From: Thermodesulfobacteriaceae bacterium
GTDB taxonomy: Bacteria > Desulfobacterota > Thermodesulfobacteria > Thermodesulfobacteriales > Thermodesulfobacteriaceae
Assembly: GCA_025062245.1 (NCBI GenBank)
Contig: JANXAD010000014.1
Span: 257 to 40,498 of the forward strand
DNA length: 40,242 nt
Direction of reading: 5' to 3'
Shown: positions 1 to 40,242 of the stretch, piece after piece
Layout: every line of letters starts with the position of its first letter
How positions within the stretch are numbered: position 1 is the stretch's first letter
Program-made: the position numbers and the translations under genes
Notes under the pieces: generated by a model
The model's input: only the letters and a program-made list of their open reading frames with translations
Database searches by the model: none
Told to the model about the DNA's origin: nothing

Positions 1-168
1 TGCCTCTTCTCTTCGTAGTTTCTCTATGTCTTCTTCTGCCTTTATGGCTCGCCACCACCAGCGCATCACTCCCTTAATCTCCGATGGCCTAAGCTCAGGG
101 GTTCTTCCATCAGCTCCCGCCATAAACAAGGGCGTAATAACCTTACACTTAAGTTTAAGTTCGTACAC
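1..168 (-). CDS. cmr1: Cmr1, type III-B CRISPR-Cas RAMP protein (N-terminal 56 codons; runs off left edge)
   Basis: The open frame starts at a GTG (168-166) right after an in-frame TAA, with a strong AGGAGG Shine-Dalgarno 6 nt upstream, and stays open to the window edge. The visible protein has the start of the Cmr1 RAMP fold: ITPLFMAGADG near residues 10-20, then ELRPSEIKGVMRWWWRA near residues 24-40. That is the family's characteristic pattern of a TPLF-GG loop followed by LRPxxIKGxxRxWWR. Cmr1 is a subunit of the Cmr effector complex, which cleaves RNA matching CRISPR spacers, and it is often the first gene of cmr operons. Its own promoter directly upstream (212-240) fits a first gene. The rest of the operon and any array would lie outside the window. 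The family call is firm from the motif; how complete the system is cannot be seen. Confidence 0.85.
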   Translation of the reverse strand, partial: MYELKLKCKVITPLFMAGADGRTPELRPSEIKGVMRWWWRAIKAEEDIEKLRREEA

Positions 169-211
169 TTAACTCCTCCTTAAAGCCCTTTTTTGTATTA
201 CTTTCAAAATA

Positions 212-240
212 TTAATAATAAAAAATTTCTAAAAAGTCAA
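212..240 (-). promoter_or_regulatory. Promoter of the cmr1 operon
   Basis: On the minus strand, TTGACT (240-235) and TATTAA (217-212) are separated by 17 nt, about 44 nt before the cmr1 GTG. It diverges from the tRNA-Leu promoter. This is a sigma70-type match read by eye in AT-rich DNA. Confidence 0.5.
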
Positions 241-308
241 GAATAAATTTGGCAGAAGTAAAAAACTCAAAATCTTAAAGACTTTTTTAATAAAAAAATT
301 TGATGAGG

Positions 309-336
309 TTGAAATTTTTTTCTTTTAAATTAATAT
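309..336 (+). promoter_or_regulatory. Promoter of tRNA-Leu
   Basis: TTGAAA (309-314), a 16-nt spacer and TAATAT (331-336) put the start of transcription about 20 nt before the tRNA. The spacing and strand fit the tRNA gene. Confidence 0.5.
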
Positions 337-366
337 AGATTTAATCGCCTTTTATAGATAGGTTTA

Positions 367-454
367 GCCCGGGTGGCGGAATTAGGAAGACGCTGTGGAC
401 TTAAAATCCACTGGAGGTAAACCCTCCGTGCCGGTTCGAGTCCGGCCCCGGGCA
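367..454 (+). tRNA. tRNA-Leu (anticodon UAA)
   Basis: The 88-nt sequence folds as a class II tRNA. The acceptor stem GCCCGGG (367-373) pairs with CCCGGGC (447-453), and A454 is the discriminator. The anticodon stem GTGGA/TCCAC (395-399/407-411) encloses anticodon TAA at 402-404. A long variable arm (about 412-429) and a T-arm with loop TTCGAGT (435-441) follow. CCA is not encoded. The long variable arm and the UAA anticodon define tRNA-Leu. It stands alone between the cmr operon and a decayed helicase, so it could mark the edge of an accessory region. Confidence 0.97.
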
Positions 455-479
455 CTCTAAAATAAAAGGTCTTCTTTTT

Positions 480-1140
480 CTATTTACCAAAATATATTTC
501 TCTAATTTCTAAGATTTTTTTGAGCGCAAAAATTCTCTACTCTTCTCTTAATTTGAGATATACCTTCCAAGCAAGAAATACCTTTAAACTCATCTTTCTT
601 TACTTCCAAAGGTAAAATACATCTCTTAATTTTTCGTCCCTACTTTTTAAATAAACAATTTCTACTTCCTTACCTTCAAAACAAGCCCGTTGCAAGAGGC
701 TTGATTTTATGTTCTATCTGAAAACCTTCCTTTAATCTTAATACTAAAGGAGCTAAAAGCTCATCAAGTTCCATCTTTCCTCTAAATTTGCCTTCCAATT
801 CAAACACAGGGCCTTTCAACTTTCCCAATTTTAAGAGATTAATTTCTTCAATCCTTACCTTAGTAGAGGTAATTGATTGTTTGTTTGAGGTAACCACTCC
901 GTTTTAACTTCCTAATCTTTTCAAGAGTAATATTAAGCCTAAAACCAAAAAGAATGAATAGTTTGACCTCCGATATTTAAAGTAGCATTCCTTCTGCAGG
1001 AGCAAAAACTACTTTAGACTTTTTTAAGATACTTAAGCAAATATCTAAGAAAAATAGATTTACCAATACCAGCTCTTCCAGTAATTAATACATTTTTTTT
1101 GGAATTTTTACTGATAATTTTCCTAAGTTTTCTGAAACTC
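480..1140 (-). pseudogene. Decayed PIF1-type DNA helicase with WYL-like C-terminal remnant
   Basis: No intact gene exists here, but minus-strand fragments line up as one ancestral protein. A P-loop segment (about 1135-1020) reads NVLITGRAGIGKSIFLRYLL and ends at a stop. A shifted frame then continues with VVFAPAEG, and another shift gives NIGGQTIHSF (about 985-955), the motif Ia region typical of PIF1/RecD-like helicases. The open stretch 897-676 contains GPVFELEGKF and LVLRLKEGFQ, resembling the segment before the QVMF motif of the same family. Fragments at about 660-480 (EGKEVEIVYLKSRDEK, then KKILEIREI in another frame) resemble a WYL-type C-terminal domain. Several frameshifts, stops and a large internal deletion mean it is dead. 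The helicase identity is fairly secure from the P-loop/GGQTIHSF pair; the WYL part is inference. Confidence 0.65.
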
Positions 1141-1220
1141 AAGATTAAAATCAAGATTAACTTTAGACACTTTTTAGCAATTAAATTTGTATATTATTAG
1201 GACAAACAATCTTAAGCTAC

Positions 1221-2492
1221 CTATAGATCGTAAATTTTATCTTTTAAAATGACCTTCTTTACTCTACCTTGTAATTCTTGATTAAGAAAGGGAGTATTTT
1301 TACTTTTAGATTTTATTAAATCCTCGGTCAGAATATATTTTTCATAAGGAGAAACTAAGATAACTTCTGCTAAGACATTACTTTTAAAACTGGGAGGTTC
1401 TATTTTCAAAATCTTAGAAGGATTTAAAATTAGATATTCTGCAAGTTTAAGAGGACTTAATATTTCCTCTCTTACCAAATTAAGGGAAAGGGGAAATAGG
1501 GTTTGTAAGCCTAACATTCCAAAACTTGCCCATTCAAATTCTACTTTCTTTTCCAATTCACTGTGAGGAGCGTGATCACTTGAAATAACCTCTATGATTC
1601 CTTCCTTTAAAGCCTGTTTTATAGCATAAACATCTTCCTCACCTCTTAAAGGAGGATTAACCTTAGCTAAGGTATTATAATTCTCTACCTCCTTTTCGGT
1701 AAGAGTAAAATAGTGAGGGCAAGTTTCTGCAGTAAAGGGAATTCCCTCCTCTTTAGCCCATCTTAAAAAAGGAAGAACCTCTTTACTTGAAATATGGGCT
1801 AAATGAACTGGATAGTTAGTATCCTTAGCTAAAAGTAAGTCCCTTATAACTCCTATGACTTCAGCCATAGCAGGAATTTCTTTCAATCCTAATTTAGCAG
1901 ACATCTTCCCTTGATTTACCTGTCCGCCCTCAGTTAGACTGTGATCCTCACAGTGAGAAATAACAGGGAGGTCAAAATTTTTAGCATAATGTAAGGCTCT
2001 TTTCATTAGTTCTGAATTTTGAACCCACCTTCCATCATCAGATAAAGCTACTGCCCCAGACCTTTTGAGTCTCCCAAACTCTGTAAGTTCTTTTCCCTCT
2101 TGATTTTTAGTAATACAAGCAATAGGTAGAACCTTAACCCATCCTTTTTCTTGAGCTTTTTTTATTATATAGTTGGTAACTTCTGGTGTATCGTTAGGAG
2201 GTTTAGTGTTAGGCATGCAAGCAACTCTTAAAACTCCTCCATAAAGAGCAGCTAATGTTCCAGAAGTTATATCTTCCTTCCATTCTTCTCCAGGGTCTCT
2301 TAAATGAACATGGATATCTACCAGTCCTGGTAAAATCCAAAGACCTTCAGCCCAAATTAATTCCACTTTTTCGGAAATTTCTATATTTCTTTCCCACCCT
2401 ACTATTCTACCTTCCTCTATTAAAAGGTCTCCTACTATATCAAGATTTTGAGAAGGGTCAATCAATCTTCCTCTTTTTATAAGAATTTTCAT
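1221..2492 (-). CDS. pyrC: Dihydroorotase (type I)
   Basis: This enzyme cyclises N-carbamoyl-aspartate to dihydroorotate, the third step of pyrimidine synthesis. I chose the ATG at 2492 (MKILIKRG), 4 nt after the pyrB stop, giving 423 aa; a GTG at 2507 would add five residues and overlap pyrB. Amidohydrolase metal ligands are visible: HVH at 61-63 within HVHLRDPG, an aspartate in SDDG (152-153) where some relatives have a carboxylated lysine, H180 (SHCED), H233 (LAHISS) and D306 (SSDHAPH). SDDG instead of a modified lysine is typical of the type I enzymes that work with PyrB. It is the last gene of the operon and directly follows pyrB, so the two steps are likely co-translated. Confidence 0.95.
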   Translation of the reverse strand: MKILIKRGRLIDPSQNLDIVGDLLIEEGRIVGWERNIEISEKVELIWAEGLWILPGLVDIHVHLRDPGEEWKEDITSGTLAALYGGVLRVACMPNTKPPNDTPEVTNYIIKKAQEKGWVKVLPIACITKNQEGKELTEFGRLKRSGAVALSDDGRWVQNSELMKRALHYAKNFDLPVISHCEDHSLTEGGQVNQGKMSAKLGLKEIPAMAEVIGVIRDLLLAKDTNYPVHLAHISSKEVLPFLRWAKEEGIPFTAETCPHYFTLTEKEVENYNTLAKVNPPLRGEEDVYAIKQALKEGIIEVISSDHAPHSELEKKVEFEWASFGMLGLQTLFPLSLNLVREEILSPLKLAEYLILNPSKILKIEPPSFKSNVLAEVILVSPYEKYILTEDLIKSKSKNTPFLNQELQGRVKKVILKDKIYDL

Positions 2493-2496
2493 ACTT

Positions 2497-3426
2497 TTAA
2501 TCACCACTTAAAAGTCTTAATAAGATAGCCATTCTCATAGCTACTCCATTTTCTACCTGATCTAAGATCACTTGGAAGGGATATTTTTCCAATTCGGGAT
2601 CAAGTTCTACTCCCCAGTTTATAGGACCAGGATGCATAAGTAAAGCCCCTTCTTTAATCCACCCTAAGTGTTGAGGTTTTAAACCAAAAAATTCGTGATA
2701 TTCTTGAAAACTTGGCAAAAGAGCCTTTCCATGTCTCTCCTTTTGAATTCTTAAGGCAATAACTATATCTGCATTTTCAAGGGCAGTTTTTAAATTATAA
2801 CAAACTTTAAAGGAATGAGGCTTAAGTCTAAAGTATTCTTCTTCCTTAGGTTCGGGTAATAGAAACCCTGGTCCTGAAACATATACCACTGACCCCATTT
2901 TTTGAAAGGCTAAAATATCAGAATGGGCTACCCGACTATGTTTGATATCTCCTATTATAGCCACTTTTAGATCTGAAAGAGTTCCCAGTTTTTCTTTTAC
3001 AGTCATTAAATCAAGAAGGGCTTGAGTAGGATGGGCATGGGTTCCATCTCCTGCGTTAATGATAGGAAGATTGATATATTTAGCTAAAAAGTGAGGAACT
3101 CCGCAAAGAGGATGCCTTATTACGAAAAGGTTAGTTCCCAGGGCTTCTAAATTTTTAACGGTATCTAATAAGCTCTCCCCTTTTTCAATACTTGTACCCT
3201 TAGCAGTAAAGGTCAGGGTATCTGCAGATAAAATTTTAGCTGCTCTCTCAAAGGAGAAGCGAGTCCTGGTTGAGGGTTCATAAAAAAGAAGAGCAATTAA
3301 TTTTCCTCTTAAAGTTGGAACCTTAGGAATAGGCCGAGATAAAATTTCCTTTAAATTTTCAGCTAAAAGAAGAAGATCCTCAATTTCTTCCTTAGACAAA
3401 CTCTCTACATCTAAAAGGTTTTTCAT
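2497..3426 (-). CDS. pyrB: Aspartate carbamoyltransferase catalytic subunit
   Basis: It joins carbamoyl phosphate and aspartate, the committed step of pyrimidine synthesis. The 309-aa length is normal. The carbamoyl-phosphate loop STRTR is at residues 52-56, the 80s-loop KGES follows near 82-85, HPTQALLD is at 132-139 and the aspartate-domain HPGPINWGVE is at 265-274. It sits 3 nt after the LOG-family gene and just before pyrC. No regulatory subunit (pyrI) is in this window, so it may be an unregulated trimer or act in complex with the adjacent type I dihydroorotase, as described in Aquifex. That complex is inferred from the gene pairing only. Confidence 0.96.
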   Translation of the reverse strand: MKNLLDVESLSKEEIEDLLLLAENLKEILSRPIPKVPTLRGKLIALLFYEPSTRTRFSFERAAKILSADTLTFTAKGTSIEKGESLLDTVKNLEALGTNLFVIRHPLCGVPHFLAKYINLPIINAGDGTHAHPTQALLDLMTVKEKLGTLSDLKVAIIGDIKHSRVAHSDILAFQKMGSVVYVSGPGFLLPEPKEEEYFRLKPHSFKVCYNLKTALENADIVIALRIQKERHGKALLPSFQEYHEFFGLKPQHLGWIKEGALLMHPGPINWGVELDPELEKYPFQVILDQVENGVAMRMAILLRLLSGD

Positions 3427-3429
3427 ATA

Positions 3430-4110
3430 TCAAAACCAAAGTTTATCCTTTATATAATCTATTATTTCTTGAGGTTCATCTAAAATTTTAAAAAGTTCTA
3501 AATCAGAGGGAGAAATTTTATTAGTGCCAATAAGTAGATTAACAAACCACTGATAAAGAGGATTCCAAAATTCCTGGCCTACCAAAATTATAGGAATTGG
3601 TCTTATTTTACGAGTTTGAACCAGCGTTAGAATTTCAAACATTTCATCTAAGGTGCCAAATCCACCTGGAAAAAATACAAAAGCTACAGAGTATTTAGCC
3701 ATCATCACCTTTCTTACAAAGAAATACTTAAATTCCAACCTAACATTAGTATAAGGATTAGGCTCCTGTTCTAAGGGTAACTTAATATTTAATCCTACTG
3801 AATATCCTCCTTCTTCATAAGCTCCTTTATTAGCAGCTTCCATAATACCAGGACCGCCTCCAGTAATCACTGAAAAACCAGACTTAGCTAACAGATGCCC
3901 TAAGGTTTCAGCTTTTTTATAGTCTGGATGTTCTGAAGGCACTCTGGAGGAGCCAAAAACCGTAACCCCAGGATAAACCTTAGGTAAAACTTCAAAACCA
4001 TCTACAAATTCAGCCATAATTTTGAACAATCTCCAAGACTCTTTAGCAGCTAAACTTTCTAAAACATATTGCTTTTCCTCTAAAAATTTTTCTTTAAGAT
4101 ATTTTTCCAT
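3430..4110 (-). CDS. LOG-family nucleotide phosphoribohydrolase-like protein (TIGR00730 type)
   Basis: This 226-aa Rossmann-fold protein carries the family signatures GGGPGIMEA (84-92) and PGGFGTLDE (148-156), with an R-K pair at 133-134 between them. LOG/YgdH-type enzymes cleave the N-glycosidic bond of nucleoside 5'-monophosphates to release base and ribose phosphate. Older annotations call the family lysine decarboxylase, which the motif does not support. It overlaps the 3' end of recO by 17 nt and precedes pyrB by 3 nt. Operon placement beside pyrB/pyrC suggests a nucleotide salvage or clean-up role, which is inference; the substrate cannot be read from the sequence. Confidence 0.88.
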   Translation of the reverse strand: MEKYLKEKFLEEKQYVLESLAAKESWRLFKIMAEFVDGFEVLPKVYPGVTVFGSSRVPSEHPDYKKAETLGHLLAKSGFSVITGGGPGIMEAANKGAYEEGGYSVGLNIKLPLEQEPNPYTNVRLEFKYFFVRKVMMAKYSVAFVFFPGGFGTLDEMFEILTLVQTRKIRPIPIILVGQEFWNPLYQWFVNLLIGTNKISPSDLELFKILDEPQEIIDYIKDKLWF

Positions 4111-4870
4111 TAGATAGGGCTTCCTTTAAAATTCTTAAAGATTTTCCTTTATAGGATAAAAAATAACTTACATATTTTTCCCCTAACTCGATAAGGGTCT
4201 TTACCTCTGAAAAGGTTAACATACTTAAAAACTCTTTTAAATTTATTGGGATTTTAATAAATTTTCTTAAAAGTTCAATAACGCCTTGATCTAATAAAAA
4301 ACTTTCCCCGTCTTTACAATTTATACATAAAATTCCTCCTAAAGGGATTGAAAAATAATAAAGTCTTTGAATAACTCTGTAACAACTTACACAATAATCA
4401 AGCTGAGGCTTCCATCCTAAAAAACCCATAAAATTCCACTCAAAATAACTTTTTAATATCTCTAAAGCCTTAACTTTAAAAGTACTTTCTAAAGAAAGTT
4501 CATTAACTAACTTTAAAAATTCTTTAATCCAAAAAAAATATTCTACTTCTAACTTGGGATAACTAACTTGAGATAAAACTTCGTTTATGTAAGAAAAAAG
4601 AAGAAACTTTGAATAATCTTTTCTTAAATTTTCAGGAAGATATTTGAGATCGGCAACCTCCAAAATAGGAATTTCTTCTTGGCCTTTTTTTCTAAAATGG
4701 GCATAAATAAAATTAAATTCCTCTAATACATTTACAAATCTTCTCTTACTTTTTTGAGCTCCCTTGGCTATGGATAAAATTTTTCCTGAAGGAGTTAGTA
4801 ACTCTAATAAAAGATCCTTTTCTCCTATTTTTTCTTTATTTAACACATAGGCTTCAGAGCAAAAAAACAT
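4094..4870 (-). CDS. recO: DNA repair protein RecO
   Basis: RecO works with RecR to displace SSB and load RecA at gaps and breaks. The 258-aa protein begins with the OB-fold region (SEAYVLNKEKIGEKDLLLEL, then TPSGKILSIAKGAQKSKRRF), followed by a helical C-terminal domain. A zinc-binding knuckle is present at C160/C163 and C182/C185 (YCVSC and LCINC). The start ATG lies 13 nt after the upstream SurA-like gene, and the 3' end overlaps the LOG gene by 17 nt, so it is co-expressed with both. Confidence 0.9.
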   Translation of the reverse strand: MFFCSEAYVLNKEKIGEKDLLLELLTPSGKILSIAKGAQKSKRRFVNVLEEFNFIYAHFRKKGQEEIPILEVADLKYLPENLRKDYSKFLLFSYINEVLSQVSYPKLEVEYFFWIKEFLKLVNELSLESTFKVKALEILKSYFEWNFMGFLGWKPQLDYCVSCYRVIQRLYYFSIPLGGILCINCKDGESFLLDQGVIELLRKFIKIPINLKEFLSMLTFSEVKTLIELGEKYVSYFLSYKGKSLRILKEALSNGKIS

Positions 4871-4883
4871 TTTGTGTAAAAAT

Positions 4884-5804
4884 TTAAAGATAAATTCTTA
4901 TATATTTTTTTTCCTTAAGCTCTTTAATCCACTTTTCTATAAATTCCTGAGTTTTTTTTAAAAAAAGTTGTTGATAAAGTGACTCTTTTAATTCTTCATA
5001 AGAAGGAGGTATCCCTTCTGTTTTTTTTAGCAATTTTAATATTTGATAAGATTTTTCTCTTTTTAGGGGAAAAGTTAGTTCTCCAGGGTTAAGTTTTTTT
5101 AATTCTTTTAAAAGTTCAAGGGCTATTTCATCCTCTTTAAAAACTACTTCTTTAATATATTGAAGAGAAGGGCTATATTTTTGAAAAATTTCTTCCATAG
5201 AGATTCCTGTTAAAAGTTCTTTATAAATAACTTCAGCTAAACTTTGTTCTCCATTAATTATCAAGATAGAAAGCCAATACTGAGGAATTCTTGAATACTT
5301 CTCAATTTCCTGTTGATACATTTTCTTTAATTCCTCATCGGTTATTAAGATTTTTTCTCTAACTTGCCATTGGATAAATCTAATTTTTAAAATATCATCC
5401 CTAAGTCTTTCCTTGTAATTTTCGTAACTTATCCCTTCTTTTTGTAAGAAATCTTCTAATTTTTCCTTTCCTCCTATTTCTTTAATCTGATAATTTAGAT
5501 ACTCCTCTAACTCTTTATCAGATACAGAAATCCCATATTTTTTAGCTTCCCTTTTAATTACCGTTTCTTCAACCCATTGTTCTAAAAATCTTTTTCTGAT
5601 TTGATTTTTAAGATTTTCTTTTTCTATTAAGGAAAGTTCTGCTTTAATAAATTTGTCAAAGTAGGGTTTACAGAGCTCATCAAGTTCATAAAGAGTTAAA
5701 AAATCCTCTCCTATTACAGCTACAATCTGATTTACCACTTCGGCTTTTAAAGTCTTTATCCAAAACAAAAAAAGTAAAAAAATTAATATCCAAGCTCTTT
5801 TCAT
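4884..5804 (-). CDS. SurA-like periplasmic chaperone with degenerate parvulin region
   Basis: A signal peptide (about residues 1-21, ending ..TLKA/EV) sends this 306-aa protein to the periplasm. Residues about 22-170 match the SurA N-terminal chaperone region (VNQIVAVIGEDFLTLYELDE, then helical segments with ISVSDKELEEYL). The part where a PPIase domain belongs (about 173-265) is present in outline (ISMEEIFQKYSPS, LNPGELTFPLK) but lacks the usual GGDLGW-like core, so isomerase activity is doubtful. It lies 1 nt after degP and 13 nt before recO. Together with DegP and the second isomerase upstream it forms an outer-membrane-protein folding group. The exact client set is unknown. Confidence 0.8.
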   Translation of the reverse strand: MKRAWILIFLLFLFWIKTLKAEVVNQIVAVIGEDFLTLYELDELCKPYFDKFIKAELSLIEKENLKNQIRKRFLEQWVEETVIKREAKKYGISVSDKELEEYLNYQIKEIGGKEKLEDFLQKEGISYENYKERLRDDILKIRFIQWQVREKILITDEELKKMYQQEIEKYSRIPQYWLSILIINGEQSLAEVIYKELLTGISMEEIFQKYSPSLQYIKEVVFKEDEIALELLKELKKLNPGELTFPLKREKSYQILKLLKKTEGIPPSYEELKESLYQQLFLKKTQEFIEKWIKELKEKKYIRIYL

Positions 5805-5805
5805 A

Positions 5806-7278
5806 CTAATCCAATTTTAAAGTAATATATTGTCTTCCATAGCGAGTTTTTATTCCCAAAAGCACCTTTCTATTTTGAAGAGAAGGTTTTAAAGCTTGGT
5901 AAAATTCTCTTAAATTTTTAATTTTTTTTCTATTAACTTCATCAATAATGATTCCAGGTGAAAGCCTTGCATAATCGGCAGGACTTTCAGGAATTACTTC
6001 CACAATTATTACTCCCTCAGCAGAAGGAAGACGATATTTTTTTTGCATTTCAGGAGTAATATCACTTACTAAAAAACCTAATTCTTCCAAAAAATTATTT
6101 AATTGTTCTAACTCTGTTTTAGAAGTCAAAATTTCCTTTTTAGGTGCCTCTATAGTTACCTTTTTTTCTATTTTTTGTCCATTTCTAATAATGTCTAAGA
6201 TAATTTCTGTTCCTGGTTTAGTAAGAAGAATATGACTTCTAAGTTCAGAGGCATTTTTCACAGATTTTTTATTTATAGCCACAATTACATCCTTTTCTTT
6301 AAGATCAGCCTTAGCAGCTGGTGAATCTGGAATGACTTCGGTAATCACCACTCCTTCGGTTATTTTAAGACCTAATTCCTCAGCTAAGGTAGGATTTAAA
6401 TCTTGAATAACAACTCCTAACCAACCTCTTTCTACCTTTCCCTTAGCCTTTAATTGTTCTACTACTGTTTTAACAATATTAATAGGTATTGCAAATCCAA
6501 TTCCCATATAGCCACCAGAGCGGGTAAATATAGCAGTATTCATTCCGATGACCTCTCCCCTCAAATTAAGAAGAGGACCTCCAGAATTACCTGGATTAAT
6601 AGCTGCATCTGTTTGAATAAAATCCTCTATATCTGAAATTCCTATTCCACTTCTTCCCTTAGCACTTATGACCCCCACTGTAATAGTATGGGTTAATCCA
6701 AAGGGATTTCCAATAGCGATTACCCATTCTCCAATTCTCAATAAATCTGAGTTGCCTAAGGTTAGAACAGGAAGATTAGTAGCCTCTATTTTGAGTAAAG
6801 CTACATCTGAAAAGGGATCGGTGCCTATAACCTTAGCCTTAAAAAATCTGCCATCTACTAATTTTACAGTAATTTTTTGAGCACCTTCTATAACATGGTT
6901 ATTAGTAACAATATAGCCATCCTTAGATAAAATAAATCCTGAGCCAGCCCCTCTTTCCTTATATCTGGGAGGAGAAAAAAACCGTTTAAAAAATTCATCT
7001 CCAAAAAATTCCATAGGAGGCATCTGTCTAAAGGGAGAAGTTATGACCCTTTCAGTTTCTATATAAACTACTGCAGGAGCAGCTTTTTCAGCTATAAAAG
7101 AAAAGGCTTCAGAAAGCTTTTGAGCTGCACTTAAACTTTCAGAAGATAACCTAATATTATCTTCGGCTACCAGTCCCTTATTATGAAACTTAGTCCAAAT
7201 TTGCTTTCCACCCCAGCCTAAAAGAAAACTAAGTATAATTAAAAATATAATAAAAAGAGGTCCTCTAACTTTTATCAT
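5806..7278 (-). CDS. degP: DegP/HtrA-type periplasmic serine protease
   Basis: It degrades, and may chaperone, misfolded envelope proteins. The 490 aa contain an N-terminal membrane or signal segment (about 6-24), a trypsin-like domain with catalytic triad H128 (TNNHVI), D158 (SDVALLKI) and S232 (GNSGGPLL), then two PDZ domains (about 285-375 and 395-485). A variable loop rich in F and P (81-105) precedes the protease core, as in DegP/DegQ LA-loops. No cleavable signal site is obvious, so it may stay membrane-anchored like DegS, but the two PDZ domains favour DegP/DegQ. It is packed between the exonuclease (3 nt) and the SurA-like gene (1 nt). Confidence 0.95.
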   Translation of the reverse strand: MIKVRGPLFIIFLIILSFLLGWGGKQIWTKFHNKGLVAEDNIRLSSESLSAAQKLSEAFSFIAEKAAPAVVYIETERVITSPFRQMPPMEFFGDEFFKRFFSPPRYKERGAGSGFILSKDGYIVTNNHVIEGAQKITVKLVDGRFFKAKVIGTDPFSDVALLKIEATNLPVLTLGNSDLLRIGEWVIAIGNPFGLTHTITVGVISAKGRSGIGISDIEDFIQTDAAINPGNSGGPLLNLRGEVIGMNTAIFTRSGGYMGIGFAIPINIVKTVVEQLKAKGKVERGWLGVVIQDLNPTLAEELGLKITEGVVITEVIPDSPAAKADLKEKDVIVAINKKSVKNASELRSHILLTKPGTEIILDIIRNGQKIEKKVTIEAPKKEILTSKTELEQLNNFLEELGFLVSDITPEMQKKYRLPSAEGVIIVEVIPESPADYARLSPGIIIDEVNRKKIKNLREFYQALKPSLQNRKVLLGIKTRYGRQYITLKLD

Positions 7279-7281
7279 GGT

Positions 7282-7830
7282 TTAAATTCTACCTCCCCTC
7301 TTTATTTTCAAAATTAAAAGATCTAAAATTTTCTTTAGATTGATCACATCTTCCTTATTATAAAGGATAAGTTTTCTTAGAGCCTCTTTATTCTTTTCCT
7401 TTTGCCATTTATCCCAAAGTTTAACAGCATCGTATCCATTTAAACCTTCGGTTTCTCTCTCAATCCCTAAAAGTTTTTCAACTTTTTTAAGACCCCCTTT
7501 GAGGCCAACTTCCTTAGATAAATGATATAAGTCTAAGTGCACATAAGGAGTTTGAAGAAAGGGAAATTTTTGTTTGATAAAGGGTAGGTCAAAATTTTCT
7601 CCTCCAAAGGTTACCCAAATGGGAGTAGAAATTAAAAAGTTTAAAGCCTTTTCCAAATTGAACCCATTAATGAAAGGGTAATAACATCCTTTTTTGAAAA
7701 TTCCAATTATAGTAATCTCATTTTTTTCTTTTGATAAACCTTCGGTTTCTATGTCTAAAAACAAAGTATGGGAAGGATATTTTAAATAGGCTTCCCACTT
7801 CTTTTTTAAAAAAAACCTACTTTGTTCCAT
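7282..7830 (-). CDS. YprB-like RNase H-fold exonuclease
   Basis: The 182-aa protein fits the YprB ribonuclease-H-like family of DEDD exonucleases. Visible catalytic acidic residues are D26 and E28 (LFLDIETEG), D81 (ENFDLPF) and D161 (YNKEDVINL), in the family order. Members are predicted nucleases of unknown in vivo substrate, often fused to or encoded near other DNA-metabolism proteins. It starts inside the end of the isomerase gene (14-nt overlap) and ends 3 nt before degP. The fold call is solid; whether DNA or RNA is the target is not visible. Confidence 0.8.
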   Translation of the reverse strand: MEQSRFFLKKKWEAYLKYPSHTLFLDIETEGLSKEKNEITIIGIFKKGCYYPFINGFNLEKALNFLISTPIWVTFGGENFDLPFIKQKFPFLQTPYVHLDLYHLSKEVGLKGGLKKVEKLLGIERETEGLNGYDAVKLWDKWQKEKNKEALRKLILYNKEDVINLKKILDLLILKIKRGGRI

Positions 7831-8713
7831 TAGAAACTTCTTTGGTAGCCTCTAAATAAATTTTGGGCTGATAGGTTTGATAAAGTTCCTTAAGGAGTTT
7901 TTCCATTAAAATTTTCTCCTGTTCCTTACGGTAATCCTCTTCTACTAAATTTTTAACTTTGTCAAAGGAAAGAAGTTCTGCAGGAACCTTTTTTTCTATT
8001 TTTACTATGTGGTATCCATAGGGAGATCTAATAGGTTTACTTATTTCACCTACCTTTAGTTTAAAAATCTCTCTTTCAAATTCTGGGATAGTTTCTCCCT
8101 TTCTTATAATACCTAAATCTCCTCCTTTAACCTTTGAAGTAGTGTCATCAGAATACAATTTAGCCATTTCCTCAAAACTGGCACCCTTTAAAATTTTAGA
8201 ATAAATTTGATTAGCCTTCGTTAAGGCTTTCTGAAAGGTGGTATTATCTGCCTTTTCAGGAACATAAATTAAAATATGCCTTACCTTTACCCCCTCTGCT
8301 TTTTTATACCTTTCTTTATTTTTTTCATAGTAATTTTTTAAACCCTCTTCCTCTATTTTTAACTCTTCTACTTTACGTTTTAAATATTCCTCAGCTAAAT
8401 ACATCTTTTTAAGTTCTTCTAATTTTTTTTGAATTTGGGAGTCCTTAGATACCCCCTCCTTTTCAGCTTGCAAATAAAGTAAGGTAAGATTAATCCAGCG
8501 ATTAATCAAGCTATGATAAATTTCATTTTTTAATTCAGGTTTAGTTTTTAAAATCTGTTTTAGCTGAGGTTCTTCTTCTACTAAAAGATTAAGCTCTTCC
8601 TTATAAAGTTTGTGCCCTCCTACTTCGGCAACCAAATTCCTTTCTTCTGCTAAAATTTTTAAAGGAAAAACAAACATTACTAAAAGGATAATGACCAGTT
8701 TTAAGTTTTTCAC
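7817..8713 (-). CDS. PpiC/parvulin-type periplasmic peptidyl-prolyl isomerase
   Basis: The signal peptide covers about residues 1-22 (..PLKILA/EER). It is followed by a helical SurA/PrsA-like chaperone region (about 25-140), a complete parvulin domain (about 143-241: VRHILIYV, ASFEEMAKLYSDD, KGGDLGIIRKGE, PIRSPYGYHIVKIE) and a helical tail. It should help fold exported or outer-membrane proteins. Unlike the second SurA-like protein two genes downstream, its parvulin core is intact. It is the second gene of the operon, 21 nt after the LbetaH gene, and ends inside the start of the exonuclease gene. Confidence 0.9.
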   Translation of the reverse strand: MKNLKLVIILLVMFVFPLKILAEERNLVAEVGGHKLYKEELNLLVEEEPQLKQILKTKPELKNEIYHSLINRWINLTLLYLQAEKEGVSKDSQIQKKLEELKKMYLAEEYLKRKVEELKIEEEGLKNYYEKNKERYKKAEGVKVRHILIYVPEKADNTTFQKALTKANQIYSKILKGASFEEMAKLYSDDTTSKVKGGDLGIIRKGETIPEFEREIFKLKVGEISKPIRSPYGYHIVKIEKKVPAELLSFDKVKNLVEEDYRKEQEKILMEKLLKELYQTYQPKIYLEATKEVSNGTK

Positions 8714-8734
8714 GGATGTTTTCCTCCTTGATTT

Positions 8735-9529
8735 TTATTTTAAAAAAGTGGATTTTTTAATTTTACTTCGAGGTGGAAAATATCCTGGTCCTGCTGAACA
8801 ACAAGGATAGATATAGGAGTTTTTTCCTATTAGAGTTCCAGGTTGTAAGACACTGTTACAGCCCGTTTGAGTTTTATCTCCTAATATGGCACCCATTTTC
8901 TTTAAACCAGTAAAAATGTTCTGACCGTTAATTTTAAAAGTAATTTTTCTTTGAGTAAATTTCAAGTTAGCTAATTTTGTGCCTGCTCCTAAGTTTACTT
9001 CTCTACCCAAAATGCTATCTCCAACATAGGCAAAATGAGCAGCCTTAGCCTGAGTTAAAAAAATACTATTTTTAACTTCTGTAGTGTGTCCTATAACTGC
9101 TCCCTCTCCAGTATAAATACTACCTCTTAAGTAGGCAGAATGTCTAACCTCTGTTCCTTTAGAAAGATAACAAGGCCCTTTAAGAAGAGCAAAGGGTTCT
9201 ATTATAACCTGCTTTTCAAAATAAAGCTTTTTGTCCATAAGAATAGCTCCTGCATAAATAAGAGTTCCCTCTATTTTTTCTCCCTTATAAAAAAATTCCC
9301 CTTCAAATTCTTCAAGCTCTTTAAAAGGAACTATTTCTCCTTCAGGAGTAAGAAAAACACTTTCAGGAAGAGGATTTTTAAAGGGAATCTTTATTGAAAG
9401 TTCAGGTATAAGGTCATTTAAAAATTCTTTAAGCTTTTTTAAAGGTTCCCAAATAACTTTATCAGCAAAAAGTTCAGCTACCTTTTCATGATTTAATTTT
9501 TCAAAAAAAAGATCTAAAGAAAGTTCCAT
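8735..9529 (-). CDS. Left-handed beta-helix (hexapeptide) protein, GlmU C-terminal-like
   Basis: Residues about 95-250 of this 264-aa protein show hexapeptide-repeat periodicity (VIIEPFALLKGPCYL, GTEVRHSAYLRGSIYTG, GREVNLGAGTKLANLK), the fold used by acyltransferases such as GlmU. GHTTEVKNSIF and AKAAHFAYVGDS resemble the GlmU/GlmU-like acetyltransferase core. The N-terminal 90 residues are not a nucleotidyltransferase: no GXGTRM loop is present. It may therefore be a stand-alone acetyltransferase or a partner of a separate pyrophosphorylase. It heads the nine-gene operon. The ATG has no Shine-Dalgarno and sits 10 nt after a TATAAT box. Confidence 0.7.
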   Translation of the reverse strand: MELSLDLFFEKLNHEKVAELFADKVIWEPLKKLKEFLNDLIPELSIKIPFKNPLPESVFLTPEGEIVPFKELEEFEGEFFYKGEKIEGTLIYAGAILMDKKLYFEKQVIIEPFALLKGPCYLSKGTEVRHSAYLRGSIYTGEGAVIGHTTEVKNSIFLTQAKAAHFAYVGDSILGREVNLGAGTKLANLKFTQRKITFKINGQNIFTGLKKMGAILGDKTQTGCNSVLQPGTLIGKNSYIYPCCSAGPGYFPPRSKIKKSTFLK

Positions 9530-9539
9530 GGTAGTTTTT

Positions 9540-9587
9540 ATTATATAACAAAAAAAACTCTTGTCAAAATCAAAAATTAGATTAAAT
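9540..9587. promoter_or_regulatory. Overlapping divergent promoters (LbetaH operon and tRNA-Arg)
   Basis: Minus strand: TTGACA (9566-9561), a 15-nt spacer and TATAAT (9545-9540). Plus strand: TTGTCA (9560-9565), a 16-nt spacer and TAAATT (9582-9587). The two -35 elements occupy the same base pairs because TTGTCAA reads TTGACAA on the other strand, so one polymerase should exclude the other. The minus promoter leaves only about 4 nt of leader before the ATG at 9529. Confidence 0.5.
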
Positions 9588-9603
9588 TTTAGTTTTAAAA
9601 ATT

Positions 9604-9677
9604 GCCCCTGTAGCTCAACAGGATAGAGCAGCGGCCTTCTAAGCCGTAGGTTGGGGGTTCGAGTCCCTCCGGGGGCG
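9604..9677 (+). tRNA. tRNA-Arg (anticodon UCU)
   Basis: The 74-nt cloverleaf has acceptor GCCCCTG (9604-9610) pairing with CGGGGGC (9670-9676) and discriminator G9677. The anticodon stem GCGGC/GCCGT encloses loop CTTCTAA with anticodon TCT at 9638-9640. The T-loop TTCGAGT is at 9658-9664. CCA is not encoded. The next gene starts only 28 nt downstream. Confidence 0.97.
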
Positions 9678-9705
9678 CATTTTTTATTTAATACAATTCA
9701 AGGCT

Positions 9706-10179
9706 ATGTACCTTTATTTAGTACAACACGGAATACCTAAATCTGAAAAGGAAGATCCTACTCGTCCTTTAAGTGAAAAAGGTAAACAGGAAGTAGAAAA
9801 AGTAGGACAAGTTCTTTCTAAGCTAAACTTAAAAATTTATCAAATCTTTCACAGCGGAAAACTTAGGGCTATCCAAACCGCAGAAATTTTAGAGAAATAC
9901 TTAAAACCTGAAAGGGGAAGATCTGAAAGTGAGGCTTTAAATCCCTTAGATGATGTTTCCTTATGGTTTACAAGGATAGAAAAACTGGAAGTTCCTATCA
10001 TGTTAGTAGGTCATCTTCCTCATTTAGCTAAATTAGTTAGTATGCTTTTAACTGGTGTTCCAGATAAAGAAGTCATTAACTTTAGACAAGGTGCTGTTAT
10101 TTGTCTAGAAAGAAAAAACTTAAAATGGGGTATTAATTGGATTATAACTCCTGAAATAGCAGAAACTTTTATTTCTTAA
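9706..10179 (+). CDS. SixA-like phosphohistidine phosphatase (histidine phosphatase family)
   Basis: This 157-aa member of the histidine-phosphatase superfamily has the catalytic H8 in QHG, where most relatives have RHG, plus HSGKLRAIQTAE (49-60) and the second catalytic histidine H103 in VGHLPHL. SixA removes phosphate from phosphohistidine on HPt domains or the PTS-Ntr system, and short size with QHG or RHG and no lid domain is typical of it. The ATG lies 28 nt after tRNA-Arg with only a weak AAGG before it. The target phosphohistidine protein is not in the window. Confidence 0.82.
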   Translation: MYLYLVQHGIPKSEKEDPTRPLSEKGKQEVEKVGQVLSKLNLKIYQIFHSGKLRAIQTAEILEKYLKPERGRSESEALNPLDDVSLWFTRIEKLEVPIMLVGHLPHLAKLVSMLLTGVPDKEVINFRQGAVICLERKNLKWGINWIITPEIAETFIS

Positions 10180-10186
10180 TTTGTTC

Positions 10187-10214
10187 TTGAGAAATTAAAA
10201 TCCTGTTTTAAAAT
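10187..10214 (+). promoter_or_regulatory. Promoter of rpmE-prfA
   Basis: TTGAGA (10187-10192), a 16-nt spacer and TAAAAT (10209-10214) precede rpmE by 23 nt. A strong AAAGGAGG ribosome site follows at about 10222-10229. Confidence 0.5.
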
Positions 10215-10237
10215 TTGATTTAAAAGGAGGAAGATTT

Positions 10238-10462
10238 ATGAAAAAAAATATTCATCCTAAGTATTTTAGTGAGGCTACAGTAAGATGTGCTTGCGGGAAC
10301 GAGTTTAAGGTAGGTTCTACAAAGCCTGAAATAAAGGTAGAGGTATGTTCTAAATGTCATCCTTTCTTTACTGGAGAGAGTAGATTTGTAGATACAGAAG
10401 GAAAGATTGAAAAATTTAAGAAAAAATATGCTCAATTTTACGAAAAACAAATTTCAGAATAG
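10238..10462 (+). CDS. rpmE: 50S ribosomal protein L31 (zinc-binding form)
   Basis: The 74-aa protein has the C+ form of L31: C17 and C19 (VRCACGN) and C37/C40 ([11 protein letters not shown]) bind zinc. It begins MKKNIHP, as L31 proteins do. A strong Shine-Dalgarno sits 8 nt before the ATG. Zinc-type L31 can act as a zinc store; a zinc-free copy, if the genome has one, is not in this window. It is followed after 5 nt by prfA, a common arrangement. Confidence 0.97.
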
Positions 10463-10467
10463 AACCT

Positions 10468-11571
10468 ATGAGCCTATCTAAGTTTTATTTAACTAAATTA
10501 GATGCTATAGAAAAAAGATTTCAAGAACTTAGTGAGAAATTGGGAGATCCTTTTGTAATTCTCGATAGAAGTCTTTATGCTAAAATAGCTAAGGAACACT
10601 CTGAATTAGAGGAAGTAGTTAAAGCCTATCAAGAATATAAAAAAGCTCTTTTACAATTAGAAGAAAATAAAAAATTTTTAGAGATAGAAAATGATCCAGA
10701 ATTAAAAGAGCTTATAAAGGATGAAATTAAATCTTTAGAAGATAGGATAGAAAAGCTTGAAAAAGAACTTCCCTTAATTTTGCTTCCTAAGGATCCTAAG
10801 GATGAAAAAAATGTTATTTTAGAAATTAGAGCTGGGGCTGGTGGTGAGGAGGCAGCCCTGTTTGCTGCAGAACTTTTAAGAATGTATCAAAGGTATGCTG
10901 AAAGAAAGGGTTGGAAATTTGATATTTTAGATCTTAATGATACAGGACTAGGGGGTCTTAAAGAGGTAGTAGCCAAAATAGAAGGAAAAGGCGCCTATAG
11001 TAGGCTTAAATACGAAAGTGGAGTTCATAGAGTTCAAAGAGTTCCTATTACTGAAAGTTCGGGAAGAATTCATACTTCCACAGTTACGGTGGCAGTTTTA
11101 GCTGAAGTTGACGAAGTAGAAGTAGAAATTCGTCCTGAGGATTTGAAAATTGAAACTATGAGAGCCAGTGGTCATGGAGGTCAACATGTAAACAAAACGG
11201 AAAGTGCTGTAAGAATTACCCATCTTCCCACAGGAGTGGTAGTAACCTGTCAAAACGAAAGAAGTCAACACCAAAATAAAGCTACAGCTTTAAAAATTTT
11301 GAGAGCTAAACTTTATGAACTTTATCAACGAGAACAAAGTCAGAAAATACAACAAGAAAGAAGATCTCAAGTAGGAACGGGAGAGAGAAGCGAAAAAATT
11401 CGCACCTATAATTTTCCTCAAAACAGGGTAACAGACCATAGAATTGGATTAACCCTTTATAATCTTCCGGAAATTTTAGATGGTAGCTTAGATGAGTTTA
11501 TAGACCTTTTAATTACCCATTATAGAATTGAAGCTTTAAAAAAAGAAGAAGAGGCTATTTTAGCAGCTTAA
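10468..11571 (+). CDS. prfA: Peptide chain release factor 1
   Basis: RF1 ends translation at UAA and UAG. The 367-aa length is normal. The stop-codon reader region RVQRVPITE has the P-x-T tripeptide of RF1 (residues 193-195), not the SPF of RF2. The catalytic GGQ is at 237-239 in [19 protein letters not shown]. The residue before GGQ is histidine where alanine is more usual. It directly follows rpmE. The methyltransferase prmC often found next to prfA is missing here, and an Mth938-domain gene takes its place. Confidence 0.97.
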
Positions 11572-11572
11572 A

Positions 11573-11929
11573 ATGATTACCCATTATACCTTTGGAAGTT
11601 TAACTTTTAATCATCAAACCTATACTAAGGATTTAATAATTATACTTTCTAAAGACGGAAAGGAGATTATTAATTCCTCTTGGTGGAGAAAGGAAGGACA
11701 TCTCTTACAAGTAGAGGACTTAAAGGAAGTGTGGGAAAGCCAGGTAGAATATTTAATAATAGGAACAGGCTCTTCTGGCTTAATGAAAGTTTCTCCTGAA
11801 GTAAAAGAGAAGGCTAAACAGAGTGGAATTTCCTTAGAAGAATATCCTACTTCTCAAGCTGTAAAGAGATTTAACGAACTCTATACTCAAAAAAAATCTG
11901 TAGCTGGAGCTTTTCACTTAACTTGTTAA
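11573..11929 (+). CDS. Mth938-domain (DUF498) protein
   Basis: This 118-aa protein matches the Mth938/NDUFAF3-type fold: an N-terminal beta region (FGSLTFNHQTYTKDLII), then SWWRKEGH and VEYLIIGTGSSGLMKVSPE, with a final KRFNELYTQKKSVAGAFHLTC. The mitochondrial relative helps assemble respiratory complex I; bacterial functions are unknown. It begins 1 nt after prfA and ends 7 nt from the convergent CsgG-like gene. Identity as a domain family is fairly safe; no function is claimed. Confidence 0.8.
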   Translation: MITHYTFGSLTFNHQTYTKDLIIILSKDGKEIINSSWWRKEGHLLQVEDLKEVWESQVEYLIIGTGSSGLMKVSPEVKEKAKQSGISLEEYPTSQAVKRFNELYTQKKSVAGAFHLTC

Positions 11930-11936
11930 TAATCTT

Positions 11937-13040
11937 TTAATTCCATTGCCAAGGATTTTCTCCAGAACCTCCAGATATCGGACTTTTAGGAGGTAAATTG
12001 TATATAGATGGAGGTTGAGAAGGAACTTGAACTGGAACTTGGGTCCTTGGAGTTTGAAGGTTTTGTAAAGGTTGTGAAGCTTGGACAGGAGGTAAAGGCT
12101 GTATAGTAGGAGGTTGATAATAGTAGGGTGAAAAGGAAGATTCTTTTTTCTTAAAGGGCCAGATAGAATCCCAAACTCTTTCTAAAAATCCCTTTTCTTC
12201 TTGGATAGGATAATAATAGACCGGATAATTAGGATAGGCTGAATAAATAGGGGTTGTAGAGGGAGAAGGAAGAGGAGTTGAAGTAGCATTGATAGAAGCT
12301 TTTTCTTCAGCCCATCCTATTATTGGTCGTTCCTTAGATAGGTCTATAACTAAGTTTTTAGTTAGAGATTCTTCTTCATCATAGGAAAAACGGGGTTTAG
12401 CACGGGTAACTTTGGGTTTTTGTTCCTGTAAAGGAACATTTCCTGGGGAGGTTCCTCTGGGATAGGAATAATACCTTTCAGGATAAAGATTTCTTTCAGG
12501 ATGGGCTCGAGAAAGACTAAGAGTTGGATGAAAGGACACCACTTCCTCTTTATAAAAATCTTCTTCCTTCCCTTCTATGTAACTTTTAGCTTTCTTAGCA
12601 AAACGGGAAATTTGAGGTATAACCTCTGAAAGCCCCTTAATTTCTTGATAAAATTGGGCAGGTTTTTTGGACTTACTTAAATCTATAATCTGAGCATCTA
12701 TGCTTACCGTATCACCTAAGGCAGTTAAACTTCCCCAAATTACATAATCTGCCTTGAAGGTATTTCCCAGCTCCTCAACCTTGACTTTATCTAAGGTTTT
12801 AACTTCTTTTAGCAAAGGTTTTACTTTTTCAATTTCTATTACTTCAATTTTTGAAGCACTAAAAAGTCTACTGGTTAACATTTCAGGAATGGCGGATTTT
12901 AAATAACCCAAATCTTGTTGGGCATATATTTCAAAAGGTAAAATTAAAACTTTGCGAAGACCTGTTTCAGAAAAACCTAAGCCGAAATATTTAAAAAGGA
13001 TAAAACATAATAGTAAAACATAAAAAATAAACTTTTTCAT
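11937..13040 (-). CDS. CsgG/TolB-N-like secreted protein with proline-rich tail
   Basis: A signal peptide or membrane segment (about 1-25) is followed by a domain that looks like the CsgG/FlgO/TolB-N alpha-beta fold (residues about 28-155: KVLILPFEIYAQQDLGYLK, then SRLFSASKIEVIE and ADYVIWGSLTALGDTVSIDA). Proteins with this fold act at the outer membrane. From about residue 160 the sequence becomes low-complexity and proline/tyrosine-rich (QPPTIQPLPPVQ, VPSQPPSIYNLPPKSP), with no recognisable second domain. The ATG has a good AGGAGAGG site. TTGACA at 13104-13099 just outside the IS relic can serve as its -35. No precise function can be assigned. Confidence 0.6.
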   Translation of the reverse strand: MKKFIFYVLLLCFILFKYFGLGFSETGLRKVLILPFEIYAQQDLGYLKSAIPEMLTSRLFSASKIEVIEIEKVKPLLKEVKTLDKVKVEELGNTFKADYVIWGSLTALGDTVSIDAQIIDLSKSKKPAQFYQEIKGLSEVIPQISRFAKKAKSYIEGKEEDFYKEEVVSFHPTLSLSRAHPERNLYPERYYSYPRGTSPGNVPLQEQKPKVTRAKPRFSYDEEESLTKNLVIDLSKERPIIGWAEEKASINATSTPLPSPSTTPIYSAYPNYPVYYYPIQEEKGFLERVWDSIWPFKKKESSFSPYYYQPPTIQPLPPVQASQPLQNLQTPRTQVPVQVPSQPPSIYNLPPKSPISGGSGENPWQWN

Positions 13041-13078
13041 AACCTCTCCTCTTTACAGTTTTTAATTCTTTTCTAAAG

Positions 13079-13104
13079 GTTACCTAATTTTTATGTTTTG
13101 TCAA
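13079..13104 (-). promoter_or_regulatory. Possible promoter of the CsgG-like gene at the IS border
   Basis: TTGACA at 13104-13099 is a full -35 consensus. A weak TAACCT lies 16 nt downstream. The -35 begins 8 nt beyond the CAT that ends the readable transposase frame of the adjacent IS relic, the same spacing as at the two other relics. Confidence 0.4.
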
Positions 13105-13107
13105 ATG

Positions 13108-13880
13108 TATGTATGAGTCCATATGATTTGGGACTGAGTAGGATTTTTGACATAATTTTCGCAATACCATCTTAACGGCGATTGATTACTCAATCCATAA
13201 GGCCCCTCTCCACATTATACCACAACAAATACTTCGTAAGCTCCCTGTTAAACTCCCATACATTATACCCCAACTCTTCCTTCATATAGGTCTCTCAAAT
13301 CCGCATCCAACCTCCTATTAAATCGCTCAACACTACTTTTCCCCTTCGGATTCCTCGGATAATTAAAATAGTGCTCTATCCCCTCTTCCTCTAAATACCT
13401 CTCAAATTCCCCTAAAAACTTAACCCCCACTATTCTCTTTGCACCCCTTTTATCTCAAAAGGCAAAACCCTTTCTAAACCTCTTCATAAAATCCTTCGCA
13501 CTCCTTTCCATAAATTACTATACCCATAGCCAATCCAAATCTCCTATGTGTATCTATCCCAGCTATTATATACCTCTTTATCTCGTTTTAAAAAATACAC
13601 TATGCTGTCTATTCTCACAAGCTCCCTAGGCGCTTTCCCCCTCTTGCCCTTATATCTTCTGTTATTCCTCCTTTTCTTCACCCTCTCCCCAAGCCTCCCT
13701 GTTCTTGCATAACAAAAGGCTTAAGCTTCTTTTTACCTATTCGTTGCTTCTATTCTCTACTGCTTTTGTGCCTTTCTACTTACCTCCACTTTCCCTTAAA
13801 AGTTTCTTTCACCTGTAAATAGTGCTTTTAGATACGAAGAAGCTTCTTTAATAGAGTTTAAGTCTTTCAAGCATTTTTAT
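13108..13880 (-). pseudogene. Broken DDE transposase of IS relic 1
   Basis: Minus-strand pieces in shifting frames read KAPRELVRIDSIVYFLKR (first catalytic Asp, about 13620-13570), GGKFLGEFERYLEEEG and NPKGKSSVERFNRRLD (catalytic Glu, about 13345-13300). The C-terminal fragment SPLRWYCENYVKNP runs to QIIWTHT at the IS end. An N-terminal helix-turn-helix-like piece (SIKEASSYLKAL) lies at about 13860-13820. Stops and frameshifts separate the pieces, and the segment around the second catalytic Asp is damaged. It parallels the better-preserved copy at the right edge of the window. Confidence 0.75.
13114..13137. repeat. IS right-end sequence, copy 1
   Basis: TGAGTCCATATGATTTGGGA followed by CTGA. 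It matches 39697-39720 at most positions and resembles 23729-23751. On the minus strand it encodes the last transposase residues (Q-I-I-W-T-H). Confidence 0.7.
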
Positions 13881-14044
13881 ATCCTGATTCCACACTTATC
13901 CTTTTCCCCTTTCCTCATTGAGAGGCTCTCCTGGGATTGATTTTTTGATTTTTAATTCTGTCACTTTCTTACCTTCAAATAAGAGGCGGAACTTATGCAT
14001 TTTTATAACGACTAAGTTATTTCATATATTCTCAAACCTATGAA

Positions 14045-15016
14045 GTGAAGGTTCAAAAACTTGAAACCATAAAAAGGGATAGTAAAATTTTTATTAAAAA
14101 GGTTATGCCTTTAAAAAGTTCCCAAGCAGTTAAACTTTCCATCTTAAGTCTTTCTATAGGAATTCTGATTTTCATTTTAAAATTAATAACCTACTTTCTT
14201 ACTCAATCTACAGCTATATATTCTGATGCTATGGAATCTATAATTAACATTATTTCAGCCTTTACAGCCTATACTGGAAGTAAAATAGCCCTAAAGCCTC
14301 CTGATAAGTGTCATCCTTACGGACATACCAAAATTGAATATCTTACCTCTATTGTAGAAGGGATTCTCATTCTGGGAGCTTCTTTTTCTATCTTTTATAA
14401 AACTTTCCAAAACTTTACTCAAAAAGGACTTACCCAGTACTTAGGTTTAAGTTTCTCTCTCCTGTTTATAACTTTAATTCTTAACCTATTACTTAGCCTA
14501 TTTATTTATCGTCAAGGAAAAAGAGAAAATTCGCCTCTTCTTACCTCTCATGCTATCCACCTTTTTACAGATGTATTAACTACCATCGGAGTATTGATAG
14601 GCTTTTGGATCTCCCTATCTTTAAATCTTTGGATCTTAGATAGAATTATTGCTCTGTTAATAGGTATAAGCATTTTATATTTGGGTTTTAAAATTCTTAA
14701 AACTTCTTGTAGTTCCTTATTAGATGAAAGTCTAAGTCAAAATCAAATAGATTCCATTTTAAAAATTATAAAAGAAACTCTAAAGAACCATCAACATAAA
14801 GAAAATATTTATGAAATTCATGACCTTAAGACCAGAAAGTCAGGAAGAAAGGGATTTGTAGAATTTCACTTAACTGTTTCAGGGCACCTTCCTGTTAAGG
14901 AGGCCCATTTAGTTTGTGACGAAATAGAAGAGAAAATTAAAGAAAGGTATCCTGAAATCTCAGTAACTATTCATATAGAACCAGAGGAAAAAGCTAAGGA
15001 GGAAAAATTATTTTAA
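14045..15016 (+). CDS. Cation diffusion facilitator (CDF) metal exporter
   Basis: This inner-membrane metal/proton antiporter (Zn, Fe, Co or Mn class) has about six membrane segments between residues 28 and 215 and a cytoplasmic domain at about 225-310. Metal-site residues are visible: DAMESIIN (D61) in TM2, D87, H90 and H94 in the PPDKCHPYGH loop, and H172xxxD176 in TM5. The long frame starts at a GTG (14045). The ATG at 14105 (MPLKSSQAVKL), preceded by AAAAAGG, fits the family's N-terminus better and would give 303 aa. It follows the IS relic and converges on resB with a 9-nt overlap. The metal cannot be deduced from sequence alone. Confidence 0.88.
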   Translation: MKVQKLETIKRDSKIFIKKVMPLKSSQAVKLSILSLSIGILIFILKLITYFLTQSTAIYSDAMESIINIISAFTAYTGSKIALKPPDKCHPYGHTKIEYLTSIVEGILILGASFSIFYKTFQNFTQKGLTQYLGLSFSLLFITLILNLLLSLFIYRQGKRENSPLLTSHAIHLFTDVLTTIGVLIGFWISLSLNLWILDRIIALLIGISILYLGFKILKTSCSSLLDESLSQNQIDSILKIIKETLKNHQHKENIYEIHDLKTRKSGRKGFVEFHLTVSGHLPVKEAHLVCDEIEEKIKERYPEISVTIHIEPEEKAKEEKLF

Positions 15017-16297
15017 GTTTTGCAGTTTTTTCTCTAAGGTTTCTAATTCTAACCTAAGAAACCCTCTTTCTCTTTTAGAATATCCTCCCAAGATCACTTT
15101 AGTTCCCTTTTTTTCCGTTTCTAAGTAAATCCAGAGGGTTTTAGGTTCAAAAAAATAAACTAAAAGAACTCCTAAGATCATCAAAATGAATCCAATATAA
15201 ACTAAAGGTCTTCCAGGATCTTTTTTTACCTGAAGTCCCGTAACATACCAAACTCGCTCTACCTCTTCTAAGGAAATCCTTAGATTTTTCTCTGAATTTA
15301 GGGAAACTTGTAAAGGTCTAAAACCTTTAATTAAAAATCCTGAAGACTGATCTCCGGTATTTTCGTCAAGTATGGAAATTTTAGCAAAAAGAAAACCGTG
15401 AGCCACTCCATAATCCTCAAGGGTTATTAAATATTTACTCTCTTCTAAAACTGCAGGAGCATGTAAGCTTAAAGTGTAATAATGGATTTTCCCTTGATTT
15501 TCTACTTTAATTTTAAATTCAGGTAACTCATTATAACTAGATTGATAAAAGGTCAAATCTTTATACTTTAAGGGTTCATTTACCTTTATTAAAGCATTAA
15601 AGGTATAATTTCCATCAATTACAGTTACATTAGAAATATATTCCTTAGGCATTCCGTTAGGATAAAACTCTAAAATAAATTGGTTAAGTTTTATAGAAAA
15701 ATCTATATATATAGGATCTCTTTTTCTAAAGGGGATAACATAATTAGAACTTTCTCCTTCTAAAATAGACATATTTCCTCTGTAGCCCCAAATAGCTCCT
15801 ACTAAAGCACCTAAAAGAATTACCCCCCAGGAAAGATGCACCAAATAAAAAGAAAAATGGGACCATCGATTTTGGTCCTTACAAAAAAGGCCCTTTTTAG
15901 AAGTGGGTATAAATTTCAATTTTTCTTGAAGATATTTAACTAAAAAGTCATACTCTACAGAGGATAAAAAGTTTCGCTTTAAAGGAAGACTTTCAAGATT
16001 CACTTCTAAAGGAGATTTTTGGTAAAGTTTCCAAGTAGTTTTAAGTCTATTTATAGAACAAATTAATAAATTTATAAAAAATAAAAATAAAAAGAAAATA
16101 TACCACCAAGAATGATAGGCATCATCAAAACTAAAAAAAAGTAAAATTTTACCTAACCTTTTTCCATATTTAAAAAGATAAAATTCTTCGGGCTGTCCCT
16201 GGGGAATAAAAGTTCCAAAAATAGAAAGAATAGTTAAGAGTAAAAATAAAAAAATAGCTACTTTTACTGAACCTAAAAAGTTTAAAAATTTTTTCAT
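15008..16297 (-). CDS. resB: ResB-like cytochrome c biogenesis protein
   Basis: ResB (Ccs1) works with CcsA/ResC in system II to bring heme to apocytochrome c outside the inner membrane. The 429-aa protein has the family layout: TM1 near 12-33 (VAIFLFLLLTILSIFGTFIPQG), TM2 near 63-82 and TM3 near 148-170 with a histidine in LVHLSW. A large periplasmic domain (about 175-355) is followed by a last TM at about 361-380 (YIGFILMILGVLLVYFFE). No ccsA partner is next to it, so the genes are split. It ends 9 nt inside the convergent CDF gene and has no clear Shine-Dalgarno. Confidence 0.88.
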   Translation of the reverse strand: MKKFLNFLGSVKVAIFLFLLLTILSIFGTFIPQGQPEEFYLFKYGKRLGKILLFFSFDDAYHSWWYIFFLFLFFINLLICSINRLKTTWKLYQKSPLEVNLESLPLKRNFLSSVEYDFLVKYLQEKLKFIPTSKKGLFCKDQNRWSHFSFYLVHLSWGVILLGALVGAIWGYRGNMSILEGESSNYVIPFRKRDPIYIDFSIKLNQFILEFYPNGMPKEYISNVTVIDGNYTFNALIKVNEPLKYKDLTFYQSSYNELPEFKIKVENQGKIHYYTLSLHAPAVLEESKYLITLEDYGVAHGFLFAKISILDENTGDQSSGFLIKGFRPLQVSLNSEKNLRISLEEVERVWYVTGLQVKKDPGRPLVYIGFILMILGVLLVYFFEPKTLWIYLETEKKGTKVILGGYSKRERGFLRLELETLEKKLQNLK

Positions 16298-16385
16298 TTT
16301 AAATTTAGGAGGAAATTAAAGTCTTTCTAAAGATAGCATTTTTTATTTTAACTTCAAGAGAGAAGAAATAGAAATTTAAAATAGA

Positions 16386-16408
16386 AGGGGGGGAGAACCC
16401 CCCTTTTT
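16386..16408 (-). terminator. Hairpin after rubrerythrin
   Basis: A run of seven G (16387-16393), loop AGAA, then six C (16398-16403) and TTTTT form a perfect hairpin 10 nt past the rubrerythrin stop. On the minus strand the tail TTCTATTTT is only moderately T-rich. It is one of four similar GGGGG/CCCCC hairpins in the window. Confidence 0.7.
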
Positions 16409-16417
16409 GAGATAACT

Positions 16418-16993
16418 CTACCAATTTTCGCAAATTAATTCGAAGTAAGCGCGTGGATGATCACAGGAGGGGCAGGGATCTGGAGCTTCTAATCCTTTAT
16501 GGAGATATCCACAATTTCTACATCTCCAGATCACCTCTACTTTTTTCTTAAAAACCGTTCCTTCTTTTAAATTTTGTGCTAACGCCAGGTATCTTTTTTC
16601 GTGAAACTGCTCAGCCACCGCTATAGCTTCAAAAACCTTAGCAATTTCTTCAAACCCTTCTTCTCTGGCTATTTTAGCAAAACTGGGATACATAATGGAA
16701 TACTCATATCTTTCTCCTTGAGCAGCGTGATAAAGATTTTCTAAGGTGTTTCCTATCACCCCAGCTGGGAACTTAGCTGTAATTTCTACTTCACCGCCTT
16801 CTAAAAATTTAAAGAGTCTTTTAGCATGTTCCTTTTCCTGATTAGCCGTTTCTTCAAAAATGAAGGAAATTTGCTCAAAACCTTCCTTTTTCGCAGTAGA
16901 ACTAAAAAAGGTGTAACGATTCCGAGCTTGAGACTCTCCAGCAAAGGCAGTTAAAAGACATTTTTCGGTTTGGGTTCCTTTAATACTTCTCAT
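16418..16993 (-). CDS. rbr: Rubrerythrin
   Basis: Rubrerythrin reduces hydrogen peroxide in anaerobes through a diiron site fed by a rubredoxin-like domain. The 191-aa protein has the ferritin-like ligands E20, E53, H56, E94, E97, E128 and H131 (AFAGESQARNRY, NQEKEHAKR, GERYEYSIMYP, AVAEQFHEKRY). Its C-terminal rubredoxin centre uses C158, C161, C174 and C177 (WRCRNCGY, DPCPSCDHP). It stands alone with its own promoter, an AAAGGAGG ribosome site and a terminator hairpin, so it is probably a strongly expressed single-gene unit for oxidative stress. Confidence 0.97.
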   Translation of the reverse strand: MRSIKGTQTEKCLLTAFAGESQARNRYTFFSSTAKKEGFEQISFIFEETANQEKEHAKRLFKFLEGGEVEITAKFPAGVIGNTLENLYHAAQGERYEYSIMYPSFAKIAREEGFEEIAKVFEAIAVAEQFHEKRYLALAQNLKEGTVFKKKVEVIWRCRNCGYLHKGLEAPDPCPSCDHPRAYFELICENW

Positions 16994-17031
16994 CTTTCTA
17001 CCTCCTTTATAATTTTTTTCATTTAAAAATT

Positions 17032-17059
17032 ATTTTAAACTAAAATTTTAATTTGTCAA
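17032..17059 (-). promoter_or_regulatory. Promoter of rubrerythrin
   Basis: TTGACA (17059-17054), a 16-nt spacer and TAAAAT (17037-17032) form a near-consensus promoter. The -35 lies inside the last codons of the upstream sfsA gene. Confidence 0.65.
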
Positions 17060-18214
17060 GACCCTATTAAAGGGTAAAAGATCTAATCTTAGAAGGTTAA
17101 TGAATTCAACAAATTTGGAATTTTCTAAGGGATTCTTAAGAAAATAATATAGGTGGGAAGCACATTCACAATCTGAAGAACCAAATTTTGAAATAAAACT
17201 TTCTGCTATTTTAGAAAGCTCTTTAGCCAGAAAACATTCCAAATTCTGCTTAGAGGTTCTAAAAGAAATTTCCCTACACCCTTTTCCTTTTTCAAGGAGA
17301 TAATCCACATGCCAGTATTTAGTTTTATTTTTTCTAATATGACGCTCTATTCTTTTAGTAAGATTTTTTTTAGCAGAACCAACATATACATAAAAACCTT
17401 TAGCAAAATCAATTTCTCCAAGCCCTCCTACTTTTATCCTTTGAGCTTCCTTGAGTTCTATCAAAAGCAAATAGGCTCCTCTATCTTGAGCTTCCCTTTC
17501 AAGAATAGCGTAAGGAACTTCAACCTCCCTCACCTTTATCACCCTTTCCAATTTTTCATCAAATTGAAGAGCAATAGCCTTCTGAGAAACATAGGAGGAT
17601 GAACTTAAAAAGGCTTTCGTGAACTCAAGGTCAATATGATAGGAAGGTAAAAAGTATTCAATCTCTGGATTCATAATCACATACAAACAAAGGGCTTGGA
17701 CCTTTTTCTCCTTTACTAAGGAAGTTAGTTCCAAGAGATGTCTTTTGCCCCGTGAGGTGGGCGCATCAGGAAACATAGCCATCCTTTTCCCAAAAAGGGT
17801 ACAGGTCTTTACCTCTAAAAATAGCTTCTCCTTGGTGAGTCTATCTTTTAAAAGAAGATCAAATCTATTTTTTTCAAAGGTTACCTCTTCTTTAACAATT
17901 TCATATCCTGAAAGAAAGGAAATTTGTCCTTCTTGAAGGAGGTTTTTTACTAAAAAATTGGTTAAATGGGTATGAAGTAAGACATAAAGCTCATTCTTTT
18001 TAGCAGCTAAAACTGTATAGGCCAGTTTAGACCAACCTTTATTCTTAAAAAGTAAAACCTCAGTTCCCGGAAGTAAGAGTTCCCAGAGTCTTCCTGGATT
18101 GGGAAGATAAGCCAAAGTTTTTCTATTTTCAAGTTCTACCTCTACGGTAAATCTATTTATCCTCCTTAAAAAAATTCCTCTGATTTTAAAATTGGTTAAA
18201 GGATTAACTTTCAT
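17048..18214 (-). CDS. sfsA: SfsA nuclease fused to a DUF123-type GIY-YIG domain
   Basis: Residues 1-240 are SfsA, a predicted DNA/RNA nuclease: an OB-like start (FTVEVELENRKTLAYLPNPGRL), a PD-(D/E)xK core with D119 (NRFDLLL), E134 and K136 (FLEVKTCTL), and the family block MFPDAPTSRGKRHL (147-160). Residues about 246-370 are a second nuclease-like module, GIY-YIG of the DUF123 type (GAYLLLIEL, FYVYVGSAKKNL, RHIRKNKTKYWHVDYLL). The protein (388 aa) is therefore longer than plain SfsA (about 230 aa). Its start overlaps the end of topA by 11 nt, so the two DNA-acting enzymes are translated together. Cellular substrate unknown. Confidence 0.85.
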   Translation of the reverse strand: MKVNPLTNFKIRGIFLRRINRFTVEVELENRKTLAYLPNPGRLWELLLPGTEVLLFKNKGWSKLAYTVLAAKKNELYVLLHTHLTNFLVKNLLQEGQISFLSGYEIVKEEVTFEKNRFDLLLKDRLTKEKLFLEVKTCTLFGKRMAMFPDAPTSRGKRHLLELTSLVKEKKVQALCLYVIMNPEIEYFLPSYHIDLEFTKAFLSSSSYVSQKAIALQFDEKLERVIKVREVEVPYAILEREAQDRGAYLLLIELKEAQRIKVGGLGEIDFAKGFYVYVGSAKKNLTKRIERHIRKNKTKYWHVDYLLEKGKGCREISFRTSKQNLECFLAKELSKIAESFISKFGSSDCECASHLYYFLKNPLENSKFVEFINLLRLDLLPFNRVLTN

Positions 18215-19853
18215 CTTTTAAAGCTTTCAAATATTTTTTTAAAACCTCATAAATCCCTTCTATTACTTCTAAATAGGAAACTTGATTTTTATAAATTTTA
18301 TCTAAGGCTTCCTCCATATTAGCTGTAAATTGATATTCCATAAAAAGAGGAGTTTTACTTTCTAAAAATTCGCATACCCTCTTACCAAGTTCTGTAGGTT
18401 GCAAATATCCACCTCTTTTTACTACATATCCTCTTTTATACAAGATATCAAGAATGGTAGGATAAGTAGAAGGCCTTCCAATCCCTAAACTTTCAAGTTT
18501 TTTAATCAAACTCTGAGGAGTGTATCTGGGAGGTGGTGAAGTTTTATGGGTTTTAAGGATAAAATCTAATATCTTAAATTTTTCACCCTTTATTAACTCT
18601 GGAAGCCTTTCCTCTTTTTCTTCAGATTTAAGAATCCTTTGAAATCCGTCAAAAAGAAGGGTTTTCCCACTAATTCTTAAAGTAAAGTCTTTTTCTAAAT
18701 TGAAATTTCTAAAAAAGTAGGTTTTTTCTAAATAAGAAGCTGAAGCCATCTGGCTGGCTATAAAAACCTTCCAAATGAGTTCATATAACTCATTTTCTTT
18801 TATTCCCAAAGGAATTTTTAACAAATCTATTTTAGTTGGTCTTATACACTCGTGGGCCTCTTGAGAAAATTTCTGAGGCTTTTTCCTCCTATATTTTCCA
18901 AGGTAAAGGCTTCCAAAACACTTTTGAATAAACTCCTTGGCCTTACTTTGAGCTAAAGGGCTAACTCTGGTAGAATCAGTTCTCATATAGGTAATATATC
19001 CCTCTTCATAGAGTCTTTGAGCTATTTTCATAATTTCTTTGGGTTCCAAACCTACGCACTTAGAACCCCACTCTATTAAAGTGGTAGTTTTCAAAGGTAA
19101 AGGAGGAGCTCTCTTTAGTCTTCTTTCTTGAGTTTCAAAAAGCTCTAATTCTGTTCCCTTAAGTTTACTTTCAAAAAACTCTTTCAGTTCCTCTGGATCA
19201 GAAACTTTATAAAGTCTATTTTTATGATAAAGTTCTACCTTTAAATTATTATCTAACAGAACTTCTAAAGAATAGGTAATTTTAGGGCTAAAAGAATCTA
19301 TTTCCTTTTCCCGTTCAACAATTAGCTTAAGAGCTGGACTTTGCACTCTTCCTACCGAAAGGGATTCTTTAAAAAACTTACTCAATAAGGGGGATAACAA
19401 ATAACCTATGAGTCTATCTAAAATTCTTCTAGCTAGCCAAGCCTGATACAAAAATTCATCAACCTCTCTGGAATACTTAAAAGCTCTTTCAACTCCCCAT
19501 TCGGTAATTTCAATTAAGTCTATTCTTTTAAAAATAAGGTTTTTCTTATATTTAGATAAATACTCTTTTAAATGATAGGAAATAGCTTCACCCTCCCGAT
19601 CTGGATCGGTAGCTAAGTAAACCTCCTTTACCTCCGAGAGAAATCTTTTGATAGCCTTTAAATTTTTCATTTTTTCAGGTAAGAAAACTAAATTAGGGAA
19701 AAAACCCCTTTTTAGGTCAATTCCTAAGGAATTTTTAGGAAGATCCATAATATGGCCGTAGGTAGCTCTAAAAATAAAAGAGGTCTTACTTTGCCTGAGA
19801 ATTCTTTGTAAGGTTCTTATCTTATGGGGAGATTCTACGATAAAAAGTTTCAT
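18204..19853 (-). CDS. topA: DNA topoisomerase I (type IA), compact form without zinc ribbons
   Basis: Type IA topoisomerase relaxes negative supercoils by a 5'-phosphotyrosine intermediate. The TOPRIM domain shows E7 (VESPHK) and DPDREGE at 83-89. VGRVQSPAL is at 168-176, the catalytic Y289 lies in YITYMRTDSTR, and SQEAHECIRPT and GIGRPSTYPTI follow. At 549 aa it ends right after the core domains (QFTANMEEALDKI), with none of the C-terminal Cys4 zinc ribbons found in most bacterial TopA. Whether a longer paralog exists elsewhere cannot be seen. AAGG precedes the ATG. It overlaps sfsA by 11 nt. Confidence 0.92.
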   Translation of the reverse strand: MKLFIVESPHKIRTLQRILRQSKTSFIFRATYGHIMDLPKNSLGIDLKRGFFPNLVFLPEKMKNLKAIKRFLSEVKEVYLATDPDREGEAISYHLKEYLSKYKKNLIFKRIDLIEITEWGVERAFKYSREVDEFLYQAWLARRILDRLIGYLLSPLLSKFFKESLSVGRVQSPALKLIVEREKEIDSFSPKITYSLEVLLDNNLKVELYHKNRLYKVSDPEELKEFFESKLKGTELELFETQERRLKRAPPLPLKTTTLIEWGSKCVGLEPKEIMKIAQRLYEEGYITYMRTDSTRVSPLAQSKAKEFIQKCFGSLYLGKYRRKKPQKFSQEAHECIRPTKIDLLKIPLGIKENELYELIWKVFIASQMASASYLEKTYFFRNFNLEKDFTLRISGKTLLFDGFQRILKSEEKEERLPELIKGEKFKILDFILKTHKTSPPPRYTPQSLIKKLESLGIGRPSTYPTILDILYKRGYVVKRGGYLQPTELGKRVCEFLESKTPLFMEYQFTANMEEALDKIYKNQVSYLEVIEGIYEVLKKYLKALKDES

Positions 19854-20058
19854 TAGAGACCTTGGGAAAACTCAATTATTTAACGAAGATTTTAAAATAA
19901 AAATAAAGGAAAAACAAGAAGGTTTTTTTCCATAAGAGAAAAACTTTTCTATCCGGAACTTCCTTTGAAGCTTAAAAATCGCGTATAGATATCTGAATTC
20001 TACTGATATTTTTTAGGAACCTTTTTCTTAATTAGGATTTTTGATTAGGATTAAGGAA

Positions 20059-20077
20059 GGGGGGAGGGGAACCCCCC
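20059..20077 (-). terminator. Hairpin after groEL
   Basis: GGGGGG (20059-20064) and CCCCCC (20072-20077) form a perfect six-pair stem 22 nt past the groEL stop, with a pyrimidine-rich tail on the minus strand. The position fits termination of groES-groEL. Confidence 0.65.
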
Positions 20078-20099
20078 TAACAATCTTTATGTTAAGGGA

Positions 20100-21734
<1,635 letters not shown>

Positions 21735-21743
21735 TCAAATTTT

Positions 21744-22034
21744 TTAGTCTTCAATTATGGCTAAAACATCATCTTCTCTCATAATTAAAAACTCTTCACC
21801 TCTCATTTTTATCTCAGTCCCAGCATATTTACTAAATAAAATTTTATCTCCCTCCTTGACAGTTAAGGGCATCCTTTGACCATTGTCTAACACCTTACCC
21901 TGACCTACAGCTATAACTTTACCCATAATGGGTTTTTCCTTAGCTGTATCTGGAATAATAATTCCAGCTTCAGTTTTTTCCTCCTCCTCAATACGTTTAA
22001 CTAAAATACGATCATGTAAAGGTTTAATCTTCAT
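21744..22034 (-). CDS. groES: Co-chaperonin GroES (10 kDa)
   Basis: The 96-aa protein starts [21 protein letters not shown] and contains the mobile loop ([14 protein letters not shown]) and the core [22 protein letters not shown]. It caps the GroEL ring. The AAAGGAGG ribosome site is strong. The 90-nt upstream gap contains no CIRCE operator (TTAGCACTC inverted repeat), so HrcA control is not supported here, and no clear sigma70 box was convincing. Confidence 0.98.
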
Positions 22035-22124
22035 CCCTGCACCTCCTTTCTTGAGATTTGATATGAATTTGGATAAATTTTAAAACAAAAAATAATCACT
22101 ACTTTTTAAAAGACAAGGGGGTGA

Positions 22125-23681
22125 TTAAGAACTTTGTAAAAAATCTAAGATGACCTCTTCTAAAACTTGAGAGGATTCTTCCGTATCTAAAATTAATAAA
22201 GGATCACATTCTAAAGGGGGTTGGAACCTTTCCTTTTGAGCTAAATAAATATCCCAAAGAGCATCAGAAACGGTTCCTTCATAAATTCTTTGGTTTAATC
22301 TTTTTTTAACAGTTTCATCCTTAGCTCTACACCAAATCCAATAAATCTTTACGGAAAAATTCTTAAAGGTGTCTCTAACCCAATCTCTTAACTTCAAATC
22401 CCTAAAGGTGGCATCTAAAATTACATCTCTTCCAAAGCTTAACTCTTCCTTAGCTATTTCAAGCATTTTTTGATAGGTTTTTTCACTCATTTGGGGAGAG
22501 TAGATTCCCTTTTCAAAGGGAGCATAATAGTGTCCGTTTAATTCCAGATTAAGAAGCTTTTTTCTAACTACATCAGAAGAAACATAAACTGCTGGTCTTC
22601 TATCTAAAAGTTTATAAGCTAAAAAGGTTTTACCTGTACCCGAAAGTCCCATAAAAATAATTAATCTGGGAATCCCTCCTGCATAAAAATACGCTAAATC
22701 AAAATATTCTTGAGCTCTCTTTAAGGCTTCCTCTCTTTCTCTTTCGGGTACCTCAGAGGAAGCAAAGGTAAAACATCCTATTTTTCCACGAACATAGGCT
22801 CGATAGCACTTATAAAAATTTAGAAGCTGTAAAAGCTCAAAATCTTCACTTTTTTTGAGATAACCCTCTACAAAATAATCAGAAAGATTTCTATAGCGAT
22901 TAAAATCTAAATCCATAGCTAAAAAGGCTATATCTGAACAAACATCCCCACACCTAAATCTTTCGTTAAATTCAATACAATCAAAAATGTAAACCCTTTT
23001 AAAGTCTTCAAAGCATATATTGGCAGAGTAAAGGTCTCCATGTCCTTCTCTTATAAATCCTTCCTGGATTCTTTTCTCAAAAAGCCTTTTTTCTCCCTCT
23101 ATAAAACTTCGGGTATAGTTCACTATAAATTTGTATTTATCCTCACTTAAGGCTTTTCCTACAAAACCTATGGTCTGAGAAAAATTCTCTTCAGTATTAT
23201 AGGAAATAACCTCTAAGCTTCCATAATAATTAACCTTTTCTCCAGTTTGAGCTTCCTTATAAAAGGGAACCAAAGCCTCTACAATTAAGTCTATATGCCT
23301 TTCTGTTATCCTTTTTTCCCTTAAAAGCCTTACCATCATTCCTTCTTCAGGAAGCCTTTTCATCTTAACTGCATACTCTACTGGTTCACCTCTTCCCTCT
23401 ACCTTAAAAATCTCTCCCTCTTTAGTAATAGGTACTACTCCTAAGTAAAGGTCAGGGCATAATCTTCGATTTAACTCTACTTCCTTTTCACAAAAATACC
23501 TCCTCTTTTCTAAAGTAGTAAAATCTAAAAATCCAAAATTAACGGGTTTTTTAATCTTATAAACCCATTTATCTGTAATAAAAACATAAGAAATATGGGT
23601 TTGAACAACTTTCAACTCTTTAATAGGAAAAGAAAAGGAATTTAAAGAAATAGCTTCAGACCAAAAAATTTCCGAATTCAT
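22125..23681 (-). CDS. Two-domain kinase: aminoglycoside-phosphotransferase-like + P-loop kinase
   Basis: The 518-aa protein joins two modules. Residues about 30-330 resemble an aminoglycoside/choline-kinase fold, with HGDLYSANIC (214-216 HGD, catalytic Asp) and FDCIEF (D234, metal site) as in COG2187 proteins. Residues about 338-518 form an AAA-like/zeta-toxin-type kinase with P-loop GLSGTGKT (345-352) and SSDVVRKKL. Such fusions are widespread but their substrate is unknown; small-molecule phosphorylation is the family expectation, not antibiotic resistance. The ATG lacks a clear Shine-Dalgarno and sits 10 nt after a TAAAAT box. Confidence 0.82.
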   Translation of the reverse strand: MNSEIFWSEAISLNSFSFPIKELKVVQTHISYVFITDKWVYKIKKPVNFGFLDFTTLEKRRYFCEKEVELNRRLCPDLYLGVVPITKEGEIFKVEGRGEPVEYAVKMKRLPEEGMMVRLLREKRITERHIDLIVEALVPFYKEAQTGEKVNYYGSLEVISYNTEENFSQTIGFVGKALSEDKYKFIVNYTRSFIEGEKRLFEKRIQEGFIREGHGDLYSANICFEDFKRVYIFDCIEFNERFRCGDVCSDIAFLAMDLDFNRYRNLSDYFVEGYLKKSEDFELLQLLNFYKCYRAYVRGKIGCFTFASSEVPEREREEALKRAQEYFDLAYFYAGGIPRLIIFMGLSGTGKTFLAYKLLDRRPAVYVSSDVVRKKLLNLELNGHYYAPFEKGIYSPQMSEKTYQKMLEIAKEELSFGRDVILDATFRDLKLRDWVRDTFKNFSVKIYWIWCRAKDETVKKRLNQRIYEGTVSDALWDIYLAQKERFQPPLECDPLLILDTEESSQVLEEVILDFLQSS

Positions 23682-23691
23682 TTTCTCTTAA

Positions 23692-23719
23692 ATTTTAATA
23701 GAATCTAAAAATTTTACAA
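23692..23719 (-). promoter_or_regulatory. Promoter of the two-domain kinase gene
   Basis: TTGTAA (23719-23714), a 16-nt spacer and TAAAAT (23697-23692), only 10 nt before the ATG (23681), predict an almost leaderless message. The -35 lies 8 nt outside the CAT at the end of IS relic 2. Confidence 0.4.
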
Positions 23720-24060
23720 ACTTCTGTATGAAACCCTATGATTGGGAATTGCGTATTACGCTTCCACTTTCTTTCCCTTTCTCCTTGAGAGTTCTTAGTT
23801 GGAAGAAGACAGGTTTTTTCTATTTATAAATAGTGGTCTTTAATACTTCCAAAGTAGCTTTATTAGCTTAAAAAGTGCCGTATATTGGTTATTCATCTTT
23901 GTTAAGCTTAGGTAAAATTTTTTAATTTTCTCAAAAGAGACAGAACCTATACAAAAAACTTCTTTTTCAACCTCTGAGCAAGACTATGATTAGAAATCCA
24001 AGTATTGAATTTTTGTAATCCCTCTAAGGAGAGTTTTTAATCGATAAGGTAAAAAGAAAA
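23720..24060 (-). mobile_element. Insertion-sequence relic 2 (heavily deleted)
   Basis: No gene is readable from 23727 to about 24110. The end at 23727-23751 (TATGAAACCCTATGATTGGG) matches the end of relic 1 with few changes. The stretch 23773-23870 resembles the N-terminal transposase region of relic 1 near 13800-13940 (similar TCC-TTGAGAG and TATAAATAGTG-TTT-AATA segments). Most of the catalytic region is missing, so this seems to be a deletion derivative. The stretch 23880-24060 could not be assigned. Confidence 0.45.
23727..23751. repeat. IS right-end sequence, copy 2
   Basis: It begins TATGAAACCCTATGATTGGG. Aligned with copy 1 it keeps TATGA, CC, TATGATT and GGGA, with one gap and a few substitutions. 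Confidence 0.5.
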
Positions 24061-24160
24061 AATCTGACACCTTTGACATTAGGACCTATGGAAGTTGGCT
24101 TAAGTAAAATTTTTACTCTACTCCTATAAAAAAATATTTTTCAAACAGTCTCTCAACCTC

Positions 24161-24189
24161 TTGACAAAAATTATTAAAGGATTAAAAAT
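24161..24189 (+). promoter_or_regulatory. Promoter of the sequon-repeat lipoprotein
   Basis: A perfect TTGACA (24161-24166) is followed after 16 nt by TAAAAA (24183-24188). A strong AGGAGGGAGAGG ribosome site follows about 20 nt later. Confidence 0.55.
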
Positions 24190-24225
24190 TATTAAACTTT
24201 AAAATTTTAGGAGGAGGGAGAGGCT

Positions 24226-24447
24226 ATGAAAAGAGTAATTTCCTTTATGTTAAGTTTGGTTTTAGCAGGAGTCATTGGATTAACGGCAGGGTGTAAAAAA
24301 GAAGAAAAGAAACCAGCTAACGCCACTGCTAATGTAACTAATGTTACCGCTAATGTAACTAATGTTACCGCTAATGTAACTGCTAATGTGACCGCTAATG
24401 TAACTAAAAACGCTACTGGTAATGTTACTAACGCCACCAAAAAATAG
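24226..24447 (+). CDS. Small lipoprotein made of Asn-X-Thr sequon repeats
   Basis: The 73-aa protein has a lipoprotein signal (residues 1-22) with lipobox LTAGC, so C23 should be lipidated. After a charged spacer (KKEEKKP) the rest is almost only N-V-T and N-A-T tripeptides: sequons start at N32, 36, 39, 43, 46, 50, 54, 58, 62, 66 and 69, eleven in 40 residues. The codons vary between copies (gta act, gtt acc, gtg acc), so selection on the protein is likely. It has its own promoter, strong ribosome site and terminator, so it is an independent and probably well-expressed unit. No known family is recognised. A surface glycoprotein anchor is my inference. Confidence 0.8.
   Translation: MKRVISFMLSLVLAGVIGLTAGCKKEEKKPANATANVTNVTANVTNVTANVTANVTANVTKNATGNVTNATKK
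24319..24438 (+). repeat. Sequon-coding tandem repeat
   Basis: Irregular units of 9 and 12 nt encode N-V-T/N-A-T. The only long exact duplication is a 21-nt unit encoding A-N-V-T-N-V-T, present twice between about 24331 and 24372. Confidence 0.8.
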
Positions 24448-24485
24448 GCCTACTTAACTTAATTAGTTATCAGAAGAAATTTTAT

Positions 24486-24520
24486 AAAAAGGGGGGAGTT
24501 TTTCCCCCTTTTTTCTTTTT
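24486..24520. terminator. Bidirectional terminator between the lipoprotein and the repeat-tail gene
   Basis: AAAAAGGGGGG (24486-24496), a short T-rich loop, then CCCCC (24504-24508) and TTTTTTCTTTTT form a strong intrinsic terminator on the plus strand. Read on the minus strand the stem is also followed by TTTTT, so it can end both convergent genes. Confidence 0.85.
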
Positions 24521-24538
24521 AAGAAGATTTTCTAATTC

Positions 24539-25219
24539 TTATCTTCTAAAGTCTTTATTTTTATCCTTAAAATCTCTACCATCCCTATCCTTAAAATCTT
24601 TATCCCTATCCTTAAAATCCCTGTCCCTATCCTTAAAATCTTTATCCTTAAGGTCTTTATCTCTTTTACCCTTACTATGATACAATTTTTCGTTTATTAC
24701 CATATAATTTTTTTCTTTCTTTTTAAGATCTATAACTATCTTAGGGTCTTGATTATAGTATTCAGAAAAAAATTTTATCTGAGATAATTCAATAATATGG
24801 TAATCTTTTAAAATTATTTTTTTAGGAGGTTTCTTATAATGTCCGTAAGCCCTTCCATAGGGAGGACCATATACTATAATATATCTATGAAAAATCCTTT
24901 CTGGTTCTAAACCAAAACGAATCATAATTTCATACCAGGGTAAACCACCTCTTCTCAACTCAATAATTACATCAGGAGAAACACGAGCATAGCTTATGAT
25001 TAAAAAAAATAACGGTAACTCTTCATCTCTTATAATAGGATACCTTTTTTTAATAATTACTATTTCATCATAGGGGACACGGTAATATTCTCCCAGAGAA
25101 ACATAAAAATTGGTAATTCTACCATTATTTATAGAAACCCCTAAGTCTAAATTACTTCCTAAGGAATTAGAAGTAATTAAAAGGGTCATCAAAAAAAGTA
25201 AAAAAATTAACCTTTTCAT
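24539..25219 (-). CDS. Exported protein of unknown function with (K/R)DKDFKDRD repeat tail
   Basis: The start is set at ATG 25219 (MKRLIFLLFL), 8 nt after AAAGGAGG; the longer frame to 25267 has no ribosome site. The 226-aa protein has a signal peptide (about 1-22) and a middle region (about 25-165) with YYRVPYDEIVIIKKRYP and ARVSPDVIIELRRGGLPWYEI, patterns I associate with uncharacterised secreted proteins of sulfate reducers. A glycine/tyrosine segment (YGPPYGRAYGHYKKPPKK) follows. The last 45 residues or so are charged tandem repeats (KDFKDRDRDFKDRDKDF). No function can be assigned. Confidence 0.7.
   Translation of the reverse strand: MKRLIFLLFLMTLLITSNSLGSNLDLGVSINNGRITNFYVSLGEYYRVPYDEIVIIKKRYPIIRDEELPLFFLIISYARVSPDVIIELRRGGLPWYEIMIRFGLEPERIFHRYIIVYGPPYGRAYGHYKKPPKKIILKDYHIIELSQIKFFSEYYNQDPKIVIDLKKKEKNYMVINEKLYHSKGKRDKDLKDKDFKDRDRDFKDRDKDFKDRDGRDFKDKNKDFRR
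24545..24665 (-). repeat. Tandem repeat encoding the charged tail
   Basis: Units of 15, 21 and 24 nt, each starting CCTTAAAATC or a close variant on the plus strand, repeat about six times. Unit length varies in multiples of three, so the reading frame survives gain or loss of units. Confidence 0.75.
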
Positions 25220-25332
25220 TTTTACACCTCCTTTAATTTTTATCCTTTCTTCTAATCGTAGAATCAAAATTTATACCTATAAAGAGTTTCTATTCTTTAG
25301 ACCCTTCAAATTGAATAATAAGGAAAACTAAC

Positions 25333-25364
25333 CTAATTTAAGGCTTAAATTAGACAAAATTGTC
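25333..25364. promoter_or_regulatory. Two adjacent inverted repeats after EndoQ
   Basis: CTAATTTAA (25333-25341) and TTAAATTAG (25345-25353) are perfect arms with a 3-nt loop. GACAA (25353-25357) and TTGTC (25360-25364) form a second palindrome sharing a base. They could be an AT-rich terminator for the EndoQ transcript or an operator for the downstream repeat-tail gene, 114 nt away. Confidence 0.35.
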
Positions 25365-25368
25365 AAAC

Positions 25369-26661
25369 TTAACTAAAAAGACTTTTTTGTTTAAAAAAGC
25401 GATTTTCTTCTGAGTTTGGGGTTCCCCAAATTTTTACTACTCCGTATTCTCCATCATAACCAGGTTTAACAAAAACCTCACCTTCTCTAACTCTTTTTAT
25501 AGCCTCCCAAACTTTAAAGGGAAGTTTTTTTTCTAAGGTCAATAGGTCTTCTTTTAAGAGGAGATTAAATTCTGTTTCAACACTGGAAATCAATTGAAAA
25601 TAAATTTTTTCTAAACTTTTTGAATTTTTAATTTCGAAGCATTCTGCCAAAATTTCCCTTAAAGGTACAAGATGAACAGAAAGAGGTTTATTTTCTGGAC
25701 AAAAATTTTCAGGTCTATCAGCTAAATTTTCTACTCGGTGAAGCACCCCTATGGTTAGGGAGCCACCACATTTAGGGCATCTATAGCCTAATTCTTTGGT
25801 TTCCTTAGGGGATAAACAAATTTTACAGCTTCTGTGCCCATCGTAATGATATTTACCTTCTTCAGGGTAGAACTCAATAGTAAAGGCTATTTGATTAGTT
25901 TTAATAGCTTCATAAACATTTTGATAAGAAAGGGGTTTAAAAAAGGCGGTAGCTTCTCGTCCAAGGTTAGAAGGTGAGTGGGCATCAGAATTAGAAACCA
26001 AAGCTACAGAATCTAACCAAGATATTCTCCAATTCATCTCAGGATCAGAAGATAAGCCTGTTTCAATAGCATATATAAAGGGGGTTGCTTCTCCAAAGGC
26101 TTCTTCTAAGGAATCAAAACCTGAGAAAGCTCCGAAAACAGAATACCAAGGAGTCCAAGCATGGGCAGGAATAATCAACACCTTTTCTGAAATTTTTAGT
26201 AAATCTAAAGTAAACCTTTCAGCAGAAATTCCAAAGGTTGGTCTTCCATCAGCTAAAAGATTTCCTAATTTGGAAAGATATAAATTGATTTCTTCAACTA
26301 TTTCAAAGGAAGGGGCAGTAAGAATTAGATGCATTCGACGATTATTAAGTTTTCCCTTAGAAAAAATTAAAGACACCTCTGCTGTGAGTATAAAATAAGG
26401 ACCCTCTGGAAATTCTCTACAATAGTAAAGCTCCTTTTCTGAACTGTATTCTAAAACTTCCTTAAGTTCTTTTAAATAAAGGGGATGGGTAAAATCTCCT
26501 GTTCCTATGAGGTCTAAACCTTTAATTTTTCCCATTTTAGCTATAGAGGGAATTTCCATTAATTTACTGCTGGCTCTACTATACTTAGAATGAAGATGAA
26601 GATCGGCTAAAAAAACCCTATCTAAAAATTCCTTAGAAGGAAATTTTTGATTCCTTTTCAT
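25369..26661 (-). CDS. Endonuclease Q-type PHP-domain protein
   Basis: The 430-aa protein has a PHP phosphoesterase domain beginning with ADLHLHSKYSRA (D20, H22, H24) and continuing with GTGDFTHP, PAHAWTPWYSVFGAFSGFDSL and SNSDAHSPSNLGREA. A Cys cluster (CKIC ... RCPKCGG, about residues 280-300) and a C-terminal region (VENLADRP ... KPGYDGEYG) follow. This layout is that of EndoQ, which nicks DNA 5' of deaminated bases (uracil, hypoxanthine) and abasic sites in Thermococcales and a few bacteria. A deamination-repair role fits a thermophile. It ends the long minus-strand gene series, 30 nt after the GGDEF gene. Confidence 0.82.
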   Translation of the reverse strand: MKRNQKFPSKEFLDRVFLADLHLHSKYSRASSKLMEIPSIAKMGKIKGLDLIGTGDFTHPLYLKELKEVLEYSSEKELYYCREFPEGPYFILTAEVSLIFSKGKLNNRRMHLILTAPSFEIVEEINLYLSKLGNLLADGRPTFGISAERFTLDLLKISEKVLIIPAHAWTPWYSVFGAFSGFDSLEEAFGEATPFIYAIETGLSSDPEMNWRISWLDSVALVSNSDAHSPSNLGREATAFFKPLSYQNVYEAIKTNQIAFTIEFYPEEGKYHYDGHRSCKICLSPKETKELGYRCPKCGGSLTIGVLHRVENLADRPENFCPENKPLSVHLVPLREILAECFEIKNSKSLEKIYFQLISSVETEFNLLLKEDLLTLEKKLPFKVWEAIKRVREGEVFVKPGYDGEYGVVKIWGTPNSEENRFFKQKSLFS

Positions 26662-26691
26662 TAAAAGATAAAGCTACTATAAAAATTAAAA

Positions 26692-27927
26692 TTATCCACT
26701 CTGTACACAATCTCTACCAGCTTCCTTAGCTTTATACATCATAAAGTCTGCTCTTTGCATAAGAGTATCTTCATTGTCTCCTACTTTAAAACTTGTTACC
26801 CCGAAACTGGCTGTAATATTTCCTATTTTGGGAATCTCAATTTCTTTAATCTTTTTTCTTAAATGTTCGGCTAAATTCTTGGCTCCATTTAATTCTGTCT
26901 CAGGTAACAGAATTACAAATTCCTCCCCTCCCCAACGAGCTAAAAGGTCAGTCTTACGAATTCTTTCCTTGACCACTTTTACCACTTTTTTTAATACTTC
27001 ATCTCCTGCTTTATGTCCTAATTGGTCATTTATATTTTTGAACCGATCAATATCAAACATAACTACGGAAAAGGGTTTTAAAGTTCTCAAAGTCCTCCTA
27101 ATTTCCCTATCCAAAACTTCCAAAAAATACTTTCTATTAGAAATTTCCGTCAAATAATCCGTATTAGCTAAATCTATAGAGTATCTTATGCTTTTCCAAA
27201 AGTAAAAATTTACTCCTGCTATAATCAAAAAAATAAGAAAACTTACCAAAAGGAAAACTAAGAAATTTTCTTTTATTAACTTTAGAAAGGCTTCTTCTAC
27301 ATCATCTATGTAAATTCCTGTTCCTATATACCATCCCCAAGGTTCAAACTTAACCATATAGGACATTTTATCATAGTGCTCTTTGGTATAACCCTTAGGT
27401 AAAGGTTTATTCCATTTATACCAAATAAAACTTCTTCCAGATTGATTAGCCAATTCCACTCCCAAGGTAAGCAAATTTTTATTAGGTTTTACTTTAAAAG
27501 GTTTTTGCTGTAAGCCTGCTTGAGCCATAAAAGCAGAAAAAAACTCTTCTTTATCACATATCTTACCTTCAAGTTCAGGCATAATAGGATGCATAATCAT
27601 TTTAGGATAGGGTAAGGTTCCATCATTAATCCAAAAATAGCCTGTTTCCTCATATCTTATCTTTCTCAATATGGCTTTTACCTCTTCCTGAGCTTCCTTC
27701 TCCGAAATTTTTCCTTTTTTGCTCAAAAGGTAGTAATACTCCGTTAAAGCTAAGGCTATCTCTCCCAAATTTATAAGCATCTCCTTTCTGGATTTCAAAA
27801 AACTTTCTTTAGTAGAAATTCCTTGAAAAAAAATCAAACTGACAAATCCTAAAAATAACATAATTAAAATAATAAAAATTTTAGTCTTTAAATTTAATAA
27901 AAGTAATCTTTGAAAGAATTTTGTCAT
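26692..27927 (-). CDS. Membrane diguanylate cyclase with single-Cache sensor
   Basis: It makes cyclic di-GMP in response to an outside ligand. In order: TM1 (about 17-36), a periplasmic sCache_2-like sensor (about 38-215, with YFWINDG, MIMHPIMPELEGK and PWGWYIGTGIYIDDV), TM2 (about 221-243) and a GGDEF domain (about 255-411). The active-site motif is GGEEF (333-337), and RKTD (324-327), five residues before it, is an intact RxxD inhibitory site, so product feedback is expected. It lacks any EAL domain. A TAAAAT lies 7 nt before the ATG and no clear ribosome site is seen. The ligand is unknown. Confidence 0.92.
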   Translation of the reverse strand: MTKFFQRLLLLNLKTKIFIILIMLFLGFVSLIFFQGISTKESFLKSRKEMLINLGEIALALTEYYYLLSKKGKISEKEAQEEVKAILRKIRYEETGYFWINDGTLPYPKMIMHPIMPELEGKICDKEEFFSAFMAQAGLQQKPFKVKPNKNLLTLGVELANQSGRSFIWYKWNKPLPKGYTKEHYDKMSYMVKFEPWGWYIGTGIYIDDVEEAFLKLIKENFLVFLLVSFLIFLIIAGVNFYFWKSIRYSIDLANTDYLTEISNRKYFLEVLDREIRRTLRTLKPFSVVMFDIDRFKNINDQLGHKAGDEVLKKVVKVVKERIRKTDLLARWGGEEFVILLPETELNGAKNLAEHLRKKIKEIEIPKIGNITASFGVTSFKVGDNEDTLMQRADFMMYKAKEAGRDCVQSG

Positions 27928-27996
27928 AATTTTAATTTTAAAACAATTTTAATTCCATCCCTTTTTAAAAAATTAAAGGAGAGAAAGAAGAATTTT

Positions 27997-28653
27997 TTAA
28001 AAAAACCCCTGTTCTTTTAAAAATTCTAAAGTAAGCCTTCTTTTAGTGGTTTCCAAGTTTTCCAAGTAAGGAGAAATCCATTTATAGACCATTTTAGCTA
28101 TCATATCTATTTCTATATTTACCAAATCTCCAGGTTTTTTGAGACAAAGGGTGGTAACCTTTAAAGTGTGCGGAATAAGCATAAATTCTAACACTCTTTC
28201 TCTAAAGTCATTTATGGTTAAACTTACTCCATCTATAGCTATGGAACCCTTTTTTACTATGTAGGGCACAAACTCAGCAGGAATTTCTACTCTAAGTTTC
28301 CAGAAGTCCTCTATGGGAGTTATAGAAAGAATCTTTCCTATTCCATCCACATGGCCTGAAACTAAATGTCCTCCTAAACGGTCTCCAAATCTCAAAGCTC
28401 TTTCTAAGTTCACAAAGTCACCCAAATGTTTATATTTAAAGGTGGTTTTGGAAAGGGTTTCAGGTGAAAGATGGGCTTTAAAGTTAGAACCTCTTATTTC
28501 CGTTATGGTTAAACAAATTCCATCCACAGACACACTATCTCCTACCCGAGTATCCTTTAAAGAAAAGGGAGCCGAAATCTCAGCTAAAAGACCTCCCCTG
28601 TAAGATTGAAGAGAAACTATTTTACCAATTCCCTCTACTAAACCTGTAAACAT
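27997..28653 (-). CDS. ribE: Riboflavin synthase alpha subunit
   Basis: It dismutates two 6,7-dimethyl-8-ribityllumazine molecules into riboflavin. Two lumazine-binding repeats are visible: repeat 1 begins MFTGLVEGIGKI and repeat 2 FGDRLGGHLVSGHVDGIGKI, each with a GVSLTI/DGICLTI block. The start is the ATG at 28653 (MFTGL is the family's N-terminus); a TTG two codons earlier is the alternative. The length is 218 aa. TTGTGT-17 nt-TATAAT ends 12 nt before this ATG and no Shine-Dalgarno is present. Other riboflavin genes are not adjacent. Confidence 0.96.
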   Translation of the reverse strand: MFTGLVEGIGKIVSLQSYRGGLLAEISAPFSLKDTRVGDSVSVDGICLTITEIRGSNFKAHLSPETLSKTTFKYKHLGDFVNLERALRFGDRLGGHLVSGHVDGIGKILSITPIEDFWKLRVEIPAEFVPYIVKKGSIAIDGVSLTINDFRERVLEFMLIPHTLKVTTLCLKKPGDLVNIEIDMIAKMVYKWISPYLENLETTKRRLTLEFLKEQGFF

Positions 28654-28665
28654 TTTCAAAATTTT

Positions 28666-28694
28666 ATTATAATCAAAAAATTAGAAGAACACAA
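28666..28694 (-). promoter_or_regulatory. Promoter of ribE
   Basis: TTGTGT (28694-28689), a 17-nt spacer and a perfect TATAAT (28671-28666). Only 12 nt separate the -10 from the ATG, with no space for an FMN riboswitch or a normal leader. Confidence 0.45.
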
Positions 28695-28703
28695 GAAACC
28701 TTT

Positions 28704-29525
28704 TCAAGAACCTACCCTTTTTTTGGGTAAGGGAATATATTCTACCGAGGGAGTAGCTCGAGTGGGTTGAGGAAAAAGCTTCATAAGTTGGTATACCTCA
28801 AAGGGCATGTCTTTACTTACTGGTAAACCTAACCTTTTAGCCTCTTCAAAGGTTATGGGATGATCGTGGGTAAAGTATCCCTGAGAAAGAAGCTCAGCTA
28901 TTTGCTCGGTTTTTTCAAGGGGAAATTTATCTTTTAAGATAATTTTTAAGTTTTCTTTCATTTGGTGTAAAGCCCTTTCTGCTAAATCTGCCAAAATCAA
29001 GGTTTGATCTTCTACCTGTTCTATAGGCTTTCTCTTTACAGCTCGGATAATGGAGGCTGCTGGATATTGACCAATTTGAGGATCAACGGGTCCCAGAACA
29101 GCATGTTCATCCATAACTATCTCGTCACAGGCTAAGGCAATAAGAGTCCCACCACTCATAGCATAATGGGGAATAAAAGCTGTTACTTTAGCGGGGTGTT
29201 TCTTAATAGCTAAAGCAATCTGTAAAGAAGCCAAGACCAATCCTCCAGGGGTATGTAAAATAATATCAATAGGAACATCCCTATCGGTAAGATGGATCGC
29301 TCTGATAACTTCTTCTGAATCATTAATATCAATATAACGCATTAACGGAAAACCAAAAAAACTCATAGTTTCTTGACGATGAACTAAGAGGATGACCCTT
29401 GAACCACGCTTTTTTTCAATTCGCTCTATGGTTTTTTGACGAGCTATTTCTAAAAACTTTTGTCTTAAAAAGGGTTGTAAGGCTAAAGCCAAAAACAAAA
29501 TCCAAAAAAGATCCCAAAGACCCAT
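28704..29525 (-). CDS. SDH/SppA-like ClpP-class serine protease, membrane-anchored
   Basis: The 273-aa protein starts with a membrane segment (about 3-20) and continues with the ClpP-crotonase fold of the serine-dehydrogenase-proteinase family (PF01972 type). It has IDIILHTPGGLVLAS (HTPGG at 91-95, oxyanion hole), PHYAMSGGTLIALACDEI (nucleophile S124) and MDEHAVLGPVDPQIG. Such proteins are thought to cut membrane or signal peptides, but function is little tested. It follows the rhomboid protease gene by 24 nt, making a pair of membrane proteases. Confidence 0.85.
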   Translation of the reverse strand: MGLWDLFWILFLALALQPFLRQKFLEIARQKTIERIEKKRGSRVILLVHRQETMSFFGFPLMRYIDINDSEEVIRAIHLTDRDVPIDIILHTPGGLVLASLQIALAIKKHPAKVTAFIPHYAMSGGTLIALACDEIVMDEHAVLGPVDPQIGQYPAASIIRAVKRKPIEQVEDQTLILADLAERALHQMKENLKIILKDKFPLEKTEQIAELLSQGYFTHDHPITFEEAKRLGLPVSKDMPFEVYQLMKLFPQPTRATPSVEYIPLPKKRVGS

Positions 29526-29549
29526 CTCTGCTCTCCAAAGTATAGTTTT

Positions 29550-30293
29550 TTACTTCTTTTTATCTATGTTAAAAAGGGAACCAAAAATAGAATATTCATC
29601 TCGGTAAAATTTACATCTTCTGGGACAGAAAAAACGATAAAATAAAGCTCCCCCCACAAAGCCTCCTATATGGGCAAACCAGGCAATTCCTCCAAAACTT
29701 TCAGGTAACACCAAAGAAAAAAGTCCACTATAAAACTGAATTAAAAACCAGTATCCTAAATAAAGAAAGGCTGGAATTTCAAAGAAAAGAGGAACAAAAA
29801 AAATGGGCATTAAAACTAAAATCCGTGCTAAAGGATACATCATAAAGTAGGCCCCCATTACCGCTGAAATAGCTCCTGAGGCTCCAACTACTGGGATTAC
29901 AGAGTCGTGATAAATTAGAGCATGGGTTAGGGTGGCTAAAAAACCACAACTCAGATAAAAAATTAAAAACCTAAAGGGCCCTAACCGGTCTTCTACATTG
30001 TCTCCAAAGATCCAAAGAGTCCACATATTACCTATAAGGTGAAACCACCCTCCATGAATAAAAAGATGGGTAAAAAAAGCTAAATACTTTTGATACCAAG
30101 GTGCTCCCAAAAGAATTCCAAAATAGTCATTAAAAAACTTAGCCGGAACAAAACCCCAGTTTCTAAAAAAAAGCTCTCTTTGAGCTAAAGGAAGGGATAA
30201 TTCGTAAAGAAAAACTAAAAGATTAATCAAAATAAGAAGCCAAGTAATAACTGGAGGATTTCTACGAGGAAGAATATCCTGAAGAGGTATCAT
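29550..30293 (-). CDS. Rhomboid-family intramembrane serine protease
   Basis: It cleaves transmembrane segments inside the membrane. The 247-aa protein has about six membrane helices. The conserved HGGWFHLIGNMW block is at 80-91, the catalytic S139 lies in GASGAISAVMG, and H208 is in WFAHIGGFVGGALF. All catalytic parts are present, so it should be active. It overlaps the end of the HAD gene by 4 nt (ATGA type) and precedes the SDH-like protease, so the three are translationally linked. Confidence 0.94.
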   Translation of the reverse strand: MIPLQDILPRRNPPVITWLLILINLLVFLYELSLPLAQRELFFRNWGFVPAKFFNDYFGILLGAPWYQKYLAFFTHLFIHGGWFHLIGNMWTLWIFGDNVEDRLGPFRFLIFYLSCGFLATLTHALIYHDSVIPVVGASGAISAVMGAYFMMYPLARILVLMPIFFVPLFFEIPAFLYLGYWFLIQFYSGLFSLVLPESFGGIAWFAHIGGFVGGALFYRFFCPRRCKFYRDEYSIFGSLFNIDKKK

Positions 30294-31297
30294 CCTAAAG
30301 CTCCAATAACCTCACCTCTTACTTTTTTTCTAAAAGACTCACTTTTTTCAATAAGTTTGGTTAATTCTTCCCCTTCCTTAGGAACTAAACCAAATTCAAA
30401 CTCCTCCGATTTTAGTTGGCTCAGTTTTTCTTTTCCACCCTCTAAAAAAACCTTAGCTAATTCTACGAAAATATACCCCCTTTTAGAAAGTCCATAAAAT
30501 TCAGCACATCTTAAAGCATACCTATTTCCGTTAAAAGAAAGAGAAACACCCCCGTTTTCTTTTAAAAGAGAAAGGGCTTGCATGTCGGTGATGCTGTCTC
30601 CTACATAAAAACCCTGTGAAAGGGATTCTCCTAAGGCTTGAGAAATTTTTTCACAAGCCTTGGCCTTTTCTTCTCCCCCTATAGGATTTACCTCCCTTAA
30701 AAAAATACCTACCTCCAAATTCCATATGACCTCAAAAAAAATCTCCTCTAATCTATCTAAAACCGAAAGAAGTTCCGAACTTAAATCGGAAGGTGAGGTA
30801 GCACTTTTAGGAAGTTCAATTAAAGGCATAGCTAAAATTTCTTCGTGTAGTCCCTTCAAAATTTTGGCCTCCGAAGAAGATAACTCTACTTTATCTAAGT
30901 CCACTTCAGTGCAAAAAATATTTTCCATAGGAAAATTGGTAACCTCCGAAAGAGCTTTCAAATAGGGTTTATAACTGGTGCTTATTATGAAGGTAGGTAG
31001 AAGTTGGTTAAGTTTAGGTAAAACTTCAGGAATTTCAAATAAAAAAGCTAAGGTCTTTTTGGAAAATTCCTGTAAACTTTGATTATTACCTCCAAAGAGT
31101 TTTAAAAAGGGAAGAATAAGCTTTAAGGTGTCCCCTGCCTTATATCCTGGCTTTTTCTTAATATCTGCTAAATAGTCATCAAAACGGGAAATTTGAGTAA
31201 AAAAAACATCTCCCTTCGGAACTATAGCCGAACAGTATTCAAAGGCATTATCATTTAAAGTTAAAGGACCCTCACAATCTAAAGCTAAAAAGGACAT
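30290..31297 (-). CDS. HAD-superfamily protein resembling archaeal EhaR/COG4030
   Basis: The 335-aa protein begins MSFLALDCEGPLTLNDNAFEY, with D7 as HAD nucleophile but E9 in place of the second Asp of DxD. Motif II is S106 (IISTSYK). A lysine near 211-213 and YVGDSITDMQAL (D234, D238) supply motifs III and IV. The segments SRFDDYLADIKKKPGYKAGDTLKLILPFL recall an archaeal HAD protein encoded with energy-converting hydrogenase (EhaR). That match is from memory of the pattern and has moderate weight. Substrate unknown. A strong AAGGAGGGGG site precedes the ATG. Confidence 0.65.
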   Translation of the reverse strand: MSFLALDCEGPLTLNDNAFEYCSAIVPKGDVFFTQISRFDDYLADIKKKPGYKAGDTLKLILPFLKLFGGNNQSLQEFSKKTLAFLFEIPEVLPKLNQLLPTFIISTSYKPYLKALSEVTNFPMENIFCTEVDLDKVELSSSEAKILKGLHEEILAMPLIELPKSATSPSDLSSELLSVLDRLEEIFFEVIWNLEVGIFLREVNPIGGEEKAKACEKISQALGESLSQGFYVGDSITDMQALSLLKENGGVSLSFNGNRYALRCAEFYGLSKRGYIFVELAKVFLEGGKEKLSQLKSEEFEFGLVPKEGEELTKLIEKSESFRKKVRGEVIGALG

Positions 31298-31350
31298 CTC
31301 CCCCTCCTTAAGACAGTTCTTTTAAAAAAATTATAACTAACCTTTTTTAT

Positions 31351-31761
31351 TTATTCAACTTTTTTAAGAGAATTTTTATACTTGGAAGGAACGCTTTCAG
31401 GAAATTGGGTATAATGAATAACCCCTTTTTCGTCCTTATAGAAATAAATAGAAGAGGAGGTATTAGAAAAATTTAAAGACTTCTTAGATGGGAAATTAGA
31501 GATCATAAGATAAGGCTTTATTTGATTTAATTTTTTAGGACCTATTCCCTTAACCTTTAAGAGTTCCTCTACTGAAGTAAAGGGCCCATGTTTTTCTCTA
31601 TACTCTATTATATTTTTCGCTATCACCTTTCCAATTCCCGGAATTTTTATCAAATCTTCGAAACTTGCGGAATTCAAATCTATGGGATGAAACCCTAAGA
31701 TAGAAGAATTGAAAAAATGTAAAAGGATAAACCAAAAAAGAATTCTTCTTATTAAAAACAT
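31351..31761 (-). CDS. ComEA-like helix-hairpin-helix protein with DUF4124-like tail
   Basis: A signal peptide (about 1-23) exports this 136-aa protein. Residues 27-86 form a tandem helix-hairpin-helix of the ComEA type (IDLNSASFEDLIKIPGIGKV, then LLKVKGIGPKKLNQI), which binds double-stranded DNA, in ComEA for transformation uptake. The last 30 residues (SIYFYKDEKGVIHYTQFPE) look like a DUF4124 motif, usually found at the N-terminus of other envelope proteins. It is encoded after the dsrC terminator, and no good promoter or ribosome site is evident. No other competence genes are nearby. Confidence 0.78.
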   Translation of the reverse strand: MFLIRRILFWFILLHFFNSSILGFHPIDLNSASFEDLIKIPGIGKVIAKNIIEYREKHGPFTSVEELLKVKGIGPKKLNQIKPYLMISNFPSKKSLNFSNTSSSIYFYKDEKGVIHYTQFPESVPSKYKNSLKKVE

Positions 31762-31788
31762 TTTTAAAAAGAAAATTCCTGAAAAAGG

Positions 31789-31812
31789 AAGGGGGAAAGG
31801 AAAATCCCCCTT
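31789..31812 (-). terminator. Terminator after dsrC
   Basis: Read on the minus strand, AAGGGGG (31812-31806) pairs with CCCCCTT (31795-31789) around a 10-nt loop, followed by CCTTTTT. It lies 21 nt past the dsrC stop. Confidence 0.75.
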
Positions 31813-31832
31813 AAAAATTGAAATTTCCTACT

Positions 31833-32153
31833 TTATACACATCCTGTAGGTTTGGGAAGACCTGCCATCTTACAAGCCCCCTTACCAGGACCAGAAGGGA
31901 AAAGTTCATAAATCTTCTTTAAGGGAAAACCAGTTACTTTGCAAAGGACTCTAACCATGGGAGCTACACCATTTTTACGATAATAGTCCTGTAAAATGTT
32001 AATTATCTTCCAGTGCTCTTCGGTCAACTCCTGGATCCCTTCTAACTCCTTAACATAATCTACCCATTCACGACACCAAACATCTAAACCTCCTTGTAAG
32101 AATCCGTCTTCATCCAGTTCAAATACCTTACCCTTATACTCAACTGTTGGCAT
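31833..32153 (-). CDS. dsrC: DsrC sulfur-carrier protein
   Basis: DsrC carries sulfur as a trisulfide between dissimilatory sulfite reductase DsrAB and the membrane complex DsrMKJOP. The 106-aa protein is a full DsrC, not a TusE: the flexible C-terminal arm has both cysteines, C94 (KGACKMAGLPKP) and the penultimate C105 (TGCV). The core CKVTGFPLKKIYELFPSGPGK is typical. This is the clearest metabolic marker in the window, for sulfate/sulfite reduction or sulfur disproportionation. It has its own promoter and terminator and no dsrAB nearby, as in many sulfate reducers, and is likely highly expressed. Confidence 0.96.
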   Translation of the reverse strand: MPTVEYKGKVFELDEDGFLQGGLDVWCREWVDYVKELEGIQELTEEHWKIINILQDYYRKNGVAPMVRVLCKVTGFPLKKIYELFPSGPGKGACKMAGLPKPTGCV

Positions 32154-32195
32154 AAGAACACCCCCCTTTTTGAATTTTATGGTTTTTTAAAAATA

Positions 32196-32223
32196 TATAT
32201 AAAAAAAAACTATAAAAAGTCAA
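32196..32223 (-). promoter_or_regulatory. Promoter of dsrC
   Basis: TTGACT (32223-32218), a 16-nt spacer and TATATA (32201-32196) precede dsrC by 42 nt. The ribosome site is an unusual G-run (GGGGGG TG) 6 nt before the ATG. Confidence 0.6.
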
Positions 32224-32236
32224 GAGGGTATTTTTC

Positions 32237-32689
32237 TTAAATAATTTCTTTTATAAGCGGTATTTCGTTACAATCGGGAAATTTACTACATCTAATACAA
32301 TCGGACCACACCTTTTGAGGTAATTCTCCTTTAGAAACCTTTTTAAAACCCATTTTCTCAAAAAATTCAGGAACGGTAGTTAAAACAAAAACCCTTGGAA
32401 TCTCTAAAATTTTAGCTTCCTCTAAACAAGCTAAAACCAGTTGAACCCCCACTCCCTTATTTTGATATTCCTCACTTACCACTAAGGACCTAATCTCGGC
32501 TAAGTTTTCCCAACAGATATGTAAAGCACAGGCTCCCACAACTAAGTCCCGGTCTTCATAAACAAAAAAATCTCTTACATGCTCATAAAGTTCTACCATA
32601 GGCCGAGGTAAAACCTCCCCTAACTTAGAAAAGTGAGTAATAAGCTTATAAATGTGCCTAACATCTGAAAGCTTAGCCTTTCTCAACAT
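32237..32689 (-). CDS. GNAT N-acetyltransferase of the short ArgA type
   Basis: I place the start at ATG 32689 (MLRKAKLSDVRHIYKLI), giving 150 aa; a TTG at 32716 would overlap the upstream stop. The GNAT core is EIRSLVVSEEYQNKGVGVQLV (acetyl-CoA loop). The C-terminal FEKMGFKKVSKGELPQKVW with DCIRCSKFPDC resembles stand-alone N-acetylglutamate synthases, which start arginine synthesis. LITHFSKLGEVLPRPMVELYE fits the same group. It lies 13 nt after the SPOR gene and two genes after argS, but those are not arginine-synthesis genes. The ArgA assignment is probable, not proven. Confidence 0.75.
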   Translation of the reverse strand: MLRKAKLSDVRHIYKLITHFSKLGEVLPRPMVELYEHVRDFFVYEDRDLVVGACALHICWENLAEIRSLVVSEEYQNKGVGVQLVLACLEEAKILEIPRVFVLTTVPEFFEKMGFKKVSKGELPQKVWSDCIRCSKFPDCNEIPLIKEII

Positions 32690-32702
32690 TTGAAATAAAG
32701 AA

Positions 32703-33416
32703 TTACTTAAGCTCAACTACTAAAACCTTCTCTAACCCTAACTTGCTCTTAACTTCAGAGGCATACTTCTGAGCTTCCTCCTTAGAGGAGTATCTTCCTA
32801 CATAGACTCTATACCAGGTTTTTCCCTCTACGGTAGTCTTTTCAATCAGCGGATGATATCCCTTCTTAGTTAAAGTATCCTTAAAGGCTTCTACAGAATT
32901 AAGAGAAGAGAAAGCTCCCACTTGAAGGGTATAATAGGAGGTTTTATTAGAGACCTTCGGGCTTTCCTCCTCTTTCTTAATTACGGAAGCAATTTGAGCT
33001 ACCTCTTTTTTCTGATACTTAGTAGGTTCTTTCTGAGAAGTGGCTTCCTTAGAAGTCACCGCTTCCTTTTTAGCTACCACCTTATCCGGTTTATGAATAG
33101 CTACGGCATTAGTAGTAACATTAGAAGAGACATTGGAAAGAGTGGTAACATTATGGGAACTAACGTTAGAAGAAGGGGTAGTAACATTAGCTTGAGTCAC
33201 ATTAGAGGGTGTAAAGTTAGAGGGTGTAACATTGGAGAGAAGCTGAGCTTGCTTTTCAGTTGCTATCTCTATTCTTTCCCTTTTTCCTCCTATTTTACTT
33301 CCAATCCAAGCTCCAAAGATAAAGGTCCAGATGAGAAGACACAAACCAAAAAGAATAAGAAAAACTAAGGTTAACTTACTTAGTTCAATTTTGACCTTTT
33401 TTCCCTTTTCTTCCAT
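32703..33416 (-). CDS. SPOR-domain inner-membrane protein with sequon-rich linker
   Basis: This FtsN/DedD-like 237-aa protein has a short cytoplasmic start, one membrane helix (about 14-37), a periplasmic linker and a C-terminal SPOR domain (about 160-237: YYTLQVGAFSSLNSVEAF, RVYVGRYSSKEEAQKYASEV) that binds denuded peptidoglycan at the division site. The linker is unusual: N-X-S/T sequons start at N62, 67, 72, 77, 84, 89, 95 and 99, plus N157 near the SPOR domain. It then turns lysine/glutamate-rich. A GGGGGAGGT ribosome site precedes the ATG. It follows argS by 30 nt. Confidence 0.88.
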   Translation of the reverse strand: MEEKGKKVKIELSKLTLVFLILFGLCLLIWTFIFGAWIGSKIGGKRERIEIATEKQAQLLSNVTPSNFTPSNVTQANVTTPSSNVSSHNVTTLSNVSSNVTTNAVAIHKPDKVVAKKEAVTSKEATSQKEPTKYQKKEVAQIASVIKKEEESPKVSNKTSYYTLQVGAFSSLNSVEAFKDTLTKKGYHPLIEKTTVEGKTWYRVYVGRYSSKEEAQKYASEVKSKLGLEKVLVVELK

Positions 33417-33446
33417 CTTGGCTACCTCCCCCTTTCTTTTAAATAT

Positions 33447-35102
33447 TTACATCCTTTCTGGAGCAGAAACTCCTAATAGGTCTAAACCCACTTTTAAAAC
33501 CAATTTACAGGCTAAGCAAAGCCCCAATCGGGTATAAGTTAAATCCAGATTCTCAGGTAAAATTATTCTGTGTTTGGTATAATATTCGTGAAAGGCTTCA
33601 GCAAGTTCTAATAGGTATTGGGTTACTTTATAGGGGGCTAAAAATAAGCTTGCACTTTCAACCACTTCAGGAAAGTTTTCTAAAATTTTTAACAACTTAA
33701 ATTCTTCCTTTTCAGAAAGAAGTTCGGTTTTTAGATTTTCCAAGTGAAAATCCTTTAAACCTGAAGCCTTAGCTTTTTCAAAAAGACTACATATCCGGGC
33801 ATGGGCATATTGCACATAATAAACTGGATTTTCCTGAGACTGTTTTTTAGCTAAATCCAAATCAAAATCTAAGGGAGTCTCGGCAGATCTGGAAAGAAAA
33901 ATAAACCGAGTGGCATCTACTCCTACCTCTTCCATTAAATCCTTTAAAGGAACAAATTCTCCCTGTCTGGTAGACATACTTTTAAGCTTTCCTCCCTCAA
34001 TCAGATTAACCATCTGAATCAAAATGACTTTCAACCTTTCTGAATTAATATCTAAAGCCTTTAAAAAAGCCTTAAGTCTACTTACATAACCGTGATGGTC
34101 TGCTCCCCAGAGATTCAGAGCCAAATCAAAACCCCTTTCTACGAATTTTTCGTAATGATAGGCCATATCTCCTGTAAAGTAGGTAAATTCTTTGTTTGAC
34201 CTCATAACCACCCTATCCTTGGCATCTTCAAAAAGAGAAGCTTTAAACCACAGGGCTCCATCCTTTTCATAAAGTAAATTCTTAGCTTTAAGAAGACGTA
34301 AGACCTTTTCAACTTTTCCCCTTTCATAAAGGGTAGACTCAGAATACCAATTATCGTAAAAAACCCTAAAATTTTCTAAGTCTTTCTTAATATCCTCTAA
34401 AATAAGATTTATAGCTAAGGTTTGACATAATTCTACCGCTTTTTTTTCTTCTAAATCTAAAAGAAAGGGATAATTTTCTAAGGCCTTTTTAGCTATCTCA
34501 TAAATGTAGGCACCCCTGTAGTATCCTTCTGGAAAAACAAGTTTTTCTCCTGAAAGTTCTTTAGCCCTTAAATAAACAGATCTTCCCAAAATCTCCATCT
34601 GAGTCCCTTTGTCATTTATGTAGTACTCCTTAAAAACCCTATAACCTGTAAAACTGAGAATCCGGGCTATAGAATCTCCATAGGCTGCTCCTCTTCCATG
34701 TCCTATGTGCAAAGGACCAGTAGGATTAGCTGAAACGAATTCCACTAAAACCCTTTGTTCCTGCCCTAAATCCTGACTTCCATATTTTTCTCCCTTCTTA
34801 AGTACTTCTCTTAAGTGTTCTTTATAATACTCTTCTCTAATCCAAAAATTAATAAATCCAGGACTTACCACCTCAACCTTAGAAAAAAGAACCCTTTCTT
34901 CCGATAGAATTTGAGCAAATTTTTCAGCTATTTGAAAAGGTTTTAAATTGGTTTTATTTTTTAAAACTAAAGCTATATTAGTAGCATAATCTCCATAAAT
35001 TTCTTTCTTAGGTTTTTCTATTTCGTAAGGGGGAATGGGGAGGGAGCCCAAAAGTTGAGTTAAAGCTTCTTCAAGAAGAGTCTTGATTCTCTTCTTTATC
35101 AA
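33447..35102 (-). CDS. argS: Arginyl-tRNA synthetase
   Basis: It charges tRNA-Arg. The 551-aa class I synthetase has an N-terminal additional domain (about 1-105), HIGH signature PTGPLHIGHGRGA (HIGH at 132-135), GADHHGYVSRLK in the catalytic core, a KMSKS-like loop SMSTRQG (375-381) and a DALR-type anticodon domain (about 440-551, ending GVSAPERM). Its start overlaps the small Cys4 gene by 32 nt. tRNA-Arg(UCU) is encoded elsewhere in the window. Confidence 0.97.
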   Translation of the reverse strand: MIKKRIKTLLEEALTQLLGSLPIPPYEIEKPKKEIYGDYATNIALVLKNKTNLKPFQIAEKFAQILSEERVLFSKVEVVSPGFINFWIREEYYKEHLREVLKKGEKYGSQDLGQEQRVLVEFVSANPTGPLHIGHGRGAAYGDSIARILSFTGYRVFKEYYINDKGTQMEILGRSVYLRAKELSGEKLVFPEGYYRGAYIYEIAKKALENYPFLLDLEEKKAVELCQTLAINLILEDIKKDLENFRVFYDNWYSESTLYERGKVEKVLRLLKAKNLLYEKDGALWFKASLFEDAKDRVVMRSNKEFTYFTGDMAYHYEKFVERGFDLALNLWGADHHGYVSRLKAFLKALDINSERLKVILIQMVNLIEGGKLKSMSTRQGEFVPLKDLMEEVGVDATRFIFLSRSAETPLDFDLDLAKKQSQENPVYYVQYAHARICSLFEKAKASGLKDFHLENLKTELLSEKEEFKLLKILENFPEVVESASLFLAPYKVTQYLLELAEAFHEYYTKHRIILPENLDLTYTRLGLCLACKLVLKVGLDLLGVSAPERM

Positions 35103-35271
35103 CTTTCTTAACCCTTTTTTTCTTTAAAAGTTTTACATCTGGAGAAAAGTCAGGACATTTTATAGGTTTAGTACTGTCAAAGGAAAATCTTTTAAGGCAA
35201 ACCTCTCTCCAAGCACAATTAGCACACAAAACTAATATTTCTTGAGAATTAGGATTTTGAGACTTCGTCAA
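35071..35271 (-). CDS. Small Cys4 protein of unknown function
   Basis: The 66-aa protein carries four cysteines, C16, C19, C25 and C39 (CANCAWREVC ... CPDFSPD), suitable for one zinc or a small iron-sulfur site, and a basic tail (KLLKKKRVKKVDK). It overlaps cooT by 23 nt and argS by 32 nt, both in different frames. Because real genes bracket it with coupled starts and stops, I consider it genuine. I do not recognise a characterised family. Confidence 0.7.
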   Translation of the reverse strand: MTKSQNPNSQEILVLCANCAWREVCLKRFSFDSTKPIKCPDFSPDVKLLKKKRVKKVDKEENQDSS

Positions 35272-35452
35272 CTTCTAAGATCACCTTTCCTTTTAAGAAA
35301 TCTATTTCTTTAATTTTACCCTTTAATTTTTTAGGTTCTTCAAATAGCGCTTTTAGTATAACTTCTTCTCCTTGAATTTCAATATGGGAAATATCGCGAA
35401 AGATTTCTTCTTGGGTTTCACCCTTTTTAATCCATATTTTAGCTTGGCACAT
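35249..35452 (-). CDS. CooT-family small nickel-binding protein
   Basis: The 67-aa protein begins MCQAKIWIKKGETQEEIFRDI, with the conserved C2 that binds nickel at the dimer interface in CooT, and continues with IEIQGEEVILKALFEEPKKLKGKIKEIDF, the family's beta-barrel. In Rhodospirillum rubrum CooT helps mature CO dehydrogenase; many anaerobes have several paralogs of unclear role. It overlaps rluA by 14 nt and the Cys4 gene by 23 nt. No Ni enzyme is encoded in the window. Confidence 0.8.
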   Translation of the reverse strand: MCQAKIWIKKGETQEEIFRDISHIEIQGEEVILKALFEEPKKLKGKIKEIDFLKGKVILEVDEVSKS

Positions 35453-36173
35453 AAAGTTTCTCCCTTTGAAATCTTCTTATTCTATAAAGAAAATCCCAAA
35501 TTAAGGTTTTGTCAAGAGCAAAACTGGGAAAATAAGAAGGCTGATTTATCCAAAATTCCATTTTTTCCTTACTTAAAGGATGGGGAAAACTTAAGTACCA
35601 AGCATGAAGTAAAATCCCCTCCCCCTTTAAAACTTTAACCTTAGAACCATATCTTACATCTCCTAAAATAGGATGGCCCATCTTGGCTAAAACTGCCCTT
35701 AACTGATGTTTTCTTCCCGTTAAAGGACTTAAAAGCACTATACTGTAATCCTTAGAAGAATAAACTGACTTATAAATAGTCTGAGAAACCTTAGTATGGG
35801 AAGAAAAAACTTCCAAAACTAAGGTTCTCTTTTTCACAGGATCCCATCTCAAATAGTTTTCCCATAAACCCTCTCCTGAAAGATTGCCTTCTACCACTGC
35901 TAAATAGGTCTTTACTACCTCTCCCTTTTGAAAACTTTCCCCCAATCTCTGAGCCACTTTACTTCTTTTAGCTAATACCAAGGCTCCAGAGACTACCTTA
36001 TCTAAACGATGAACCACTCCCAAAAAAACCTCTCCCTTCTTACCTTCACGAATTTTAATAAGTTCCTTAAGTTTTCTCAAAAGGGAGTTTTCTTCTGCCT
36101 TAGCTCCCTGAACGATCCATCCGACAGGCTTGTTAACCACTATTAAATACTTATCTTCGTAAATTATTTCCAA
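35439..36173 (-). CDS. RluA-family pseudouridine synthase
   Basis: It converts uridine to pseudouridine in rRNA or tRNA. The 244-aa protein has GVVHRLDKVVSGALVLAK with catalytic D58, TGRKHQLRAVLAKMGHPILGD, and the N-terminal IIYEDKYLIVVNKPVG of the RluA/RluC/RluD group. It lacks an N-terminal S4 domain, so it is closer to the short RluA/TruC type than RluD. Which uridine it modifies is not visible. It overlaps the YhdP-like gene by 23 nt and cooT by 14 nt. Confidence 0.9.
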   Translation of the reverse strand: MEIIYEDKYLIVVNKPVGWIVQGAKAEENSLLRKLKELIKIREGKKGEVFLGVVHRLDKVVSGALVLAKRSKVAQRLGESFQKGEVVKTYLAVVEGNLSGEGLWENYLRWDPVKKRTLVLEVFSSHTKVSQTIYKSVYSSKDYSIVLLSPLTGRKHQLRAVLAKMGHPILGDVRYGSKVKVLKGEGILLHAWYLSFPHPLSKEKMEFWINQPSYFPSFALDKTLIWDFLYRIRRFQREKLYVPS

Positions 36174-39100
36174 CTTTTTCCTTAAAAATTTCCATCTTTT
36201 TTAGTTTTTCTGGAATCTGAGAAGGTTTATAAAACTCTTCCTCAATTCCTAAAAATCTAAAGAAAAAGGTAAAAATCCCCTTTCCTATACTTGAAGGATG
36301 TAAGGGAACTATCACTGGATTATCGTAAGTTCCTACCACCTGCAAAGGAACAAAGATTAACATTCTGGGCTTTCCTAAAAGCCTCTTACTTAAAAGGGGT
36401 ATCTTCTCTATAAGAGTATCTACGGTTTTAAAAGGTGAAACATAAAAGGTTAAGTTGGTTTTCTTATCAAGAAAAGACAGACTTCCACTACTAAACAGTC
36501 TAAAACCCAAAGCAGAAAGAAATCCCGTATCCACTTTAAAAGAGGTATCCCCAAAATAGCCTACTAACTTTAATTCTTCGTATTCTAAAAGATTATTCTC
36601 CAAATTAGGAACCTTTCCTCTAAAAATGTCAATAGGACTTAGAAAACCTAAAACCCTTGCTATAAGAGGAGCTCTATAGATATAACCCCTTTCAGAGATA
36701 ACTTCAAGTTCTCCATAGGTGTCCTCTAAAATACCTTTTTTACCATCGGTATAAAAGAAACCCTTAGTTTTAAAGGGTCCTTCTAAGATGATCTTGGGCA
36801 TTTCCTCAGGATATAGACAAGAAAAGAAATCTAAAAAATCTCCGGCAGAAGGTAAAAGCTCCAAAAATAGATACTGAAGCTCTGGAGTTCTTTCATAAAA
36901 ACCTTCAATCTTTAATCCACAAACATTAAGAACAGGGATTTTTAAAGTTAAAACCTTTTCAGAAGTAAAGGAAAGATGGGTTCTGAATTCAAAAATCTGG
37001 TGGGCCGTAGGTAAAACTACATCCTTTAAACCTAATTCCAAGTCTATTATTAGAGGAAGACCTAAAATTTCCTCCCAAGGAAAGGTTTTTTCTTTTTTTG
37101 GTTCTAACTTAGCTCCTATTTCCTTTTTTAAATCTAACCTTTGACTTTCAAGAAAACCTCTTAAATTTAAAAAATCCCCTTCCTTAATTAAATTAACCTT
37201 GCCCTTTAAGGAGAAAGTATTCCACTTGAAACTTACATCTTCCAGTTGAATTTCCGAAGGATAGATAATAACCTGAGAAGAAAGTTCTAAGGAGTTTTCC
37301 CTTTCTAAATACTTAAGATTTTCAACTTCTATCAAACCCGTTTTCGGAAAAAATTCAGATAAAAGATAGGTTTGAATTAGCTCTTTAAAATTTTGAGACT
37401 CTAAATTTTCTTTAATCCTTTCTAAATCCCTTTCAGAAAGGGAAAGATATAACTGAGTTTTAACCCTTCCTTCTAAAAGACTTCGTTCCCTTAGTAAAAG
37501 AGGCTTTATCTCCCCTAACTCTAAAATTCCATCTACCTCTATTTCGTAGTCCCTTTCTCTTTTAAAAAGTAGCCACTTTAAATCAGACCTTTCCCCTTGA
37601 AAACGGGACTCCAAAATGTAATTAGGTCCTCCGTAATTGCCCTTAAAACTTAAAACCTTTCCGAAAATTAAGCTTTCTCCTTTAAAAACTATGCTTTCTT
37701 GTTGACCTTCCAATTCTAAGTTATTTAAAATTACCGGTCCCTTAAAAATTAAGTCCTCTCTCCACTCTAATACCTTTAAAATCTTACTTTTTAAATTTTC
37801 TTCTATGTCTCCCTTTACCTTTAAACTCCAAAAATCTTTTTCGTAAACTCCCTTTACTTCAAAGGGTATCTTATCCACATAAACTAAGGAGTTTTCTAAG
37901 ATTGTTTTTCCTTTCTCATAGGTAAAACCAAGGTTTGGACTCTCTAAACGAAACCTTTCCTTTTTATAAGGAAGTTCTAAATTAAAACTTACCAAACTTC
38001 CTTTGAAAAAAAGATTTTTTAGGAGGACCTGAGGATTTTCCTTAAGGTCTTCAAGAAAAAAGGGCCCTTTATAACTTAGCCAATCAAGAAAAATTCCCTT
38101 AGTTTGTAAATTATACTTAGAAACTATTTCATCTATGGAGGGACTTTTCTTTTTTAGATGCTCTTCTATAAAAGACTCACTTAGCCAAATTCTTTTAGCT
38201 TCCAAATTTAAAAAGCTATTTTTAATACTCCAGTTTCCCTCTAAACTTTCAACCCAACTATCTTCCCAAGCTAATTTCCAATCTTTAAAGTCTACTAAGG
38301 AGGGTTGGTAGCTTAAAATTCCACTCCTAATCACTAAAGGTTTCAAGTAAAAGGGGGTTTTCATTTTTACTTCATGAAAGTAAAGATTTAAAGAGGGTTC
38401 TAAATGGGTTAAGCTTCCCTTTATTTCTAAGTCTCCCTTAATTTCCCCTTCTACTTCGTAATCCTTTAAAACTTCTAAACTCTTTACTATAGGAGAGGCT
38501 GTATCAATTAAAATCTTAGCTTCACTTTCAAAGGAGGTTTTCAAAGAGAGTTCTAAAGGATCCCTTTTAAGATCTAAGGAAAGACTCTCAATTTGAAAGG
38601 GAATCTTCTCGTTTACTAAGGCCTTTCCTTCAAAGGTAAGAAAGGCCTTTTTTAAGCTCAAAGCTCCTTCTATTTCTCTCAGACTTAAAGAAATTTTCTT
38701 AAGCTCTAACTCTCCCTTTTCAAGTTGGGTTTCCAAGGAAAGATTCGAAAGGGAAGTTAATTCTTTAAGGTCTTTTCCTGAACTCTTTAAAGTTAAGTTA
38801 GAAGCCACTCCACCTTGTATAATCTCGTTTAAATACTTAAAGGTTGGATCTTGAGCCCAAAAAATACTTAAGGTCCTTTTAAGTTCCCCTAAGTCAACTC
38901 TATTTAAACTTAGGGAAACAGAATATCCTTCGGAATCCTTTTTCAATTCCCATCTTCCATTAACCTTGGGATAGTTTATCTCTAAGGGTGAAATGTCAAG
39001 TAAAACCTTTTCTTCCTTAGCTAATCCTGAAATTTCTAATTTCCCTTTTATCTCTTTTATTCCGTTTTCGTAAGACCTACCTTTAGTCTTAAGATTTAAA

Positions 39101-39648
39101 GAAAAAGAACCTTGAATTTTAAAGTCCATTTGGTTCTTATTGACCTGGGTTTCTCCCTTTAAAAAACTCAATTTAAAGGGACCGTAAAGGGTTTCCTTTT
39201 CTATAGTTCCCCCTTTAATTGAAATAGAAAGAGGACCTAAGGAATATAAATAGTTAAGAGTGTTTTCCAAATTAAAAGGTTTTTTCTCCTTTACCTCCTC
39301 TTTTGAAAGAGGTAACTTAAGATTAAAATCTTTAAAATAAAGCTTAGAGGGAAAAAAATTTAGTCTTAAAAGTTTGCTAAAAGAAATCCCTACGATACCC
39401 TTAGAAAAGGAAAGGGAACCTTGGGGACCCTCTAAAGAAAAATCTCTAAGAACGAGTCTTTTTTTAAGGGGTTCTAATTTAGCCTCTCTATAAGTTAAAG
39501 TCGAATTGTAAGTAAACCTTAGGTAATTTATAAACTTCTCTTTAAAAAAGGGATGATTTAAAAAAAAACTAAAGTTTAAAAGTAAAATAATAAAAAATAT
39601 AAAAAATAATAAAAGTAAAATTCCCATCAAAACTGTATGTTTTTTCAT
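36151..39648 (-). CDS. Giant AsmA/YhdP-like envelope protein (1165 aa)
   Basis: The start is the ATG at 39648 (MKKHTVLMG); the longer frame to 39705 would be translated from the IS end. One N-terminal membrane helix (about 5-29) anchors a very long, beta-strand-rich periplasmic part full of alternating hydrophobic patterns and short G-rich turns (LEISGL, LSLKTSFESEAKI, VEGEIKGDLEIKGSLTHLEP). The C-terminal part (about 930-1150, LKIPVLNVCGLKIEGFYER, FLSPIDIFRGKVP, PLQVVGTYDNPVIVPL) fits the AsmA-like C-terminal domain. YhdP-type proteins are thought to be bridge-like phospholipid carriers to the outer membrane. It heads a tight gene set and lacks a Shine-Dalgarno. Confidence 0.8.
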   Translation of the reverse strand: MKKHTVLMGILLLLFFIFFIILLLNFSFFLNHPFFKEKFINYLRFTYNSTLTYREAKLEPLKKRLVLRDFSLEGPQGSLSFSKGIVGISFSKLLRLNFFPSKLYFKDFNLKLPLSKEEVKEKKPFNLENTLNYLYSLGPLSISIKGGTIEKETLYGPFKLSFLKGETQVNKNQMDFKIQGSFSLNLKTKGRSYENGIKEIKGKLEISGLAKEEKVLLDISPLEINYPKVNGRWELKKDSEGYSVSLSLNRVDLGELKRTLSIFWAQDPTFKYLNEIIQGGVASNLTLKSSGKDLKELTSLSNLSLETQLEKGELELKKISLSLREIEGALSLKKAFLTFEGKALVNEKIPFQIESLSLDLKRDPLELSLKTSFESEAKILIDTASPIVKSLEVLKDYEVEGEIKGDLEIKGSLTHLEPSLNLYFHEVKMKTPFYLKPLVIRSGILSYQPSLVDFKDWKLAWEDSWVESLEGNWSIKNSFLNLEAKRIWLSESFIEEHLKKKSPSIDEIVSKYNLQTKGIFLDWLSYKGPFFLEDLKENPQVLLKNLFFKGSLVSFNLELPYKKERFRLESPNLGFTYEKGKTILENSLVYVDKIPFEVKGVYEKDFWSLKVKGDIEENLKSKILKVLEWREDLIFKGPVILNNLELEGQQESIVFKGESLIFGKVLSFKGNYGGPNYILESRFQGERSDLKWLLFKRERDYEIEVDGILELGEIKPLLLRERSLLEGRVKTQLYLSLSERDLERIKENLESQNFKELIQTYLLSEFFPKTGLIEVENLKYLERENSLELSSQVIIYPSEIQLEDVSFKWNTFSLKGKVNLIKEGDFLNLRGFLESQRLDLKKEIGAKLEPKKEKTFPWEEILGLPLIIDLELGLKDVVLPTAHQIFEFRTHLSFTSEKVLTLKIPVLNVCGLKIEGFYERTPELQYLFLELLPSAGDFLDFFSCLYPEEMPKIILEGPFKTKGFFYTDGKKGILEDTYGELEVISERGYIYRAPLIARVLGFLSPIDIFRGKVPNLENNLLEYEELKLVGYFGDTSFKVDTGFLSALGFRLFSSGSLSFLDKKTNLTFYVSPFKTVDTLIEKIPLLSKRLLGKPRMLIFVPLQVVGTYDNPVIVPLHPSSIGKGIFTFFFRFLGIEEEFYKPSQIPEKLKKMEIFKEKVGNNLRR

Positions 39649-39658
39649 AATAAGGAAT

Positions 39659-39687
39659 ATTTTAAACTTAAAGCAGGAAAAAAACAA
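39659..39687 (-). promoter_or_regulatory. Promoter of the YhdP-like gene
   Basis: TTGTTT (39687-39682), a 17-nt spacer and TAAAAT (39664-39659) end 10 nt before the ATG, predicting a leaderless or near-leaderless message. The -35 starts 8 nt outside the CAT of the IS end. Confidence 0.4.
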
Positions 39688-39689
39688 GA

Positions 39690-40185
39690 AAATATATGAG
39701 TCCATAGGATTTTAGACTGAGGGGAATTCTGGTAAAATTTGTAACCAATCCACTCGAAAGGCGATACATTTCCAAGCCCTCTATGCACCCTCTCCACACA
39801 TTATACCGTATCAAATACTTCATCAGCTCCCTGTTGAACCCCTCCACATCCTCCTTCAATAACCACTCCCTATACTCAATAAACTCCTCCTCCAACATCC
39901 TGTTAAACCTCTCTACAATACCCATTCCCTCTCCCTCTCAAGCTCCTTCGCAAATTCCCCTAAAAATTCACTCCCAAAGTCTGTCTGCACCCCACTTATC
40001 TCAAAAGGAGCTACCGCCTTAAATTCCCTCCAACCGCTTCTGCTCGATAAATGACTATAAGCATAGGCCAAACTAAATCTGCTTGCCACATCCTTCGCAA
40101 CCAGTATATACTTCTTTATACCATCCAAAAAATACACCATCGCATCTACACCAACTCCCCAGGCTTAAGTCCAGACTTACTCCCT
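39690..40185 (-). pseudogene. Frameshifted DDE transposase of IS relic 3
   Basis: Minus-strand fragments: LKPGELV, then a small deletion and frame change, then VDAMVYFLDGIKKYILVAKD (first Asp), AYAYSHLSSRSGW, GVQTDFGSEFLGEFAKELER (second Asp, with DFG where DNG is usual). A second break, where about a dozen residues are missing, comes before GIVERFNRMLEEEFIEYREW (Glu) and LMKYLIRYNVWR. The end continues in yet another frame as SPFEWIGYKFYQNSPQSKI. This is the integrase-core (rve) DDE order. At least three frame changes make it inactive. Confidence 0.8.
39697..39720. repeat. IS right-end sequence, copy 3
   Basis: TGAGTCCATAGGATTTTAGA followed by CTGA. It differs from copy 1 at only a few positions. 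Confidence 0.7.
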
Positions 40186-40242
40186 CTATATCGCTTCTTC
40201 TTCCTCCTCCTCCTCTCCCTCTCAATAAACCTTCCCGTCTTC

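Follow-up and report, generated by a model that had tools for sequence, protein, structure and literature searches.

A lipoprotein tail filled with N-X-T sequons, a putative acceptor of N-linked glycans in the genus of Thermodesulfobacterium

What is the function of a small lipoprotein whose tail consists almost entirely of Asn-X-Thr tripeptides? Such a protein is encoded in the 40,242-nucleotide stretch of Thermodesulfobacteriaceae DNA analysed here (the window). The first-pass annotation of this DNA took the tail for a glycan scaffold, and our comparison with relatives supports that reading in three respects: Asn is confined to sequons (N-X-S/T), a sequon bias in the linkers and pilins of other proteins tracks the enzyme, and a gene for the enzyme is present. 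We therefore consider it probable that the protein serves as a spacer in the cell envelope, anchored by a lipid, with a disordered tail that accepts several N-glycans. The features of the locus are as follows.

24161..24189, + strand: promoter TTGACA-17-AAAAAT, from a motif scan; TTGACA lies upstream in 10 of 10 loci compared
24209..24217, + strand: ribosome-binding site AGGAGGAGG, from the sequence; similar in the 10 loci compared
24226..24447, + strand: gene of the 73-residue lipoprotein, an open reading frame from ATG to TAG with orthologues in relatives
24226..24294, + strand: signal peptide and lipobox LTAG-C (Cys23), from the sequence; the best-kept region of the family alignment
24319..24438, + strand: sequon array, 11 N-X-T in 40 residues (N32 to T71), from the sequence and shuffles
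24486..24514, + strand: intrinsic terminator of 13 pairs, from a terminator scan
24539..25219, - strand: predicted exported protein with a K/D/R-rich C-terminal tail, close to the lipoprotein in 12 of the 13 named loci compared
25369..26661, - strand: TIGR00375-like protein (under the cut-off of the model), near the lipoprotein in 13 of 13 named loci

The protein consists of the signal peptide with its lipobox, a short Lys/Glu stretch and the 40-residue array, and ends in Lys-Lys. Signal peptide, lipobox and Cys place it among the bacterial lipoproteins, with a similar motif in the orthologues, and Cys23 is the predicted site of lipidation. The count of 11 sequons in about 40 residues after this Cys, as first annotated, is correct: eight are NVT and three NAT, and all 11 Asn of the tail lie inside them. 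Upon 300,000 shuffles of the 50-residue tail, the maximum was nine sequons and 11 never appeared, whereas the mean in a separate set of 5,000 shuffles was 2.3. Composition alone was thus set aside as the cause of the density, since shuffles of both tails and linkers give far fewer sequons. The protein pattern is indeed constant over varied codons (Asn AAT 8 and AAC 3; Thr ACT 7 and ACC 4; Val GTA 4, GTT 3 and GTG 1). Part of the array is nevertheless a tandem repeat in the DNA, with a period of 21, 3.7 copies and 88% matches (24328-24407), so that the 11 sites do not represent 11 independent events. An antisense TTG reading frame of 77 residues on the opposite strand (24207-24440) was regarded as mirroring the repeat and set aside.

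The own promoter claimed for the gene is borne out by conservation. The promoter scan alone is near background, with six found against 3.2 ± 1.9 expected, but TTGACA together with a GGAGG-type ribosome-binding site precedes the gene in 10 of 10 loci compared (the window and nine others). Given such a strong promoter and ribosome-binding site, the lipoprotein is probably abundant. The terminator, called strong and bidirectional in the earlier reading, is strong on the plus strand, where it forms 13 pairs; the match on the minus strand is weaker, with six pairs (24508-24492). The TIGR00375-like gene sits at most about 2 kb downstream of the lipoprotein in all 13 named loci, and the exported protein has a homologue in 12 of them; the sample comprises 13 of the 14 named loci, with L054, cut at a contig end, omitted. 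The exported neighbour has no Pfam or NCBIfam match, and its C-terminal tail is built of repeated K/D/R/F units. On the other side of the lipoprotein, 22125-23681 (- strand) encodes a 518-residue protein with an AAA_33 kinase-like domain in its C-terminal part.

Orthologues of the lipoprotein were found in 17 of 41 relatives, own genome included, and a profile search of the order found it in 19 of its 41 genomes, distributed over three genera. The named carriers are T. hydrogeniphilum, T. geofontis, T. thermophilum, T. hveragerdense and Caldimicrobium. Conservation among the orthologues covers the signal peptide and the Lys/Glu start; most tails are of low complexity, rich in A, P, K, E and Q. 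We compared the tails of 17 copies in 16 genomes (two of them in G013), omitting L017/L171 at a contig edge and L020, a 27-residue frame cut at a contig end. All 39 Asn in these tails belong to N-X-S/T, compared to 6.2 expected by shuffling, although the orthologues share ancestry and the counts are not independent events. N-P is absent from the 17 tails. Leaving out the window species and its sister, which has nine sites, 19 of 19 tail Asn are still in sequons, at an S/T background of 5%. Asn is present in 11 of the 17 tails, in the form of NQT, NVT and NES in different species, and outside the window pair X is V, Q or E; most of the other relatives have 0 to 7 sequons per tail. Small sequon-bearing lipoproteins in relatives, for which the first-pass annotation had proposed to search, are hence found in three genera. 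The other six tails have neither sequon nor Asn, though the enzyme is present in those genomes, which indicates that the basic role of the lipoprotein does not need a glycan. As the tails of relatives work without or with few glycans, the array is best seen as the expansion of an acceptor unit in a freely varying tail.

Two orthologues recovered later, L174 and L179, contain one and three sequons, respectively, and no other Asn. In the L017/L171 copy of T. thermophilum (positions 1-266; 84 residues, starting 15 bases from the contig end) the single Asn lies outside a sequon; adding these three proteins gives 43 of 44 Asn in sequons. The end of this copy matches the end of a small secreted protein of L053, possibly owing to a fusion or an assembly join. 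A weak match, G000:C88 (36% identity), lies inside a sequon-rich pilin rather than a lipoprotein and was rejected as an orthologue.

The ends of the tails bear on a second reading, which is compatible with glycosylation: an L,D-transpeptidase would couple the C-terminal Lys to peptidoglycan, with the glycans as a secondary decoration. Braun lipoprotein (Lpp) is a short lipoprotein with a C-terminal Lys, and 14 of the 17 tails likewise end in Lys, the other three in H or Q. All 26 genomes searched contain YkuD transpeptidase genes, the own genome two, and together with the Lys-ending tails these genes make an Lpp-like link to peptidoglycan possible; YkuD proteins, however, are widespread and serve further roles besides tethering. 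The promoter elements common to the 10 loci compared would suit such a protein, yet the lipoprotein matches no family, Lpp included, in a search of Pfam and NCBIfam at E 0.001. On balance, we regard a peptidoglycan tether as unlikely, but as the most serious of the alternatives.

N-glycosylation would require an oligosaccharyltransferase, and the first-pass annotation had counted the lack of a pglB/STT3-like gene in the genome, along with an unmodified peptide, as grounds against its proposal. The own genome, a 1.63-Mb draft that belongs to the genus of Thermodesulfobacterium, contains a single STT3-family match, a transferase gene of 694 residues (L001:1393-3474). Its Pfam matches, PF21436 (E 1.9e-10) and PF02516 (E 4.1e-10), are both above cut-off, with the STT3 N-terminal and STT3-PglB core domains scoring 40.2 and 41.8 bits against cut-offs of 24.5 and 23. 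In a single-sequence search of the PDB at E 0.001, the PglB structures 3rce, 6gxc and 5ogl, which we take to be those of Campylobacter lari, were the sole matches (best E 2e-11), and PglB structures were again the best in a profile search (9e-29). The WWDYG motif, the acidic motifs EYD and LDxD, an SISE at the position of the TIXE Glu and the GxRF motif align with these structures and are invariant across the 11 transferase sequences aligned (A3). The roles we assign to WWDYG, the acidic metal motifs, the TIXE-type Glu and the GxRF Arg are presumably those known in general for such enzymes. The enzyme is distant from the PglB equivalog model NF050801, to which it matches partially with 53.3 bits, compared to a cut-off of 1300. 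With sequons above chance and an enzyme gene in the same genome, the lipoprotein qualifies as a predicted N-glycoprotein. Within 4.1 kb around the transferase, the three other reading frames of at least 100 residues are, judged by eye, unlike glycan genes. A Bac_transf gene (PF02397) occurs once in the own genome, but it is common and proves little.

The acceptors lack the acidic residue at position -2, which is found in none of 39 tail sequons and in one of 66 SPOR linker sequons. Correspondingly, the position of C. lari R331 is a gap in the single-sequence alignment and has a non-Arg consensus in the profile alignment; the absence of Arg at this position fits acceptors with no acid at -2. 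Ollis and co-workers point out, though, that an R331-type Arg does not necessarily govern the minus-two rule (PMC4894442). The same paper describes a Desulfovibrio gigas PglB for which AQNAT is about as good an acceptor as DQNAT, and an N-glycosylated site with no acid at -2 in D. gigas HmcA (PMC4894442).

An STT3 match was found in all 17 lipoprotein-carrying genomes. Among the relatives, 23 of the 25 genomes with an STT3 match were scored as having the enzyme; the other two, G027 (a match in a 169-residue frame that exceeds the cut-off solely together with its frame neighbours) and G036 (below cut-off), were scored without it. The comparison of these groups in a second protein of the window, a membrane-anchored FtsN-like protein, is the strongest of our tests on independent proteins.

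32703..33416, - strand: TM-anchored SPOR (FtsN-like) protein of 237 residues (Pfam SPOR E 7e-19; FtsN model below cut-off)
33105..33233, - strand: sequon-rich periplasmic linker of the SPOR protein, eight N-X-S/T in 42 residues, by sequon count

Of the 39 genomes with a SPOR match, 30 were covered by the linker comparison. In 18 transferase genomes, all from the three genera in which the lipoprotein occurs, 68 of 78 linker Asn are in sequons, compared to 13.7 expected. In contrast, the seven genomes of other families scored without the transferase have one of six in sequons, with 0.8 expected, in a control that is small and includes G027 with its partial STT3 match. G011, a genome of the own genus that is 70% complete and in which no enzyme was found, was kept apart; grouping it with the genomes scored without the enzyme gives two of seven Asn in sequons, against 70 of 80 in the enzyme group. 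In four genomes of the genera g4 and g5 the enzyme is present and the linkers have just two Asn, both in sequons. In the 18 genomes, S/T occupies position +2 of linker Asn in 68 of 77 cases, against a background of 19%, and about 16-28% of the other positions, except +1 (3 of 77) and -1 (39 of 77). The excess at -1 is seen in the SPOR linkers of L075-L091 and L093. Thr exceeds Ser in the linker sequons (54 versus 14), though the linkers contain 163 Thr and 169 Ser overall, and Thr over Ser is a known preference of this class of oligosaccharyltransferase. N-P is absent among the 78 linker Asn, despite a Pro content of 11%.

These linkers also weigh against a simpler reading, in which a hydrophilic, extended tail suffices without any sugar and the N-V-T-A units are a neutral expansion of DNA that replaced P-A-E-K repeats. 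Such a history would account for the period-21 repeat inside the array, for the wide divergence of the tails and for the lack of Asn in six of 17. Neutral drift, however, would place Asn in any context, whereas sequons contain all 19 Asn found outside the window pair, and both the +2 peak and the Thr preference recur in the SPOR linkers, which are less repetitive; an unglycosylated spacer thus appears improbable. Least probable is another modification, such as O-glycosylation of Thr, or the binding of a metal or ligand by Thr or Asn: to our knowledge O-linked systems have no requirement for Asn at -2, yet here it is Asn, followed by S/T at +2, that shows the bias, and N-P is absent from the tails and from the linkers of the 18 genomes. 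O-glycosylation was set aside as the main explanation, though low-complexity regions of Neisseria lipoproteins are O-glycosylated (PMC9239064).

Pilins display the sequon bias less sharply than tails and linkers. The 46 motif-picked pilin-like frames, in 30 loci, were used with their paralogues, some identical entries and what may be minor pilins among them; the 32 frames from enzyme genomes contain 120 sequons compared to 50.4 expected, and the 14 frames from genomes scored without the enzyme contain 24 compared to 21.5. Among 813 reading frames in 809 kb of the own genome, a density of at least six sequons in 42 residues was reached only by the lipoprotein, the SPOR protein and one pilin. 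Disordered exported segments contain 23 sequons against 9.2 expected, 20 of them from two proteins. For all exported reading frames the excess is weak, with an observed/expected ratio of 1.14 (59 "sec" frames) versus 0.97 for cytoplasmic ones; the classes follow hydropathy rules, simple gene calling mis-started a pilin that was classed as cytoplasmic, and the lipoprotein's own frame is absent from the exported list behind these two ratios. Taken together, the restriction of Asn to sequons in diverging tails, along with a linker bias and a weaker pilin bias unseen in relatives scored without the enzyme, makes glycosylation the best explanation.

Sequons were also seen in further exported proteins. 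Two adjacent type IV pilins (L073:9729-10178 and 10233-10655, - strand) have six and five. A 54-residue secreted protein (L116:1917-2081, + strand) contains NATANATTNAT, and its relatives have KKKKAEGC-type ends with a terminal Cys; every member of this family that was read (six of seven, L129 being left out) has one to three NAT. In T. hveragerdense, a 74-residue secreted protein (L053:6264-6488) that contains a single NAT and terminates in KKKVEGC adjoins the lipoprotein. A short lipoprotein-like frame (L062:18277-18642, - strand; NISCKKEEK) has NQT and NRT near each other.

We propose that the lipoprotein would be expressed from its strong promoter and ribosome-binding site, exported by Sec and then lipidated at Cys23. 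The single PglB/STT3-type transferase would then move a lipid-linked oligosaccharide onto the Asn of N-X-T, with no acid required at -2, although at a spacing of 3-4 residues some sites may stay unoccupied. The glycosylated tail would thereby form an extended, hydrated, sugar-coated envelope brush or spacer. Most relatives have a tail of the Ala/Pro/Lys/Glu-rich linker type, which the window species and its sister would have filled by expansion of the sequon unit. The transferase probably serves a general glycosylation system, with the FtsN-like SPOR linker, pilins and the small secreted protein as further targets. At slightly less than even confidence, we extend this to Thermodesulfobacterium and its close kin as a whole: general N-glycosylation would coat the disordered envelope linkers of the Lpp-like lipoprotein, the FtsN-like division protein and pilins, and the lipoprotein would be a naturally occurring bottlebrush of as many as 11 N-glycans in 40 residues, with sugars in place of the Pro/Ala/charged repeats of sister species. 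By our own reasoning, an Asn whose amide carries a sugar may also be protected from deamidation at high temperature.

A search of the open-access literature found no report of N-glycosylation in Thermodesulfobacterium. If the present reading is true, a thermophilic lineage joins the bacteria with N-linked protein glycosylation, and the comparison with relatives suggests such sugars on flexible parts of several exported proteins in these heat-loving sulfate reducers, among them the linkers of envelope and division proteins. It would also provide a natural dense acceptor with its own acid-independent, probably heat-stable transferase, and the role of bacterial N-glycans could be tested in orthologues with 0 to 11 sites.

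Compared to known systems, the lipoprotein shares with Braun lipoprotein its short length and C-terminal Lys (KK in the window, K in 14 of 17 tails), but differs in a low-complexity tail that lacks the Lpp helix. The thread of Sulfolobus acidocaldarius is likewise a densely N-glycosylated surface protein of a thermophile, with five N-X-S/T sites per subunit (PMC9715654). It differs as a folded archaeal filament subunit, with AglB as the enzyme. Engineered DQNAT-type tags also add sequons to a protein as glycan acceptors (PMC4894442); these are man-made, whereas the present array is natural, with 11 sites and no acid at -2. The Campylobacter and Desulfovibrio PglB systems share an STT3/PglB enzyme and N-X-S/T acceptors, with a relaxed -2 position as in D. 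gigas PglB (PMC4894442); the present enzyme differs in its score (53 versus 1300 bits) and in a residue other than Arg at the R331 position, and its acceptor has many sites in one tail. The nearest working analogue appears to be Lip and Laz of Neisseria. Their AAEAP pentapeptide repeat was not found in the window tail, and their glycans are O-linked on Ser (PMC9239064), in contrast to the predicted N-linkage at N-X-T in an unrelated sequence here. Lip and Laz are described as poorly glycosylated in N. gonorrhoeae and as strongly reactive with the N. elongata enzyme (PMC9239064). As here predicted, they are lipoproteins whose low-complexity repeats can be glycosylated by a general oligosaccharyltransferase (PMC9239064).
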